Shown here: positions 1-64,000 of the stretch, piece by piece | Numbering within the stretch: position 1 is the stretch's first letter | Layout: every line of letters begins with the position of its first letter | Source of the DNA: an uncultured Coriobacteriaceae bacterium | Lineage (GTDB): Bacteria; Actinomycetota; Coriobacteriia; Coriobacteriales; Atopobiaceae | DNA: 64,000 bases | NCBI GenBank assembly: GCA_948439405.1 | Contig: CAOJNB010000003.1 | Span: 1 to 64,000 of the forward strand | Reading direction: 5' to 3' | Made by a program: the position numbers and the translations under genes | The notes under the pieces: model-generated | Databases searched by the model: none | Seen by the model: the letters and a program-made list of their open reading frames with translations, nothing else | What the model was told of the DNA's origin: nothing

Positions 1-1261
1 GGTCGTTGAGCTCGGAGAACGCGTTCGCGTACTCGTGGCCGGCGATGACCAGCTCGAAGCGGTCGGTGAGGCGCGGGTCCTCGGGGAGGCGCTTGGCGAG
101 CGGGGAGACCTCGACGGGGTAGTCGCACACGAAGGTCGGGTCGACGATGGAGGGCTCGCCCACCTCGTCGTAGAGCTCGGCGACGAGCTTGCCGGCGCCC
201 CAGTCGTCCTTGGCCTCGACGCCGTGCTCGGCGCACAGCGCGCGCAGCTCCTCGAGGGGGGTGTCCAGCGTGACCTCGCGGCCCACCGCAGAGCTCACGA
301 CCTCGGCCATCGGGCGGGAGGGCCAGCTGCCCGAGAGGTCGATCTCCTGGCCCTGGTACACGATCCGCTCGGAGTCGTTGACCGCGGCGTTGGCCGCCTT
401 GATCACGCCCTCGGCGAGCCGCTTCATGCCCTCGAGGTCCGAGTAGGCGCAGTACGCCTCCATCGTGGTGAACTCGGGGTTGTGGGTCGCGTCCATGCCC
501 TCGTTGCGGAAGATGCGCCCGATCTCGAACACGCGCTCGTAGCCGCCCACGAGCAGGCGCTTGAGGTGCAGCTCGGTGGCGATGCGCAGGTAGTTCTCCT
601 GGTTGAGGGCGTTGAAGTGGGTGACGAACGGCTTGGCAGTCGCCCCGCCCTGGATGGTCTGCAGGATGGGGGTCTCCACCTCCATGTAGCCCTGCGCCTC
701 CATGTGGCGGCGGAACTCGGAGACGATGCGCGAGCGCTTCGCGAAGGTCGCGCGCACGTCCGGGTTCATGATGAGGTCCACGTAGCGCTGACGGTAGCGC
801 GTCTCCTTGTCGGACAGGCCGTGGAACTTCTCGGGCAGGGGGCGGACCGCCTTGGAGAGCATGCGCACGTGCGACGGGGAGACGGACAGCTGCCCGCGCC
901 TCGTGCGCATGACGACGCCCTCCGCCTCGACGATGTCGCCGAGGTCGAGCGAGCGGACGAGGTCCCCGTCGTCGCCGAGCTCGCCGGCGCGGCAGAACAG
1001 CTGGATGGACCCGGTGGCGTCCTCGAGGACCACGAAGCAGAGCTTGCCCTGGTCGCGCACGGCGCGCACGCGCCCCGCGACGCAGACGACGTCCTCGGTC
1101 TCCTCGCCGTCGGCGAGGCGCCCGTAGCGCTCCTCGATCTCGGCGGCGCGGGCCGTGACGGAGCTCGCGATGGGATAGGGGTCGCGCCCGGCGTCGATGA
1201 GGGCCTGCCGGCGCGCGAGGCGCGTCTCGCGCTCGCCGACGTGGCCGCCTTCGGTCGGCAT
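1..1261 (-). CDS. lysS: Lysyl-tRNA synthetase (class II), 3' end beyond window
   Basis: Charges tRNA-Lys with lysine in the cytoplasm. The minus-strand frame is open from an ATG at 1261 to the window edge, so the C-terminal part is missing. An OB-fold anticodon-binding domain comes first (VAGRVRAVRDQGKLCFV, then the QLFC strand). It is followed by the class II core with motif 1 around RQRYVDLIMNPDVR and motif 2 FRNEGMDATHNPEFTTMEAY, a LysRS hallmark. The ATG overlaps the greA stop by one base (TGATG), so translation is probably coupled to greA. The greA-lysS pairing is common in actinobacteria and Gram-positives. Only the final motif 3 region is not visible. Confidence 0.95.
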   Translation of the reverse strand, partial: MPTEGGHVGERETRLARRQALIDAGRDPYPIASSVTARAAEIEERYGRLADGEETEDVVCVAGRVRAVRDQGKLCFVVLEDATGSIQLFCRAGELGDDGDLVRSLDLGDIVEAEGVVMRTRRGQLSVSPSHVRMLSKAVRPLPEKFHGLSDKETRYRQRYVDLIMNPDVRATFAKRSRIVSEFRRHMEAQGYMEVETPILQTIQGGATAKPFVTHFNALNQENYLRIATELHLKRLLVGGYERVFEIGRIFRNEGMDATHNPEFTTMEAYCAYSDLEGMKRLAEGVIKAANAAVNDSERIVYQGQEIDLSGSWPSRPMAEVVSSAVGREVTLDTPLEELRALCAEHGVEAKDDWGAGKLVAELYDEVGEPSIVDPTFVCDYPVEVSPLAKRLPEDPRLTDRFELVIAGHEYANAFSELND

Positions 1262-1743
1262 CAGAGGGTGACCTTGCGGATGGTGAGCGAGCGCACCTTG
1301 CCGCTGGGCAGGGTGTACTCGACCGTCTCGCCCTTCTTGTGGCCCATGAGGGCGGCGCCCAGCGGGCTCTCGTTGGAGATGCGGTGCTCGAGGGAGTTGG
1401 TCTCGGTGGTGCCCACGATCGTGTAGGTGATGGCCTTGCCGGACTCGTCCTCGACCTCGACGCTGGAGCCGATGGAGGCCTTGGGGGAGCGGGAGCCCGC
1501 GGCCTGGGCCTCGCTCACCTTCGCCGTCGTGAGGATGCGGCGGATCTCCGCCATGCGGGACTGGACGCGGTCGCGCTCGGCCGTGGCGTCGTCGTACTCG
1601 GAGTTCTCGGAGAGGTCGCCGAACTCGCGGGCGACGCGCAGGCGCTCGCGGACCTCGGCGCTCTTCTCCCCCTCGAGGTAGGCGAGCTCGTCGACGAGCT
1701 TCTGACGGCCTTCCGGGGTGATGATGATCTCGTTGTTGCTCAT
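1261..1743 (-). CDS. greA: Transcription elongation factor GreA
   Basis: Rescues backtracked RNA polymerase by stimulating cleavage of the nascent transcript. The protein is 160 aa, the normal GreA length. The N-terminal coiled coil carries the acidic tip residues that reach into the polymerase channel (GDLSENSEYDDATAERD, about residues 42-58). The C-terminal FKBP-like domain ends in the typical LGAALMGHKKGETVEYTLPSG segment. The gene lies between tatA (separated by a strong hairpin) and lysS (one-base overlap), so greA-lysS is likely one transcript. Confidence 0.96.
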   Translation of the reverse strand: MSNNEIIITPEGRQKLVDELAYLEGEKSAEVRERLRVAREFGDLSENSEYDDATAERDRVQSRMAEIRRILTTAKVSEAQAAGSRSPKASIGSSVEVEDESGKAITYTIVGTTETNSLEHRISNESPLGAALMGHKKGETVEYTLPSGKVRSLTIRKVTL

Positions 1744-1782
1744 GGGGTGGCTGCTCCCTGTCCCGTCGTCTCGTGATGATGA

Positions 1783-1822
1783 CGCCCGCCACCCGGCCGC
1801 TGGTGCGGCCGGGTGGCGGGCG
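1783..1822 (-). terminator. Strong hairpin after tatA
   Basis: An 18-bp perfect GC-rich stem with a TGGT loop lies between the tatA stop and the greA start. No clear T-run follows on the minus strand, so it is a terminator-like or attenuating hairpin rather than a textbook intrinsic terminator. Confidence 0.55.
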
Positions 1823-1837
1823 CGTCGCTCTGGTTCG

Positions 1838-2176
1838 CTACTGGAGCTTGGCGCCGCACTTGGCGCAGAAGGCGTTGTCCGCGGGGTTCTCGGCGCCGCA
1901 CTCGGGGCAGTACTTGGCGTCGTCCGCGACCTCCACCGGCTCGGCGTCCTCGACGTCGGCCTCGATCTGGGGCGCGTCGGTGGCAGCCTCCTCGGCGGCG
2001 TCCTCTGCGGCGTCCTTGGCGTCGCCGCCGCCGTCGCCCGACATCTCGTCGCGGACGTTCTTGACCGTCTTGCCGAGGCTCTTGCCGAGCGCCGGGAGCC
2101 TCTTGGGCCCGAAGATGACGAGCACGATCACCAGGATGATGATTAGCTCGGTCCAACCCAAACCAAGGAATGCCAT
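1838..2176 (-). CDS. tatA: TatA/TatE-family translocase subunit with C-terminal zinc ribbon
   Basis: Pore-forming subunit of twin-arginine protein export. The ATG at 2176 was chosen over an upstream one at 2221 because GAGGAG precedes it at good spacing and the protein then begins [20 protein letters not shown], the classic TatA start. One N-terminal membrane helix is followed by the [18 protein letters not shown] amphipathic helix (about residues 20-37). An acidic linker follows. Unusually, the last 22 residues form a double CxxC zinc ribbon (CPECG...CAKCG). Length is 112 aa. No tatC or tatB is nearby. The Tat core is certain; the job of the ribbon is unknown. Confidence 0.92.
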
Positions 2177-2313
2177 GGGGAGCTCCTCACACGTAGGTCG
2201 CGTCTTCTTCGTCGTTTGCACAGGAAAGTATACCGGAGCCGTGGCTCACGTATAATCTCCACGCCCTCGCCACGCGAAGACCACCAGGTCCACGCCTCCT
2301 TGTAAGGAATCCC
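2177..2313. promoter_or_regulatory. Divergent promoter region tatA / speE-like gene
   Basis: A perfect TATAAT lies at 2251-2256 on the plus strand, upstream of the spermidine-synthase-like gene. TATACT (complement of 2228-2233) lies on the minus strand, upstream of tatA. Neither has a convincing -35 box at 16-18 bp, so only the -10 elements are supported. Confidence 0.4.
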
Positions 2314-3147
2314 TTGCAACTCCTCGTCTCCAGCACCCTCGTCTGCGCCGCGATAGGCCTCGGGCTGCTCGCCTTCGGCCGCCTCGTCTTCCCGCGGCTG
2401 CTCGCCTGGCGCGGGATCCACATGCGCCGGAAGACCATGTTCGGCGTCGCCCTCGTGTTCGACTCCGCGGACGCCGAGGGCGAGCCCGTCCGCCTGCTCA
2501 ACGTCGACGGCAAGTTCCAGTCGATCTGCTACGTCTCGGACGAGCTGTGGGCGGAGCTCACCTGCGCCTACCACCGCCACTTCGCGGACGCCCTGTTCGA
2601 GGCCGGCTGGCCCGACGACGCCCTGGTGCTGGGCGGGGGCGGGTTCTCGTTCCCGAAGTACCTCGTCGAGCACGACGACGTCGTCCGCGTGGACGTGTGC
2701 GAGATCGACCCCGCGATCGTCGAGCTCGCCCGCGAGCACTTCCTGCTCGACCGCCTCGAGGAGCGCGCCGGCGGGCGCATGCGCCTCATGGTGCGCGACG
2801 GCTGGGAGTGGCTGCGGGGGTGCGACAGGCGCTACGGGATCATCGTGAACGACGCCTTCGCCGGCAAGCGGCCCCTCGGCCCCATGGGCACGCCGGAGGG
2901 CGCGCGCGTCGTCCACGAGCACCTCGGGGAGGGCGGCCTCTACCTCGCCAACGTGATCTCGCCCGTCGAGGGGCGCGGCGCGGCCCCGCTCATGGAGGCC
3001 GTCGAGACGTACGTGGCGGAGTTCGGGCACGTCTACGTGTTCCCGGAGCGGCCGGAGCATCCCAGGAGGCCGGGCAACAACGCCTTCGTCGCCAGCGAGC
3101 GGCCGCTCGAGCTGCCCGGCGCGCTGCGCTGGGGCGAGGGGTCCTAG
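2314..3147 (+). CDS. Spermidine-synthase-like (SpeE-fold) methyltransferase-family protein
   Basis: Likely start is TTG at 2314, preceded by TAAGGAAT; no better in-frame ATG exists near the domain start. The 277-aa protein opens with a hydrophobic segment (about residues 2-30) that could anchor it in the membrane. A Rossmann methyltransferase/spermidine synthase fold follows: motif I variant VLGGGGFSFPKYL (about residue 105), the acidic strand-2 end VDVCEIDPAIVELARE, and VRDGWEWL. It resembles orphan SpeE-like proteins rather than a bona fide polyamine enzyme. No SAM decarboxylase or polyamine gene is nearby. Substrate unknown. Confidence 0.7.
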   Translation: MQLLVSSTLVCAAIGLGLLAFGRLVFPRLLAWRGIHMRRKTMFGVALVFDSADAEGEPVRLLNVDGKFQSICYVSDELWAELTCAYHRHFADALFEAGWPDDALVLGGGGFSFPKYLVEHDDVVRVDVCEIDPAIVELAREHFLLDRLEERAGGRMRLMVRDGWEWLRGCDRRYGIIVNDAFAGKRPLGPMGTPEGARVVHEHLGEGGLYLANVISPVEGRGAAPLMEAVETYVAEFGHVYVFPERPEHPRRPGNNAFVASERPLELPGALRWGEGS

Positions 3148-3387
3148 GTAGGGGCGGAGGGCCCTGAGGCCCCCCGCCGGCGCGTCCCGAGCCGAGTCAG
3201 GTGCTTCGGGATCGTCGTGCCGCGGGACCATTCTGCGCGCCGCGCGCGCCGTCGCCGGCGCCCCTCGGCCCGGCGGTCGCTCCCGGGCGCCGGGCGCGGC
3301 GCCTCCACGAGGGCTCCACGCGACCATCACGGAACCGACGCATCGGGGTAGGATATACGGCGTCGACACCCCACCCAAGGAGCGCGC

Positions 3388-3927
3388 ATGCCCACCGAGA
3401 CCCCCGAGGCCCCCAAGCCCCTCTTCACGGCGAACTACACCCTCGACCCCCTCATCGTCACCAACGCCGCCTCGGCGATGGACAGCGACCGGGTCCGCTA
3501 CTTCTTCACCGGCGCCACGATCGCGACGCTCGTGCTGATGATCATCCTGCTCATCCAGCAGCCGGCGAACTACTGGGTCTACGCGGTCATCTGCTTCGCC
3601 GTCTCGATGGCGCTCGGCTTCGTCGGCAACGACACCCACCGCATCCAGCTGCGCCGCCTCGCCCGCAAGGGCTTCGTCGTCCCCCACTCCGTCGACCCGG
3701 AGCTGCTGCGCTACCGCATCGACGTCTTCGACGACCGCATCGAGTCCCACGGCCCGGGCACCGCGTCGATGACGCACCCCGTCTCCGAGGTCAGGAAGTT
3801 CTGGTGCGACGAGGAGGCCACCGTGATCGCCTTCACCGACGGGGAGATGTCGGTGGTGCCTCGCTCCTCGATGTCGAACAGCCGCTACCTCAACCTCATC
3901 GACTTCCTCGACCGCGTCTCCAAGTAG
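3388..3927 (+). CDS. YcxB-like membrane protein
   Basis: 179-aa unknown membrane protein with two adjacent membrane helices (about residues 48-66 and 70-88) and a soluble C-terminal half. That half resembles the YcxB-type domain: beta strands with a conserved WCDEEATVIAFTDGEMSVVPRSS stretch, quoted here only in part by its key residues W, F and VPRSS. SD AAGGAG precedes the ATG. It ends 7 bases before nikR on the same strand, so the two may be cotranscribed. A GGATAT-type -10 is visible near 3350. Function of YcxB-like proteins is not established. Confidence 0.6.
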   Translation: MPTETPEAPKPLFTANYTLDPLIVTNAASAMDSDRVRYFFTGATIATLVLMIILLIQQPANYWVYAVICFAVSMALGFVGNDTHRIQLRRLARKGFVVPHSVDPELLRYRIDVFDDRIESHGPGTASMTHPVSEVRKFWCDEEATVIAFTDGEMSVVPRSSMSNSRYLNLIDFLDRVSK

Positions 3928-3934
3928 GCGCGGC

Positions 3935-4366
3935 ATGACGAACGACCTCGCCCGCTTCTCCGCGACCATCCCGCGCGACCTGCTCGCCGAGTTCGACGAG
4001 TACGCCGCGCGGCGCGGCAGCGGCGCGAACCGCTCCGAGGCCATCCGCGACCTCATGCGCGAGAAGCTCGTCTCCGAGGCGATGGCCTCGCCGCGCGAGC
4101 CCGTCGTCGGGTCGATCACGCTGATCTACGACCACCACGCCGGCGACCTGCCCCAGCGCATCGACGACATCCAGCACGAGCACGGCGACCTCATCATGAG
4201 CTCGATGCACGTGCACCTGGACCACGACGCCTGCCTCGAGGTCATCGCCGTGCACGGCTGCGGCATGCGCGTCTACGAGCTCCGCGACAAGCTGCTGGGG
4301 CTGCGCGGGGTCAGGTACGGAACCCTCTCCTGCGCAGCCCCAGACCGCCAGTTCAAGGTCGGCTAG
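3935..4366 (+). CDS. nikR: Nickel-responsive transcriptional regulator NikR
   Basis: Ribbon-helix-helix repressor that senses Ni(II) and shuts down nickel uptake. The N-terminal RHH domain (about residues 1-50) contains RFSATIPRDLLAEFDEY and NRSEAIRDLMRE. The C-terminal ACT-like tetramerization domain carries the nickel ligands: histidine in DIQHEHGD, then HVHLDHDACLE supplying two histidines and the cysteine of the family's HHHC site. Length is 143 aa, standard for NikR. No nickel transporter or urease/hydrogenase gene lies in this window, so its target operon must be elsewhere or be itself plus the upstream membrane protein. Confidence 0.93.
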   Translation: MTNDLARFSATIPRDLLAEFDEYAARRGSGANRSEAIRDLMREKLVSEAMASPREPVVGSITLIYDHHAGDLPQRIDDIQHEHGDLIMSSMHVHLDHDACLEVIAVHGCGMRVYELRDKLLGLRGVRYGTLSCAAPDRQFKVG

Positions 4367-4384
4367 CCCCCGAGGGGCGCGGCG

Positions 4385-6076
4385 CTACCTGCGGTGCTCG
4401 CGGTAGTAGCGCAGCATCGCCTGGGTGGAGGCGTCCTGCGCGGCCAGCGCCTCGTCGTCGTGGAACGCGGGCGCGATCTCCTTGGCGAGCTGCTTGCCCA
4501 GCTCGACGCCCCACTGGTCGAACGAGTCGATGCCCCACACCACGCCCTCGACGAAGGTGATGTGCTCGTAGATCGCCACGAGCTGGCCGAGGGTCGTCGG
4601 CGTGAGCGCGTCGCCGAAGATCGAGGTGGTCGGCTTGTTTCCCTGGAACACGCGGGCGGAGACGAGCGACTCGGGCGTCCCCTCGGCGCGGACCTCGTCG
4701 GCCGTCTTGCCGAAGGCGAGGGCCTTGGTCTGGGCGAGGAAGTTGGACAGGAAGAGCTCGTGGACGTCCTGTTCGCCGTCCTTGGTGGGGTTCGGCGTGT
4801 TCGCGAAGGCGATGAAGTCCGCCGGGACCATCCTGGTGCCCTGGTGGATCAGCTGGTAGAAGGCGTGCTGGCCGTTGGTGCCGGGCTCGCCCCAGAAGAT
4901 CTCGCCGGTGTCGCAGGTCACGGGCGAGCCGTCCCAGCGCACCGTCTTGCCGTTGGACTCCATGGTGAGCTGCTGGAGGTAGGCCGGGAAGCGGTGCAGG
5001 TACTGGTCGTAGGGCAGGACCGCGTGGGTCTCGGCGTGGAAGAAGTTCGAGTACCAGACGTTGATCATCGCCATGAGCACGATCGCGTTCTCCTCGAGCG
5101 GCGTCTCGGCGAAGTACTCGTCGATGGTGCGGAAGCCGGCGAGGAGCTCCTCGAAGCGGTCGGGCCCGAGGGCGACGGCCAGCGAGGTGCCGACGGCGGA
5201 GTCGACCGAGTAGCGGCCGCCGACCCAGTTCCAGAAGCCGAAGGCGTTCTTCGGGTCGATGCCGAACTCCTCGACGAGGTCGAGGGCGGTGGAGACGGCA
5301 ACGAAGTGCTTGGCGATGGCCTCGCCGCGCTGCTCCTCGGTGTCGGCGATCGCGCCGCTGGCCACCAGGCTGTCGAGCAGCCACGTGCGCGCCTCGCGCG
5401 CGTTGGTGAGGGTCTCGAGGGTGGTGAAGGTCTTGGAGGCGACGATGAACAGGGTCGTCTCGGGATCGAGGGAGAAGACCTTCTCGGCGATGTCGTTCGG
5501 GTCGATGTTGGAGACGAAGCGGGCGGAGATGCCGGCGTCGGCGAGGGGCTTGAGCGCCTCGTAGACCATGACCGGGCCGAGGTCGGAGCCACCGATGCCG
5601 ATGTTGACGACCGTCTCGATGCGCTTGCCCGTCACGCCGACCCAGCGCCCGGAGCGCACGTCGTCGGCGAAGGCGTAGATGCGGTCGAGGACCTCGCGGA
5701 CGTCGGCGACGCAGTCCTGCTCGCCGTCGAACACGGTACCCTTCTGCTCGGCCGGGCGGCGCAGCGCGGTGTGGAGCACGGCGCGGTCCTCGGAGGTGTT
5801 GATGTGGGCGCCGGAGTACATGAGGTCGCGATGGCCCTCGACGTCGCAGGCGCGGGCGAGGTCGACGAGCAGGCGCATCGTCTCGTCGGTCACGAGGTTC
5901 TTCGACAGGTCGACGCGCAGGCCGCAGACGTCGTAGGAGAGCCTCTCGACGCGCAGCGGGTCGGCGGCGAACCAGTCCTTGAGGGAGATTCCCTCCTCGC
6001 GGAGGGCCTCGAGGTGCCTCTCCAGGGCGGACCAGGCGGACGTTGAGGTGGGGTCGATAGGGGCGGGAATCGTCAT
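4385..6076 (-). CDS. pgi: Glucose-6-phosphate isomerase
   Basis: Interconverts glucose 6-phosphate and fructose 6-phosphate in glycolysis. The ATG at 6076 is preceded by GAGGAGACG; an upstream in-frame ATG at 6112 lacks this support. 563 aa, the length of the long (E. coli-type) PGI family. The two sugar-isomerase halves are complete, with [17 protein letters not shown] and the PGI signature [11 protein letters not shown] plus the downstream MESNGK and [16 protein letters not shown] catalytic segment (the catalytic His and Lys regions). It faces nikR convergently with only 18 bases between stops. Confidence 0.97.
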
Positions 6077-6142
6077 CGTCGTCTCCTCGGTCTCGACGGA
6101 TGAACAGGTCACCCCAATCGTACGTCTTCGCTGCTCAAGGCG

Positions 6143-6697
6143 TCACCACGGCTCGCCCAAAGGAGGGATCCGCTTCAGGCGCGCCCACATGGCCTGCTTC
6201 CCCTCCGCGCTCGACAGCGCGGCCGCGAAGCCGCCGAGCGAGAGCACGCGCATGCCGAGCAGGCTCGCCACGACGCCGTCCTCGAGCATCGCCTCCTCGA
6301 ACGAGGGGATGCGGGCGAGCTCGTCGGCGTAGGCGTCGCGGACGGCGTCGCGTGCGGCGTGGTCGCACAGCACGAGCGTCACGGGGTCCAGGCAGGTCAC
6401 GGCCTCGCGCAGCAGCGCGGGCGCGAGCGGCGCGCCGTCCCGCCCCACGCTCGCGAGGCAGGCCCAGTCCTCGGGCGCGTAGCCGAGGCGCGCGAGGGCG
6501 CTCGCGAGGGCGACGCCGTCGGCGCCCGCCAGCAGCCTGCCGCCCGCGGCCTCCTCGGCGGAGAGCTCCCCCTTCGCGAGGAGCACGGGCGAGGCCGCGT
6601 TGCCCGCGCACCTGACGCCCGCCTCCGCGAGCGCGCCGAGCTCGGCCTCGGCCTTCGCGACGTAGGCGTCCCTGAGCCGCTCGCGCGCCGTCGCCAT
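6143..6697 (-). CDS. Degenerate uracil-DNA-glycosylase-superfamily-like protein
   Basis: 184-aa protein with GGAGG 5 bases before its ATG. Not a recognised family by clear motif. The order of segments fits the UDG family 4/5 fold: PVLLAKGELSAEEAAGG at the place of GEAPGxxEDxxG, a GADGVALASALARLGY helix where GRAGxLLDxxLxxxG is expected, and CLDPVTLVLCDHAARDAV matching the xLxPxxIVxLGxxAAxAL strand-helix. The catalytic GE(A/P)PG residues and the iron-sulfur cysteines are absent, so activity as a glycosylase is doubtful. Located between pgi and trxA without obvious operon partners. The fold assignment is inference. Confidence 0.45.
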   Translation of the reverse strand: MATARERLRDAYVAKAEAELGALAEAGVRCAGNAASPVLLAKGELSAEEAAGGRLLAGADGVALASALARLGYAPEDWACLASVGRDGAPLAPALLREAVTCLDPVTLVLCDHAARDAVRDAYADELARIPSFEEAMLEDGVVASLLGMRVLSLGGFAAALSSAEGKQAMWARLKRIPPLGEPW

Positions 6698-6819
6698 GCG
6701 AACCTCCCCCTCCGCGTCCTCCGACGTCCCGCATCATACCGGGTACAGGCGCCGGCCGGTGGGTATAAGGCGACCAAGACGAGCCGCGCCCGACGGGCGC
6801 ACGCACGAAGGGGGCCACC

Positions 6820-7137
6820 ATGCCCAGCACGGAGATCACGCAGGAGAACTTCGAGTCCGTCATCGCAGGGGACAAGCCCGTCCTCGTCGACTTCTGGGCG
6901 ACCTGGTGCGGCCCGTGCCGCGCCTTCGGCCCCGTCGTCGAGGCCGTCGCCGACGAGATGGCCGGCGAGCTCGTGGTCGGCAAGTGCGACGTCGACCAGA
7001 ACCCCGAGATCGCGCAGCGCTTCGGGATCGCGACCATCCCGACGACGATCCTGTTCAAGGGCGGGCAGCCCGTCCACACGACGCGCTCGGCCATGTCCAA
7101 GGCCCAGCTCCTCGCCGAGCTCAGGCAGCACCTCTAG
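6820..7137 (+). CDS. trxA: Thioredoxin
   Basis: Small cytoplasmic dithiol-disulfide oxidoreductase. 105 aa, standard length. Active site WCGPC at about residues 30-34 and the conserved cis-proline in FGIATIPTTILF. SD AAGGGGG precedes the ATG. A TATAAG hexamer near 6764 could be its -10. A perfect 24-base palindrome follows the stop. Confidence 0.96.
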   Translation: MPSTEITQENFESVIAGDKPVLVDFWATWCGPCRAFGPVVEAVADEMAGELVVGKCDVDQNPEIAQRFGIATIPTTILFKGGQPVHTTRSAMSKAQLLAELRQHL

Positions 7138-7144
7138 GGACCAG

Positions 7145-7168
7145 GCCCCGCCCCCGCGGGGGCGGGGC
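7145..7168. terminator. Palindrome between convergent trxA and phosphoesterase
   Basis: Perfect 24-base GC palindrome sits between the converging trxA and phosphoesterase stops. It has no T-run, so it is inferred to act as a bidirectional terminator from position and stem strength alone. Confidence 0.45.
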
Positions 7169-7698
7169 TAGAAGTACCAGGCCATCTGCGGCTTGATCGG
7201 CAGCTGCTCGATCACCGCGTCGACGACCTCGCCCCCGGACACGAGGATGCGCCCGAACGTCGGTCCCATCGTGGTGCGCGGGCGGCAGGGGCTGCCCGGG
7301 TTCATCACGAGCACCCCTGCCTGCGTGCGCTCCACGTGGGGACGGTGGGTGTGCCCGCAGATCCCGACGTCGCACCAGGCGAGGTCGAGGCGCTCGCGGT
7401 AGTGGCACACCTCCCAGCGCAGGCCGAACAGCTCCATGCGCACCGTCTTGCGCACGGCGCGCTCGTAGAGCCTGCCGAAGTGGTTCTCGTACTCGTAGGA
7501 CCAGTCGTTGTTGCCGAGCGCCGCGTAGGTGGGCGCTATGGCGTTGAGCGCGTCGAGGTCGAGCGGGGAGCAGAGGTCGCCCGCGTGGACGATGACGTCG
7601 GCGCCGTCGAGGCGCTCGAGCAGCTCCGGGGGGAGGTACCCGTGCGTGTCGCTCACGACGTCGACGCGCCGGACGCCCGCTATGCCCGCGTCGCCCAT
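7168..7698 (-). CDS. YfcE/MJ0936-family metallophosphoesterase
   Basis: Dinuclear-metal phosphodiesterase of the calcineurin-like superfamily, small YfcE-type (176 aa). All metal motifs are visible: VVSDTHGYLP (DxH), HAGDLCSP (GD), LGNNDW (GNxD), CHYRE (His) and CGHTHRPHV (GHTH). Followed by MNPGSPCRPR, as in family members. Starts 13 bases downstream of the response regulator stop, so it is probably the last gene of the queT-kinase-regulator run. Natural substrate unknown. Confidence 0.9.
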   Translation of the reverse strand: MGDAGIAGVRRVDVVSDTHGYLPPELLERLDGADVIVHAGDLCSPLDLDALNAIAPTYAALGNNDWSYEYENHFGRLYERAVRKTVRMELFGLRWEVCHYRERLDLAWCDVGICGHTHRPHVERTQAGVLVMNPGSPCRPRTTMGPTFGRILVSGGEVVDAVIEQLPIKPQMAWYF

Positions 7699-7711
7699 CT
7701 CCCGGCCCCCG

Positions 7712-8431
7712 CTAGAGCCCGAGCGCGCGCTTGAGCTGGACCACGCGCCTCCGCGAGACCGAGATCTTCTTGTCCTCGATGCCCTGGATCCCGAGCTGGA
7801 GGTTCCCGCTCGACACGACCTCGACGTCCTGCACGTACTCGAGGTTCACGATGTAGGAGCGGTGCACGCGGAAGAACCCGTGGGGGCTCAGCTTGTTCTC
7901 GAGCTGGGCGAGCGAGATGGTGGAGAGGTAGCGCTCCTCGTCCGTGTAGATGCAGGAGTAGTCGTCCTTCGCCTCGATGTAGCGAATCTGGTCGACGGGC
8001 ACGAGGATCTTCCTGCCGCCCTTCTCGACCGGGATGCGCTCCGAGGAGGACTTCGCCGCGGCGGCGGAGCCCATGAGGAGCTGGACCTTGTCGAGCGCCT
8101 GCATGAGGCGCTCCGTCTCGACCGGCTTCACGAGGTAGTCCACGGCGTCGACGTCGAAGGCCTTCGCCGCGTGCTCGCTGTAGGCCGTCACGAACACGAC
8201 GGCCGGCGGGTTCTTGAGGGTGCGCAGGGCGCTCGCGAGCTGCATGCCGCTCGTCTTGGGCATCGAGATGTCGAGGAACATGACGTCGGGGCGCCCCTCC
8301 ATGAGGCGCTCCACCGCCTCGCGGGCGCTCGCGGCCTCCACGATCGACTCGACCCTTCCCGTGCGCTCGAGCAGGTACCTCAGCTCGGCGCGGGCCGGCT
8401 CCTCGTCATCCACGATCATCGCACGAAGCAT
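7712..8431 (-). CDS. LytR/AlgR-type response regulator (REC-LytTR)
   Basis: DNA-binding response regulator, partner of the adjacent histidine kinase. The chosen start (8431, MLRAMIVDDEEPARAEL) begins right at the receiver domain with AGGTGGAAG upstream; the frame stays open to 8527. The receiver holds the acidic pair DDEE, the phospho-accepting Asp in VMFLDISMP, the Thr/Ser in FVTAYSE and the Lys in YLVKPVE. A LytTR domain follows, with RYIEAKDDYSCIYT and FFRVHRSYIVNLEYV. LytTR regulators often control cell-envelope, competence or carbon uptake genes; the target here is not visible. 239 aa. Confidence 0.93.
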   Translation of the reverse strand: MLRAMIVDDEEPARAELRYLLERTGRVESIVEAASAREAVERLMEGRPDVMFLDISMPKTSGMQLASALRTLKNPPAVVFVTAYSEHAAKAFDVDAVDYLVKPVETERLMQALDKVQLLMGSAAAAKSSSERIPVEKGGRKILVPVDQIRYIEAKDDYSCIYTDEERYLSTISLAQLENKLSPHGFFRVHRSYIVNLEYVQDVEVVSSGNLQLGIQGIEDKKISVSRRRVVQLKRALGL

Positions 8432-8490
8432 CGCGTCTTCCACCTGTCTTGTCATGCCTTGTACTAGCCACCCGCCATTATATGGGAAGG

Positions 8491-9816
8491 CTAGGCGTCC
8501 TCCCGCGCCAGGGCCCCGACGAGGCACAGCGTGACGCTCGTGCCGCTGCCCGGCTTGCTCACGATCTCGACGCCGAAGCCCTCCCCGTAGGTGCGCTCGA
8601 GCCGCCCGGCGATGTTGCGCAGGGCGATGTGGGCGCCGGGGTCGCGCGGCGTCCCGTCCACGTCCACGCTCTGCACCTCGGGCGTGCCGAGCAGGGCGGA
8701 GGCGACGTCCTCGTCCATGCCCAGGCCGTCGTCCACGACGGCGATCAGCAGGTCGTCGCCGACGGACGTCGCCTGGATGTCGATGTGCAGCGCGCCCTCG
8801 TCGCTCATCGCGTGGCGCACCGCGTTCTCCACGATGGGCTGCACGATGAAGGAGGGCACGGGGACGTCCTCGAGCCCCCGCTCGATGTGGGACGTCTCGA
8901 CGATGCGCGAGGCGCCGAAGCGCGCGATCTCGAAGGTGAGGTAGCGCTCCGTCTGCTCGACCTCACGCGCGAGCGGGACCATCTCCCCCGAGCCCTCGAG
9001 CGTCTGGCGGTAGAAGGCGGCGAACTCGCGGAGGAGCTCGTGGGCGCGCTCGGGGTCCGTCCTGGTGAACGACGCGATGGTGTTGAGGGTGTTGAACAGG
9101 AAGTGCGGGTTGATCTGGGCCTGCAGGGCCTTGACCTCCGCTATCGCGGTGAGCTCGGACTGTCGGTCGAGCGCGTGGGCGTTGAGCTGCGTGCTCAGCA
9201 GGTCGCCGATGCCGCGCGCGATCACGACCTGCGTCCGGTCGATGTCGGCGGGGCTGCGGAAGTAGAACTTGATCGTCCCCACGACCTTGTCCTGGACCTT
9301 GAGCGGCACGATGATGCCGGCCGGCACGTCCTCGGAGCCGTCGGCGCCGTCCTCGACCCTGATCGGGGAGAAGATCTCGAGCCGCCCGCTGGCGAGGACG
9401 GCGTGGGTCTCGCGCGTGCGGATGGGGCTGCCCACGGGGAACTCGTCGGCCGCCTCGCCCGCGTAGCCCAGCACGGTCGTCGCGCTCGTCATCCCGACGG
9501 CCATCGCGTTGGTCTCCTCGAGCACGAGGCGGCAGGTCGCCTGGCAGGTCTCCGTCGTGAGGCCGCCGCGCATCTGGATGAAGGTGCGCGACGCCATGTT
9601 GAGGATGCGCTCCGTCTGCTGGGACTGGGTGTCGTCGGGGATGAGCATGACGAAGGCCATCAGGACGATGCCGGCAACGAGCGCGATGCCGCTGAGCAGA
9701 GCCGTGAGCTCGACGCGCTCCACGACGCTCCAGATGTAGACGCCCGCCATGACGGCGAGGCTCGTGAGCGCCGCCGCGATGGTGACCGAGGGCAGGTTCC
9801 TCTGGATCCATTGCAC
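8491..9816 (-). CDS. LytS/YehU-type sensor histidine kinase
   Basis: Membrane sensor kinase pairing with the downstream LytTR regulator. GTG at 9816 with GGGAGG upstream is preferred; the open frame extends to 9915 but into unlikely sequence. Two N-terminal membrane helices (about residues 9-32 and 38-60) precede a GAF-like sensor region (about 95-225). The His_kinase domain has the phospho-histidine in NPHFLFNTLN and the GHKL ATPase has N-box IVQPIVENAVRHA and G-box DDGLGM. 441 aa. It lies 25 bases after queT, suggesting a shared transcript. Confidence 0.92.
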   Translation of the reverse strand: MQWIQRNLPSVTIAAALTSLAVMAGVYIWSVVERVELTALLSGIALVAGIVLMAFVMLIPDDTQSQQTERILNMASRTFIQMRGGLTTETCQATCRLVLEETNAMAVGMTSATTVLGYAGEAADEFPVGSPIRTRETHAVLASGRLEIFSPIRVEDGADGSEDVPAGIIVPLKVQDKVVGTIKFYFRSPADIDRTQVVIARGIGDLLSTQLNAHALDRQSELTAIAEVKALQAQINPHFLFNTLNTIASFTRTDPERAHELLREFAAFYRQTLEGSGEMVPLAREVEQTERYLTFEIARFGASRIVETSHIERGLEDVPVPSFIVQPIVENAVRHAMSDEGALHIDIQATSVGDDLLIAVVDDGLGMDEDVASALLGTPEVQSVDVDGTPRDPGAHIALRNIAGRLERTYGEGFGVEIVSKPGSGTSVTLCLVGALAREDA

Positions 9817-9841
9817 GGTCGCTCGCCTCCCGGGTCCGCCG

Positions 9842-10438
9842 CTAGTCGCCGTTCGTGTCCCGGAGCAGCGGCGACCTGCTCGCGAGGACATTGTACAGGG
9901 GCAGCCCGAGGGCATACATGACGACGGCCTCCCCCAGGCCGGTCGCGACCAGGCCGAACAGGTACATGAGCGGCCATGCGCCCTCGAGCGAGACCGAGGT
10001 GAACGGGATCGTGTAGAACCCGAGCCCCGAGAGCATGAGGGGCAGGTAGGCCGGGACGATCAGCGCGTTCGTGACCACGGGGCCGAGGACGGCCAGGCGC
10101 GGGCGGTCGCGCAGGCGCCAGGAGATGACCGCCCCCAGGAAGGTGGCGAGCGAGCCGAAGACGACGTCGAGCATCCCGAGGACGCCCGTGCCGCCGAGGA
10201 AGACGTTCGCGCAGTTGGCGAGCGCGCAGCCCAGGGCGAGGCCCCAGCGGGCCTCCGGCACGGCGATCGCGAGGACGCAGAGGGCCTCGGAGACGCGGAA
10301 CTGCACGGGGCCCCAGGCGAGGCTCCCGAGGAACAGGAGCGCGAACAGCGTCGCGACGGCGTAGCCCGCCGCGATGACGCCGATGCGCGCCATCACCCGC
10401 ATGCGCTCGTCGGCGGAGCGCGCCCCCTTCTCGGCCAT
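9842..10438 (-). CDS. queT: QueT-family ECF substrate-binding membrane protein
   Basis: Predicted substrate-capture (S) component of an energy-coupling-factor transporter for a queuosine precursor. ATG at 10438 follows GGGGGGA; the frame upstream of it is not protein-like. 198 aa with about five or six membrane helices and the family motif WGPVQFRVSEAL near residue 50. The shared ECF module (A, A', T) is not in this window, as is usual for group II ECF systems. QueT genes are often under preQ1 riboswitches, but I could not recognise one in the 10439-10580 leader. Confidence 0.85.
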   Translation of the reverse strand: MAEKGARSADERMRVMARIGVIAAGYAVATLFALLFLGSLAWGPVQFRVSEALCVLAIAVPEARWGLALGCALANCANVFLGGTGVLGMLDVVFGSLATFLGAVISWRLRDRPRLAVLGPVVTNALIVPAYLPLMLSGLGFYTIPFTSVSLEGAWPLMYLFGLVATGLGEAVVMYALGLPLYNVLASRSPLLRDTNGD

Positions 10439-10581
10439 GTCATCCCCCCTCGGGTCGCAGGCCTTCCATCCTACCCCAGTCGGGTGGAGTGTTTCCGCAT
10501 CCGCGGACTCGGCGCCGGGCGCCCGCGGCGCGCGGGCTATCATCGACGTGCATGTCAAAACGTCGTGGGGAGGGCGACCGG

Positions 10582-11499
10582 ATGCCGTGCGCGCGCCTTG
10601 ACGTCGCCAAACTCTCGCGTGCCGCCGCCGCGATCCGCCGGCGCTGCCTCGCGTTCACGCTCGTCTCGGGCGGGAGCTACCTCGCGCAGGCCTGCTCGTC
10701 GGCGGAGATCCTCGCGACGCTCTACCTCGGCGCCCTCGACCTGGGCGAGCCCGAGCGCCGCGACGCCTGGCGCACGGACGATCCCGGCGCCCGCGTCACC
10801 ACCGGGGCCGCCTACCACGGCGCGCCCGCGCCGGGGCTCGACCGCCTCTTCGTCTCGTGCTGCCACTACGCCCTGCCCGTCTACGCCGCCCTCATCGAGG
10901 CGGGGCGGCTCGACGAGAGTGCTTGGGAGCACGTCGCCGAGGACGGGTGGAACCTGGACCTCGTCGCCTCCGAGCAGTCCCCCGGCTACGAGTGCGTCTC
11001 CGGCTCGCTCGGGCAGACGATCAGCGTCGCCGCCGGCGTCGCCCACGCCCGGAGCCTGCGCGGCGAGCAGGGCCGGACGGTGTGCCTGCTCACCGACGGC
11101 GAGCTCGACGAGGGTCAGGACTGGGAGTGCATCCAGGCGGCCGCCCACCTCGGGCTCGGCGGCCTCGTCCTAGTCATAGACGTCAACGGCCAGCAGGCCG
11201 AGGGCTGGACGGACGACGTCGTGGCTCTCGAGCCGCTCGACGAGCGCCTGCGCGCGTTCGGCTGCGACGTGGTCCGCGTCGACGGGCACGACGTCGCGGC
11301 GCTGTGGGAGGCCCTCGCGGCGCCCGCGGGCGACCGCCCGCGCGCGATCCTGTGCGCCACCCGTCCGGACCGGGGCGTCCCCGCGATGCGCGACCTCGTG
11401 CCGGTCCACTTCGTCCACGTTGACGACGGGTCGCGTCCCTCGCTCGAGGCGTCGCTCGCCCTGCTCGAGGAGGGGGGTCCCGATGCGCTTCGAGCGTGA
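10582..11499 (+). CDS. Transketolase, N-terminal (TPP-binding) subunit
   Basis: First half of a split transketolase, which moves two-carbon units between sugar phosphates. GGGAGGG precedes the ATG at 10582. The 305-aa protein carries the pyrophosphate-binding half: CHYALPVYAAL (family GHxSxALY), GSLGQTISVAAGVA and the Mg/TPP segment LTDGELDEGQDWE. It overlaps the C-terminal subunit by 17 bases, a tight translational coupling. Split transketolases are often dedicated to a particular catabolic pathway, which agrees with the sugar-use genes next door. Confidence 0.9.
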   Translation: MPCARLDVAKLSRAAAAIRRRCLAFTLVSGGSYLAQACSSAEILATLYLGALDLGEPERRDAWRTDDPGARVTTGAAYHGAPAPGLDRLFVSCCHYALPVYAALIEAGRLDESAWEHVAEDGWNLDLVASEQSPGYECVSGSLGQTISVAAGVAHARSLRGEQGRTVCLLTDGELDEGQDWECIQAAAHLGLGGLVLVIDVNGQQAEGWTDDVVALEPLDERLRAFGCDVVRVDGHDVAALWEALAAPAGDRPRAILCATRPDRGVPAMRDLVPVHFVHVDDGSRPSLEASLALLEEGGPDALRA

Positions 11500-12448
11500 C
11501 GTGTTCCTGCGCGCCCTCGCCGGCTACGGCGAGCGCCACGACGACGCCTTCGTCGTCTCCGCGGACCTCGGCGACTCCTGCGAGCTCGGGGGGTTCCGCG
11601 AGCGCTTCCCCGAGCGCTACGTCGACCTCGGCCTCTCCGAGCAGAACGCCGTCTCCTGGGCGGCCGGCCTCGCACGCGAGGGCCTCCGCCCGATCGTGTG
11701 CACCTTCGGCGTCTTCCTCTACCGTCGCGCCCTCGACCAGATCGAGATGAGCGTGGCCGCCTCCGGGCTGCCCGTGACCCTCGTGGGGTTCGTGCCCGGC
11801 ATCTCGACCCCGCGCGGCATCGCCCACCAGGCCGTCAACGACGTGGGCGTCCTGCGCACGGTGCCGGACCTCACGATCCTCGACGTGGGCGACGCCTCCG
11901 AGGCGCGCCAGGCGCTCGAGGCCGCGCGCTCCTGCGACGGCCCCGTCTACGTCCGCATGCTGCGCGGCGAGGTCCCGAGCTTCCTTCCCGCAGACACGCC
12001 CTACGAGGTCGGCTCCGTGCGCGAGCTCGCCGCGGGCGAGGACGTCCTGCTGCTCTCCTCCTCCGTGTGCACCGCCGAGGCCCTGCGCGCGGCCGACGCC
12101 ATCCGCGCCCGCGGCATTTCGCTGCGCCACGTCCACGTCCCCTGCGCCAAGCCGCTCGACGGCGAGCTCCTCGCCGACCTCGCCTCCTCCTGCCGCCACG
12201 GTGTCGTCACCTTCGAGAACCACCAGGTGACGGGCGGTCTCGGCTCGACCGTCGCCGAGGCGCTCGCGGAGCGCAGCGTCGCACGGAGGCTCGTCCGCCT
12301 CGGGCTGCGCGACACCTACGCGCGCAGCGGCTCGATGCCCTACCTCATGCGCTCCTTCGGCCTGGACGCCCTGGCGCTCGTCGAGGCCGTCGAGCTCCTG
12401 GTCGGCCGCCCCCTGGGCGTCTCCGAGGGGGACCTCCTGCCGGCCTAG
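11483..12448 (+). CDS. Transketolase, C-terminal subunit
   Basis: Second half of the split transketolase, with the pyrimidine-binding domain and the C-terminal domain. The ATG at 11483 lies within the end of the first subunit and is preceded by GAGGAGGGGGG. The catalytic glutamate is in DLGLSEQNAVSWAAGLA, followed by FVPGISTPRGIAHQAVND and the C-terminal FENHQVTGGLGSTVAE turn. 321 aa. The pair is transcribed toward the convergent aldolase gene, with a bidirectional hairpin between. Confidence 0.9.
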   Translation: MRFERDVFLRALAGYGERHDDAFVVSADLGDSCELGGFRERFPERYVDLGLSEQNAVSWAAGLAREGLRPIVCTFGVFLYRRALDQIEMSVAASGLPVTLVGFVPGISTPRGIAHQAVNDVGVLRTVPDLTILDVGDASEARQALEAARSCDGPVYVRMLRGEVPSFLPADTPYEVGSVRELAAGEDVLLLSSSVCTAEALRAADAIRARGISLRHVHVPCAKPLDGELLADLASSCRHGVVTFENHQVTGGLGSTVAEALAERSVARRLVRLGLRDTYARSGSMPYLMRSFGLDALALVEAVELLVGRPLGVSEGDLLPA

Positions 12449-12501
12449 CCGCCCGCGCGCCGCGCGCCTCCCTCTCGAAAGCACCGGACCCGGAACGAAA
12501 A

Positions 12502-12527
12502 GGGACCCCGGCCGAGGCCGGGGTCCC
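12502..12527 (-). terminator. Intrinsic terminator of the aldolase gene
   Basis: 12-bp perfect GC stem. On the minus strand it is followed by TTTTCGTT, giving a good intrinsic terminator for the aldolase. The plus-strand side (after transketolase) lacks a T-run but could still terminate. Confidence 0.8.
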
Positions 12528-12563
12528 TGCGCTCTCACGCGTGTGTTGGGCAGAGCTACTCGA

Positions 12564-13466
12564 CTACTTCTCCTCCATGGAGCCGAGGGTGCCGGCGGTG
12601 ACGCCGGTGTTCTCGGGGACCCACGCCTTGCCGGCGGAGCAGTAGACGTCGCACATCATGTGACGCAGCTTGTCCTTGAAGGAGGTCTGGATGACGGTCC
12701 AGATCTCGTAGGCAGCCTGACCCTCGAGCTGACGCTCGTTGAGGGCGGCGGTCATGGCGTTGCAGAGGTCGTTGGCGATGTTCACCTTGTTGATGCCGTT
12801 CGCGCAGACCTTCTTGAGCTCGTCCTCAGGGGTGCCCGAGGAGCCGTGCAGGACCAGCGGGAAGTCGGGGCCGACGGCCTTCTTGATGGCCGCGAGGCGC
12901 TCGTGGTCGAGCTTGGCGACGAAGCCCTTGGGGTAGGCGCCGTGGGCGGTGCCGATGGCGACGGCGAGCATGTCGACGCCGGTCTTCTCGATGAACTCCT
13001 TGGCGACGTCCGGCTCGGTGAGGTGGGACTTGGTGTCCTCCTCGGCGTTGGAGGCCTGGCCGACGTGGCCGAGCTCGGCCTCGACGGAGGCGCCGCCGGC
13101 GTGGGCCATCTTGACGACCTCGGCGGTGTCGGCGACGTTCTTCTCGAAGGACTCGGCGGAACGGTCGATCATGACGCTCGTGAAGCCGGCCTGCAGGGCG
13201 TTGACGCACTGCTCGTAGGAGCCGCCGTGGTCCAGGTTGATGGCCACGGGGACGTTGGCCTGGATGGCGAGCTGGCGCAGCATCTGGCCGTAGAAGACGA
13301 TGTCCGGGTTGGCGGTGTACCCGACGTCGAGGATCAGGGGCGACTTGATCTCCTCGGCGACCTCGATGGCAGCGCGGGCGTCGATCTCGGTGCCGACGTT
13401 CGGCGCCGCGACGGCGTAGTTGCCCTTGCTGGCGTGGACGAGGATTTCCTTCATGGAAACGAGCAT
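12564..13466 (-). CDS. Class II (zinc) fructose/tagatose-bisphosphate-type aldolase
   Basis: Cleaves a ketose bisphosphate to dihydroxyacetone phosphate plus an aldehyde. AAGGAGG sits 6 bases before the ATG at 13466. The (beta/alpha)8 barrel shows the zinc/catalytic motifs: NLDHGGSYEQC (Asp and first Zn His), EAELGHVGQ (Glu), GTAHGAYPKG (Zn His), VLHGSSGTPEDELKK (Zn His and phosphate loop) and KVNIANDL. 300 aa. Whether the natural substrate is fructose-, tagatose- or another bisphosphate cannot be told. Adjacent PTS and dehydrogenase genes suggest a catabolic rather than a purely glycolytic role. Flanked by terminators on both sides, so it is its own transcription unit. Confidence 0.88.
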   Translation of the reverse strand: MLVSMKEILVHASKGNYAVAAPNVGTEIDARAAIEVAEEIKSPLILDVGYTANPDIVFYGQMLRQLAIQANVPVAINLDHGGSYEQCVNALQAGFTSVMIDRSAESFEKNVADTAEVVKMAHAGGASVEAELGHVGQASNAEEDTKSHLTEPDVAKEFIEKTGVDMLAVAIGTAHGAYPKGFVAKLDHERLAAIKKAVGPDFPLVLHGSSGTPEDELKKVCANGINKVNIANDLCNAMTAALNERQLEGQAAYEIWTVIQTSFKDKLRHMMCDVYCSAGKAWVPENTGVTAGTLGSMEEK

Positions 13467-13609
13467 CTAGAACCTCCTTGTTGACGAACGAACTAGGGCC
13501 CAACACGGCATAACAATATAGAGCAAAGAGGACGCGAATTGATGCTGAATTTCGGCCGGAACGGCGACGCATGCCGACCGCTCGACGGACGGCCGACCGA
13601 GACGAAAAA

Positions 13610-13635
13610 GGCGCCCCTCCCGAAGGAGGGGCGCC
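13610..13635 (-). terminator. Intrinsic terminator of the PTS operon
   Basis: 11-bp stem (GGCGCCCCTCC/GGAGGGGCGCC) with a CGAA/TTCG tetraloop and a TTTTT run on the minus strand. It ends the EIIA-EIIB-EIICD transcript before the aldolase. Confidence 0.85.
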
Positions 13636-13672
13636 CGGCACGGACGCTAGGTCCGCATCACCTCAGGTTCTG

Positions 13673-15322
13673 CTAGCAGAGGCCGATGAGGGCGAGCAGC
13701 AGGGAGATGATGATGATGCCGATGGAGATCCACTGCATCTGCTGGGTGACGTTCTTCAGGATGAAGTACACCACGAAGATGGCCACGAGCGGCAGCAGAC
13801 CCGGGATGATGGAGTCCAGGGTGGCCTGGGCGTCCTCGGAGGCGAGCGAGAGCTTCACGTAGGTGTTGCCCAGCGCGCCCATCATCATCATACCGATCAT
13901 CGAAGCGCACTCGATGAGGCGGTCGATCATGCCGGAGGTGAACAGGTTGCCGAGGGCGGCACGACCGAGGTTGTAGCCAAGGTTCGTGAAGAAGATGCCC
14001 TCAGCGATGGTGATGACCGGGAAGCCCACCAGGACCGGCAGGATGCCGGCGGGGTTGCCCTCGGAGCAGGCGGGCAGGCCGATGCCGATCAGCAGGTAGA
14101 TGATCAGCGCCCAGTCGATGGTGTCGCCGACGCCGGCGAACGGGCCCATGAAGCCGATCTTGAGGCCGTTGATGGCGGCGGTGGCGTCCTCGTCGGACAT
14201 GGCGCGGGTGATCGCCTGCTCCTCCTCCATGGCGAGGGCGACGCCCAGCGCGGAGGAGCCCCAGATGCCCTGGGTGTTGAAGTACATGAGCTCACGGTGC
14301 AGAGCGACGGACAGGGCGTGCTTGTCCTCCTCGTTCGGGTAGAGCTTCTTGAGCGAGGGGATCATGGCGCAGCAGAGCGCCAGGGCCTGCATGCGCTGGT
14401 AGGAGTGCGGCATCTCGCAGTAGAGCCACCAACGCAGGAAGAAGCCGTTGACGTCGCCGGTGGAGAGGATGCGCTTGTTGGCGTCCTCGGCAGCGTCCTC
14501 GTCCTCGTCCTCGTCGTCATCCCACTCGTCGTCGTCGCCCTTGACCTGCTCCACGACGTCCATGCGGAAGAACGTGATGAACAGGCAGACGCAGATGGCG
14601 AAGATGGCGCAGGCCATGACGGACAGGCCGCCGTACTGGACCATGAAGTAGCCGATCATGAACAGCGGGATGTAGGTCGGACGCCCGATGATCATGATGG
14701 TCAGGCCGAAGCCGAGGGCGGGCAGGATGCCGCCGGCGACCTCGAAGCCGTGGGTCAGCCACACCGGCAGGATGTCGAGCAGGTTCTGGACGAAGTTGGA
14801 GCCCAGGTAGATCGACAGGAACATGAGCGTGAAGCCCAGGACGGCCTTGATGGCGGCCGGCCAGATGACGGCGCACATGAAGATGCCGGTGGTGTTGCAG
14901 TCGTCAGCGTACTTCTCGGCGGGCTCGACGAAGAAGCCGCAGATGATGTACTTGACGATGGTCAGCAGCGTGAAGAGCAGGCCGACGGGCACGGCGAGGG
15001 CGACCGCCTGGGTGGAGGACATGCCCTCGGTGCACAGCCACACCGGGATACCGACGCAGGCGGCAGCCATGTAGTCGGTCGGGACGTTACCGCCAGGAGC
15101 GATGACGCCGAGGTACAGCGACTCGATGGCGGCGCCAAGCATCATGCACTCCTCCATGCGGCCGGAGACGAGGCCGAAGAAGAAGGCACAGACGATGGGG
15201 CGCTGGAAGGCGCCCTGGAAGGTGTACCCGATCAGGAGCTGGTTCCAGATCGTGTACATGAGCGCGCCGGTGATCGCCAGGGGGACGATCATCGTCGACG
15301 CAGTCGAGTTAACGAGTTCCAA
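13673..15322 (-). CDS. Mannose-class PTS permease, EIIC-EIID fusion (copy 1)
   Basis: Membrane part of a mannose/fructose/sorbose-family phosphotransferase system with both membrane subunits in one chain. TTG at 15322 is preferred because GAGGGGAG lies 5-8 bases before it; the ATG at 15337 has no ribosome-binding site. EIIC occupies about residues 1-265 (IESLYLGVIAPGGNVPTD is the family signature). A very acidic linker of Asp/Glu follows, then EIID from about 290 (SYQRMQALALCCAMIPSLKK, GFMGPFAGVGDTIDW). EIIC and EIID are normally separate proteins. 549 aa. It is third in a minus-strand operon after EIIA and EIIB. Substrate unknown. Confidence 0.9.
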   Translation of the reverse strand: MELVNSTASTMIVPLAITGALMYTIWNQLLIGYTFQGAFQRPIVCAFFFGLVSGRMEECMMLGAAIESLYLGVIAPGGNVPTDYMAAACVGIPVWLCTEGMSSTQAVALAVPVGLLFTLLTIVKYIICGFFVEPAEKYADDCNTTGIFMCAVIWPAAIKAVLGFTLMFLSIYLGSNFVQNLLDILPVWLTHGFEVAGGILPALGFGLTIMIIGRPTYIPLFMIGYFMVQYGGLSVMACAIFAICVCLFITFFRMDVVEQVKGDDDEWDDDEDEDEDAAEDANKRILSTGDVNGFFLRWWLYCEMPHSYQRMQALALCCAMIPSLKKLYPNEEDKHALSVALHRELMYFNTQGIWGSSALGVALAMEEEQAITRAMSDEDATAAINGLKIGFMGPFAGVGDTIDWALIIYLLIGIGLPACSEGNPAGILPVLVGFPVITIAEGIFFTNLGYNLGRAALGNLFTSGMIDRLIECASMIGMMMMGALGNTYVKLSLASEDAQATLDSIIPGLLPLVAIFVVYFILKNVTQQMQWISIGIIIISLLLALIGLC

Positions 15323-15372
15323 GGTTGCTCCCCTCATTGGGTTTACAGGGGTGTCGTGCTCAGAGCTTGGGT

Positions 15373-15876
15373 CTAGCTGTTGAAGATCTTGGCGATGCCG
15401 TCGAACTCAATGGGAGTGTCCTCCGGGATGACCTGCAGGTACACCCTCACGCCGCCCTCGCTCATCTCCTTGAGCTTGAGGAACTCGTCCTCGCTCAGGA
15501 AGACCTCACGGGAGATCTGCTTCTTGCCGTGCGAAGCCACCTGGTTGCCCAGGTCGACCTCCTTCACGGGGAAGCCCTCCTTCCAGAGGTTGTAGGCGTT
15601 GGTCGCGTCCTTGAACACGATCATCACGTTGCGCTCGGAGGGACCGAACTTGCCCTCGTTCCACTGCTTGGTGGCCTTGACCGGGTCGGAGACGTCGATC
15701 TTGATGCCCTTCTGCGCCGCCTTCTTGTAGAAGTTGGACATGAAGGGATCGGCCGCCAGCGCCTTGTCGATGATGATCACGTACTTGCACTTGTTGACCG
15801 TAGCCCACTTGGTGACGATCTGGCCGTGAACCATGCGCGTGTCGACACGCATGAACTGGACGTTGCAGTTAGCCAT
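15373..15876 (-). CDS. Mannose-class PTS EIIB component
   Basis: Cytoplasmic subunit that takes phosphate from EIIA and passes it to the incoming sugar. ATG at 15876 with GAGAGGAGG upstream; an ATG at 15894 lacks it. 167 aa, typical for EIIB of this class. The phosphorylated histidine is in RVDTRMVHGQIVTKW (about residue 17). The C-terminal part ELxxGxxVYLQVIPxD has the usual EIIB ending. Sits between EIIA (63 bases) and the EIIC-EIID fusion (50 bases). Confidence 0.92.
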   Translation of the reverse strand: MANCNVQFMRVDTRMVHGQIVTKWATVNKCKYVIIIDKALAADPFMSNFYKKAAQKGIKIDVSDPVKATKQWNEGKFGPSERNVMIVFKDATNAYNLWKEGFPVKEVDLGNQVASHGKKQISREVFLSEDEFLKLKEMSEGGVRVYLQVIPEDTPIEFDGIAKIFNS

Positions 15877-15939
15877 TGCGTTACCTCCTCTCAACCTTAC
15901 TCGCGGTCAGGACGCGCGAGGCGCCCTTCGAGCCTGAAC

Positions 15940-16341
15940 CTACATGCTTGCCAGTACCTCGTTGACATCGACGATGCCGTCATGCCCAAGGGGGATGATC
16001 TGCTCGGCGACCTCCTTGGCGGACATGCCGTCGTCCTTGAGGGAGATGGCCTCGATGACCATGGCGAGGTTCATACCGGTGACGTGGTAGAGCTCCCTGC
16101 TCTGCGAGAGAGCCGCCATGGCGTTGAAGGGGCTGCCGAAGTAGAGGTCGGAGAGCACGAGCACCTCCGGGTCCGCCTCACCCTCGTCGAGCCACTCGGT
16201 GACCTTGTTGGTCAGGATCTCGCCGTCGTCCTCGGGCATAAGCCCGAACGCCGCGACACCCTCGGCCTCGCCACCAATCATCTCCGCCGCCGCAAGAAGG
16301 CCTGCGGCCAGCACGTTGTGGGACACGAGAACGATCTTCAT
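15940..16341 (-). CDS. Mannose-class PTS EIIA component
   Basis: Cytoplasmic subunit that accepts phosphate from HPr. ATG at 16341 follows GGGAGGATCAG. 133 aa. The protein starts MKIVLVSHNVLAAGLLAAAE, with the phosphorylated histidine at position 8. LYFGSPFNAM and VTGMNLAMVIEA match the family. First gene of the PTS operon, downstream of a recognisable promoter at 16461-16488. It is the only EIIA in the window although two permeases are present. Confidence 0.92.
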   Translation of the reverse strand: MKIVLVSHNVLAAGLLAAAEMIGGEAEGVAAFGLMPEDDGEILTNKVTEWLDEGEADPEVLVLSDLYFGSPFNAMAALSQSRELYHVTGMNLAMVIEAISLKDDGMSAKEVAEQIIPLGHDGIVDVNEVLASM

Positions 16342-16676
16342 CTGATCCTCCCCTCTGTGCATGCCGGCATCATGACGATGCAACCGGATACCAACGGGGC
16401 CCGATGCGCGAACCTCTGGACAAGCCAAATTTGTTCGTAGCATGAAGCCCCTGTGGAAATATTCTGAATTTGTTCCGGCGGATGTCAAGACCTTTTGGCG
16501 AATGGCTGGTCGACGCGGAGGCCGTCTCGGCGCCTCGCGATAAGGGACCACAAATGTACTCTTTTGTACTATGCTCGTTCGAGCATGCGCCTCGCACACG
16601 CACGCAAGTACTCGCGTACGCAGGGCCGGCACGGCCGGCCCGCTTGGTTTCGGTTCCCACGGAAGGGGAGATCAGG
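16342..16676. other. Divergent control region between PTS operon and dehydrogenase 1 (335 bp)
   Basis: No gene seen here. It holds the PTS promoter, two direct copies of AATTTGTTC (16428-16436 and 16467-16475), an imperfect palindrome around 16456-16477 overlapping that promoter, and a perfect 7-bp inverted repeat ATGCTCG-tt-CGAGCAT at 16571-16586 on the side of the dehydrogenase gene. TGTACT occurs twice just upstream of the inverted repeat. The region is AT-richer than its surroundings and looks like operator DNA for one or more sugar-responsive regulators, none of which is encoded beside it. Confidence 0.5.
16461..16488 (-). promoter_or_regulatory. Sigma-70-type promoter of the PTS operon
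   Basis: On the minus strand a perfect TTGACA (-35, complement of 16483-16488) is followed after 16 bases by CAGAAT (-10, complement of 16461-16466). The spacer contains one copy of the AATTTGTTC repeat, so a protein bound there would occlude the promoter. Confidence 0.55.
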
Positions 16677-17741
16677 GTGAAGATCAAGACCACCAAGTTC
16701 GGCTACCTGGAGAAGGCCCACGTGGCCAAGGTCGGCGAGCGCCAGCTGCCCGAGCAGCTCGACGAGCACGAGGTCCTCGTCCACATGCAGGGCCAGAACC
16801 TCTGCACCACCGACTACCAGCAGTGGATGGGCCTGCGCGAGCACCAGGGCTACCCGATGGCCGGCGGCCACGAGGGCGCGGGCGTCGTCGTCGAGGTCGG
16901 CAGCGCCGTCCACTCCGTCAAGCCGGGTGACTTCGTCGCCATGGCCCACGACAACTTCTGCGGCGAGTGCGAGGAGTGCCGCGTCGGCCACACCGAGAAC
17001 TGCCTGAACCCCCGTCCGAAGGACTGGCGCACCGAGGACGGCTACGTGGGCGGCATGTTCGGCTTCGCCCAGTACAAGGTCGTGCGCGAGCGCGTCCTGT
17101 ACAAGATGAACCCCGAGCTGGCCCCCGCCGAGGCCGGCTTCCTGGAGCCCATCTCCACCGTCGTCTCCGGCATCAAGAAGCTGCGCCTGCAGCCGCACGA
17201 GACCTGCGTCGTCGTCGGCGCCGGCACCATGGGCCTCGCCAACGCGCAGGTCGCCCGCTCCTACGGCGCCCGCGTCATCGTCTCCGAGCTCATGGAGAAC
17301 AAGCTCAAGGTCGCCCGCGAGTCCGGCTTCGAGGTCATCGACTCCGGCAAGGAGGACGCCGTCGCCCGCGTCAAGGAGCTCACCGACGGCCGCGGCGCCG
17401 ACTGCGTGATCCTCGCCGTCTCCAACAAGGTCGTCCTCGACCAGTCCCTCGAGCTCATCAAGGAGCTCGACGGCCGCGTCCTGATCTTCGCCGCCGGCTA
17501 CCCCGCGCCGCAGACCACCCTCGACGCGAACCCGATCCACTACCGCCGCATCGAGATCCTCGGCACCTTCGGCTCCACCCTCGAGGACTACGCCGACGCC
17601 GCCATGCTGCTCAACACCCGCGCCATCGACGTCCGCCCGATGTGCGAGCCCAAGCAGTACGACCTGTCCGAGATCCAGGAGGCCTTCGAGGCCGCCTCGA
17701 CGCCGGGCATGTACCGCGTCCACGTGAACATCCCCGAGTAG
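16677..17741 (+). CDS. Zinc-dependent medium-chain dehydrogenase (paralogue 1)
   Basis: NAD(P)-dependent alcohol/polyol dehydrogenase of the MDR superfamily. GTG at 16677 preceded by GGAAGGGGAG; it gives the same N-terminus as the neighbouring paralogue. GroES-like domain with catalytic-zinc ligands Cys in NLCTTDYQQW and His-Glu in GGHEGAGVVVEVG, third ligand region GFLEPISTVVSG; structural-zinc cysteines in NFCGECEECRVGHTENC. Rossmann nucleotide site VVVGAGTMGLANAQ. 354 aa. Position next to PTS and aldolase suggests it oxidises or reduces a sugar, polyol or their phosphates, like sorbose-1-phosphate reductase in sorbose operons; the actual substrate is unknown. Confidence 0.85.
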   Translation: MKIKTTKFGYLEKAHVAKVGERQLPEQLDEHEVLVHMQGQNLCTTDYQQWMGLREHQGYPMAGGHEGAGVVVEVGSAVHSVKPGDFVAMAHDNFCGECEECRVGHTENCLNPRPKDWRTEDGYVGGMFGFAQYKVVRERVLYKMNPELAPAEAGFLEPISTVVSGIKKLRLQPHETCVVVGAGTMGLANAQVARSYGARVIVSELMENKLKVARESGFEVIDSGKEDAVARVKELTDGRGADCVILAVSNKVVLDQSLELIKELDGRVLIFAAGYPAPQTTLDANPIHYRRIEILGTFGSTLEDYADAAMLLNTRAIDVRPMCEPKQYDLSEIQEAFEAASTPGMYRVHVNIPE

Positions 17742-17767
17742 GCTCCGAAGCCCAGCGCGTGACGTTC

Positions 17768-17798
17768 GGAGGCCCCGCGGCTCGCCCGCGGGGCCTCC
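17768..17798 (+). terminator. Hairpin after dehydrogenase 1
   Basis: 13-bp perfect stem with CTCGC loop followed by TTCTATATAT on the plus strand. It should stop or attenuate read-through into the second dehydrogenase. Confidence 0.7.
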
Positions 17799-17884
17799 TT
17801 CTATATATGTGTGGGACGCGGCGGGCGCGCTCACCTGGAAGGCGGAACGAAACGCGGAAACGCTGGCGCACGCTTGTATTGCTT

Positions 17885-17893
17885 TGTTATACT
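17885..17893 (+). promoter_or_regulatory. Extended -10 promoter of dehydrogenase 2
   Basis: TGTTATACT (TG-N-TATACT) lies 73 bases before the second dehydrogenase gene. No good -35 box is present, which is normal for extended -10 promoters. It makes the second copy separately transcribed. Confidence 0.5.
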
Positions 17894-17966
17894 CACAGGC
17901 GCCAACGAGAAATCGACGGCGACACCAGGAAGGCCCGCTCAGGGCACACACGGAAGGGGTTAGCGA

Positions 17967-19022
17967 ATGAAGGTCAAGACCACCAAGTTCGGCTACCTGG
18001 CCAAGGCGCACGACGCCCAGGTCGGCGAGCGCCAGCTCCAGGACGAGCTCGGCGCGCATGAGGTCCTCGTCCACATGCAGGGCCAGAACCTCTGCACCAC
18101 CGACTACCAGCAGTGGATGGGCCTGCGCGAGCACCAGGGCTACCCGATGGCCGGCGGCCACGAGGGCGCGGGCGTCGTCGTCGAGGTCGGTTCCGAGGTC
18201 CAGAACGTCAAGGAAGGCGACTACGTGGCCTGCGGCTACGCCTCCTGCGGCGTCTGCCAGCCCTGCCGTGAGGGCCGCACCCAGGAGTGCGAGAACCACG
18301 TGCACCGCGAGGTGTCCGACGACGGCTACATCGGCCAGTTCGGCTTCGCCCAGTACACCGTGTACGACGACAACGTGCTCTACAAGATGAACCCCGAACT
18401 GACCCCCGCCGAGGCCGGCTTCCTTGAGCCCGTCGCCACCGTCGTGTCCGGCATGCGCCAGCTGCGCGTCCAGCCGCACGAGACCGTCGTCGTCGTCGGC
18501 GCCGGCACCATGGGCCTCGCCAACGCCCAGGTCGCCAAGGCCTTCGGCGCCCGCGTCATCGTCTCCGAGCTCATGGAGAACAAGATCGAGGCCGCCCGCA
18601 AGGCCGGTCTCGAGGTCATCGACTCCGGCAAGGAGGACGTCGTCGCCCGCGTCAAGGAGCTCACCGACGGCAAGGGCGCTGACGCCGTCATCCTGGCCGT
18701 CTCCAACAAGGTCGTCCTCGACCAGGCCTTCGACCTCATCAAGGAGCTCCGCGGCCGCATCCTGATCTTCGCCGCGGGCTACCCCGCGCCGCAGACCACC
18801 CTCGACGCGAACCCGATCCACTACCGCCGCATCGAGATCATCGGTACCTTCGGCGCCAACACCTGCGACTTCCAGGAGGCCGCGAACCTGCTCAACAGCC
18901 GCGCCGTCGACGTCCGCCCGATGTGCGAGCCCAAGCAGTACGACCTCTCCGAGATCCAGCAGGCCTACGAGGCCGCCTCGACGCCGGGCATGTACCGCGT
19001 CCACGTGAACATCCCGGAGTAG
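17967..19022 (+). CDS. Zinc-dependent medium-chain dehydrogenase (paralogue 2)
   Basis: Close tandem paralogue of the upstream dehydrogenase; 351 aa, ATG with GGAAGGGG upstream. Same catalytic zinc residues (LCTTDYQQW, GGHEGAGVV, GFLEPVATVVSG), structural cysteines in GYASCGVCQPCREGRTQEC and nucleotide site VVVGAGTMGLANAQ. The copies differ mostly in the structural-zinc lobe (about residues 90-120) and in scattered surface residues, which could mean different substrates. A 131-base stretch (18060-18190) is identical in DNA to 16771-16901. It has its own promoter and a downstream hairpin before the second PTS permease. Confidence 0.85.
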   Translation: MKVKTTKFGYLAKAHDAQVGERQLQDELGAHEVLVHMQGQNLCTTDYQQWMGLREHQGYPMAGGHEGAGVVVEVGSEVQNVKEGDYVACGYASCGVCQPCREGRTQECENHVHREVSDDGYIGQFGFAQYTVYDDNVLYKMNPELTPAEAGFLEPVATVVSGMRQLRVQPHETVVVVGAGTMGLANAQVAKAFGARVIVSELMENKIEAARKAGLEVIDSGKEDVVARVKELTDGKGADAVILAVSNKVVLDQAFDLIKELRGRILIFAAGYPAPQTTLDANPIHYRRIEIIGTFGANTCDFQEAANLLNSRAVDVRPMCEPKQYDLSEIQQAYEAASTPGMYRVHVNIPE

Positions 19023-19073
19023 CCCCTCGGGAGCTCGCGGAGAGCATCGTCCGTCTGACACGGACGTGAACAA

Positions 19074-19114
19074 GGACCGGCCCCGGCGAGCCACGGCTTG
19101 TCGGGGCCGGTTCC
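19074..19114 (+). terminator. Hairpin between dehydrogenase 2 and second PTS permease
   Basis: Imperfect GC-rich stem (CCGGCCCCG with CGGGGCCGG plus inner pairs) without a strong T-run. It may attenuate rather than fully stop transcription into the permease gene. Confidence 0.45.
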
Positions 19115-19184
19115 CGTTCGAAGCCCCATCCGTCCCGGCTCGGGGGGACGCGCGCCGGCGCGCCGCCTCCGGGAAAGGAGCCCC

Positions 19185-20792
19185 ATGGATTCCCTCCTGG
19201 TCGCAGCGATCGCGTCGGCCGCCTGGTACGCGTTCTGGGCGACCCACATCCTCTATACCATCCAGGGCACGACGCTGCAGTCCATCGTCATCGGGCTGTT
19301 CCTCGGCGCCGTCCTCGGCGACGTCCCCGCCTGCATGGCCATCGGTGCCTCGATCCAGTCGCTCTACCTCGGCCTCGTGATGTCCGGCGGCAACGTCCCC
19401 TCGGACCAGGGTCTCGCCGCGTGTGTCGCGATCCCCGTCGCCGTCCTCAACGACCTCGACGTCGCGACCGCCATCTCGCTCGCCCTGCCCGTCGGGCTGC
19501 TCGGCGGCGTGCTCACCAACGTCCGCTACATGATCTGCGGCCTGTTCGTCGACCGCGCCGAGCGCCACGCCGACGCCGCGAACGGCGCGGGCATCTGGCG
19601 CTGCGCCGTGCTGTACCCGTGCGTCGTCGTCTTCCTGATGTACTTCCCCGTCGTCTTCCTCGCGGTGTTCTTCGGCACCGGCTTCATCGAGGGCGTCCTC
19701 GGGGCCATCCCCGCATGGCTGCAGAACGGCCTCACGGTCGCCGGCGGCGTCCTGCCCGCCATCGGCTTCGCCCTGATCGTCAAGGTCATCAACCGGCCCA
19801 CCTACATCCCGCTGTTCATGATCGGCTACTTCATGGTCCAGTACGGCGGGCTGTCCGTCATGGCGTGCGCCGTCTTCGCCATCTGCGTGAGCCTGTTCGT
19901 CACCTTCTTCGGCAACGACCTCGAGGAGCAGGTCAGGGGCGACGACATGGACGACGACCTCGACGACGAGGAGGAGGTCCCCGCAGCCACCGAGCACGTC
20001 CTGACCGGCGCCGACGTCAACCGCTTCTTCTGGCGCTGGTACGTCTACTGCGAGGCGCCCCACTGCTTCGAGCGCATGCAGGCCCTCTCGCTGTGCGCCG
20101 CCTTCGTGCCCGCGCTCGAGAAGCTCTATCCGAACGATGAGGACAAGCCGCTGCTCGCAGCCGCCTACCACCGCCAGCTCGCCTACTTCAACATCGAGGC
20201 CATCTGGGGCGCGGCCCCGCTCGGCGTCGCGCTCGCGATGGAGGAGAGCCAGGCGATCAACCGCTCCATGACCGACGAGGAGGCCGACGCCGCGATCAAC
20301 GGCCTCAAGACCGGCTTCATGGGCCCGTTCTCGGGCATCGGCGACGTCATCGACTGGGGCACCATCCAGGTCCTGCTGCTCGGCATCGGCATGTCGTTCG
20401 CCTCCGAGGGCAGCTGGGTCGGCGCGCTCGTCGCGATCGTGTTCGTGCCCATCTCGCTCGCGGAGGGCTTCTTCTTCGTGAACCTGGGCTACCGCCTGGG
20501 CTCCGAGGCGATGGAGAGCCTGCTGCGCAGCGGCCTCGTGACCAAGCTCATCGACACCACGTCGATGATCGGCATGATGATGATGGGCGCGCTGGGCAGC
20601 TCCTACGTGCACCTCTCGCTCGCGAGCGAGGCCGCGCAGGCCACGCTCGACGGGATCATCCCGGGCCTGCTGCCCCTGTGCGCGATCTTCCTGCTCAACC
20701 GCATCATCGACAAGCACATGGACAAGATCGCCTGGGTGTCGTTCGGCATCATCGGCGTGAGCCTCGTGCTGTCGTTCGTCGGCCTCGTGTAG
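19185..20792 (+). CDS. Mannose-class PTS permease, EIIC-EIID fusion (copy 2)
   Basis: Second fused membrane permease, 535 aa, ATG at 19185 with AAAGGAG upstream. EIIC about residues 1-245 (IQSLYLGLVMSGGNVPSD), acidic linker (DDMDDDLDDEEEVP) and EIID from about 265 (CFERMQALSLCAAFVPALEK, GFMGPFSGIGDVIDW). The same domain order and acidic linker as copy 1, but no EIIA or EIIB gene of its own, so it probably borrows those of the divergent operon. A block including TYIPLFMIGYFMVQYGGLSV is nearly identical in DNA to copy 1. Plus strand, downstream of the two dehydrogenases. Confidence 0.9.
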   Translation: MDSLLVAAIASAAWYAFWATHILYTIQGTTLQSIVIGLFLGAVLGDVPACMAIGASIQSLYLGLVMSGGNVPSDQGLAACVAIPVAVLNDLDVATAISLALPVGLLGGVLTNVRYMICGLFVDRAERHADAANGAGIWRCAVLYPCVVVFLMYFPVVFLAVFFGTGFIEGVLGAIPAWLQNGLTVAGGVLPAIGFALIVKVINRPTYIPLFMIGYFMVQYGGLSVMACAVFAICVSLFVTFFGNDLEEQVRGDDMDDDLDDEEEVPAATEHVLTGADVNRFFWRWYVYCEAPHCFERMQALSLCAAFVPALEKLYPNDEDKPLLAAAYHRQLAYFNIEAIWGAAPLGVALAMEESQAINRSMTDEEADAAINGLKTGFMGPFSGIGDVIDWGTIQVLLLGIGMSFASEGSWVGALVAIVFVPISLAEGFFFVNLGYRLGSEAMESLLRSGLVTKLIDTTSMIGMMMMGALGSSYVHLSLASEAAQATLDGIIPGLLPLCAIFLLNRIIDKHMDKIAWVSFGIIGVSLVLSFVGLV

Positions 20793-20825
20793 GGCCGGCT
20801 CCGCCGCCCCGACGGCTCCGGGATG

Positions 20826-20850
20826 GCACGGAGAACCGAGTGTTGCAGCG
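20826..20850 (+). repeat. Short repeat copy A (core CGAGTGTTGCAGC)
   Basis: 25-base unit that matches 21004-21028 at 23 of 25 positions. The 13-base core is also present inverted at 20973-20985. Confidence 0.75.
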
Positions 20851-20855
20851 CCAAG

Positions 20856-20897
20856 GCGCCCCGCACGGACCGTCCCGACGGACGGCGTGCGGGGCGC
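20856..20897 (+). terminator. Hairpin after second PTS permease
   Basis: GCGCCCCGCAC pairs with GTGCGGGGCGC, and the loop itself folds (CCGTCC/GGACGG). Only TT follows, so termination is inferred. Confidence 0.5.
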
Positions 20898-20971
20898 TTG
20901 CGTCTGACCTGCGCCTTCTCGTTCAACTCGCTTCCGGCCTCGCGCCCGCGGGGCGTCCTCGAGCCCGAAGG

Positions 20972-20985
20972 TGCTGCAACACTCG
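20972..20985 (-). repeat. Short repeat copy B, inverted
   Basis: TGCTGCAACACTCG is the exact reverse complement of 21015-21028, giving a 14-bp perfect inverted pair around a 29-base spacer. Read on the minus strand it also shares GGGATGGC nine bases upstream of the core with copy A. Confidence 0.75.
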
Positions 20986-21003
20986 TCCCAGAACGCCATC
21001 CCT

Positions 21004-21028
21004 GCACGGAAAACCGAGTGTTGCAGCA
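21004..21028 (+). repeat. Short repeat copy C
   Basis: Near-identical to copy A (23 of 25 bases) and forms the right arm of the inverted pair with copy B. Confidence 0.75.
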
Positions 21029-21034
21029 ACGCGA

Positions 21035-21066
21035 GGCGCCCGGAGCCCCGAGGGGCTCCGGGCGCC
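21035..21066 (-). terminator. Hairpin after the isomerase gene
   Basis: 15-bp perfect GC stem with a 2-base loop, 40 bases past the isomerase stop. No T-run on either strand; assigned by position. Confidence 0.5.
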
Positions 21067-21105
21067 CGTCATGCGGCGCGGGGCCGCGGGCGTGCCGTCA
21101 GGCCG

Positions 21106-22593
21106 CTACGCGAACGGGTTCTCCGTCGGGTAGGGCAGGGACTTCGGACGGTTGTACTGGACGTCCTGGACGCCGAGGAAGCGGAACAGGCTCCACAGGG
21201 ACTTGCCCACGTGGTCGAAGGCGACCGCGCCGTGGTGCGGGTAGCGCTTCTCGAGCAGCACGTGGCGGTAGAAGCGGCCCATCTCGTGGATGCCGAACAC
21301 GCCGATGCCGCCGAAGGAGTTGGCGCGCACGTCGAGGGTCTCGCCCTCGGCGATGTAGGCGCGCAGGACGCCCTCGGAGTCGCACTGCAGGCGGTAGAAG
21401 GTGATGGGGCTCGCCGCGATGTCGCCCTCGAGGGTGCCGCGGGTGATGTCCGGCTCACGGTCGGGCTCAAGGTTGCGGTGCTGGATGAGCTGGAACTTGA
21501 CGGCGCGGTCGGCGCACATCTTGCAGCTCGGGGTGTTGCCGCAGTGGAAGCCCATGAACGTGTCGGTGAGCTCGTAGTCGTAGCGGCCCTTGATCTCGGA
21601 CTCCCACATCTGCTGCGGCACCGTGTTGTTGATGTCGAGCAGGGTGACGGCGTCCTGGGTGAGGCAGGCGCCGATGTACTCGGACAGCGCGCCGTAGATG
21701 TCGACCTCGCAGGACACGGGGATGCCGCGGGAGGCGAGGCGGCTGTTGACGTAGCAGGGCTCGAAGCCGAACTCCGTCGGGAAGGCGGGCCAGCACTTGT
21801 CGGCGAAGGCCACGTACTTCTTGGAGCCCTTGTGCTGCTCGGCCCAGTCGAGCAGGGTCAGCTCGAACTGCGCGAGGCGGGCGGAGAGGTCGGGGTAGAA
21901 CTTGCCCTCGCCCATCTCGGCGGCCATGTCGTCGCAGACGTCCTTGATGCGCGGGTCGCCGGCGTGCTCGCGGAAGCTGACGAGCAGGTCGAGCTCGGAG
22001 TTCTCCTCGATCTCGACGCCGAGCTCGTAGAGGCCCTTGATCGGGGCGTTGCAGGCGAAGAAGTCCTGCGGGCGCGGGCCGAAAGTGATGATCTTGAGGT
22101 CCTTGAGGCCCAGGATCGCGCGGGCGACGGGGACGAAGTCCTCCATCATGGCCGCGATGTCCTCGGCGGTGCCCACGGGGTACTCGGGCAGGTAGGCCGG
22201 GATGTGGCGCATGCCGAGGTTGTAGGAGCAGTTGAGCATGCCGCAGTAGGCGTCGCCGCGGCCGTTGACGAGGTCGCCGTCGCCCTCGGCGGCGCCCACG
22301 AACATGCACGGGCCGTCGAAGTGCTGGGCGATCTCGGTCTCCGGGGTCTCGGGGCCGAAGTTGCCCAGGAAGACGGTCAGCGCGTTGCAGCCGGCCTCCT
22401 CGGCCTCCTTGACGGCCGCGAGCATGTCGAGCTCGCTCTCGACCGTCTTGCCGACGACCACGATGTCGAGGCCGCGGTCCTCGCAGGCGCGGGCGATGGC
22501 GGCGCGCCTGGACTCGGACAGCTCGATCGGGAAGCAGTCCCTGCTCACCGCGATGAGACCGAGCCTCACGTTCGGGATGTTGGTCATCTCCAT
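21106..22593 (-). CDS. FucI/AraA-family sugar isomerase
   Basis: Predicted aldose-ketose isomerase of the L-fucose/L-arabinose isomerase fold, 495 aa. AAGGAGAGGG precedes the ATG at 22593. The N-terminal Rossmann-like domain reads LGLIAVSRDCFP...; the mid-region has VFLGNFGPETP and the C-terminal half has CEVDIYGALSEYIG and FMGFHCGNTPSC, which resembles the metal-binding segment of this fold (Glu, Asp, His). It differs enough from classical FucI that substrate cannot be named. Lies 69 bases after the FGGY kinase on the same strand, implying an isomerase-kinase pair that would yield a ketose phosphate. Confidence 0.78.
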   Translation of the reverse strand: MEMTNIPNVRLGLIAVSRDCFPIELSESRRAAIARACEDRGLDIVVVGKTVESELDMLAAVKEAEEAGCNALTVFLGNFGPETPETEIAQHFDGPCMFVGAAEGDGDLVNGRGDAYCGMLNCSYNLGMRHIPAYLPEYPVGTAEDIAAMMEDFVPVARAILGLKDLKIITFGPRPQDFFACNAPIKGLYELGVEIEENSELDLLVSFREHAGDPRIKDVCDDMAAEMGEGKFYPDLSARLAQFELTLLDWAEQHKGSKKYVAFADKCWPAFPTEFGFEPCYVNSRLASRGIPVSCEVDIYGALSEYIGACLTQDAVTLLDINNTVPQQMWESEIKGRYDYELTDTFMGFHCGNTPSCKMCADRAVKFQLIQHRNLEPDREPDITRGTLEGDIAASPITFYRLQCDSEGVLRAYIAEGETLDVRANSFGGIGVFGIHEMGRFYRHVLLEKRYPHHGAVAFDHVGKSLWSLFRFLGVQDVQYNRPKSLPYPTENPFA

Positions 22594-22662
22594 GTGTCCC
22601 TCTCCTTCGTTGACGCGGCGCGGGGGCCGCACAGTACTGACTGGTCTCGGACGGCCGTGCCC

Positions 22663-24141
22663 CTAGCGGGCCATCTCCTGGTACGCTGGTCGCAGCGCGG
22701 GGTAGAGCGTGCGCCACACCTGGTAGCGCTCATTGTAGGCCGCGGCGAGGGCCTCGTCGGGCTCGACGCGCTCCTTCGTGCGAACGAGGGCGCGAGCGCA
22801 CTCGACGACGCTGGGGTAGGCCCCGCAGGCCACGGCCGCGAGCATCGCGCCGCCGTAGCCGGGACCCTGCTCGGTCACGGGGACCTCGAGCGTCACGCCG
22901 AGGACGCTCGCGAGCATCTCGATCCAGAGGCGGGAGTTCGCCCCGCCGCCGCACACCGTGGACGTCGACACCTCGATGCCCTGCGAGCGGGCGATGTCGA
23001 GGCAGTCGCGGAAGGCGAAGGCCACGCCCTCCAGGACGGCGCGGACCATCTCGGCGCGGGTGGTGTCCATGCGCAGGCCCACGAAGGCGCCGCGGGCGTT
23101 CGCGTCGTTGTGGGGCGAGCGCTCGCCCATGAGGTAGGGCAGGAAGTAGGCCTGCTGCAGGTCCGGGGCGCCCGTCGCGATGGCGGACTGCTCGCCCGCG
23201 TAGTCGCTGGTGCCGAGGACGTCCTCGACCCACCACTTGTTGCAGCTCGCGGCCGACAGGATGCAGCCCATGAGGTGGTAGCCGCCGTCGGCGTGGTCGA
23301 AGGAGTGCAGCGCGTTGGCGCGGTCCACCCCGAAGGAGTCGCTCGTGATGAAGATGGTGCCGGAGGTGCCGAGGCTGATGTTGCAGCGGCCGTCGCCCAC
23401 GGCGCCCGTGCCCACGGCCGCGGCGGCGTTGTCGCCCGCGCCGGCGCACACCACGACGCCCTCGGGCAGGCCCAGGCGCGCGGCGACCTCGGGCAGCAGC
23501 GTGCCCACGGGCTCCCAGCTCTCATGTGGCTCGGGGAGCTGGTCCTCGCGGATGCCGCACACCTCGATCATCTCGGGGCTCCAGCGGCGGTGCTCGACGT
23601 CGAGCAGCAGCATGCCGCTGGCGTCGGAGAAGTCGGTGCAGTGCGCTCCGGTGAGGCGGTAGTTCACGTAGTCCTTCGGGAGCATGATCTTGTCGATGCG
23701 CGCGAACAGCTCGGGCTCGTGCTCGCGCATCCACAGCAGCTTCGGGGCGGTGAAGCCGGCGAAGGCGATGTTGGCGGTCCAGGCGGACAGCCTGTCGCGC
23801 CCGACCTCCTCGTTGAGGTAGCGGACCTGCTCCTCGGTGCGCCCGTCGTTCCACAGGATGCAGGGACGGATCACGCGGTCCTCGGCGTCGAGCACCACGA
23901 GGCCGTGCATCTGCCCGCCGCAGCCGATGCCCGCGACCTGCGAGGCGTCCTGCCCCTCGAGCAGCTCGGGCACGCCCGCGAGCACGGCCTCCCACCAGTC
24001 CTCCGGGGCCTGCTGGCTCCAGCCGGGGTGGGGGAACTCAATCGGGTACTCCTTGCTGACGATGTTGCGGATCGTGCCGTCCTCGTCCATCAACAGCAGC
24101 TTCGTCGCCGACGTCCCGAGGTCGATTCCAATGTAGAGCAC
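22663..24141 (-). CDS. xylB: FGGY-family carbohydrate kinase, xylulokinase-like
   Basis: ATP-dependent ketose kinase. GTG at 24141 with GGGAGAG upstream yields MLYIGIDLGTSATKLLLMDE, the canonical phosphate-1 start; the long open frame beyond it is not coding. 492 aa. XylB-like features are GCGGQMHGLVVLD, ILWNDGRTEEQ and the C-terminal adenosine site VCGGGANSRLWIEMLA. Sequence style fits xylulokinase best, but neighbouring FucI-type isomerase means D-xylulose, D-ribulose or L-fuculose are all possible. Only 13 bases after the PRC-barrel gene, so it may be cotranscribed with it. Confidence 0.85.
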   Translation of the reverse strand: MLYIGIDLGTSATKLLLMDEDGTIRNIVSKEYPIEFPHPGWSQQAPEDWWEAVLAGVPELLEGQDASQVAGIGCGGQMHGLVVLDAEDRVIRPCILWNDGRTEEQVRYLNEEVGRDRLSAWTANIAFAGFTAPKLLWMREHEPELFARIDKIMLPKDYVNYRLTGAHCTDFSDASGMLLLDVEHRRWSPEMIEVCGIREDQLPEPHESWEPVGTLLPEVAARLGLPEGVVVCAGAGDNAAAAVGTGAVGDGRCNISLGTSGTIFITSDSFGVDRANALHSFDHADGGYHLMGCILSAASCNKWWVEDVLGTSDYAGEQSAIATGAPDLQQAYFLPYLMGERSPHNDANARGAFVGLRMDTTRAEMVRAVLEGVAFAFRDCLDIARSQGIEVSTSTVCGGGANSRLWIEMLASVLGVTLEVPVTEQGPGYGGAMLAAVACGAYPSVVECARALVRTKERVEPDEALAAAYNERYQVWRTLYPALRPAYQEMAR

Positions 24142-24154
24142 GGGCTCTCCCTTC

Positions 24155-25117
24155 CTAGCGACTCGCCTTGTCGAACTCGTCCTTGAACGCGCGGAACATC
24201 CCCCTCGTGCGGCCCAGCTGGCGCCCCACGGCGTCGGCCGCCCTGTCCACGCCCGAGGCCGGGGCGGCCTCGGGGGCGGGGTCCTGCGCGGCGCCGCGGT
24301 CCCGCCTCGGGTCGGGCGGGGAGACCTCGACGTCGACGCCCTCGACCTCGGAGGTCTCGGGCGGGTCCTGGGCGCCCTCGCGGTAGGCGTCGCGAATCCT
24401 GCCTGCGAGCCGGCCGACCTCGCGGGTCCCGCTCTCGTAGGCCTCGCCCGCGCGCCGCGCCGCCTTGTCGAGCGCCTCGCCGGCCCGCTCCTGCGCCTCG
24501 CGGCCGCGCTCCTTGAGACGCGCCGTCGCCTCGCCGGCCTTGGCCGCGACGCCGCCCGAGAGGGCGAGCGAGGCCGCGGCGTCCTTGACGACGAGGCTGC
24601 CGTCGCCCGCCGGGTCGTAGCCCAGGAGCATCCCGGAGGGAATCTCGAGCAGGCCGAGGACGGAGGAGGAGAAGCTCCCCTCGCCGACGCCCAGGAACGC
24701 GACGCGTCCCTCCTCCAGGTCGAAGCGGACGTCCGAGACGAAGCCCAGCCTCTTGCCGGAGACGGTGCGCACGTCCATGCCGGCCCACAGGATGCAGCGG
24801 TCCCAGTCGATGCCGAGGCGCGTGCGCGCGGCGGCGTCGAAGCGGTCCGCCTCGCGCGAGACGACCAGGTAGCCCTCGCCCATGCGCTCGATGCCGTCGA
24901 GCGAGCAGAAGACGTCGGCGCGCTTGACCATCCCCGCCACGTCGGGCCGGCGCACGAGGATGCCGACGACGTGGGTGCCGTCGGGCGAGAACACGAGCTG
25001 GCCGACCTTGCCCAGGCGCCTGTCGGGCTTCGGCCGGCCGTCCCTGCCCTTCGCGCCCTCCGGACGCGGCTGCAGGACCCGCATGCCCTGCAGCTCGGAC
25101 ATCGTGATGATGTGCAT
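24155..25117 (-). CDS. PRC-barrel-domain protein with Ala/Arg/Glu-rich tail
   Basis: 320-aa protein with GGGAGGACGAC before the ATG. Two PRC-barrel-like units are visible: about residues 30-95 (LGKVGQLVFSPDGTHVVGIL) and 112-170 (KRLGFVSDVRFDLEEGRVAFL). The second half is low-complexity, charged and probably helical (AGEATARLKERGREAQERAG...), like YtxH/apolipoprotein-type helices. No signal peptide. Follows the YtxH gene by 46 bases. PRC barrels occur in RimM and in photosystem and stress proteins; function here is unknown. Confidence 0.7.
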   Translation of the reverse strand: MHIITMSELQGMRVLQPRPEGAKGRDGRPKPDRRLGKVGQLVFSPDGTHVVGILVRRPDVAGMVKRADVFCSLDGIERMGEGYLVVSREADRFDAAARTRLGIDWDRCILWAGMDVRTVSGKRLGFVSDVRFDLEEGRVAFLGVGEGSFSSSVLGLLEIPSGMLLGYDPAGDGSLVVKDAAASLALSGGVAAKAGEATARLKERGREAQERAGEALDKAARRAGEAYESGTREVGRLAGRIRDAYREGAQDPPETSEVEGVDVEVSPPDPRRDRGAAQDPAPEAAPASGVDRAADAVGRQLGRTRGMFRAFKDEFDKASR

Positions 25118-25163
25118 GTCGTCCTCCCGTGCCGCGCCGCGGGGCGGCGCGGGGGGTCCGTCG

Positions 25164-25568
25164 CTAGGCCTCGGGCTCGTCCTCGACGACCTCGGCGACG
25201 ACCGGACCGCTCGCCTGGTCGACGGCGGAGCGGACCGCGTCGGACACGGGGGCGGAGGAGGTCGTCACGGTGTCGGACAGGGAGCTGCGCACCTGGGCCA
25301 TGCGCTCGCGCGCGGCGTCGACCTTGGCGCGGAGCTCGTCGGTGGCGGCGTCGACCTGCGGACGGAGGTTGCCGATGTACTCGGTGACGGTGCGGGCGCC
25401 CTGCTCGTAGGTGTCGACGGCGCTGTCCCACGCGTCGTTCATCGCGTCGGCGGCCATGGCCCTGGTCTCGGCGCCGGAGCGCGGGGCGAGCAGGAGGCCG
25501 GCGACGGCGCCGACGGCGGCGCCGATGACGCCACCCACGAAGAAGCCGAGTGCGGTGTTCTTGGACAT
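25164..25568 (-). CDS. YtxH-domain small membrane protein
   Basis: 134 aa; the ATG at 25568 has GGGAGG upstream and starts 1 base after the hydrolase stop (TGACATG). One N-terminal membrane helix with the YtxH signature FFVGGVIGAAVGAVAGLLLA then PRSGAETR, followed by a long amphipathic helix (VDTYEQGARTVTEYI, ATDELRAKVDAARERMAQ). YtxH proteins are found in Gram-positives and are linked to general stress. Part of a tight run with the hydrolase and PRC-barrel genes. Confidence 0.82.
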   Translation of the reverse strand: MSKNTALGFFVGGVIGAAVGAVAGLLLAPRSGAETRAMAADAMNDAWDSAVDTYEQGARTVTEYIGNLRPQVDAATDELRAKVDAARERMAQVRSSLSDTVTTSSAPVSDAVRSAVDQASGPVVAEVVEDEPEA

Positions 25569-25569
25569 G

Positions 25570-27135
25570 TCAGTTCCTCCCATCAGGGGCGTCTGCCCCG
25601 TCGAGCGGCTGTGCGGCTATCGTAGCATCTCCGTCCGGGGCGTCCTTCCCGTCCGGGGAGCCCCCGTCCAGCGAGCCCATGAGGGCGACGAGGCCCGCGA
25701 CGATCCCCTCCACGTCGGGGGCGGGGTCGTCGCCGCCGGTGTACGCCCAGTCCATCACCCAGGCCGCCGAGGACAGGCAGGCGGCCACGAGGACGTCGTC
25801 GGGGCAGGCGAGCTCGATCTCGTACCCGCGCGGGTCGGACGCCTCGGCGCGGGTGCGACCGCTCGAGACGTCGCCGGCGAGCTCCGTCTGGGCGAGCAGC
25901 TCGAGCGTGACGTGCTCGAGCAGGTGGGCGAGCTCGGTGGAGGCCACGGCGTCGCCGAAGGCGGGGCCGGCGTCGCCGGTGCACGCGTGCTCGGTGACGT
26001 GCGGGAACAGGGCGAGGACGCGGTTCGTCGCCTCGGGGTCCTGCTCGGTGCGCGACGGGGCGCCGGGCGCCAGGCGGACGTGGGCGACGAGGGAGCGCGG
26101 GCCCACCTCGACGCGGGCGATGTCGAAGAGGTCGCCGGCGTAGCCCTGGCCGGGCTCGTAGTCGTCGGCGGGCTCGGCGCAGGCGAGCTCGGCGTCCGGG
26201 TCCTCGGCGCCGGGAACCTCCTCGCCGGCGAGGAAGGCCTCGACGCACGCGTTGAACCTGCGGTACGCGCGCTGCATGAAGTTGTGGTCGCCCAGCTCCT
26301 CGGCGGAGAAGCGCACCCAGGTGCAGTCCGGCATCTCCCGGCACATCCACCGGCCGGCCTCGGGCGTCGTGGCGTGGCTGAGGTCGCCGGTGAGCAGGAG
26401 GACCGGCAGGTCGAAGGTGGGGAACAGGTCGCGCCAGTCCTGGTTCACGTGGTCGCGCAGCAGCTCGGTGAGGAAGGGGCCCGCCTTGGGCGGGTTCCTC
26501 GGCACGCGCTGCCACAGCTCGTAGTAGTCGTCCGGCGCCGCGCGCAGCTCCTCCTCGGGGAAGCCCTGGACGCCGTAGGAGAAGTACTCGCGGAACACCT
26601 CGCCGCGGCTGGCGTCGAAGTCCTCGGAGAGGCGGCGGTGCGCGTCCCACACGTCGATGCGGTTGCCGGCGTAGGCGCGGGCCTGCTCGTCGGAGTCGGA
26701 CGGGTCGGCGAGCAGGCAGGGGGACTGGTCGACGAACACCGCGCGCCCGATCCCCTGCGTGCCGAACAGCTCGAGGTAGCTCCAGATCACGCTCGCGCCC
26801 ATCGACCAGCCGAGCAGGTTCGTCTCGGGCGCGCCGAGCCACGCGACGAACTCGGCGAGGTCGGCGGCGAGCCGTGCGATCCGGGCCCCGTGGTCGGGGG
26901 CCTCGGAGAAGCCGTGCCCGCGCATCTCGAGGACGAACACGGCGTTGCCCTGGGCCAGGAAGGGGGCGTTGAGCGAGTAGGCGTCGGCCGTGGCGCTCCA
27001 TCCCGGCACCATCACCAGGGGCGTGCCGTCGCCGGCGCGCAGGTAGCGCAGGGTCACGCCGTCGGACGTCTCGAAGTCGCCCTCGACGAAGCCCTCGAGC
27101 AGGGGGTTGCGGGTGTAGGGACGCTCAGCTGCCAT
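25570..27135 (-). CDS. Alpha/beta hydrolase fused to a cyanophycin-synthetase-N-like domain
   Basis: 521 aa. Residues about 1-280 are an alpha/beta hydrolase: oxyanion-side VMVPGWSATAD, nucleophile elbow LLGWSMGAS (Ser), acid region LLLTGDLSHATTPEAG and catalytic-His candidate GDHNFMQRAY. Residues about 340-480 look like the N-terminal domain of cyanophycin synthetase: ELAHLLEHVTLELLAQTE followed by SGRTR and a GYEIELAC strand, matching the HxxEHxxLELQxxxG...FGRTR pattern. The ATP-grasp and Mur-ligase domains of CphA are absent. The start codon overlaps closely with the CBS/CorC gene stop (TAGCGATG). The C-terminal assignment is pattern-based inference. Confidence 0.75.
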   Translation of the reverse strand: MAAERPYTRNPLLEGFVEGDFETSDGVTLRYLRAGDGTPLVMVPGWSATADAYSLNAPFLAQGNAVFVLEMRGHGFSEAPDHGARIARLAADLAEFVAWLGAPETNLLGWSMGASVIWSYLELFGTQGIGRAVFVDQSPCLLADPSDSDEQARAYAGNRIDVWDAHRRLSEDFDASRGEVFREYFSYGVQGFPEEELRAAPDDYYELWQRVPRNPPKAGPFLTELLRDHVNQDWRDLFPTFDLPVLLLTGDLSHATTPEAGRWMCREMPDCTWVRFSAEELGDHNFMQRAYRRFNACVEAFLAGEEVPGAEDPDAELACAEPADDYEPGQGYAGDLFDIARVEVGPRSLVAHVRLAPGAPSRTEQDPEATNRVLALFPHVTEHACTGDAGPAFGDAVASTELAHLLEHVTLELLAQTELAGDVSSGRTRAEASDPRGYEIELACPDDVLVAACLSSAAWVMDWAYTGGDDPAPDVEGIVAGLVALMGSLDGGSPDGKDAPDGDATIAAQPLDGADAPDGRN

Positions 27136-27137
27136 CG

Positions 27138-28490
27138 CTAGTCCTTTCCGTCGGGGTCGTCGCCGGCCTCGTCCTCCGCGGCCTCGCCCTCCTCGGGCTC
27201 GGGGGCGGGGGCGGTCACGCGCAGCAGCGCGATCCTGCGGCCGCGGACCGACTGGACCCTAAAACGATAGCCCTCCACCTCGAAGGCGTCGCCGGGGTCG
27301 GGCAGGGAGTCGGCGAGGTCGAGCACGTAGCCCGCGATCGTCTCGAAGCCCTCCGACTCCTCGACCGGCCAGCCGAGCTCGACGGCGTCGTCGGTGGAGA
27401 AGCGACCGTCGACGAGCCAGTCGCCGGGGCCCAGCTGGGTGAGGTACTTGTTGTCGGGGTCGAACTCGTCCTCGATCTCGCCGACGACCTCCTCGATGAT
27501 GTCCTCGACGGTGATGACGCCGGCGGTCCCGCCGTACTCGTCGACGACGATGACCATCTGGTCGTGGCTCGACTGCATCTCCGAGAGCAGCGGGATGATG
27601 TCCTTGGTGTCGGGGACGAAGTCGGCCTCGCGCAGGCAGCTCGTGATCGGGCGGTCGCCGGCGTCCTCGTCGACCATGGGGCCGATGATGTCCTTGATGT
27701 GCGCGATGCCCACGATGCGGTCCTGGTCCTCGTGGAAGACGGGCAGGCGCGAGTAGCCGGTGCGGCGCATCACGGAGAGGACCTCGGCGATGGTGCAGGT
27801 GTCCTCCACGAAGGTCACGTCGACGCGCGGGACCATGACCTCGCGCGTCTTGGTGTCGGCGAGGTCGAAGATCTCGTGGATCATCGACTTCTCCTCCTCG
27901 GAGAGCTCGCCGGAGTCCGTGACCATGTAGCGGATCTCCTCCTCGGAGACGTTCTGGCGGTCGTCGGCGCTCTTGATGCCGAGCAGGGCGGACAGCCCGT
28001 TGGCGGAGGCCTGGGTGAGCCAGACGAGCGGCTTGGCGAGCGTGCGGAAGCCCGAGATCGGGCCGGAGACGCGCTTGGCCATGCCCTCGGCGTCCGAGAG
28101 GCCGATGCGCTTGGGCACCAGCTCGCCCACGACGATGGAGAGGTAGGAGACGACGAGCGTGATCACGATCGGCGACGCCACGGGCGCGACCGCGGAGAGG
28201 GCCTCGACGCCGAGCGACTCCACCGCCGAGGTGAGGGGGTCGGACAGGGTGTTCGACGAGACGGTCGCCGAGAAGAAGCCGACGAGGGTGATGGCGACCT
28301 GGATCGTGGCGAGGAAGTCCGTCGAGTCGGTCGCCAGCTCGAGGGCCTTCGCCGCGCGGCGGTCGCCCTCCTCGGCGTCGTGCTCGAGCGTCGCCCGCTT
28401 CGCGGTCGTGAGCGCCATCTCGGACATGGAGAAGAATCCGTTGAGGACGGTGAGCAGCAGGGTTGCGATGACTGAAACGGCGATGTCCAT
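27138..28490 (-). CDS. Hemolysin-family CNNM/CorC membrane protein (DUF21-CBS-CorC)
   Basis: 450 aa, domain order DUF21 (about 1-190, three or four membrane helices, NGFFSMSEMALTTAKRA and VGELVPKRIGL), a CBS pair (about 205-330, MVPRVDVTFV, GYSRLPVFHED, VVDEYGGTAGVITVEDIIEE) and a C-terminal CorC/HlyC transporter-associated domain (about 345-425). Family members act in magnesium/cobalt export or homeostasis; the old name hemolysin C is not functional evidence. AGGAGG lies 15 bases before the ATG, somewhat far. Heads the run leading to the hydrolase. Confidence 0.9.
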   Translation of the reverse strand: MDIAVSVIATLLLTVLNGFFSMSEMALTTAKRATLEHDAEEGDRRAAKALELATDSTDFLATIQVAITLVGFFSATVSSNTLSDPLTSAVESLGVEALSAVAPVASPIVITLVVSYLSIVVGELVPKRIGLSDAEGMAKRVSGPISGFRTLAKPLVWLTQASANGLSALLGIKSADDRQNVSEEEIRYMVTDSGELSEEEKSMIHEIFDLADTKTREVMVPRVDVTFVEDTCTIAEVLSVMRRTGYSRLPVFHEDQDRIVGIAHIKDIIGPMVDEDAGDRPITSCLREADFVPDTKDIIPLLSEMQSSHDQMVIVVDEYGGTAGVITVEDIIEEVVGEIEDEFDPDNKYLTQLGPGDWLVDGRFSTDDAVELGWPVEESEGFETIAGYVLDLADSLPDPGDAFEVEGYRFRVQSVRGRRIALLRVTAPAPEPEEGEAAEDEAGDDPDGKD

Positions 28491-28779
28491 ACGGGCTGGC
28501 TATGACCTCCTGGGTCGGGGGGCCTGACGGGCTGCGTGATTGTGCGTGACGGGAGGCCCTGGGTGAGAGCCGGCTTCGTGGGAGGCCGATCTGTCTGGGT
28601 GGTCCATCGCTCCTGTAGCTCCTCGTCGTCCAGGGCCCGCGGCGACCTGCGCGCGCGGATGCTGATAAGCATACCCGTCACCGGTGCCTGCGTAAACACG
28701 GGCGCGAGGGCCACACAAACCCCCGCGCCCGCGTCACGCGGCGCCCTGTCCGGAGCCCGGCTCCCGGAGCCGCTCGGGC

Positions 28780-30846
28780 CTACCTGCCCTCGGCCCTGCG
28801 CTGGGCGTACTCGTCGGCCAGGCGCTGCTGCACGTCGTGCGGCACCTGCTCGTAGCCGCTCATCTCGAGCTCGAACTCGCCCGTGCCGCGCGAGAGCGAG
28901 CGCAGGCGGGTGGCGTAGTCGGTGACCTCGGCATAGGGCACGGTGGCCTCGATGGTGGTCTCGCCGGCGTGGATGCCGTCGCCGGCCGTCATGCCCTCGA
29001 CGCGGCCGCGGCTCGCGGAGACGTCGCCCATCACGGAGCCGGCGTAGCTCTCCGGGACCGTGATCTTGAGGTGGGCCATCGGCTCGAGGATGACGGGCTC
29101 GGCCTGGGCGACGGCCTTCTGGAAGCCGATGCGCGCGGCCGTCTTGAACGCCATCTCGTTGGAGTCGACCGGGTGGTAGGAGCCCTCGTAGACGGCGACC
29201 CTGACGTCGATCATCGGGTAGCCGGCCAGCACGCCCTCGCGCATGGTCTCCTGGACGCCCTTGTCGATCGCGGGGATGAAGCCGCGCGGGATGTGGCCGC
29301 CGACGACCTCGTCCACGAACTCGTAGCCCGCGCCCGGGTTCGGCTCGACGCGCAGGTAGCAGTCGCCGAACTGGCCGGCGCCGCCCGTCTGCTTCTTGTG
29401 GCGGCCCTGGGCGGAGGCGACGCGGCGGATGGTCTCGCGGTACGGGATGCGCAGGCGCACGGTGTGCGCGGTGACGCCGGCGCGGTCCTCGAGGCGGTCG
29501 AGCAGGACGGAGACCTGCGCCTCGCCGATCGCGGAGACGACCGTCTGGCCGGTCTCCTCGTCGCGGTCGACCTTGAGGGTCGGGTCGGACTCGGCGGCCT
29601 TCTCGAAGAAGGCGTACACCTTGCCCTCGCTGCCGCGCTCGTCGGGCTCGATCGCGATGCGGTAGAGGGAGTTGGGGAAGCGGAACTGGGCGGCCTCGAC
29701 CTTGCCGGTCGCGGAGAGGGTGTCGCCGGTGAGCGCGTCGAGCTTGGGCACGACGCAGATGTCGCCGGCGGCGCAGGACTTCATGTCGCTCGTCTCGCGG
29801 CCCATCATGCTGTACAGGTGCGCGAGGCGCTCGCCCTTGCGGGTGCGCGCGCAGGTGAGCTCGGTGCCGGGCGTGACGGTGCCGGCGAGCACCTTGAGGA
29901 AGGAGAGGCGGCCGTTCTGCGGGTCGGCGAGGGACTTGAAGACGAAGGCGACCGGACGGTCGTCGTCGGGCGAGATGTCGAGCTCCTCGCCGTTGACGAG
30001 CGGCACGCGGCCGAAGTCGGCCATCGTGGGGAACCACTCCGCGAGGGCGTTGAGGTAGGAGATGACGCCCTCCTCGCGCACGCACGCGCCGGAGAAGACG
30101 GGCACGAACACGCGCTCGACCATGGCCTTGCCGAGCAGCCCCTCGACCTCCTCCTGGGTGATCTCCTCGCCCTCGAGGTACTTCATCATCAGCTCGTCGT
30201 CGGCCTCGACCACGAGCTCGACGAGCTGGGAGCGCGCCGCCTCGGCGGCCTCGGCGTACTCGGCGGGGATCTCCTCCTCGACGGGCTTGCCGTCCTCGAG
30301 GTGGCGGGCCGTCATGTGGACGACGTCGATGATGCCCTTGAAGTCCTCGCCCGTGCCCCACGGCAGCGTCACGGCGCCGAGGTTGTTGCCGAAGTGGTCC
30401 TTGAGCTGCTCGAGCGCCGTGTCGAAGTCCGCCTCCGGGCGGTCGAAGCGGTTGATGAAGAGGGCGCGCGAGAGGGAGAGGTCCTCGGCGGCGTACCACA
30501 GGCGGGTGGTGACGGTGCCGGGACCCGTCTCCGCGTCGACGACGAAGGTCGCCGTCTCGGCGGCGCTCATCGCGGCGTAGGCGTCGCCCACGAAGTCGGG
30601 GTAGCAGGGGGCGTCGAGGACGTTGACGCGGACGCCCTGCCACTCGACGGGCGCGATCGTGGTGGAGATGGAGAAGCCGCGGGCGGCCTCCTCGCCGTCG
30701 TAGTCGAGGGTGGGCTTGGTGCCGGCGTGGCCGCCGAGCCGGGTGGTCCTGCCCGTCAGGTGCAGCATCGCCTCGGCCAGCATGGTCTTGCCGACGCCGC
30801 CCTGGCCTACAAGGACGACGTTCTTGACCTTCGTTGCGCCTGCCAT
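28780..30846 (-). CDS. EF-G-like translation GTPase (EF-G2 type)
   Basis: 688-aa paralogue of elongation factor G. ATG at 30846 with GAGGAGGAGCAC upstream. All EF-G domains are present: G domain, domain II (PQNGRLSFLKVLAGTVTPG), III-V (GHIPRGFIPAIDKG, GRVEGM). The GTPase motifs are atypical: P-loop GQGGVGKT, G3 reads DAPCYPDF instead of DTPGH, and G4 reads NRFD instead of NKxD. This matches the EF-G2 subfamily of actinobacteria rather than canonical FusA, which must be elsewhere. Role is not settled. The divergent adenylation gene lies 215 bases away. Confidence 0.87.
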   Translation of the reverse strand: MAGATKVKNVVLVGQGGVGKTMLAEAMLHLTGRTTRLGGHAGTKPTLDYDGEEAARGFSISTTIAPVEWQGVRVNVLDAPCYPDFVGDAYAAMSAAETATFVVDAETGPGTVTTRLWYAAEDLSLSRALFINRFDRPEADFDTALEQLKDHFGNNLGAVTLPWGTGEDFKGIIDVVHMTARHLEDGKPVEEEIPAEYAEAAEAARSQLVELVVEADDELMMKYLEGEEITQEEVEGLLGKAMVERVFVPVFSGACVREEGVISYLNALAEWFPTMADFGRVPLVNGEELDISPDDDRPVAFVFKSLADPQNGRLSFLKVLAGTVTPGTELTCARTRKGERLAHLYSMMGRETSDMKSCAAGDICVVPKLDALTGDTLSATGKVEAAQFRFPNSLYRIAIEPDERGSEGKVYAFFEKAAESDPTLKVDRDEETGQTVVSAIGEAQVSVLLDRLEDRAGVTAHTVRLRIPYRETIRRVASAQGRHKKQTGGAGQFGDCYLRVEPNPGAGYEFVDEVVGGHIPRGFIPAIDKGVQETMREGVLAGYPMIDVRVAVYEGSYHPVDSNEMAFKTAARIGFQKAVAQAEPVILEPMAHLKITVPESYAGSVMGDVSASRGRVEGMTAGDGIHAGETTIEATVPYAEVTDYATRLRSLSRGTGEFELEMSGYEQVPHDVQQRLADEYAQRRAEGR

Positions 30847-31061
30847 GTGCTCCTCCTCATCACTGGGGCCGTGGGGCCCGAACGTATACAGGTGCCGGGC
30901 GGTCCCCGCGGCGCTGCCGCGCGGCCCGCGACAACCCCGACCATACATGCGCGTCTTATCGAGTCGCCCCACTCATCGACCAACGCGGGCGACCCATCGG
31001 CTACCATGGGCACCTCGCACGACACCCCGACCCTCACCTGCACGGAAAGCGAGGTATCCGC

Positions 31062-32510
31062 GTGAGAAGCGTCCTCCAGCAGTTCAAGCGAACCGTCGCC
31101 GAGCACGGCGACTGGACCGCCGTCGTCGACCAGGACGGCGGCGTCACCACCTACGCCGAGCTCGACGAGGTCAGCTCGCGCGTCGCCACCTACCTCAAGG
31201 GGCGCGGCATCGGCCGCGAGCGCCTGGTTGCCATCAAGATGCCGCGCTCGATGGGCTACGTCGCCGTCGAGCTCGCCGCGATCAAGCTCGGCGCCGGCTA
31301 CATCCCGCTCGACGGCAACCAGCCGCAGGAGCGCGTCGAGGTGAACATGCGCGAGTGCGGCTGCGACACGCTCGTCACCGCCTGGGAGTACGAGGACGCC
31401 CTGTCCTGCGAGCCGCTCCCCCAGGACGAGTGGGTCGAAGCCGACCCGCACGACATCGCCTTCGTCTGCTACTCCTCCGGCTCCACCGGCAACCCGAAGG
31501 CCGCCGCGCAGGAGTACGGCGCCTACGAGCCCGTCATCGCCGCCGAGGCCGAGGACATGCTCCCGTTCATGCGCCAGGAGGACGGCTCCGTCCGCCCGAT
31601 CAACCGCTCGCTGCCCTCGTCGTTCATCTTCATCTCCTCGGTGATGGTGATCATGTCGTCGATCTGGCTCGAGTGCCCGCTCTACCTGCCGCCCGACGAG
31701 ATCTGCCACGACACGGACCAGCTCGCGCAGTACTTCGCCGACAACGACATCCGCTTCGTCTACCTCACCCCGCCGACGATCAAGAAGCTGCTCGAGTGGC
31801 CCGGCGAGCTCCCGCTGCAGGTCGTCCACACCGGCGCCGAGGTCACCAGCGAGCTCTACACGGACCGCTTCCGGATCATCAACTGCTACTCGATGAGCGA
31901 GCTGGCCTACGTCGTCCTGGGCTTCACCATCGACCGCGAGTACCGCGTCACGCCCGCCGGCCGTCCCAAGGTGGGGGCGGACCTCATCCTGGTCGACGAG
32001 GACGGCAGGCCGGGCGCGAAGGACGGCACGCTGTGCGCCCACGTCCCCTACTTCCGCGGCTACCTCGGCAAGCCCGAGAAGACGCGCGAGTCCTTCATCG
32101 AGGTCGACGGCAAGCCCTACTTCGTCACCGGCGACCTCGCGACCGTCGACGACGACGGGCTCTACGTCATCCGCGGCCGCAAGGTCGACGCCGTCCAGAT
32201 CGGCGACCGCCTGATCGAGCTCTCCGAGGTCGAGGGCTCCGTCATGCGCCTGTTCCCCGAGCTCGGCCAGGTCGTGGCCCGCGGCTACACCGACTCGAAG
32301 GGCCGCAACTACTTCTGCTGCTACTACATCGCCGACAAGCCCGTCCCGCGCTCCGCGTTCCGCGAGCGCCTCGTGGGCAGGCTCGACCCGGACCTCATGC
32401 CGCGCCTGTTCATCCGCGTCGACGAGTTCCCCAAGACCACGAGCGGCAAGATCAACCGCCGCGTCCTCCGCGTCCCGCTCGCCGAGGACTTCCTGGTGGG
32501 GGCCGTCTAG
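31062..32510 (+). CDS. Free-standing adenylation (AMP-binding) enzyme, NRPS/DltA-like
   Basis: Activates a carboxylate with ATP. GTG at 31062 with GAGGTATCC upstream. 482 aa. The A-domain core motifs are present in NRPS/DltA style: A3 CYSSGSTGNPKAAAQE, A5 NCYSMSELAYV, A7 FVTGDLATVDDDG, A8 GRKVDAVQIGDRLIELSEVE and A10 KTTSGKINRR with its catalytic lysine. No carrier protein, thioesterase or DltBCD genes are nearby, so the acceptor is unknown. The AI-2E permease starts one base after its stop, so the two are surely cotranscribed. Confidence 0.85.
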   Translation: MRSVLQQFKRTVAEHGDWTAVVDQDGGVTTYAELDEVSSRVATYLKGRGIGRERLVAIKMPRSMGYVAVELAAIKLGAGYIPLDGNQPQERVEVNMRECGCDTLVTAWEYEDALSCEPLPQDEWVEADPHDIAFVCYSSGSTGNPKAAAQEYGAYEPVIAAEAEDMLPFMRQEDGSVRPINRSLPSSFIFISSVMVIMSSIWLECPLYLPPDEICHDTDQLAQYFADNDIRFVYLTPPTIKKLLEWPGELPLQVVHTGAEVTSELYTDRFRIINCYSMSELAYVVLGFTIDREYRVTPAGRPKVGADLILVDEDGRPGAKDGTLCAHVPYFRGYLGKPEKTRESFIEVDGKPYFVTGDLATVDDDGLYVIRGRKVDAVQIGDRLIELSEVEGSVMRLFPELGQVVARGYTDSKGRNYFCCYYIADKPVPRSAFRERLVGRLDPDLMPRLFIRVDEFPKTTSGKINRRVLRVPLAEDFLVGAV

Positions 32511-32511
32511 C

Positions 32512-33663
32512 ATGCGGGAGGGCGGAGGCAGGCGCGTCCCCGTCGCCGTCTTGGTGGCGGCGCTCGTGGCGCTCGCGTGCTACTGGGCGCCGCTGCTGGG
32601 CGTGCTCTCGACCCTGGGCGCGGCGGTCTCGCCGCTCGTGCTCGGCGCCGCCGTCGCCTACGTCGCCAACATCCCGATGGCGTTCTACGAGCGCCACGTG
32701 CTGAGCCGGGCGACCGGACGCGTCGCCCGCTGGGTACGGCGCCCGCTGTGCCTGCTGGCCGCGCTCGCCACGGTCGCCTGCGTCGTGGCGGCCGTGGTCG
32801 TGGTCGTCGCCCCCGAGCTCGTCTCCAGCTTCCGCTCGCTGCTCTCGACCGTGCCCTCGTTCTTCGAGGGCGTCGCGGACCTGCTCTCCCGCCTGCCGCT
32901 GCGCTCGGCGGACCGCCTCGAGGAGCTCGTCGCCGGCGTCGACTGGCGCGAGGCGGTGGGACAGGCCCTCGCCGCGCTGCGCTCGGGCGTCGGCGGCACG
33001 GTGAGCCTCGTCGCGGGCGCGGCCTCCTCGATCGCGAACCTGATGATCGCCCTCGTGTTCGCCGGCTACCTGCTGCTCGGCAAGGAGCGGCTCGCGGAGC
33101 AGCTGGGGCGCGCGACGCACGCCTACCTCTCGCCCGAGTGGGAGGCGCGGGTCCGCTACGTCGTCTCCGTCTTCGACCAGACCTTCCACCGCTTCATCGT
33201 GGGCCAGTGCCTCGAGGCCGTGGTGCTCGGGACGCTGTGCGCGCTGGGCATGGCCCTGCTCGGCTTCCCCTACGCGGTCATGACGGGAACGGTGGTGGGC
33301 GCGACCGCCCTCATCCCCGTCGTGGGCGCCTACATCGGCGGGGCCGTGGGCTTCCTGCTCGTGCTCACCGACTCCCCGGTCCAGGCCCTGCTCTTCGTCG
33401 TCTTCCTCGTCGTGCTCCAGCAGCTTGAGGGCGACCTCATCTACCCGCGCGTCGTCGGCTCGTCGATCGGGCTGCCGGGCGTGTGGGTGCTCGCCGCCGT
33501 CACCGTGGGCGGCGGCGTCGGCGGCATCCTCGGGATGCTGCTGGGCGTGCCGACGGCGGCGTCGCTGTACCGCCTGCTCGCGCACGATGTGGCCAGGCGG
33601 GAGGAGGCCGCCCGCGACGAGGCGGCCTCCGGGGATGACGGGGACGACGGGGGCGGCGCCTGA
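32512..33663 (+). CDS. AI-2E-family (UPF0118) permease
   Basis: 383-aa membrane protein with about eight predicted helices and the family C-terminal pattern LQQLEGDLIYPRVVGSSIGLPG and GGVGGILGMLLGVP. Members transport or export small solutes (AI-2, sodium/proton exchange has been reported), so the name does not fix the substrate. Begins one base after the adenylation gene stop. A long periplasmic-like loop around residues 95-150 is normal for the family. Confidence 0.88.
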   Translation: MREGGGRRVPVAVLVAALVALACYWAPLLGVLSTLGAAVSPLVLGAAVAYVANIPMAFYERHVLSRATGRVARWVRRPLCLLAALATVACVVAAVVVVVAPELVSSFRSLLSTVPSFFEGVADLLSRLPLRSADRLEELVAGVDWREAVGQALAALRSGVGGTVSLVAGAASSIANLMIALVFAGYLLLGKERLAEQLGRATHAYLSPEWEARVRYVVSVFDQTFHRFIVGQCLEAVVLGTLCALGMALLGFPYAVMTGTVVGATALIPVVGAYIGGAVGFLLVLTDSPVQALLFVVFLVVLQQLEGDLIYPRVVGSSIGLPGVWVLAAVTVGGGVGGILGMLLGVPTAASLYRLLAHDVARREEAARDEAASGDDGDDGGGA

Positions 33664-33686
33664 GGCCCTAACCCCTGCCTGACGCC

Positions 33687-34310
33687 CTAGCCCCTCGGCA
33701 CCGGCGCCACCTCGACGGTGCGGTCGGGGCGGACGCGGACGCGTCCCTCGGCGAGCAGCTGGATGGTGTCGGGGTAGAGCCGGTGCTCGACCTCGTGGAT
33801 GCGCTCCTCGAGCTCCTCGACCGTCCAGCCCTCCTCCACCGCGACCGCCTCCTGGGCGATGATGGGGCCCTCGTCGTAGTTGGCGTTGGCGAAGTGCACC
33901 GTCACGCCGGTTACCTTCACGCCGCGGTCGAAGGCGTCCTGGATGGCGTGGGCCCCCACGAAGCTCGGGAGCAGGGCGGGGTGCAGGTTCACGATCCTGT
34001 CCGGGAAGGCGGCGAGCAGCGGCTCGCGGACCATGCGCATGTAGCCCGCCATGATCACGTAGTCGACGTCCCGGGAGAGGAGCTCGGCGGCGATGATCTC
34101 GTCGGCGACGATCGGGTCCTCGTAGACCTCGCGCGAGAGGGTGAGCGTCTGGATGCCCGCCGCCTCGGCGCGCTTGATGCCGTAGGCGTCCGGGCGGCTC
34201 GAGACGACGATCTCCACGCTGGCGTCGAGCGTGCCCTCGGCGATGCGGTCGACGATGGCCTGGAGGTTCGTGCCCGAGCCCGAGATCAGGACTCCCAGCC
34301 GGACGCTCAT
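33687..34310 (-). CDS. purN: Phosphoribosylglycinamide formyltransferase
   Basis: Folate-dependent GAR transformylase, third step of purine synthesis. 207 aa. LGVLISGSGTNLQAIVDRI start, and the catalytic Asn-His-Asp set: NLHPALLPSFVGAHA and VHFANANYDEGPII (family HxVD...D). ATG overlaps the purM stop by four bases (ATGA), the classical purM-purN coupling. Last gene of the purE-purN run. Confidence 0.96.
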   Translation of the reverse strand: MSVRLGVLISGSGTNLQAIVDRIAEGTLDASVEIVVSSRPDAYGIKRAEAAGIQTLTLSREVYEDPIVADEIIAAELLSRDVDYVIMAGYMRMVREPLLAAFPDRIVNLHPALLPSFVGAHAIQDAFDRGVKVTGVTVHFANANYDEGPIIAQEAVAVEEGWTVEELEERIHEVEHRLYPDTIQLLAEGRVRVRPDRTVEVAPVPRG

Positions 34311-35377
34311 CGGTAGGTCACCTTCCCCGTGCCCTCGACGCACGCGCCGATGACGAAGGAGTCCTGGCCGGCGTCGGCGAGGGCGGCGCGCACGCGCTCG
34401 ACGTCGCCCTCCGCGCAGACGAGCGCCATGCCCACGCCCATGTTGAAGGTCTTGTAGGCCTCGTCGGGGGTGAGCCCGGCCTCGCGGACCATGTAGCCGA
34501 TCACGGGCGGGACGTCCCAGGCGGGGCCGTCCCCGCCGCCGCGCTCCACCACGGCGTCGACGTCGTCGGGCAGCACGCGGTTGAGGTTCTCGGTGATGCC
34601 GCCGCCCGTGATGTGCGCCATCGCCTTGATGGGCGCGCCGGCGCGCAGGGCGGCGAGCAGGGCGCCCGCGTAGATGGTGGTGGGGCGCAGGACGGCGTCG
34701 GCGAGGCTCTCGCCGCCGAGCTCGTCGAGCGGGCGGTTCAGCTCCTCGACGCTGCGGCCCTCGATGGCGACCTTGCGGACGAGCGAGTAGCCGTTGGAGT
34801 GGATGCCGGAGCTCGGGAGGCCCAGGACGACGTCGCCGGGGCGCACGTCCTCGCCGGTGATCATGCGCGAGCGGTCCACGACGCCGACGACGAAGCCCGC
34901 GAGGTCGTAGTCGTCCGGGTCCATCACGCCGGGATGCTCGGCCATCTCGCCGCCGACGAGCGCGCAGCCGCTCTGGCGGCACCCCTCGGCGATGCCGGAG
35001 ACGATCTCGGCCATGTGGGAGGCCTCGATGCGCCCGATCGCGACGTAGTCGAGGAAGAACAGGGGCTCGGCGCCGCAGGCCACGACGTCGTCGACGCACA
35101 TGGCCACCAGGTCGACGCCGACGGTGTCGTGACGGCCGAGCAGCTGGGCGATCGCGAGCTTGGTGCCGACGCCGTCGGTGCCCGAGACGAGCACCGGGTC
35201 GTCCATGCCCTTGAGGGCGGAGGCGTCGAAGAGCGACCCGAACCCTCCCAGGCCGCCGATGACCTCGGGGCGGCTCGTGCTGGCGACCGCGTCCTTGATC
35301 GCGTCGACGGCGCGGGCGCCCTCGTCGACGTCGACGCCGGCGTCCGCGTAGCTCACGTGGGCTCTCGTCTCACTCAT
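34307..35377 (-). CDS. purM: Phosphoribosylformylglycinamidine cyclo-ligase
   Basis: AIR synthetase, fifth step of purine synthesis. 356 aa, with the N-terminal glycine-rich ATP loop (GGLGGFGSLFD), DPVLVSGTDGVGTKL, DYVAIGRIEASHMAEIVSG and GLPSSGIHSNGYSLVRKV. Overlaps purF by eight bases and purN by four, so the three are translated together. Confidence 0.97.
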   Translation of the reverse strand: MSETRAHVSYADAGVDVDEGARAVDAIKDAVASTSRPEVIGGLGGFGSLFDASALKGMDDPVLVSGTDGVGTKLAIAQLLGRHDTVGVDLVAMCVDDVVACGAEPLFFLDYVAIGRIEASHMAEIVSGIAEGCRQSGCALVGGEMAEHPGVMDPDDYDLAGFVVGVVDRSRMITGEDVRPGDVVLGLPSSGIHSNGYSLVRKVAIEGRSVEELNRPLDELGGESLADAVLRPTTIYAGALLAALRAGAPIKAMAHITGGGITENLNRVLPDDVDAVVERGGGDGPAWDVPPVIGYMVREAGLTPDEAYKTFNMGVGMALVCAEGDVERVRAALADAGQDSFVIGACVEGTGKVTYR

Positions 35378-36908
35378 CCTGGGAACCTTTCTCCTGTACG
35401 GCCCTGAGGACCTCCTCGATCTGCATCTGGGACGCGGGCGAGGCGTGGTTGAGGTTGTTCGGCTCGAAGCCGTCGAGGAACTTGCCCGCCGAGAACGAGG
35501 GCGGGATCTCGACGGGGTAGTCGCCCGTGAAGCACGAGCAGCAGTACGCGTCGGGGGGCACGCACGACAGCAGCCCGTCGAGCGAAAGGAAGGCGAGGCT
35601 GTCGGCCCCGATGTGGGCGCAGACCTCGTCGCAGGACATGCTCGCGGAGATGAGCTGGTCCTGGGTCGCGGTGTCGATGCCGTAAAAGCACGGCCAGATC
35701 ACCTCGGGCGAGGCGACCCGCAGGTGCACCTCGGTGGCGCCGGCGTCGCGCAGCAGCTGGACGATCTGCTTGGACGTCGTGCCGCGCACGATCGAGTCGT
35801 CCACCATGAGCACGCGCTTGCCGGCCACGACGTCGGGCAGGACGTTGAGCTTGAGGCGCACGCCGAGGTCGCGCAGCTCCTGGGTGGGCTGGATGAAGGT
35901 GCGCGCGACGTAGCGGTTCTTCACGAGCCCGGTGCCGTAGGGCAGGTCGAGCTGGTGCGCGAAGCCCTCGGCGGCCGGCGTGCCGGAGTCCGGAACGCTC
36001 ATGACGAGGTCGACGTCGGCGGGGGCCTCCACGGCGAGGCGGCGCCCCATCGCGTTGCGCATCGCGTAGACCGAGGTTCCCTGGACGAGGGTGTCGGGGC
36101 GCGAGAAGTAGACGAGCTCGAAGATGCAGCTCGCCCGGTCGAGCGCGGGGACGCCCTGCATGCTCGTGAGGCCGTCGTCGGAGATGCGGATGATCTCGCC
36201 GGGCTCCACGTCGCGCACGAGGGTCGCGCCGACGATGTCGAGCGCGCAGGTCTCACTGGCCACGACCCAGCCGCGGTCCCCGGCGAGCCGTCCCAGGACG
36301 AGCGGGCGGATGCCGCGCGGGTCGCGGAAGGCGTACAGCGCGTTGTCGCGCAGCACCGTCATCGCGTAGCCGCCCTCGATCATCGACATCGTGTGCGCGA
36401 TGCCCTCGCGCAGGTGGCCCGTCTGCTCGGTGAAGTAGCCGATGAGCTTCGCGGCCACCTCGGAGTCCGTGTTGGAGCGGAAGGGCAGCACCAGGTTCGC
36501 GAGGTCGATGCGCAGCTGGTCGGAGTTGACGAGCGTGCCGTTGTGGGCGAGGGCGATCAAGGTGCTGTTGATCGCCGAGATGTGGGGCTGGGCGGACTCC
36601 CAGCTCCGGGCGCCCGAGGTCCCGTAGCGCACGTGCCCGATCGCGACCTTGCCGGGGAGCGCGGCGAGGTCCACGTCGCTGAACACCTCGTTCACGAGAC
36701 CCAGGTCCTTCCGGACGAGCACCGTGGAGCCGTCGCCGACGGCGATGCCCGCCGAGTCCTGGCCGCGGTGCTGCAGCGCGCGCAGGGCGAAGTAGGTGAG
36801 GCGGGCCACGTCGAGCTCGGGGGCCCAGACGCCGAAGACGCCGCACTCCTCCCTGAGCTTGTCGTCGTCCGGCTCGCGGCGCTCCGGCGTCCGGATGTCA
36901 TGCTCCAC
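35370..36908 (-). CDS. purF: Amidophosphoribosyltransferase
   Basis: Commits PRPP to purine synthesis using glutamine. GTG at 36908 with AGGAGG upstream. 512 aa with an N-terminal propeptide of about 21 residues before the catalytic Cys22 (REECGVFGVW). NTN-glutaminase domain then PRTase domain with PRPP loop VLMVDDSIVRGTTSKQ. The C-terminal CCSCF and other cysteines are the iron-sulfur cluster ligands of the B. subtilis-type enzyme, which is oxygen-sensitive. Located 32 bases after a class B sortase gene. Confidence 0.97.
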   Translation of the reverse strand: MEHDIRTPERREPDDDKLREECGVFGVWAPELDVARLTYFALRALQHRGQDSAGIAVGDGSTVLVRKDLGLVNEVFSDVDLAALPGKVAIGHVRYGTSGARSWESAQPHISAINSTLIALAHNGTLVNSDQLRIDLANLVLPFRSNTDSEVAAKLIGYFTEQTGHLREGIAHTMSMIEGGYAMTVLRDNALYAFRDPRGIRPLVLGRLAGDRGWVVASETCALDIVGATLVRDVEPGEIIRISDDGLTSMQGVPALDRASCIFELVYFSRPDTLVQGTSVYAMRNAMGRRLAVEAPADVDLVMSVPDSGTPAAEGFAHQLDLPYGTGLVKNRYVARTFIQPTQELRDLGVRLKLNVLPDVVAGKRVLMVDDSIVRGTTSKQIVQLLRDAGATEVHLRVASPEVIWPCFYGIDTATQDQLISASMSCDEVCAHIGADSLAFLSLDGLLSCVPPDAYCCSCFTGDYPVEIPPSFSAGKFLDGFEPNNLNHASPASQMQIEEVLRAVQEKGSQDE

Positions 36909-36940
36909 CTTCGTCCTCCTTCCCTCCCCGCAGGCCACGC

Positions 36941-37741
36941 CTACGAGGAGACCTCGCCCTTGGGGACGCAGACGAGGACCGTCCGGCCCTCCCCCTCGAT
37001 ATAGTTGCACGTGCACAGCGTGAGGACGTGCTCGGCGTCCGCGACGGCGGACGCCGCGTCGTCGGCCGCGACGACGGAGTCCTCGAGCAGGCCCGTCAGG
37101 TAGGCCTCGCGTTCCTCGTCCGAGGTGAACGAGAAGGTGCGTACGTCCTGGTCGGTCGCCTGGGTGTAGTAGACGAGCAGGGGCTCGAGCTCGAAGGCCT
37201 CGTCCTCCGTCACGTACCACACGGTGTCGACGGCGTCGAAGGCCTCCTGGTCGTCCATGTTCGCGACGGTGCGGAACATCGCGCCGTTGCGCAGGTTGTG
37301 CCCGAACAGCACCGTCTGGGCGTCCCGCATGCCGGGCGCCCGGCACTCGTAGTCCAGGAACACCTGCCCGCCGACGCCCGGCTCGCCGTAGGCCGTGTAC
37401 TCTAGGTAGTAGTCGTTGTCCTCGCCCTGGTAGACGGGGTAGTTCACGGGCGTGCCGGGAATCTGGAGCCAGGCCACGACGTCGTCGTTGACCGCCTTGA
37501 GCGCGTCCCAGTCCACCTGGGGGGCGCGCGAGGCGTCGTCGCTCACCTCCGCGAAGGCGGCGAGCTCCTCGTTGACCCGGTCCTGCCGCCAGTAGCCCCA
37601 CTGCGTGTAGAGGAACATCCCCGCGGCGACGAGCAGCAGGGCGACGCCCGCGACGAGCAGGACGCGCGAGAGCAGGTCTGGACGGCGGCGAGGCGGCTCG
37701 GGGGCCAGGTGCCTGCCGCGCGGCGGCGCGGCGTGGCGCAT
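36941..37741 (-). CDS. Class B sortase
   Basis: Membrane-anchored transpeptidase that links surface proteins or pilins to the wall. 266 aa with an N-terminal membrane helix (about residues 25-45, LLVAGVALLLVAAGMFLY) and the SrtB-type catalytic fold. Catalytic His is in LFGHNLRNGAMF, Cys in LTLCTCNYIEGEG and Arg in GRTVLVCV. TLxTC is the sortase signature. It sits inside the purine operon, 7 bases after the purE stop, with no SD of note, so it is probably coupled to purE. No substrate with a sorting motif was seen in the window. Confidence 0.9.
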   Translation of the reverse strand: MRHAAPPRGRHLAPEPPRRRPDLLSRVLLVAGVALLLVAAGMFLYTQWGYWRQDRVNEELAAFAEVSDDASRAPQVDWDALKAVNDDVVAWLQIPGTPVNYPVYQGEDNDYYLEYTAYGEPGVGGQVFLDYECRAPGMRDAQTVLFGHNLRNGAMFRTVANMDDQEAFDAVDTVWYVTEDEAFELEPLLVYYTQATDQDVRTFSFTSDEEREAYLTGLLEDSVVAADDAASAVADAEHVLTLCTCNYIEGEGRTVLVCVPKGEVSS

Positions 37742-37748
37742 CGGGGCG

Positions 37749-38210
37749 CTAGCCCTCGGCCATCTGCCGCTTGAGCTCCGCGACCCGGTCGCGGTACTCG
37801 GGCATCGTCGCGCCCAGGATCTGGGTCGCGTAGATGGCGGCGTTCTTCGCGCCGTTGATCGCGACGCAGGCCACGGGCACGCCCGAGGGCATCTGGACCA
37901 TGGACAGCAGGGAGTCCAGGCCGCCGAGGTCGCTCGTCTTCATCGGGACGCCGATCACGGGCAGCGGGGTGTAGGCTGCCACGACGCCGCCCAGGTGCGC
38001 GGCCTTGCCGGCGGCGGCGACGATGACCTTGATCCCGCGGTCCGCCGCGGTGGAGGCCCACTCGTGGACCTTAGCGGGGCTGCGGTGGGCGGAGGCGACC
38101 ACGACCTCGCTGGGGACGCCGAGCTCCTCGAGCTGGGTCACGCACGCCTCCATCGTCGGCATGTCGGACTCCGATCCCATGATGATGCCGACCAGCGGCT
38201 TCCCCTCCAT
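37749..38210 (-). CDS. purE: N5-carboxyaminoimidazole ribonucleotide mutase
   Basis: Class I PurE of purine synthesis. 153 aa. [10 protein letters not shown] (substrate loop), [13 protein letters not shown] (catalytic His region) and [14 protein letters not shown] all match. No purK or purB is present in the window. GGGAGAG precedes the ATG. Follows a small unknown gene by 32 bases. Confidence 0.96.
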
Positions 38211-38242
38211 GGCCTCTCCCTTCGGCTCGCCCGTCGCGTCCG

Positions 38243-38434
38243 TCAAGTATAGACGCGCCCGGGGTCGCGGGGCGAGAGGACGTGGCGGCCCTCCCCGTCG
38301 CGCTCCCAGGCGAGGCCGAGCGCCTCCGCCATCGAGAGCGCCCCGTAGTAGCGCTCGCGCGACGCCTCGTCGAGCGCGAGGGCGAAGAGCCCGTCGAGCC
38401 ACGAGGCTCCCTCCGCCAGCAGGACCGGGTCCAC
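38243..38434 (-). CDS. Small unknown protein at the head of the purine operon
   Basis: 63-aa protein from a GTG at 38434 with AAGGGAGGTCCCC upstream; the frame is open to 38509 but without ribosome-binding support. Contains an amphipathic segment ([20 protein letters not shown]) and an aromatic/charged tail. I do not recognise the family. It lies 32 bases before purE and is divergent from a small XRE regulator, which may control it. Confidence 0.5.
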
Positions 38435-38523
38435 GGGGACCTCCCTTCGCGGGGCTCCGGCGCGCCCGCGCGGGCGCCCATTCCCCTTTGGAATAATCCG
38501 TCCGCCCATCGTAGCTTGCCTGC

Positions 38524-38793
38524 ATGGACGTGACGGCGAACAAGGTCGTGGGTCGCAGGATCCGCAAGCTGCGCGAGGCGGCCGGCCTCTCCCAGGCCGA
38601 GCTGGGACGTCGCGTGGGCCGCTCGCAGTCCGAGATCGCCAAGATCGAGATGGGGGAGCGGCGCCTCCCCTACGTCGAGTCCTTCCTGTTCGCCGAGGCC
38701 CTCGACGCTGGCTGGGACGTCCTCGCCCAGGAGGTCGTGGCGGGGCTGCGCGAGGCCGGGCTCGACCCGTGCGACCCGCGCTCCTTCACGTAA
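38524..38793 (+). CDS. Small XRE-family HTH regulator
   Basis: 89 aa, almost entirely one Cro/CI-type helix-turn-helix: [20 protein letters not shown] then [20 protein letters not shown] (about residues 6-45). No sensor domain. Divergently transcribed from the small gene before purE, with about 90 bases between the two starts, so autoregulation and control of the neighbour are plausible. Target not known. Confidence 0.85.
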
Positions 38794-38860
38794 CGAACAC
38801 GGCCCAGGCGTATCCTCTCCGCACGGCATCGGTCCATCAGTCCATGCGAAGGAGAATCCC

Positions 38861-39733
38861 ATGAACAATGCCAGGAGTCTGTACCTCTACAAGCGCAGGG
38901 GCGCCTACATCCCGCGTATCGCCGCCGTGCACGACCTGTGCGGGTACGGCAAGTGCTCGCTCGGCGTCGCCATCCCCGTGCTCTCCGCCGCCGGCTGCGA
39001 CGTGTGCCCCGTCCCGACGTCGCTGTTCTCGGCCCACACCAAGTACCCCGTGTTCCACATGCACGACACCACCAACATGCTCGACGCCTACCTCGACGCG
39101 TGGGCGCAGGAGGGCGTCGAGGTCGACGCCGTGTACTCCGGCTTCCTGGGCGCGCCGGCGCAGGTCGACTGCATCCGCCGCATCTATCGCGAGCACCCGG
39201 ACGCCCTGCGCGTCGTCGACCCGGTGATGGGCGACGGCGGCGAGATGTACCCCACCTACACCGAGGAGCTCTGCCGGGCGACGGCCGACCTCGTCGACGG
39301 CGCGGACCTCGTCCTGCCCAACCTCACCGAGGCCTCGATCCTCACCGGCATCCCCTACGAGGGCCAGGACGTCTCCGACGAGTTCGTGGCCCGCAACGCC
39401 TCCGCCCTGCTCGAGATGGGCGCCAAGGCCGTCGTGATCAAGGGCGTCGTCCGCGGCGACGGGCTCATCCGCAACTTCATCCAGGTCGCCGGCGGCGAGC
39501 TCGAGGGGACCGAGGGCGAGCTGCTGCCCTACATGCTCCACGGCACCGGGGACCTCTACGCCAGCGGCGTGCTGGCGGCCGTCATGAGCGGCAGGAACCT
39601 CCTGGACGCCGTGCGCTTCTCCAACGGCTTCGTCACGGCCTGCATGCGCGTGACGCGCGAGCAGCCCGACTACGAGATGCGCGGCGTCTCGTTCGAGACC
39701 GAGCTCGGCGAGGTCACCCGCCTGGTCGGCTAG
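38861..39733 (+). CDS. pdxY: Pyridoxal/pyridoxamine kinase
   Basis: Vitamin B6 salvage kinase of the ribokinase fold. 290 aa, SD AAGGAG. HDLCGYGKCSLGVAIPVLSA is the substrate region (GxGxCSL), VDPVMGDGGEMYP the Mg/ATP region, PNLTEASILTG and MLHGTGDLYASGVLAA with the catalytic Asp in GTGD. Its stop overlaps the convergent downstream gene's stop at CTAG. Could also be annotated pdxK. Confidence 0.88.
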   Translation: MNNARSLYLYKRRGAYIPRIAAVHDLCGYGKCSLGVAIPVLSAAGCDVCPVPTSLFSAHTKYPVFHMHDTTNMLDAYLDAWAQEGVEVDAVYSGFLGAPAQVDCIRRIYREHPDALRVVDPVMGDGGEMYPTYTEELCRATADLVDGADLVLPNLTEASILTGIPYEGQDVSDEFVARNASALLEMGAKAVVIKGVVRGDGLIRNFIQVAGGELEGTEGELLPYMLHGTGDLYASGVLAAVMSGRNLLDAVRFSNGFVTACMRVTREQPDYEMRGVSFETELGEVTRLVG

Positions 39734-40587
39734 GCGAGGAGGTCCTCCCCGGAGCCATCGGCACCGACTGGCGCCCCCGTCGTTTCGGCGGGGGCGTCCT
39801 CGTCGGGCGCGGGCAGCACGATCGGACCCGCCACGAGGTCGCGCAGCTCGTCGGCCATGTCCTCGTCGACGCCGGAGATAGTGCAGGAGAAGGTGATGCC
39901 CTCCTCCGTCGTCTCCTTCGTCCAGACGAACGTCATGAAGCCCGTGAGCTCCGCGCGCGCCGAGAGCGGCGAGCCCGCGTCGGCCCTGAGGTCGCCGTCC
40001 TCGTCCACGTACACGTTCACGTGGTAGATGACCGTGTCGATGTCGGGGTTGAGCAGCGCGTTCACGGAGAGCGCCGTGGCCTGGATCTGCGAGCGGGAGA
40101 GGCAGTCGAGCACGTCGTGCGAGCCGGTGCTCGTGACGCTCACCTCGATGCGGCCCGTCGCCTCGTCGGCCTCCTGCACGACGAAGTCCTCCGGGAACTG
40201 GGTGAACCCGTCTCCCCACTCGACGCCGAGGCGCATCGCCGAGCTCACCGAGGCGACGCTCACGTCCTCCGAGAGGGCGGAGGCCGAGCCGCGGCGCACG
40301 ACCGCGAAGGCCACCTGGACCAGGACGACGAGGGTGACCGCCACGACGACCGCCACGACCGCGCGCCGGTTGGCGCGGCGCTCCGCGTCGGCGCCGGAGG
40401 GGTCGGCCTCGGGGTCGAGCGGGTCGACCTCGACGGCGGAGCGCCCCGAGCTCCTGCGCTCGTGCTCGGCGCGGGAGCGCTCCTCGTCGACGTGGCCCGT
40501 CTCGTCGACGGTGGAGAACAGGCGCTCGGCCTCGTCGGCGGACAGGCTCCCCGGGCCGGGCCGCAGCCGCCTGGGCGCGCCCGCCAT
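39730..40587 (-). CDS. Membrane-anchored unknown protein
   Basis: 285 aa. A charged cytoplasmic N-terminus (about residues 1-72) is followed by one membrane helix (AVVAVVVAVTLVVLVQVAFAVV, about 73-95). A soluble extracytoplasmic domain follows (about 110-255; mixed polar strands such as DTVIYHVNVYVDEDG). An acidic Pro-rich tail ends it. No family recognised. It starts 2 bases after the ABC exporter stop (TAGCGATG), so it probably works with or is regulated together with that exporter. Stop codons of this gene and pdxY overlap. Confidence 0.7.
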   Translation of the reverse strand: MAGAPRRLRPGPGSLSADEAERLFSTVDETGHVDEERSRAEHERRSSGRSAVEVDPLDPEADPSGADAERRANRRAVVAVVVAVTLVVLVQVAFAVVRRGSASALSEDVSVASVSSAMRLGVEWGDGFTQFPEDFVVQEADEATGRIEVSVTSTGSHDVLDCLSRSQIQATALSVNALLNPDIDTVIYHVNVYVDEDGDLRADAGSPLSARAELTGFMTFVWTKETTEEGITFSCTISGVDEDMADELRDLVAGPIVLPAPDEDAPAETTGAPVGADGSGEDLLA

Positions 40588-40589
40588 CG

Positions 40590-42362
40590 CTAGCCGGCCC
40601 CCTCGCCGAACTGCATCCGGTAGTAGCGCGCGTAGACGCCGCCCCGCGCGAGCAGCTCCTCGTGCGTCCCGCGCTCGACGATCCTGCCCCCCTCGACGGT
40701 GGCGATCTCGTCGGCGCCCTTGATGGTGGAGAGGCGGTGCGCGATGACGATGGTGGTCCTGCCGCGGGCGAGTGCGTCGAGGGCGGCCTGGACCGCGTGC
40801 TCGCTCTCGTTGTCGAGCGCGGAGGTCGCCTCGTCGAGGATCAGGATCTTCGGGTCCTTGAGGAACACGCGGGCGATCGCGATGCGCTGGCGCTGGCCTC
40901 CCGAGAGGGTGCTGCCGCGCTCGCCGACGACCGTCTCGTAGCCGTCGGGCAGCGACATGACGAAGTCGTGGATGTCGGCCGCCTTGGCGGCCGCGACGAC
41001 CTCCTCGAAGCTCGCGCCGGGCCTGCCGTAGGCGATGTTGTCGAAGATGGTACTGCCGAACAGGTAGACCTCCTGCTGCACCATCCCGATCGCCTGGCGC
41101 AGCGACTTCTGCGTCACCTGGCGCACGTCCTGGCCGTCGATGCTGATCGAGCCGGCGTCGACATCGTAGAAGCGGGGCAGGAGCGAGCAGGCGGTCGTCT
41201 TGCCGCCGCCCGAGGGGCCGACGAGCGCGACCGTGACGCCGGGCCGCAGGTCGAGGTCGAAGCCGGAGAGCACCTCGACGTCGGGGTTGGTGGGATAGGA
41301 GAAGCGGACGCCCTCGTAGCGCACGGCGCCCTCCGTCACCTCGATGGGACGGGCGTCGGGGGCGTCGACGACGTCGGGGACGGTGTCGAGGACCTCGGTC
41401 AGGCGCCGGAAGCCGGCGGCGGCCTTCTGCAGCGTCTCCGTGAAGTTGAGCAGGTTCTCGATCGGCGTCGTGAACAGGGTGATGTAGAGCGCGTAGGTGG
41501 CGAGGTCGGCGGCCTGCATCTCGCCGCGGGCGACGAGGTAGCCGCCGAGCACGATCACGACGGTGTAGAGCGAGCCCATGAAGGCGGAGACGGCCGCCGT
41601 GTAGCGGCCCATCGTGTGGTACATCTCCTCCTTCGCCTGCAGGTACGCCTCGTTGGCGTCGGCGAAGCGGGCGCTCTCCACCCCCTCGTTCGCGAAGCTC
41701 TTGACCACGCGGGCGCCTGCGAGCGAATCCTCGAGCTGGGTGTTCACGTCGCTGATCTTGAGGCGGTTCTCCCGGTAGACGGCGCGCATGCGCAGGTTGG
41801 CGCGGACGTTGTAGGCCATGAGCACCGCGGCGACAAGCGCGAGGGCGAGCGAGAGCTTCCAGTTGATCGTCGCGAGCAGGACGAACGAGCCGCACACCTC
41901 GAGGACGCACAGCAGGACGAACTCGGGGCCGTGGTGCGCGGCCTCGGAGATGTCGAACAGGTCCGAGACGACGCGGCTCATCAGGTCGCCCGTCTTGTTG
42001 CGGTCGAAGTAGGAGAAGCTGAAGCGCTCGTAGGTGTCGAAGAGGTCCTGGCGCATCGTCGACTCCATGCGCGCGCCCATGATGTGGCCCCAGGCGCCCA
42101 CGAAGTACTTGCAGGCGAAGCGGACGGCGTACATGGCCACGAGGCCGATCGCCAGGTAGCCCAGCACGCCCATGACCTCGGAGGCGCCGCGCGCGAAGAG
42201 GTTGCCCGTCACCTCGCGCAGGACGTAGGGGAAGGCGAGGTCGATCGCGGCGATGAGGACCGCGCAGACGGTGTCCGCGACGAACAGACCGAGGTGGGGC
42301 CGGTAGTACGAGAGGAAGAGGCCGACGGGCGAGACGCGGCGGCGGCCGGCGCGCGCCGTCAC
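40590..42362 (-). CDS. ABC exporter half-transporter (membrane + ATPase)
   Basis: 590-aa type IV ABC exporter. GTG at 42362 overlaps the NUDIX stop in GTGA. Six membrane helices (about residues 1-310) then the ATPase with Walker A LVGPSGGGKTTACSLL, Q-loop, signature LSGGQRQRIAIARV, Walker B ILILDEATSALD and H-loop IAHRLSTI. Normally works as a homodimer; no second half-transporter gene is nearby. MsbA/lipid/drug-type architecture, substrate unknown. Confidence 0.92.
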   Translation of the reverse strand: MTARAGRRRVSPVGLFLSYYRPHLGLFVADTVCAVLIAAIDLAFPYVLREVTGNLFARGASEVMGVLGYLAIGLVAMYAVRFACKYFVGAWGHIMGARMESTMRQDLFDTYERFSFSYFDRNKTGDLMSRVVSDLFDISEAAHHGPEFVLLCVLEVCGSFVLLATINWKLSLALALVAAVLMAYNVRANLRMRAVYRENRLKISDVNTQLEDSLAGARVVKSFANEGVESARFADANEAYLQAKEEMYHTMGRYTAAVSAFMGSLYTVVIVLGGYLVARGEMQAADLATYALYITLFTTPIENLLNFTETLQKAAAGFRRLTEVLDTVPDVVDAPDARPIEVTEGAVRYEGVRFSYPTNPDVEVLSGFDLDLRPGVTVALVGPSGGGKTTACSLLPRFYDVDAGSISIDGQDVRQVTQKSLRQAIGMVQQEVYLFGSTIFDNIAYGRPGASFEEVVAAAKAADIHDFVMSLPDGYETVVGERGSTLSGGQRQRIAIARVFLKDPKILILDEATSALDNESEHAVQAALDALARGRTTIVIAHRLSTIKGADEIATVEGGRIVERGTHEELLARGGVYARYYRMQFGEGAG

Positions 42363-43102
42363 GCGGGCCCGCCGTCGTCGGGAGGGGCGAGGCGGCGCAG
42401 CACGGCGTCGCAGGCGAGCGCGCCGACCACGGTCTTGGCGTCCTCGACCCGGCCGTCGAGCACGGCGTCTACGAGCTCGCTCACGTCCACGAGGTCCACG
42501 TTGATGAACTCGTCGGCGTCGGGGGCGGCCTCCGCCTGGGTGAGCCCGGTCGCCATGAACAGGTGGATGAGCTCGTCGCAGAACCCGCCCGAGGTGGCGA
42601 TCGTGGTGAGGTAGGCCATGCGCCCCGCCTCCATGCCCGTCTCCTCGCGCAGCTCGCGCCGCGCGCAGTCGAGCGGGTCCTCGCCGGGGTCGAGCTTGCC
42701 GGCGGGCACCTCGACCGTGACGCGGCCGAGTGCCGTGCGGTACTGGCGCACCAGGCACACGCGGCCCTCGTCGGTGAGGGCGACGATCGCGACCGCGCCG
42801 TTGTGGCGCACGACGTCGCGCACGGCGTGCCTGCCGTCGGGAAGCGTCACGCCGAGGCGGCTCACCGAGAAGATCCTGCCCGTCCAGGCGGTCTCCTCGG
42901 AGTCGACGCGCTCCTCGAGGGAGGCGTCGCGCGGGTCGTCGCCGCCGGGGACGAAGCCGCGCTCGACCGCCTCGCCGACGCGCCCCGTCGAGCGACGGTC
43001 GCCGTCGAAGCTCAGCGCGTCGGTCGCGTCGCGCAGGGGCCCGACCTCGACGGGCAGCGGGCGCCCCTCGTCGAGGCCGTCGCGACCCTCGGCTCCCGCC
43101 AT
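42359..43102 (-). CDS. NUDIX hydrolase (ADP-ribose pyrophosphatase type)
   Basis: 247 aa with a complete Nudix box at about residues 155-177: GKLDPGEDPLDCARRELREE then TGM. AGRIF-like strand and VEVPAGKLDPGE fit ADP-ribose pyrophosphatases. A 65-residue N-terminal stretch before the domain is low complexity and charged; its start may be internal but the ATG at 43102, 4 bases from the purD stop, is well placed for coupling. Last base shared with the ABC gene's start. Confidence 0.85.
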   Translation of the reverse strand: MAGAEGRDGLDEGRPLPVEVGPLRDATDALSFDGDRRSTGRVGEAVERGFVPGGDDPRDASLEERVDSEETAWTGRIFSVSRLGVTLPDGRHAVRDVVRHNGAVAIVALTDEGRVCLVRQYRTALGRVTVEVPAGKLDPGEDPLDCARRELREETGMEAGRMAYLTTIATSGGFCDELIHLFMATGLTQAEAAPDADEFINVDLVDVSELVDAVLDGRVEDAKTVVGALACDAVLRRLAPPDDGGPA

Positions 43103-43106
43103 CGCG

Positions 43107-44405
43107 TCACGCCTCCCAGGCGTCGCGGCCGCGCAGCGCGCGCAGGCCGATGTCGGAGCGGTACGTCTTGCCCTCGAAGTCGATGAGGGCGCAGCCCTCG
43201 TAGGAGAGCTCGCGCGCGGCCTCGAAGGTGTCGGCGAGCGCCGTCACGGCCAGGACGCGGCCGCCGCTCGTCACGAGGCGGCCCTGGTCGTCGAGGGCCG
43301 TGCCGGCGTGGTAGACGGTGACGCCGTCGAGCGCCTCGGCCGCCTCGATGCCGGAGATCTCCCTGCCCTTCTCGTAGGGGCCCGGGTAGCCGGCGCTCGC
43401 GAGCACGACGGAGACCGCCCAGCGCTCGTCCCAGCCGATCTCGACGTCGGCCAGGGTGCCCTCGTCGCAGGCGAGGAAGCACTCGACGAGGTCCGCCCGC
43501 ATGCGGGGCAGGACCACCTGGGTCTCGGGGTCGCCGAAGCGCGCGTTGAACTCGAGGACCTTCGGGCCCTCCTCGGTGAGCATGAAGCCGCCGTACAGGC
43601 AGCCGCGGTAGTCGATGCCGTCGGCGGCGAGCTGCGCGACGACGCGGCGCTCGATGTCGACCATCTGCGCGAGCTCCTCGTCGGTGACGATGGGCACCGG
43701 GGAGTACACGCCCATGCCGCCGGTGTTGGGGCCGAGGTCGCCGTCGAGGGCGCGCTTGTGGTCCTGGGAGGAGGCGAGCGGCACGAGCGTCGTGCCGTCC
43801 GTGAGGGCGAGCAGCGAGCACTCGGGGCCCTTGAGCATCTCCTCGACCACGACGGTGGCGCCCGCCTCGCCGAAGTCGCCGGCGAAGCAGCGGCGCACGG
43901 CCTCGAGCGCCTCCTCGCAGGTCTGCGCGACGGTGACGCCCTTGCCGGCGGCCAGCCCGTCCGCCTTCACGACGCAGGGGCCCGCGAGCTCACGGACGTA
44001 GTCCAGGCAGGGGGCCTCCTCGGTGAAGGCGCGGTAGGCGGCGGTGGGGACGCCGGCGCGCTCCATGACCTGCTTGGCGAACTCCTTGGAGCCCTCCATG
44101 CGGGCGGCGTCGGCGTTCGGGCCGAAGCAGGCGACCCCGGCGGCGCGGACCGCGTCGGCCACGCCCGCGACCAGCGGGGCCTCGGGGCCGATCACCACGA
44201 GCCCGACGCCGTGCTCGACGGCGAAGCGCGCCACGGCCTCCGGGTCGTCCTCGTCGAGGCCGGCGCGCTCGGCGAGCCCGAGCATGCCGCCGTTGCCCGG
44301 GGCGACCCAGAGCCTGCCGGCGCGGGGGGATTCGGCGAGCTTGGCGAGCAGGGCGTGCTCGCGCCCGCCCGAACCAAGCAGCAGGATGTCGACCTTCTCG
44401 CTCAT
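43107..44405 (-). CDS. purD: Phosphoribosylamine-glycine ligase
   Basis: GAR synthetase, second purine step. 432 aa with PurD start ILLLGSGGREHALLAKLAES, ATP-grasp segments PCVVKADGLAAGKGV and LEFNARFGDPETQVVLPRM, and DLGPNTGGMGVYSP. SD GGAGGTTCGCC. Between purA and the NUDIX gene on the same strand. Confidence 0.97.
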   Translation of the reverse strand: MSEKVDILLLGSGGREHALLAKLAESPRAGRLWVAPGNGGMLGLAERAGLDEDDPEAVARFAVEHGVGLVVIGPEAPLVAGVADAVRAAGVACFGPNADAARMEGSKEFAKQVMERAGVPTAAYRAFTEEAPCLDYVRELAGPCVVKADGLAAGKGVTVAQTCEEALEAVRRCFAGDFGEAGATVVVEEMLKGPECSLLALTDGTTLVPLASSQDHKRALDGDLGPNTGGMGVYSPVPIVTDEELAQMVDIERRVVAQLAADGIDYRGCLYGGFMLTEEGPKVLEFNARFGDPETQVVLPRMRADLVECFLACDEGTLADVEIGWDERWAVSVVLASAGYPGPYEKGREISGIEAAEALDGVTVYHAGTALDDQGRLVTSGGRVLAVTALADTFEAARELSYEGCALIDFEGKTYRSDIGLRALRGRDAWEA

Positions 44406-44443
44406 GGCGAACCTCCTCGTGACGCGCCGGCGCGGCCGGCGCC

Positions 44444-45727
44444 CTACTCCCAGTCGATCGTGATGGTCTGCTCCCGGTCCGGGCCGACGGCCACGAACGA
44501 CGGGGTGACGCCTCCCAGCTCGGCGAGGCGACAGACGTAGTCCTGCGCCTCGCGCGGCAGCTCCTCGAAGGTGCGGCAGTCCGAGATGTCGCACTTCCAG
44601 CCCGGCATCTCCTCGTAGACGGGCTCGGCGCGCTCGAAGAGGGCCTCGTGCTCGGGCACCGTCTCGTAGCGCACGCCGTCGATGTCGTAGGCGACGCAGA
44701 TCTTGATCGTGTCGAAGGCGCCGAGGACGTCGAGCTTGGTGATCGCGACGTGGGTGAGGCCGTTGACGCGCTTCGCGTAGGTGAGCAGGCAGGCGTCGTA
44801 CCAGCCGCAGCGGCGGCGGCGCCCGGTGGTGACGCCGTACTCGTGGCCGACCTCGCACAGGGTGTCGCCCACCTCGGTGCCCTCGGGCTGCTCGGTGGGC
44901 AGCGGGCCCTCGCCGACGCGGGTGGTGTAGGCCTTCACGACGCCGAGGACGCGCTCGATGTTGGTGGGGCCGACGCCCGAGCCGGTGACCGCGCCTCCCG
45001 CGGTGCAGTTGGAGGAGGTCACGAAGGGATAGGTTCCGTGGTCGATGTCGAGCATGGTCGCCTGGGCGCCCTCGAACAGGACCTTCCCGCCGCGCTCGAG
45101 GCACTCGTTGAGGATGCCCGAGGTCTCGGCGATGTAGGGGCGCAGGCGCGCGCACATCGGCAGGTAGGCGTCGCAGACCTGGTCGACCTCGTAGGTCGCG
45201 CACCCATAGGAGGCGAGCTCGACGTTCACGGTGACGAGGGCCTCGCCGACGCGGCGGCGGAAGGTCTCGTCGTCGAGCATGTCCTGGATGCGGATGCCCG
45301 TGCGACCCATCTTGTGCGCGTAGCACGGCCCGATGCCGCGCTTGGTGGTGCCGAGCGAGCGCTCGCCCAGCGCCTCCTCGATCGCGCCGTCGAGGTCCTT
45401 GTGCCAGGGCATGACGACGTGGGCGTTGCCGGAGACGCGCAGCAGCGAGCAGTCGACGCCGTCGGCCTCGAGCATGTCGACCTCGCCGAGGAGGACCTCG
45501 GGGTCGACGATGCAGCCGTTGCCGACGACCGGCATGACGCCCTCGACCATGACGCCGGAGGGCATCTGGTGGAGGCCGTAGCTCCGCCCGTTGGCCTGGA
45601 CGGTGTGACCGGCGTTTGCGCCTCCCTGGAAGCGGCAGACGATGTCGAAGCCGGAGGTGATGAGGTCGGTGATCTTGCCCTTCCCCTCATCGCCCCACTG
45701 CGTTCCGACGAGCACTGTTGCAGGCAT
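44444..45727 (-). CDS. purA: Adenylosuccinate synthetase
   Basis: Converts IMP and aspartate to adenylosuccinate with GTP. 427 aa with GTQWGDEGKGKITDLI P-loop, FQGGANAGHTV, GTTKRGIGPCYAHKMGRTG and TTGRRRRCGWYDA. ATG with GGGGAGATCGC upstream. 74 bases after the dnaB stop, so it may be cotranscribed with dnaB. Confidence 0.98.
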   Translation of the reverse strand: MPATVLVGTQWGDEGKGKITDLITSGFDIVCRFQGGANAGHTVQANGRSYGLHQMPSGVMVEGVMPVVGNGCIVDPEVLLGEVDMLEADGVDCSLLRVSGNAHVVMPWHKDLDGAIEEALGERSLGTTKRGIGPCYAHKMGRTGIRIQDMLDDETFRRRVGEALVTVNVELASYGCATYEVDQVCDAYLPMCARLRPYIAETSGILNECLERGGKVLFEGAQATMLDIDHGTYPFVTSSNCTAGGAVTGSGVGPTNIERVLGVVKAYTTRVGEGPLPTEQPEGTEVGDTLCEVGHEYGVTTGRRRRCGWYDACLLTYAKRVNGLTHVAITKLDVLGAFDTIKICVAYDIDGVRYETVPEHEALFERAEPVYEEMPGWKCDISDCRTFEELPREAQDYVCRLAELGGVTPSFVAVGPDREQTITIDWE

Positions 45728-45801
45728 GCGATCTCCCCTCGGCCTCTCCCGCGGCTCACCCTCGGCCTGCGGGGCGCTGTCAAGTATAGGCCAGGGCCCT
45801 C

Positions 45802-47190
45802 TTAGGGCTCGTGGCGGGTGTCCACCTCATAGAACTTCGTGGAGCTCGCCACGAAGCCGAGCGGGACGATGTCGGTGGGGCCCGAGCGGTTCTTGGCGAT
45901 GATGACGTCCGTCATGCCCGTGTCCGGCCTGTCCTGGCGCTCGGCCTCCTCGGGGGTGCTCGAGCGGTCCAGCAGCAGGACGACGTCGGCGTCCTGCTCG
46001 ATGGCGCCGGACTCGCGCAGGTCGGAGAGCTGGGGCCTCTTGCCGGTGCGCCGCTCCGTCTCGCGCGAGAGCTGCGAGAGGGCGATGACGGGCACGCCGA
46101 GCTCCTTGGCCATGATCTTGATGCCGCGGCTCATCTCGGCGACCTCCGTCGCGCGGCTGTCCGAGCGGCGCTGCCCCGAGGGCGGGCTCAGGAGCTGGAG
46201 GTAGTCGATGATCACGAGGCCCTTCTCCTTGTTGTGGAGCATGCGCCGCGCCTTGGCGCGGATCTCGGTCACCGTGGTGCCGGGCGTGTCGTCCACCCTC
46301 ACGTCGAGGCTCGAGAGGTCGTTGCACGCCGTGAGGAGCTCGTGCCACTGGTTCTCGCGGATCCGCGCGCTGCGGATGGTGGAGAGGTCGATGCGGGAGC
46401 GCGAGGAGAGCAGGCGCTGGCCGACCTCGACCGAGCTCATCTCGAGGGAGAAGAAGGCGACCGACGCCCCCTGCGCGGCGGCGTTGACCGCGACGTTGAG
46501 GGCGAAGGAGGTCTTGCCCACGCCGGGGCGGGCGCCGATGACCACCATCTGGCCGGCCCTGAGGCCGAGCAGGCTGCGGTCGAGGCGGGGGAACCCCGTG
46601 TTGATGCCGATGGCGCCCTTCTGCCGGGACATGACGCCGAGCTCCGTGTAGAGGGCGGAGAGGATCTCCTCGAGGCTCTGGTCGCCGTCGGCGACGTCGC
46701 GCTGGGTGACCTCGAACAGGCGCCGCTCCGCCATGTCGACGACCTCGCGCGTGTCCTCGGGGGCGTCGTAGGCGAGGGCGGTGATGGCCGCGGAGGCCTC
46801 GATGAGGCGCCGCAGCGTGGTGTCTCGGCGCAGGATCTCCACGTGGTTGCGCCAGCTCGCCATCGCGAACGTGTCGCCACCCAGCTCGAGGAGGTAGGAG
46901 GGCCCTCCCACGCGGTCGAGCTCGCCGCGGGACTTGAGGAGGTCGGCGAGCGAGACGGGATCCGGGCTGGAGCCCCTCTCGAACAGGTCCCTGATCGCCA
47001 GGAAGATGCGGCGGTTGGACGGGATGTAGAAGTCCTGGGCGTCCAGCAGCGTGAGGCACTCCGTGAGCGCGTCCTGGGAGAGGATCATCGCCGAGAGGAC
47101 GGACGCCTCCGCGGCGCGGTCGCACGGCATCGAGCGGTCGGGGGAGCCGACCGCCTCGGTCATCACGTTGTCGTAGGTCCCGGCGTCCAT
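45802..47190 (-). CDS. dnaB: Replicative DNA helicase
   Basis: Hexameric helicase that unwinds DNA at the fork. 462 aa, AAGGAGG before the ATG. N-terminal interaction domain (EASVLSAMILSQDALTECL) and RecA-like core with Walker A GARPGVGKTSFALN, H3 region VVIDYLQLL and the PxIxLSQLSRETERRTGKRP loop. No dnaC; the likely loader is DciA near the origin. Lies downstream of rplI but after a strong terminator and a 417-base gap with DnaA-box-like sites, so it has its own promoter. Confidence 0.97.
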   Translation of the reverse strand: MDAGTYDNVMTEAVGSPDRSMPCDRAAEASVLSAMILSQDALTECLTLLDAQDFYIPSNRRIFLAIRDLFERGSSPDPVSLADLLKSRGELDRVGGPSYLLELGGDTFAMASWRNHVEILRRDTTLRRLIEASAAITALAYDAPEDTREVVDMAERRLFEVTQRDVADGDQSLEEILSALYTELGVMSRQKGAIGINTGFPRLDRSLLGLRAGQMVVIGARPGVGKTSFALNVAVNAAAQGASVAFFSLEMSSVEVGQRLLSSRSRIDLSTIRSARIRENQWHELLTACNDLSSLDVRVDDTPGTTVTEIRAKARRMLHNKEKGLVIIDYLQLLSPPSGQRRSDSRATEVAEMSRGIKIMAKELGVPVIALSQLSRETERRTGKRPQLSDLRESGAIEQDADVVLLLDRSSTPEEAERQDRPDTGMTDVIIAKNRSGPTDIVPLGFVASSTKFYEVDTRHEP

Positions 47191-47607
47191 GCCGCCCTCC
47201 TTCGCTCTCGGAGGGCATGGTACCGCATGCGGAGGCCCCTTCGGGACGCCGTCAGGGCCGTCCCAGGCCTGTCAACAGGGCGTTGTAAACAACTCCCGCG
47301 CGTCATCTCGCGAACGGCGAGTTGTCGACACTTTCGACAACTTTCGGGACTTTCCGCGAAGAGTTTTCTACATCTCTCGAACGGCTGTTCCGGGGAATGG
47401 ACGGAACCAGGCGATACATTTCCCGCGGTGCCTCCCGCCTGTGCATCTTCATTCTTTGCCCAGGTAGCGGCCTTGTGTTTCGGTCGGTCGCAAGGAGAGG
47501 ACCCCGTCGGCTCCTTACGAAGGCGGCGAGGTCCTCACCTGCGGTTTAACGAAAGGGCCCTCCCGTCGCATCGCGACGGGAGGGCCGAATGTCGAAAGTA
47601 GGCGAGG
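47191..47607. other. dnaB-rplI intergenic region with DnaA-box-like cluster (417 bp)
   Basis: No gene seen. Contents: a near-palindrome GTTGT-aa-ACAAC at 47282-47293; an 8-bp perfect inverted repeat GTTGTCGA-cactt-TCGACAAC at 47321-47341; TTTTCTACATC at 47364-47374, identical to a site in the dnaA promoter; and the rplI terminator at its right end. The dnaB promoter must lie here. Confidence 0.6.
47556..47586 (-). terminator. Intrinsic terminator after rplI
   Basis: 14-bp perfect stem (GGCCCTCCCGTCGC/GCGACGGGAGGGCC) followed on the minus strand by CTTTCGTT. Ends the rpsF-ssb-rpsR-rplI transcript. Confidence 0.85.
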
Positions 47608-48153
47608 CTACTCGGCGTCCTCGGAGGCCTCCGCCTCCTCGACGTCCTCGGCCTCGGCGCCCTCGACGGCCTCGTCGGCCTCGGGCTCCTCCTCGGCCTC
47701 CTCGGCGGTCACGTCACCGACGACCACGTACACGCTGGCGGCGATGTCGCGGTAGAGGTTGACGGACACCTCGTGGACGCCGGCGGTCTTGATCGCGGTG
47801 CTGCGCTCGACGCGGCGACGGTCGATCTCGATGCCGAGCTGCTCCTTGATGGCGTCGGCCACCATCGTGGAGGTGACGGAGCCGAAGAGCTGGCCCTCCT
47901 CGCCGACGCGCGCGTCGACCTTCACGGTCTTCGCGTCGAGGGCGGCCTTCGCGGCCTCGGCGTCGGCGATGCGCTTCTCCTCGCGCTTCGCGATGTTGTG
48001 ACGGCGCTCCTCGAGCTGCTTGAGGTTGCCGGGGGTGGCCTTGATGGCAAGGCGCTTCGGGAGGAGGTAGTTCTCGGCGTAGCCCTGGGCCACGTCGATC
48101 ACGTCACCCTCTCCGCCCTTGCCACGGAGCTCGCCCAGAAGAATCACGTTCAT
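47608..48153 (-). CDS. rplI: Ribosomal protein bL9
   Basis: Large-subunit protein. MNVILLGELRGKGGEGDVID then KYAENYLLP-type helix are diagnostic. 181 aa, longer than the usual ~150 because of an acidic Ala/Glu-rich C-terminal tail (about residues 150-181). Fourth gene of the rpsF operon, 15 bases after rpsR. Confidence 0.97.
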   Translation of the reverse strand: MNVILLGELRGKGGEGDVIDVAQGYAENYLLPKRLAIKATPGNLKQLEERRHNIAKREEKRIADAEAAKAALDAKTVKVDARVGEEGQLFGSVTSTMVADAIKEQLGIEIDRRRVERSTAIKTAGVHEVSVNLYRDIAASVYVVVGDVTAEEAEEEPEADEAVEGAEAEDVEEAEASEDAE

Positions 48154-48168
48154 GGAAGCTCCTCGTCT

Positions 48169-48444
48169 CTAGTCGCGGTTCCGACGCCCGCCGCGACCGC
48201 CGCGCCCGGAGACGACGGTGACGGTGTACGGCAGGAGGGCCATCTCCCTGGCGCGCTTGATCGCGAGGGCGACGTCATGCTGGTGCTGGGTGCAGGCGCC
48301 CGTGACGCGGCGCGGCTTGATCTTGCCTCGGTCGGTCATGTACTTGCGCAGCAGCTGCGTGTCCTTGTAGTCGATGTACTCGGTGTTCTCCTTGCAGAAC
48401 TGGCAGTACTTGCGACGCGGCTGGCGCTGATACTCTTGAGCCAT
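48169..48444 (-). CDS. rpsR: Ribosomal protein bS18 (zinc-binding type)
   Basis: 91 aa. Zinc-ligand form with CQFC near residue 14 and TGACTQHQH later (Cys and His), versus the zinc-free paralogues found in some actinobacteria. [20 protein letters not shown] matches the S18 core. SD AAAGGCAAC is weak; gene follows ssb by 15 bases and is probably coupled. Confidence 0.97.
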
Positions 48445-48459
48445 GTCTTGTTGCCTTTC

Positions 48460-48906
48460 TTAGAACGGGATGTCCTCGTCGTAGACGTCCGCCGCGGGCG
48501 GGGTCTGGACGACGGGGGCGGGACTCGGGCGGTCCTGGCGGGGTGCGGGGGCCTGGCGCTGGTAGCCACCCTGGCCGTCGCGGGGCGTCATGAACTCGAG
48601 CTCGTCGATGACGACCTCGAGCTTGCTGCGGCGCTGCCCGTCGCGCTCCCACGAGCTGTAGCGCAGCTTGCCCTCGATGGCGACCTTCTGCCCCTTGGAG
48701 AGGTAGCGGGACAGAGCCTCGGCGCGGGTCCCGAACATCACGCAGTCGACGAAGTTGGGGTAGTCCTCCCACTCGTTGGTCTGCGGGTTGCGCCTGCGGT
48801 CGTTGACGGCGACGCCGAGCGTCAGGACGGCGGTGCCGCCCTGGGTCTGGCGAAGCTCCGGATCGCGGGTGAGGTTGCCCGAGATGTTCACGCGGTTGAT
48901 GCTCAT
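48460..48906 (-). CDS. ssb: Single-stranded DNA-binding protein
   Basis: 148 aa. OB fold (INRVNISGNLTRDPELR, WEDYPNFVDCVMFG, GQKVAIEGKLRYSSWE) plus a Pro/Gln linker and the acidic tip DEDIPF that binds partner proteins. Lies between rpsF and rpsR as in the common actinobacterial and Firmicutes order. Confidence 0.97.
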   Translation of the reverse strand: MSINRVNISGNLTRDPELRQTQGGTAVLTLGVAVNDRRRNPQTNEWEDYPNFVDCVMFGTRAEALSRYLSKGQKVAIEGKLRYSSWERDGQRRSKLEVVIDELEFMTPRDGQGGYQRQAPAPRQDRPSPAPVVQTPPAADVYDEDIPF

Positions 48907-48953
48907 GCCTGGTCACTGCCTCTCGTCGGCAGGTCCCGTTCCCCGAACGGGAC

Positions 48954-49247
48954 CTAGTCCTTGTCCTGTCGACGCACGATCATGTGGCGCTTCACCGCGT
49001 CGTTGATGCGGAGAATGCGATCGAGCTCGGCGATCTGGGTGGGATCTGCGTGGAAGTTGACGAGCGTGTAGTCGCCCTCGGCGAGATGGTCGATCTCGTA
49101 GGCGAGCTTGCGACGACCCCAGTCCTCGACGTCATCGATCTTGCCACCGTTCTCGACGATGGTGACTTCGATGCGCTTCATGACACCCGCGCGGACCTCG
49201 TCCGTGCTCGTCGGGTCGACGAAGAACAGCAGTTCGTAAGCCTTCAT
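48954..49247 (-). CDS. rpsF: Ribosomal protein bS6
   Basis: 97 aa. ATG at 49247 with GAGGAGGTGACC upstream; the longer open frame is not coding. MKAYELLFFVDP, KIDDVEDWGRRKLAYEI and DEHAVKRHMIVRR-type C-terminus fit S6. First gene of the rpsF-ssb-rpsR-rplI operon; a leader hairpin precedes it. Confidence 0.96.
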   Translation of the reverse strand: MKAYELLFFVDPTSTDEVRAGVMKRIEVTIVENGGKIDDVEDWGRRKLAYEIDHLAEGDYTLVNFHADPTQIAELDRILRINDAVKRHMIVRRQDKD

Positions 49248-49563
49248 GTGGTCACCTCCTCTGGGCTGGCGGCCCCGGGTCGTGAAGGTTGCGCCCGGGG
49301 CAGGAAGAGTACAGGGAGGTATCGTAGCACGTCGCCTCCCCGCCAGCGTCCGGAAGCTGGATCCCCTCCAGGTCGTCAACGTCCCCACACATGGTAGGGG
49401 GAGGGGCGGACGCGAATCCCGCGCCGGCCGGACGGGAGACGGACCGGGAAGCCGAGGTGTCGAGGATGCGGGCGCAGACGGGGGCGCCGCGGGTCGGACG
49501 CGCGCGCCGGACCCCACGGAAAACGCAACGGGGCCCGCGACGCGGGCCCCGTCAGGCGTCGGG
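49248..49563 (-). promoter_or_regulatory. rpsF leader region and tRNA-Ser downstream spacer (316 bp)
   Basis: No gene seen. On the minus strand GCCCCGGG (complement of 49294-49301) pairs with CCCGGGGC (complement of 49272-49279) about 25 bases before the rpsF ribosome-binding site. This could be the S6:S18 autoregulatory leader by position, though I cannot confirm the consensus. TACGAT near 49321-49326 is a possible -10. The right part holds the tRNA-Ser terminator. Confidence 0.4.
49528..49552 (-). terminator. Intrinsic terminator of the tRNA-Ser pair
   Basis: 12-bp near-perfect GC stem with a tiny loop, followed on the minus strand by TTGCGTTTTCC. It lies 12 bases past tRNA-Ser(CGA). Confidence 0.75.
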
Positions 49564-49650
49564 CGGAGGAGGAGGGATTCGAACCCTCGTACCCCCGAGG
49601 GGGTAAACGGTTTTCGAGACCGCCGCATTCAGCCGCTCTGCCACCCCTCC
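49564..49650 (-). tRNA. tRNA-Ser (anticodon CGA)
   Basis: Class II tRNA with long variable arm. Acceptor GGAGGGG pairs with CTCCTCC; anticodon loop CTCGAAA; T-arm GAGGG-TTCGAAT-CCCTC. The genome has CCC rather than CCA after the discriminator, so the tail is not encoded and must be added enzymatically. Confidence 0.95.
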
Positions 49651-49691
49651 GTTAGGGTGATGTGGCGCCCGCAGGCGCCACAGGGAAGTTC

Positions 49692-49782
49692 TGGCGGAGA
49701 GTCGGGGATTTGAACCCCGGAGACGCTTGTGGCGCCTACACGATTTCCAATCGTGCTCCTTCAGCCGCTCGGACAACTCTCC
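49692..49782 (-). tRNA. tRNA-Ser (anticodon GGA)
   Basis: Long-variable-arm tRNA with acceptor GGAGAGT/ACTCTCC and anticodon loop TTGGAAA. The CCA end is encoded. TATACT upstream (complement of 49797-49802) is a likely -10. Located just after typA and before tRNA-Ser(CGA); both probably share a transcript. Confidence 0.96.
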
Positions 49783-49822
49783 GTGATAGCAGTGGGAGTA
49801 TACCCCACTTCCCGCCGCGTCG

Positions 49823-51658
49823 CTAGGAGGCGTTCATCTCCTTGACGCGCGCCTTGCGGCGGTCGATCTCGGAGAGCAGCTTCTTGCGCAGGCGGACGCT
49901 CTTCGGGGTCACCTCGACGAGCTCGTCGTCCATGATGTACTCGAGGGCCTCCTCGAGCGTGAACGTGCGCGGGGGCGTGAGCTGCACGGCGATGTCGGCC
50001 GTGGAGGCGCGCTGGTTGCCCAGCTGCTTGGTGCGCGCGACGTTGACGACCATGTCGCCGGGCTTCGAGCGCTCGCCGACGATCATGCCCTCGTAGCACT
50101 CGTCGCCGGGACCGACGAACATCTGGCCGCGCTCCTGCAGCGTCCCGAGCGCGTAGGAGACGGCCTTGTCGGTCGACATGGAGATCATCGCGCCGTTCTG
50201 GCGCTTGCCGAGGTCGCCGGCGTAGGGGCCGTACTCGAGGAAGGTGTGGTAGAACACGCCCTCGCCGTGGGTGACGTTGAGGACCTTGTTGCGCAGGCCG
50301 AGCAGGCCGCGGGTGGGGATGTGGAACTCGAGGCGGCACTGCGACATGCCGGACTCCATCCCCACCATGATCCCGGAGGCGCCGCCGAACAGCTCGATGA
50401 CCTTGCCGGAGTACTCGTCGGGGCACTCGACGACCGCGCTCTCGATGGGCTCGAGGCGGTTGCCGTTCCCGTCCTCGGAGAACAGCACGCGCGGGCGGCC
50501 GACCTGGAACTCGAAGCCCTCGCGGCGCATCTCCTCCATCAGCACGGAGAGGTGCAGGATGCCGCGGCCGGCCACCTCGACGCCGAGGCCGTCGGACTGC
50601 TCCTCGATGCGCATGGTCACGTTGTTCTCGCGCTCCTGCATGAGGCGCTGCTTGAGCTGGCGGCCGCCGACGACCTCGCCCTCGCGCCCGACGAGCGGGG
50701 AGGTCGAGGCCTCGAACACGACGGCCATCGTCGGCGGGTCGATCACGATCGGCTCGAGGGCGACGGGGGATTCCGGGTCGGTGTAGACGTCGCCGATGTC
50801 GGCGTCCTCGATGCCCACGACGGCGCAGATGTCGCCCGCGGCGACCTCCTCGCACTCGACGCGGCCCAGGTAGTCGAAGGTGAAGACCTGCTTGACCTGC
50901 GCGAGCCGCTCCTCGCCGGAGGACTTGACCACGAGCGCCCGCTCGCCGCGCCGCACGGTGCCCGACCACACGCGGCCGATCGCGATGCGGCCCACGTAGT
51001 CCGAGTGGTCGATCGTGACGCACTGCATGGCGAGGGGCCCGTCCGGGTCCGCCTCGGGCCTGGGCATGTCGTCGACGATCATGTCGAGCAGCGGGAGCAT
51101 GTCGTCGTTGCCGTCGTCGGGGTCGAGGCGCGCGTAGCCGTTGACGGCGCTCGCGAACACCACGTGCTCCATCGCGAACTCGAGCTGCTCGTCGCTGGCG
51201 CCCAGGTCGAGCATCAGGTCGAGGACGTCGTCGACGACCTCTCGCGGGCGGGCGGCGTCGCGGTCGATCTTGTTGACGACGATCATGATCTGCAGACCGG
51301 CCTCGATCGCGTGGGTGAGCACGAAGCGGGTCTGCGGCATCGGGCCCTCGTAGGCGTCGACGAGCAGCAGGGCGCCGTCGGCCATCTTGAGGACGCGCTC
51401 GACCTCGCCGCCGAAGTCCGCGTGGCCGGGGGTGTCGATCACGTTGATCTTCACCCCGCGGTGCTCGATGGAGATGTTCTTGGCCAGGATCGTGATGCCG
51501 CGCTCGCGCTCCTGGTCGTTGGAGTCAAGCACGCGCTCCTGCACCTGCTGGCCCTCGCGGAAGGCGTCCGTGGCGCGCAGGAGCTTGTCGACGAGCGTCG
51601 TCTTCCCGTGGTCGACGTGCGCGATAATCGCGATGTTTCGCAGTCCGTCCTGAATCAT
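49823..51658 (-). CDS. typA: Ribosome-associated GTPase TypA/BipA
   Basis: 611-aa translational GTPase linked to ribosome assembly and stress growth. G motifs are intact: [20 protein letters not shown] switch [14 protein letters not shown] and [10 protein letters not shown]. Domain II-V and the BipA C-terminal segment are present ([30 protein letters not shown]). SD GGAAGGGAACC. Follows an unknown gene on the same strand by 20 bases. Confidence 0.97.
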
Positions 51659-51679
51659 GGGTTGGTTCCCTTCCGAGAC

Positions 51680-52087
51680 CTAGAGGAGCGCGGGGCACTC
51701 GCCGGCCGGCTGGGGGTCGCTCCACGCGAAGCCCTCCCCGGCGCCGAAGCCCTCGTAGAGGACGTAGCCGGACCACGCCCACTCGTCGCCGCGCTCGGCG
51801 AACTCGATGATGAGGGCCTGGTGGTAGGCACCGTCGTCGTCGGCGACGTCGCCGTCGTAGAGCAGCGCGTAGCGGAGCGCGGCACCCGACGCGCGCACGT
51901 GCTCGCGCGCCGCCGCCAGGCACTCGTCCTGCCCGTCGTCGGAGAAGGCGGTCACCTGGGGCCCCTCCCCCTCGTCGAGGGCGACGAGCACCGGGACGGC
52001 GACGCCGGCGGCCAGCGAGTCGAGCGCCTGGCCGAGCACGTCGCAGGTGAGGCGGTCGAGCTCGTCTGAGATCGCGTTGTCGGACAT
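51680..52087 (-). CDS. Unknown acidic protein upstream of typA
   Basis: 135 aa. ATG at 52087 with GGGGGTCAG upstream. Predicted soluble and acidic. Contains LTCDVLGQALDSLAAGV at the start, VLVALDEGEGPQVTAFSDDG and a C-terminal AWSGYVLYEGFGAGEGF. No known family identified and no membrane segment. Twenty-one bases before typA on the same strand, so cotranscription with typA is likely. Confidence 0.65.
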   Translation of the reverse strand: MSDNAISDELDRLTCDVLGQALDSLAAGVAVPVLVALDEGEGPQVTAFSDDGQDECLAAAREHVRASGAALRYALLYDGDVADDDGAYHQALIIEFAERGDEWAWSGYVLYEGFGAGEGFAWSDPQPAGECPALL

Positions 52088-52224
52088 CTGACCCCCGGGT
52101 TCGCGGCGCTTTCGGGGGGCGCGCGGCGCCCCGCAACCTATCGTAGTTGCGCCGGATGCCGCAGGCGGCGCGGCGCGCGGGCTGCACGCCCCGTCCACAC
52201 ACGCCGCAGGTCCTCCGACGAAAG

Positions 52225-52244
52225 AGGGCGCCCGCGGGCGCCCT
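52225..52244 (-). terminator. Palindromic terminator of tRNA-Ala
   Basis: AGGGCGCCCGCGGGCGCCCT palindrome, followed on the minus strand by CTTTCG, 9 bases past the tRNA-Ala CCA. Confidence 0.65.
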
Positions 52245-52253
52245 GGTGTTCCG

Positions 52254-52329
52254 TGGTGGAGATGATGGGGTTCGAACCCACGACCTCAGGCTTGCAAAGC
52301 CCGCGCTCTCCCAGCTGAGCTACATCCCC
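52254..52329 (-). tRNA. tRNA-Ala (anticodon TGC)
   Basis: Complete cloverleaf: acceptor GGGGATG, D-arm AGCTCAGCTGGGAGAGC, anticodon loop TTTGCAA, T-arm GTGGGTTCGAACCCCA-type, and encoded CCA. Not beside an rRNA operon although Ile-Ala tRNAs usually are. Confidence 0.97.
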
Positions 52330-52415
52330 GCGTTCGGTGCGCAAAGTATAGCCGAGAAACGCAATAACCGCCCCAACGGCGACTCGGCTCACGCTGGGGC
52401 GGCTATTCTCGGAAA

Positions 52416-52492
52416 TGGTGGGCCCGACAAGGTTCGAACTTGTGACCTCCCGGTTATCAGCCGGACGCTCTGACCAACTGAGCTACGGGCCC
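52416..52492 (-). tRNA. tRNA-Ile (anticodon GAT)
   Basis: Complete cloverleaf with acceptor GGGCCCG, anticodon loop CTGATAA, T-loop TTCGAAC and encoded CCA. Lies 86 bases upstream of tRNA-Ala on the same strand; both share the promoter at 52506-52534. Confidence 0.97.
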
Positions 52493-52505
52493 AACGTGAG
52501 ACGAT

Positions 52506-52534
52506 ACGATACCCGTTAGACCCGCGTCGGTCAA
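52506..52534 (-). promoter_or_regulatory. Promoter of the tRNA-Ile/tRNA-Ala genes
   Basis: TTGACC (-35) and TATCGT (-10) with a 17-base spacer on the minus strand, ending 13 bases before the tRNA-Ile 5' end. Confidence 0.7.
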
Positions 52535-52642
52535 CCGCGAATTTGTGCCGAATCCGACTCGTCCGCCGCGGGGCGACGCGGCCGGGCGCTCTACGGGTAC
52601 GATACGTGACGAGAGGACGCTTCGGAGCGGAGGGAGGTCGCC

Positions 52643-53164
52643 ATGGCGATGGTTCGCATGGACGTGGGCGCGGTCGTCGTCGGGGGCGGCCCGGTCCCCT
52701 CCATGGTCGTGCTGCGCCGCCGCGGCCCCTCCGAGGGCGAGGCCGCGCCCGAGCTCCCCATCCGGATCGGGCGCGCCGAGGCCGCCGTGATCGGCATGGC
52801 CTCCGGCGGCGCGCCGGGCGGGCGCCCGATGACGATGGACCTGTTCTCGACCGCCATCGACGCGCTCGGCGGCCGGGTCACGAGCGTGGCCGTCGTCAAG
52901 GTCGACGGGACCACCTTCCACGCGTCCGTCAACCTCGTCGACGCGGAGGGCTCCAGCCACGCGATCGACGCCCGACCCTCCGACGCCGTTGCGCTCGCCG
53001 TCCGGACGAAGGCCCCCATCTACGCAGACCAGTCCGTCCTCGACGTCGCGGCGCTTCCCGCCCTCGACGAGGTCGAGCGCGAGGAGGCCGTCGCCGAGCT
53101 CGAGGAGTTCCGCGCTTTCGTCGCCGGGCTCTCCCCGGACGACTTCGCGGGCCCCGAGGCCTAG
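52643..53164 (+). CDS. Bifunctional nuclease family protein (DUF151)
   Basis: 173 aa, GGAGG before the ATG. The BFN/DUF151 pattern is clear: LPIRIGRAEAAVIGMASGG, RPMTMDLFSTAIDALGGRV, FHASVNLVD and IDARPSDAVALAVRTKAPIY. Some family members have DNase/RNase activity (plant BBD, Mycobacterium-related), but activity here is inference. It is convergent with gyrA (56 bases between stops) and divergent from the tRNA genes. Confidence 0.85.
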   Translation: MAMVRMDVGAVVVGGGPVPSMVVLRRRGPSEGEAAPELPIRIGRAEAAVIGMASGGAPGGRPMTMDLFSTAIDALGGRVTSVAVVKVDGTTFHASVNLVDAEGSSHAIDARPSDAVALAVRTKAPIYADQSVLDVAALPALDEVEREEAVAELEEFRAFVAGLSPDDFAGPEA

Positions 53165-53220
53165 GCCCCGAAGCCCGCGAGGGTCACGTCCCTTCGTTCC
53201 CGGCGCACCGGGCCGCCCGG

Positions 53221-55956
<2,736 letters not shown>

Positions 55957-55986
55957 GGGTGTGCCTTCCTTCCGTGCGCGGGGATG

Positions 55987-58080
<2,094 letters not shown>

Positions 58081-58131
58081 CTACAGAGAAGGTTGCCTCT
58101 GAGAGCGTTCAGAACCGCTTCTGGGGCTCAT

Positions 58132-58653
58132 TCAGGAATTTCGGGTATCCTCCGCGCGGCCGGCGGCCTCCATGCTGCTGAGGGCCTCGTAGGCTGCTTC
58201 CCTGAGGGCGGGAGGCAGCGGGGACACCTCCTCGGCGAGGCGGGAGAGCGTGGCGGCGTCGAGCTCCGGAAGGGGTGTCCCCTCGTCGCGGTCGGCGGGG
58301 GCGTCGTCACGACGGCGTCGCCGGTAGCGGGAGAGCTTGAAGGAGACGTCCGCGACGGGCAGCCCCGCGGCCTCGAGGCGGCCTACGTAGAGATGGCGCT
58401 TCACGGTGAAGTCCTGGAGGGCCGACGAGGAGTCGACGTAGACGATCAGGGTGTCCCCCCGCTCGTCCTCGCGCAGGTACACGCCGACCGTGTGGTCGCG
58501 CTCGCGGTCGCCGTTGGCGGAGAGCCAGGCCCGCAGCGCGCGGCGCGTCCCCGAGCCCGCCCCGTCGTCCGCGCGGCTCACGAAGGCCGACACCAGCTCG
58601 CCGAGCGAGGCCTCGCCGATGCGCTCCTCGCGCGGCTCCCTTCCCTTACGCAC
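58132..58653 (-). CDS. dciA: DciA/DUF721-family replicative helicase loader
   Basis: 173 aa. GTG at 58653 overlaps the recF end by eight bases. The N-terminal half contains the DUF721 core (LGELVSAFV, then strands GDTLIVYVDSSSALQDF and LYVGRLEAAGL); the C-terminal part is charged and low complexity. DciA proteins load DnaB in bacteria without DnaC, and this gene sits in the classic recF-dciA-gyrB order. No dnaC is present in the window, which agrees. Confidence 0.78.
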   Translation of the reverse strand: MRKGREPREERIGEASLGELVSAFVSRADDGAGSGTRRALRAWLSANGDRERDHTVGVYLREDERGDTLIVYVDSSSALQDFTVKRHLYVGRLEAAGLPVADVSFKLSRYRRRRRDDAPADRDEGTPLPELDAATLSRLAEEVSPLPPALREAAYEALSSMEAAGRAEDTRNS

Positions 58654-59734
58654 CGAACCTCACCACCCGGGCGTCCTCGAGGGCCTCGGGCGAGAAGTAC
58701 TCGAGGTTGGTCGTCGTCATCACGGTCTGGACTCCGTCGGACGCCATGCGTGCCACGGCGGAGCGGCGTCGGGCGTCGAGCTCGCTCATCACGTCGTCGA
58801 GCAGCAGCAGCGGCGGCGTGCCGCACACCTCGCCGGCGACCGACACCTCCGCCATCTTGAGGGCGAGCACGACGGAGCGCTGCTGGCCCTGCGACCCGTA
58901 CGTCCTGGCCTCGCGTCCGTCGATCGCGAAGCGGAGGTCGTCGCGGTGTGGACCGACGAGCGTCATGCCCCGCCTCAGCTCGTCCGCCCGACCCCGCCCG
59001 AGCGCCTCGCGCATGGCGTCCGCGAGGGCCGCGCGGTCCAGCCCGGCGGGGTCGACCCCGAGGGAGCACTCGTAGGAGAAGGAGAGGTCCTCGCCGTCGG
59101 AGATGGCCCGGTAGGCGTCCGCGACGAGGGGCAGCAGGCGGGAGAGCAGCCGCATGCGGGCGCCCAGCAGGGCGGCCGCGCCCAGGGAGACGGACTCGTC
59201 CCACGCGCCGAGCAGGGCCGGGTCGGGAGCTCCGTCGCGAAGCAGCCGGTTGCGCTGCTCGACGCCCTTCGCGTACGAGGAGAGGACGCGACGGTACCCC
59301 CGGTTCACCTGCGCCGCGAACTGGTCCACCTCCTGGCGGCGGCGCGAGGCCGCGCCCTTCACGAGCAGGAGGTGGTCCGGCTCGAACAGGACGGACGGCA
59401 GGGTGCCCACGACGGTCACCGAGCGGGCGCGCTTGCCGTTGAGCACGAACGAGCGCCGCTCGCGATCGACCTCGCAGGCGACGTCGAGGCGACGGCCGTC
59501 GCCCTCCACGACGCAGCTCGCCCGCCCGCGCTCGCATCCCTCGCGCACGAGCTCGGAGGGCGAGGGGTGGCGGAACGAGGTGGCCGCCGTGAGCAGCTGG
59601 AGGGCCTCCACGGCGTTCGTCTTGCCGGTCGCGTTCGGCCCGACGAACACGTTCATGCCGCCGCCCAGCTCGAGGTCGCGGGAGCGGACGTTGCGGAAGT
59701 CCCTGAGCGAGAGCGTCCGTACGAGGAGGGACAC
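58646..59734 (-). CDS. recF: DNA replication and repair protein RecF
   Basis: SMC-like ATPase helping RecA loading at gaps. 362 aa, GTG start 3 bases after the dnaN stop without an SD, so coupled to dnaN. Walker A FVGPNATGKTNAVEALQLL, signature GSQGQQRSVVLALK and Walker B PLLLLDDVMSELD are intact; LVGPHRDDL is the RecF-specific segment. Confidence 0.96.
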   Translation of the reverse strand: MSLLVRTLSLRDFRNVRSRDLELGGGMNVFVGPNATGKTNAVEALQLLTAATSFRHPSPSELVREGCERGRASCVVEGDGRRLDVACEVDRERRSFVLNGKRARSVTVVGTLPSVLFEPDHLLLVKGAASRRRQEVDQFAAQVNRGYRRVLSSYAKGVEQRNRLLRDGAPDPALLGAWDESVSLGAAALLGARMRLLSRLLPLVADAYRAISDGEDLSFSYECSLGVDPAGLDRAALADAMREALGRGRADELRRGMTLVGPHRDDLRFAIDGREARTYGSQGQQRSVVLALKMAEVSVAGEVCGTPPLLLLDDVMSELDARRRSAVARMASDGVQTVMTTTNLEYFSPEALEDARVVRFGA

Positions 59735-59737
59735 GCG

Positions 59738-60838
59738 CTAGATCCGGACGGGCATGAGCAGGTACAGGTAGCTCGTGGCGTCCAGCGAGCGGAAGACGGC
59801 CGGGCGCGTGGGGTCCTGGAGGTCGAGCGTCATCGTGTCCTCCGGGCAGGCCTGGAGCCCCTCGAGCAGCAGGCGGTTGTTGAGCCCGATCGTCATCGAC
59901 GCCCCCTCGACCGCCGCGGAGACGGACTCGGAGGCCTCGCCCTGGTCCGTCGAGACGGAGCTGAGCGTCGCAGTGGCCGCGTCCGCGTCGAAGTCGAAGC
60001 GGACGGCCGGGTTGTTCACCGCGACGACGGCCACGCGGCGCAGGGCGGCGGACATCTCGGCGACGTCGAAGGTGACGCGGCAGGACGCGGAGTCGGGCAG
60101 CAGGGCCGCCGCGTCCGGGTAGTTGCCCTCGATGCGGCGGGAGACGTAGGTCGTGGTCCCGTAGACGAAGACGACCTGGTTCTCGGTGGACCCCACCGTG
60201 ATGGTGCCGGAGTCCGACGGCAGCGAGATGACGTCGTGGAACGAGGCGCCGGGCACGATCATCGAGAAGCCCTCTGCGCCGGCGGGTGCCTCGATCGCGG
60301 CCTCGCACACCGCGAGGCGGATGGAGTCGGTCGCGACGAGGCGCAGCGTGCTGCCCTCGACGGTCATGGAGATGCCGGTGAGGACGGGGGGCGACGCCTC
60401 CTTCGACACGAAGCGGTACACCTTGCCCACCATGTCCTCGAGGACGGCGGCGGGCAGCTCGATGGAGCGCTGGAGCTCGATGGGCGGGAACTCGGGGAAG
60501 TCCTGGGGATCGAGGGTGGCGAGGCGGAAGTGCGCGCGGCCGCAGGAGATGTCGAGCGTGCTGCCCTCGCCCTCGAACGTCACCGCTGCGTCCGGGAGGC
60601 TCTTCGCGATGCTTGAGAGCATCCTTCCCGAGACGACCGTCTCCCCCGGCGCCTCGACGTTGGCCGCGAGCTCGTGGCGGATCGAGATGGTGAGGTTCGA
60701 CGTCTGCAGCTCGAGCGTCCCTTCGGATGTGCGCAGGAGGATGCCGGAGAGGATGGGGAGCGTCGAGTTCGACGCGAGCCCCTTGCTGACGATCCCGATC
60801 GCCCGCGCGAGGGCGGACTGGCTGACGGTGAACTTCAT
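59738..60838 (-). CDS. dnaN: DNA polymerase III sliding clamp
   Basis: 366-aa beta clamp: three repeated domains, N-terminus MKFTVSQSALARAIGIVSKG and C-terminus YLYLLMPVRI, the clamp hallmark. SD AAGGAGACG. Separated from dnaA by 258 bases that hold box-like sites. Confidence 0.98.
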   Translation of the reverse strand: MKFTVSQSALARAIGIVSKGLASNSTLPILSGILLRTSEGTLELQTSNLTISIRHELAANVEAPGETVVSGRMLSSIAKSLPDAAVTFEGEGSTLDISCGRAHFRLATLDPQDFPEFPPIELQRSIELPAAVLEDMVGKVYRFVSKEASPPVLTGISMTVEGSTLRLVATDSIRLAVCEAAIEAPAGAEGFSMIVPGASFHDVISLPSDSGTITVGSTENQVVFVYGTTTYVSRRIEGNYPDAAALLPDSASCRVTFDVAEMSAALRRVAVVAVNNPAVRFDFDADAATATLSSVSTDQGEASESVSAAVEGASMTIGLNNRLLLEGLQACPEDTMTLDLQDPTRPAVFRSLDATSYLYLLMPVRI

Positions 60839-61096
60839 GGGCGTCTCCTTCTCGCTCTTCTCCCCGTCTATCTCTTTATAGGTAATACATAGGTCGGTAA
60901 TAGTCTTAGTAGGGTCTGTCGAAATGTAGACAACCGAGGTTCTGCCAGGTAGTGACCGAAATCTGACACGAGATGTTTCTTCATTCGGTGTTCGGTCCGT
61001 CTACACCGGAAGTATCGCCCGAAAACCTTCTACAGGAACCCGCAACTTTCCGACACTCCTCGACACGCTTCCGACAGAGTTCCCTACATCCCTCCG
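60839..61096. other. dnaA-dnaN intergenic region, candidate oriC part
   Basis: 258 bases, AT-richer at the dnaN end (around 60873-60915, with TATAAA and several AT runs, a possible unwinding/promoter zone). Near dnaA it holds a tandem, evenly spaced set of NNNYCNACA-like nonamers at 61026-61034, 61047-61055, 61057-61065, 61068-61076 and 61080-61088; TTGTCTACA is present inverted near 60922-60930. Origin assignment is inference from location and motifs. Confidence 0.5.
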
Positions 61097-62644
61097 TCAG
61101 CCGCCTTGCAGGTCGTTGCGAATGCGCTCGACCAGGTCGTGGAGGGTGCGGTCCTTCCGCCTGCGCTCGTCGACCCATTCGATGCTGTGCTTCACGGTCG
61201 CATGCTTCCTGCCGCCGAACCGGTTCCCGATCTCGACGAGCGTCATGCCGGTGAGCTCCCTCGTGAGCCAGATGGCCACGTGCCGCGGCGGGGCGACCTC
61301 CTTGGTGCGCTTGTTGCCGACGATGTCGGCGCGGGAGACGCCGTACTCGGCCGCGACGGCGTCCTGGATCGCCTCGACCGTCACCACCTGGTGGCCCGGC
61401 TTCCACCGCTTCGCCGCCTCGGCGACGATCTCGTCCGAGGTGATGGGGCGCCCCTCGCTCCGCTCGATCTGGGTGGCGCGGATGAGGCAGGACTGGCAGA
61501 ACGCCTCGATGACGCGGATGTTCGAGCCCGCGCGCTCGGCCATGAGCTCGAGGTCTTCCTCGGAGAGGGTGCCGTCGAGCGCCGGCATGTGCTCGCGCCC
61601 GGCGTCCTCGCGCAGCCTGGCGCAGAAGGCCCTGACGAGCGCGAGCTTGAGCTCGTACTCGGGGGTGCCGATGGAGCAGGAGAAGCCCGAGTCGAGGCGC
61701 GAGGTGATGCGCTCGTCGAATCCCTGCGAGCCCATCCCGAGGTCGCTCGGCGAGCGGTCGGCCGCGAGCACGATCTGCTTGCCGTGGCTGCTGAGGTAGT
61801 TGAAGAGGTCGAAGAAGAACTCGGTCGTGTTGCCCGTCGGCTTCAGGTTCTGGATGTCGTCGATGATGAGGACGTCGACGTCGCGGTAGTTGCGCTCGAA
61901 CTCGTCCTTGACGCTCTTCTCGGTGTTGACCATCGCCTGGGTGTAGTCGTTCGTGAAGTCGTGCGACGTCCGGTACACGCAGATCCGCGTCGGGTCGTTC
62001 TGGATGACGTAGTTTTGGATGGCCTTGAGCAGGTGCGTCTTGCCGAGCCCGCTCTTCCCGAAGATGAACAGCGGGTTGTACGACTTGTTGATGCCGTTCG
62101 CGACCTGCTTCGCGGCCGAGAGGGCGATGGCGTTCTCGTTGCCCTCGATGAAGCGCTCGAAGGTGAGCCGCGAGTCGACCTCGGTCACCTGGCTGACGAG
62201 GCTGCTCGCCGCGCGCGGGCCCTCGCCTCCCCGCATCCCGCCGCCCGCGCCCTCGCGCACGGGCTCGGGACGCTCGTTTCCTCCGCTCGGCCTCGCCTCG
62301 CCGCGCGCCGACAGGCGTTCGAACTCGGCGCGCCCGATCGTCGCCTCCCCGGCGAGCGCCGCCGCCGGCGCCGTCTCGGCCTGGGAGAGCTCGACGACGA
62401 GGGAGACCGGCGCGAAGGCCGCCTGGCGCAGCGCCGGCTCGATGGACGACGCCTCGTTCGAGAGGGTCCGCTGCACGAAGCGCGCGGGCGTGGCGACGGT
62501 GAGCGTTCCGTCGTCGAGCGAGAGCGCCACGCAGCTCCTCATCATCTCGACGAGGGGCTGCGCCGAGCCCTCGGCTGACATCAGGCCGATCGTGTCCTCC
62601 CAGAGCGCGGCGGCGTCGGATGCGGTTGACGGTTCGGTGCCCAT
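61097..62644 (-). CDS. dnaA: Chromosomal replication initiator DnaA
   Basis: 515-aa AAA+ initiator. Domain I (about 1-90), a Gly/Arg/Glu-rich linker (about 95-145), AAA+ core with Walker A FGKSGLGKTHLLKAI (about 196-206) and Walker B VLIIDDIQNL (about 258-266), and domain IV HTH. SD GGGAGAGGG. Odd: the DNA-reading signature GGR-D-H-(T/S)-T-V reads GGRKHATVKHS (about 477-487). Thus the positions of E. coli Asp433, Thr435 and Leu438 are Lys480, Ala482 and Lys485, while His434 and Thr436 are kept. Confidence 0.97.
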   Translation of the reverse strand: MGTEPSTASDAAALWEDTIGLMSAEGSAQPLVEMMRSCVALSLDDGTLTVATPARFVQRTLSNEASSIEPALRQAAFAPVSLVVELSQAETAPAAALAGEATIGRAEFERLSARGEARPSGGNERPEPVREGAGGGMRGGEGPRAASSLVSQVTEVDSRLTFERFIEGNENAIALSAAKQVANGINKSYNPLFIFGKSGLGKTHLLKAIQNYVIQNDPTRICVYRTSHDFTNDYTQAMVNTEKSVKDEFERNYRDVDVLIIDDIQNLKPTGNTTEFFFDLFNYLSSHGKQIVLAADRSPSDLGMGSQGFDERITSRLDSGFSCSIGTPEYELKLALVRAFCARLREDAGREHMPALDGTLSEEDLELMAERAGSNIRVIEAFCQSCLIRATQIERSEGRPITSDEIVAEAAKRWKPGHQVVTVEAIQDAVAAEYGVSRADIVGNKRTKEVAPPRHVAIWLTRELTGMTLVEIGNRFGGRKHATVKHSIEWVDERRRKDRTLHDLVERIRNDLQGG

Positions 62645-62661
62645 CTCGCCCTCTCCCGTGA

Positions 62662-62720
62662 TGTAGAAAACCTACGAGGATGTAGATAACTCATTATACG
62701 GGGCAGGCGAATGTTGAAAA
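62662..62720 (-). promoter_or_regulatory. dnaA: dnaA promoter with three DnaA-box-like nonamers
   Basis: On the minus strand: TTTTCA (-35, complement of 62715-62720) and TATAAT (-10, complement of 62693-62698) with 16 bases between. Box-like nonamers TTTTCAACA (62712-62720), TTATCTACA (62681-62689) and TTTTCTACA (62662-62670) overlap the -35 and lie just after the -10, as expected for DnaA autoregulation. Confidence 0.65.
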
Positions 62721-62727
62721 CCTCGGC

Positions 62728-63705
62728 CTACCCCTCGATCTGCGAGAGACACGCGCGTCCGAGCTCGGTGAGGTGGCGCTTGCGACCGCGCTTGACGAGG
62801 ACGCCGAGGTCGTCCAGGCGCTTGAGCTCGCGCGACCACGTGGGCTGCGAGCCGCCATAGGAGGCGACCAGGTCGGACGGGCCCACCTCCTCGTGCTCGC
62901 CGAGGTAGCAGACGACCTGCCTGCCACGCACGCCGAGGTCCCCCGCCGCCGCGGTGGACGGCGCGACCTCCTGCGCCTGGGGCTTGTGCAGCGGGGCCAC
63001 GGGGATGGAGGCGTCGTCCTCGGGCCGCGTCGAGATGGTGACGACGGTGCCGTGGCTCAGGTTGTCGCGGATGGTGAGCGAGCCGCCCTTGTCCAGCATG
63101 TACTGCTGCGCGAGGGGGAGGCCGCTGCCGACGCCGCGTATGTAGCGCTTCATCTCCTCGGTCGCCGAGGTGGTCCCGTACTCGAGGGCGCGCGTCTTGT
63201 CCCTGATCCCGGGGCCCTGGTCCGAGAAGCGCAGGGTGTTGCCGGCGTCGAGGATGGAGATCGTCGGCGCGATGAAGTAGGCGTGGATGTAGTTCTCCAC
63301 CACCTCGCGGATGATCATGAAGGGGATGGTGCCGCCCTGCTCGTGCGAGAGCTGGTTGACCGTGCGCGTGATCTCCTCGAGGTAGTCGCGCACGGGCATC
63401 GGCTGGATGGTGACCACGCGCGGGGTGACCGAGGGGTCGTCGTAGACCGCGATGCGCGCGGGATAGCGCACCTCGTCGACGGACGGGAGCTCGCTCTCCC
63501 TCGCGCCCCGCTCGTCCGTCCCGTCTCCGACGAATGTGTAGAAGCCCTCTGCCACGTCCCGCTGCCCATCCTTCGACAGTCTTTCGACGAAATGTTGAAA
63601 GTTTTCAAAACCATTCGCCTGGAGCGTGGAACTTTCGACATTCGTTGAAAAGTTGTAGATAACCTCGGCGAACGACCCTGTTATCCATGGGGTCAAGCAT
63701 ACCAT
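62728..63705 (-). CDS. GHKL-ATPase / winged-helix protein next to dnaA
   Basis: 325 aa as drawn from the ATG at 63705; a GTG at 63555 is an alternative, and neither has a strong SD. A Bergerat (HSP90/histidine-kinase-like) ATPase fold lies at about residues 125-235: N-box REVVENYIHA, G1 DQGPGIRDKT, G2 GVGSGLPLAQQYMLDKGG. No phospho-accepting His domain is visible. The C-terminal ~70 residues look like a winged helix (DLGVRGRQVVCYLGEHEEVG, WSRELKRLDDLGVLVKRGRK). Lies between dnaA and rpmH, genes that are adjacent in most bacteria. Function unknown; a nucleotide-switched transcription or replication regulator is one reading. Confidence 0.7.
   Translation of the reverse strand: MVCLTPWITGSFAEVIYNFSTNVESSTLQANGFENFQHFVERLSKDGQRDVAEGFYTFVGDGTDERGARESELPSVDEVRYPARIAVYDDPSVTPRVVTIQPMPVRDYLEEITRTVNQLSHEQGGTIPFMIIREVVENYIHAYFIAPTISILDAGNTLRFSDQGPGIRDKTRALEYGTTSATEEMKRYIRGVGSGLPLAQQYMLDKGGSLTIRDNLSHGTVVTISTRPEDDASIPVAPLHKPQAQEVAPSTAAAGDLGVRGRQVVCYLGEHEEVGPSDLVASYGGSQPTWSRELKRLDDLGVLVKRGRKRHLTELGRACLSQIEG
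63593..63689. other. DnaA-box-like cluster near the origin
   Basis: Five nonamers near TTWTCNACA: CTTTCAACA (63593-63601, inverted), CTTTCGACA (63632-63640), TTTTCAACG (63643-63651, inverted), TTATCTACA (63654-63662, inverted) and TTATCCATG (63681-63689). They fall inside the N-terminal part of the GHKL gene as drawn. Confidence 0.5.
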
Positions 63706-63805
63706 CTTCCATGACGTTCCATCCCACCCACGGAAGTTTCAGGACCATCCGCGCGTCGATTCATGCGGTCCCACTGGATTGCGGATGGTTGTGGCGAAGT
63801 CCCAT

Positions 63806-63835
63806 TTGACAGCCTGAGCAGTCGGTTTGTAAAAT
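63806..63835 (+). promoter_or_regulatory. rpmH: rpmH promoter
   Basis: Perfect TTGACA then TAAAAT with an 18-base spacer, 48 bases before the rpmH start. Confidence 0.75.
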
Positions 63836-63883
63836 AACCCGTCCATATGCTCATTGACCGAGATTCTTTCGGAGGGATTTGAC

Positions 63884-64000
63884 ATGAAGCGTACGTACCA
63901 GCCGAACAAGAGGAAGCGGGCCAAGTGCCACGGCTTCCGCGCCCGCATGGCGACCAAGGGCGGTCGTCAGGTCCTCGCCCGTCGTCGCGCCAAGGGTCGC
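63884..64000 (+). CDS. rpmH: Ribosomal protein bL34, 3' end beyond window
   Basis: ATG with GGAGGGATTTGAC upstream. 39 codons are visible ([20 protein letters not shown] ...), nearly the whole 44-residue L34. Ends at the window edge. It is divergent from the dnaA side, as in most bacteria. Confidence 0.96.

Follow-up and report, generated by a model that had tools for sequence, protein, structure and literature searches.

Throughout the family Atopobiaceae, to which the window belongs (the whole stretch of DNA that was analysed, 64,000 nucleotides long), the replication initiator DnaA lacks Asp433 of its DNA-binding domain IV (E. coli numbering), and the box motif near dnaA is shifted from TTWTCMACA in an Asp433-bearing sister family to TTWTCDWCA in the Asp433-less family. 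It is probable, from comparison of the sequences, that Atopobiaceae DnaA is an ordinary chromosomal initiator in which the specificity of the base-reading helix of domain IV changed family-wide and in which the boxes changed with it. The key change is the loss of Asp433 rather than the gain of Lys, and the right scale at which to view it is the family. The co-evolution of residues and boxes that the original prediction put forward is well supported as a pattern. As a cause it is something that we infer, because the association amounts to one evolutionary event and several residue changes are linked within it, and no special role of Lys emerged.

The initiator gene of the window was recognised by profile search and by synteny. 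The 515-aa open reading frame matches the Pfam profiles Bac_DnaA (PF00308, 162.1 bits) and Bac_DnaA_C (PF08299, 84.9 bits), both above cut-off, and thereby unites in one protein the AAA+ ATPase domain and the C-terminal helix-turn-helix domain IV that define a DnaA. The score against the NCBIfam equivalog TIGR00362 was 336.8 bits, below the naming cut-off of 343.9 bits, which is read here as divergence and not as non-membership, since the shortfall concerns a naming threshold only and the match (residues 15-511) covers the full profile. Only one PF08299 match was present in the 1.54-Mb draft genome of 34 contigs, indicating a single DnaA, and the gene has dnaN on one side and the rpmH region on the other (an rpmH-like reading frame starts at about 63884, by eye only), the single-copy state and synteny being those of a chromosomal dnaA. 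The features of the gene and its neighbour are as follows:

59738..60838, minus strand: dnaN, DNA polymerase III beta subunit (TIGR00663, 264 bits; synteny)
61097..62644, minus strand: dnaA, replication initiator, 515 aa (PF00308 and PF08299 above cut-off; TIGR00362; sole PF08299 match of the genome)
61178..61378, minus strand: domain IV helix-turn-helix (Bac_DnaA_C) of dnaA (PF08299 profile match)
61184..61216, minus strand: altered signature GGRKHATVKHS, aa 477-487 of DnaA (alignment)

Directly upstream of dnaA, at 62728-63705 on the minus strand, is a gene encoding a histidine-kinase-like ATPase domain with a weak helix-turn-helix match (HATPase-HTH); across the class, 118 of 128 loci have a homolog of it on the upstream side of dnaA. 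The homology mostly starts at about residue 33-51, which places the probable true start near 63555 and would make the box module described below noncoding. As a conserved neighbour of dnaA, the HATPase-HTH protein could regulate initiation.

Alignment with B. subtilis DnaA, in which the equivalent segment is GGRDHTTVIHA, bore out the reading of the window signature as carrying Lys, Ala and Lys at positions 433, 435 and 438: K480 corresponds to E. coli D433, A482 to T435 and K485 to L438, with H434, T436 and H439 kept. The segment had been placed at 61178-61214, which is the right place but a few bases off. In the classical signature GGRDH[ST]TV, position 433 is Asp and position 435 is Thr or Ser; the window DnaA has Lys and Ala there.

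To set this protein among its relatives, 128 dnaA loci were gathered from the class and aligned. Asp433 was absent from all 48 intact Atopobiaceae domain IVs, being replaced by Ser in 37, Thr in eight and Lys in three, while the DnaAs of the class outside the family carried Asp433 in 76/78 cases and His in 2/78. Within the same 48 proteins, position 435 was Ala in 44 and position 438 Lys in 32; Arg399, Arg407 and His434 were each kept in 48/48, and Thr436 was also unchanged. Comparison of the family with the rest by Jensen-Shannon divergence placed column 433 at the top of the domain IV columns tested (1.00) and column 435 second among the contact residues (0.80), and column 433 alone separated the two sets without overlap. 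The emphasis placed originally on Lys was not sustained, as Lys433 is a minority state (3/48 family members) and the boxes of its bearers are not clearly distinct from those of members with Ser433 or Thr433. In a tree of DnaA computed without the signature columns, the Atopobiaceae were monophyletic with support of 99, and as one clade they point to a single loss of Asp433 at the family base; Lys433 arose about three times in separate places within the already Asp-less family, once in the lineage of the window genome. As the main loss is single, the genome counts here and the box counts below are not independent replicates.

That the altered signature is due to chance, or to a divergent or mis-assembled DnaA, would be in keeping with an incomplete draft genome of 34 contigs and with a protein just below the TIGR00362 cut-off, but the same change recurs across about 35 genera (48 genomes), in which reading frames are intact and synteny is conserved, and the family alignment refutes this reading, which is left with next to no probability. 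Within Actinomycetota, a search of 396 genomes for further losses of Asp433 with the DNA pattern FGG[R/S]-[S/T]-H returned only Atopobiaceae and one non-DnaA match; the pattern is blind to Lys and requires the FGG context, such that absence elsewhere is not proved by it. In one single-contig Atopobiaceae genome (L048, G012:C1:509000-517500), the dnaA frame stops inside domain IV and the remainder is found in a short frame interrupted by a TAA, reflecting either a sequencing error or a broken helix-turn-helix.

DnaA boxes were then counted as TTWTCNACA from 1.5 kb upstream to 350 bp downstream of each dnaA, with shuffled sequence as a control. The motif far exceeded shuffled expectation in every group (shuffles gave about 0.1-1.6 per letter per group). 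At position 6, the Atopobiaceae had A126 C10 G43 T35, i.e. C in 10/214 boxes, compared with A42 C29 G0 T0 in f10, a sister family, and A28 C36 G2 T2 in f2, another sister family of the Coriobacteriales, both of which bear Asp433; the other families of the order had A6 C20 G2 T4 and the other orders of the class A20 C96 G2 T1. G and T at position 6 are numerous only where Asp433 is gone. As A6 is common in the Asp433-bearing sister families too, A at position 6 is not new to the Atopobiaceae. De novo 9-mer counts gave TTTTCAACA, TTTTCGACA and TTTTCTACA in the Atopobiaceae, and TTTTCCACA or TTATCCACA as enriched in the other groups; TTTTCATCA was enriched in Atopobiaceae noncoding DNA (29, versus five in all other groups). 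Genome-wide counts of the C6 and G/T6 9-mers were near background or not family-specific, indicating that the signal is local to dnaA. The window genome itself has eight exact TTWTCNACA copies in 1.54 Mb, four of which lie in the roughly 1 kb that precedes dnaA, and the boxes of this form reported at the outset are consequently present, although the true family pattern is TTWTCDWCA, with position 6 rarely C and position 7 sometimes T.

Two candidate explanations of the box counts were rejected. Base composition does not account for them, as the Atopobiaceae loci span 39-69% G+C and C6 is avoided throughout. An effect specific to Lys was likewise not seen: exact boxes in the three Lys433 lineages totalled A9 T6 G0 C1, with no clear difference from Ser or Thr.

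A module scan, in which only positions 1-5, 8 and 9 were scored and positions 6 and 7 were left free, revealed, between rpmH and dnaA, a set of four boxes in two convergent pairs that is common to the Atopobiaceae and f10. Offsets are 0, 22, 62 and 84 in the Atopobiaceae and 0, 23, 53 and 75 in f10, the spacing between pairs (62 and 53 bp) being family-specific. The module exceeded the score cut-off in 38 of the Atopobiaceae loci scanned, in 16/16 f10 loci and in zero shuffles. The window module (63570-63662) scored 23.5, and the highest score of any shuffle was 20.5; the window's predicted boxes are the following:

60925..60933, minus strand: box-like TTGTCTACA in the dnaA-dnaN intergenic region (motif match)
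62662..62670, minus strand: predicted DnaA box TTTTCTACA, upstream of dnaA (motif match)
62681..62689, minus strand: predicted DnaA box TTATCTACA, upstream of dnaA (motif match)
62712..62720, minus strand: predicted DnaA box TTTTCAACA, upstream of dnaA (motif match)
63570..63578, plus strand: module slot 4, box CCTTCGACA, offset 84 (module scan)
63593..63601, minus strand: module slot 3, box CTTTCAACA, offset 61 (module scan)
63632..63640, plus strand: module slot 2, box CTTTCGACA, convergent partner, offset 22 (module scan)
63654..63662, minus strand: module slot 1, box TTATCTACA (module scan)

Position 6 of the module was A95 C1 G25 T31 in the Atopobiaceae and A46 C18 G0 T0 in f10, and position 7 was A120 C1 G0 T31 and A64 (64/64), respectively. 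By Fisher's test on these related genomes, the two families differ in C6 (p = 7e-10), in G/T6 (p = 9e-11) and in T7 (p = 9e-6). The classical box TTWTNCACA, which has C6 and A7, is therefore not the box of this family, in which C6 fills 1/152 slots and T7 31/152; relatives that share the altered signature do not use standard TTATCCACA boxes, the use of which would have counted against the original prediction, and relatives with Asp433 have C or A. The T7 boxes cluster at module slot 3 (22/38 Atopobiaceae genomes) and also occur just before dnaA. From their position and the clustering of boxes, the module and the boxes at the dnaA start are a putative origin. No module at the family spacing was found in G019, G145 and G230, which belong to the Atopobiaceae genus g19 and have Thr435 restored or retained, nor in G002, which has Gly435, and the origin layout of these genomes may differ.

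The module lies directly upstream of the HATPase-HTH gene, which is itself conserved with dnaA, and the non-C boxes could in principle be sites of another regulator, such as the product of that gene, instead of DnaA boxes. This is very unlikely, given that the motif is the classical DnaA box save for positions 6 and 7, that every intergenic region around dnaA contains it and that, in other orders of the class with the same neighbour gene, it merges gradually into TTATCCACA. Recognition by DnaA is therefore the reading carried forward, the boxes remaining predicted ones.

Under this reading, Asp433, a residue that reads the 3' portion of the box, would have been replaced by Ser, Thr or Lys at the family base, accompanied in most members by Thr435 to Ala and Leu438 to Lys, and the boxes would have moved from TTWTC[C/A]ACA to TTWTC[A/G/T][A/T]CA, an amino base no longer being required at position 6, C6 becoming nearly excluded and T7 allowed. 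A possible explanation is that the bases found with Asp433 (C6 or A6, and A7) present major-groove amino groups as hydrogen-bond donors to the Asp433 carboxylate, and that without this residue G and T would become usable at position 6 and T at position 7. DnaA would bind the box clusters upstream of dnaA (the rpmH-side module and the dnaA-start boxes) and between dnaA and dnaN, and so bound would start replication and probably regulate its own gene. The larger change is at box position 6, whereas the published contact of D433 is with position 7: D433 and L438 have been assigned to the position-7 bases of both strands (PMC8235120), and R399, P423, D433, H434, T435 and H439 have been listed as the residues that take part in specific box interactions (PMC7561715).

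The order of events could also have been different, the box having changed first or through Pro423, Thr435, position 405 or Leu438, with loss of Asp433 as a consequence or passenger. This has an appreciable probability, though one clearly short of even. The Atopobiaceae also stand well apart from the rest at P423, T435 and position 405 (the changes include T435A, P423A and L438K), P423 is already missing from most of the order's remaining families, in which A6 has become common, and G068, an Asp-to-His433 relative outside the family, keeps C-type boxes. Against it, no other column separates the family as cleanly as 433, G/T6 is numerous only in the absence of Asp433, and in three Atopobiaceae members that have Thr435 the boxes are still mostly non-C, albeit on few counts. 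As the other His433 relative, G056, had zero exact boxes in the census, the two together neither confirm nor exclude causation.

A further alternative is relaxed selection only, in which positions 6 and 7 became neutral once Asp433 was lost and no new preference arose. The presence of three bases at position 6 and of two at position 7 is what this would predict; it is nevertheless unlikely, as C6 is so nearly absent in genomes of up to 69% G+C and as position 7 is never G and only once C, such that discrimination remains. That C6 is nearly absent points to a newly acquired preference at position 6 rather than to mere relaxation. A stronger version of the favoured reading, in which specificity and boxes changed together, is a partly orthogonal initiator-box pair, whose DnaA actively rejects C6 and whose slot-3 T7 boxes are special low-affinity or nucleotide-dependent sites. 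This is put forward tentatively, at a little under an even chance; if true, Atopobiaceae DnaA would bind TTATCCACA poorly and the slot-3 T7 boxes would act like E. coli position-7 variants.

Compared with the classical DnaA/TTWTNCACA systems of E. coli, B. subtilis and C. difficile, the Atopobiaceae share the fold, the single-copy gene, the synteny, Arg399, Arg407, His434, Thr436 and His439, and box positions 1-5 and 8-9, but have lost Asp433, mostly carry Ala435 and Lys438, have A, G or T rather than C at position 6 and may have T7. The sister families f10 and f2 share the TTWTC-ACA frame and common A6 (the rpmH-side module being shown for f10) but keep Asp433, A7 and C or A at position 6, with almost no G or T. 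The T. maritima motif keeps C at position 6 even though its DnaA has Ser at the Asp433 position, a point against the favoured reading. T. maritima DnaA, an independent lineage with changed base-reading residues, has Ser at the Asp433 position in our alignment and recognises a different, 12-bp motif (PMC7561715), providing a precedent for joint change of DnaA and box; its non-classical motif is longer, whereas the Atopobiaceae keep the 9-mer frame and change only positions 6 and 7. In the unrelated mollicutes, a DnaA-box motif TT(T/A)TCAACA has been proposed, in a paper that doubts its coverage of true boxes (PMC3322544); its A6 is that of the commonest Atopobiaceae box, and that paper describes neither G/T6 nor T7. 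In E. coli, Caulobacter and H. pylori, ATP-DnaA boxes altered at position 7 are known (PMC8235120), and these likewise depart at the base that D433 and L438 contact, but these C7 boxes are weak boxes of an Asp433 DnaA, whereas T7 in the Atopobiaceae is mainly in one fixed slot and Asp433 is gone. Among the papers searched, none dealt with Coriobacteriia DnaA boxes.

In practical terms, most Atopobiaceae boxes would escape origin finders that use TTATCCACA or TTWTNCACA, whereas TTWTCDWCA finds them. The family-wide loss of Asp433, with boxes moved at the matching positions, represents a natural experiment on how an initiator that is essential changes together with its numerous sites, and the Atopobiaceae offer a testable residue-to-base code.
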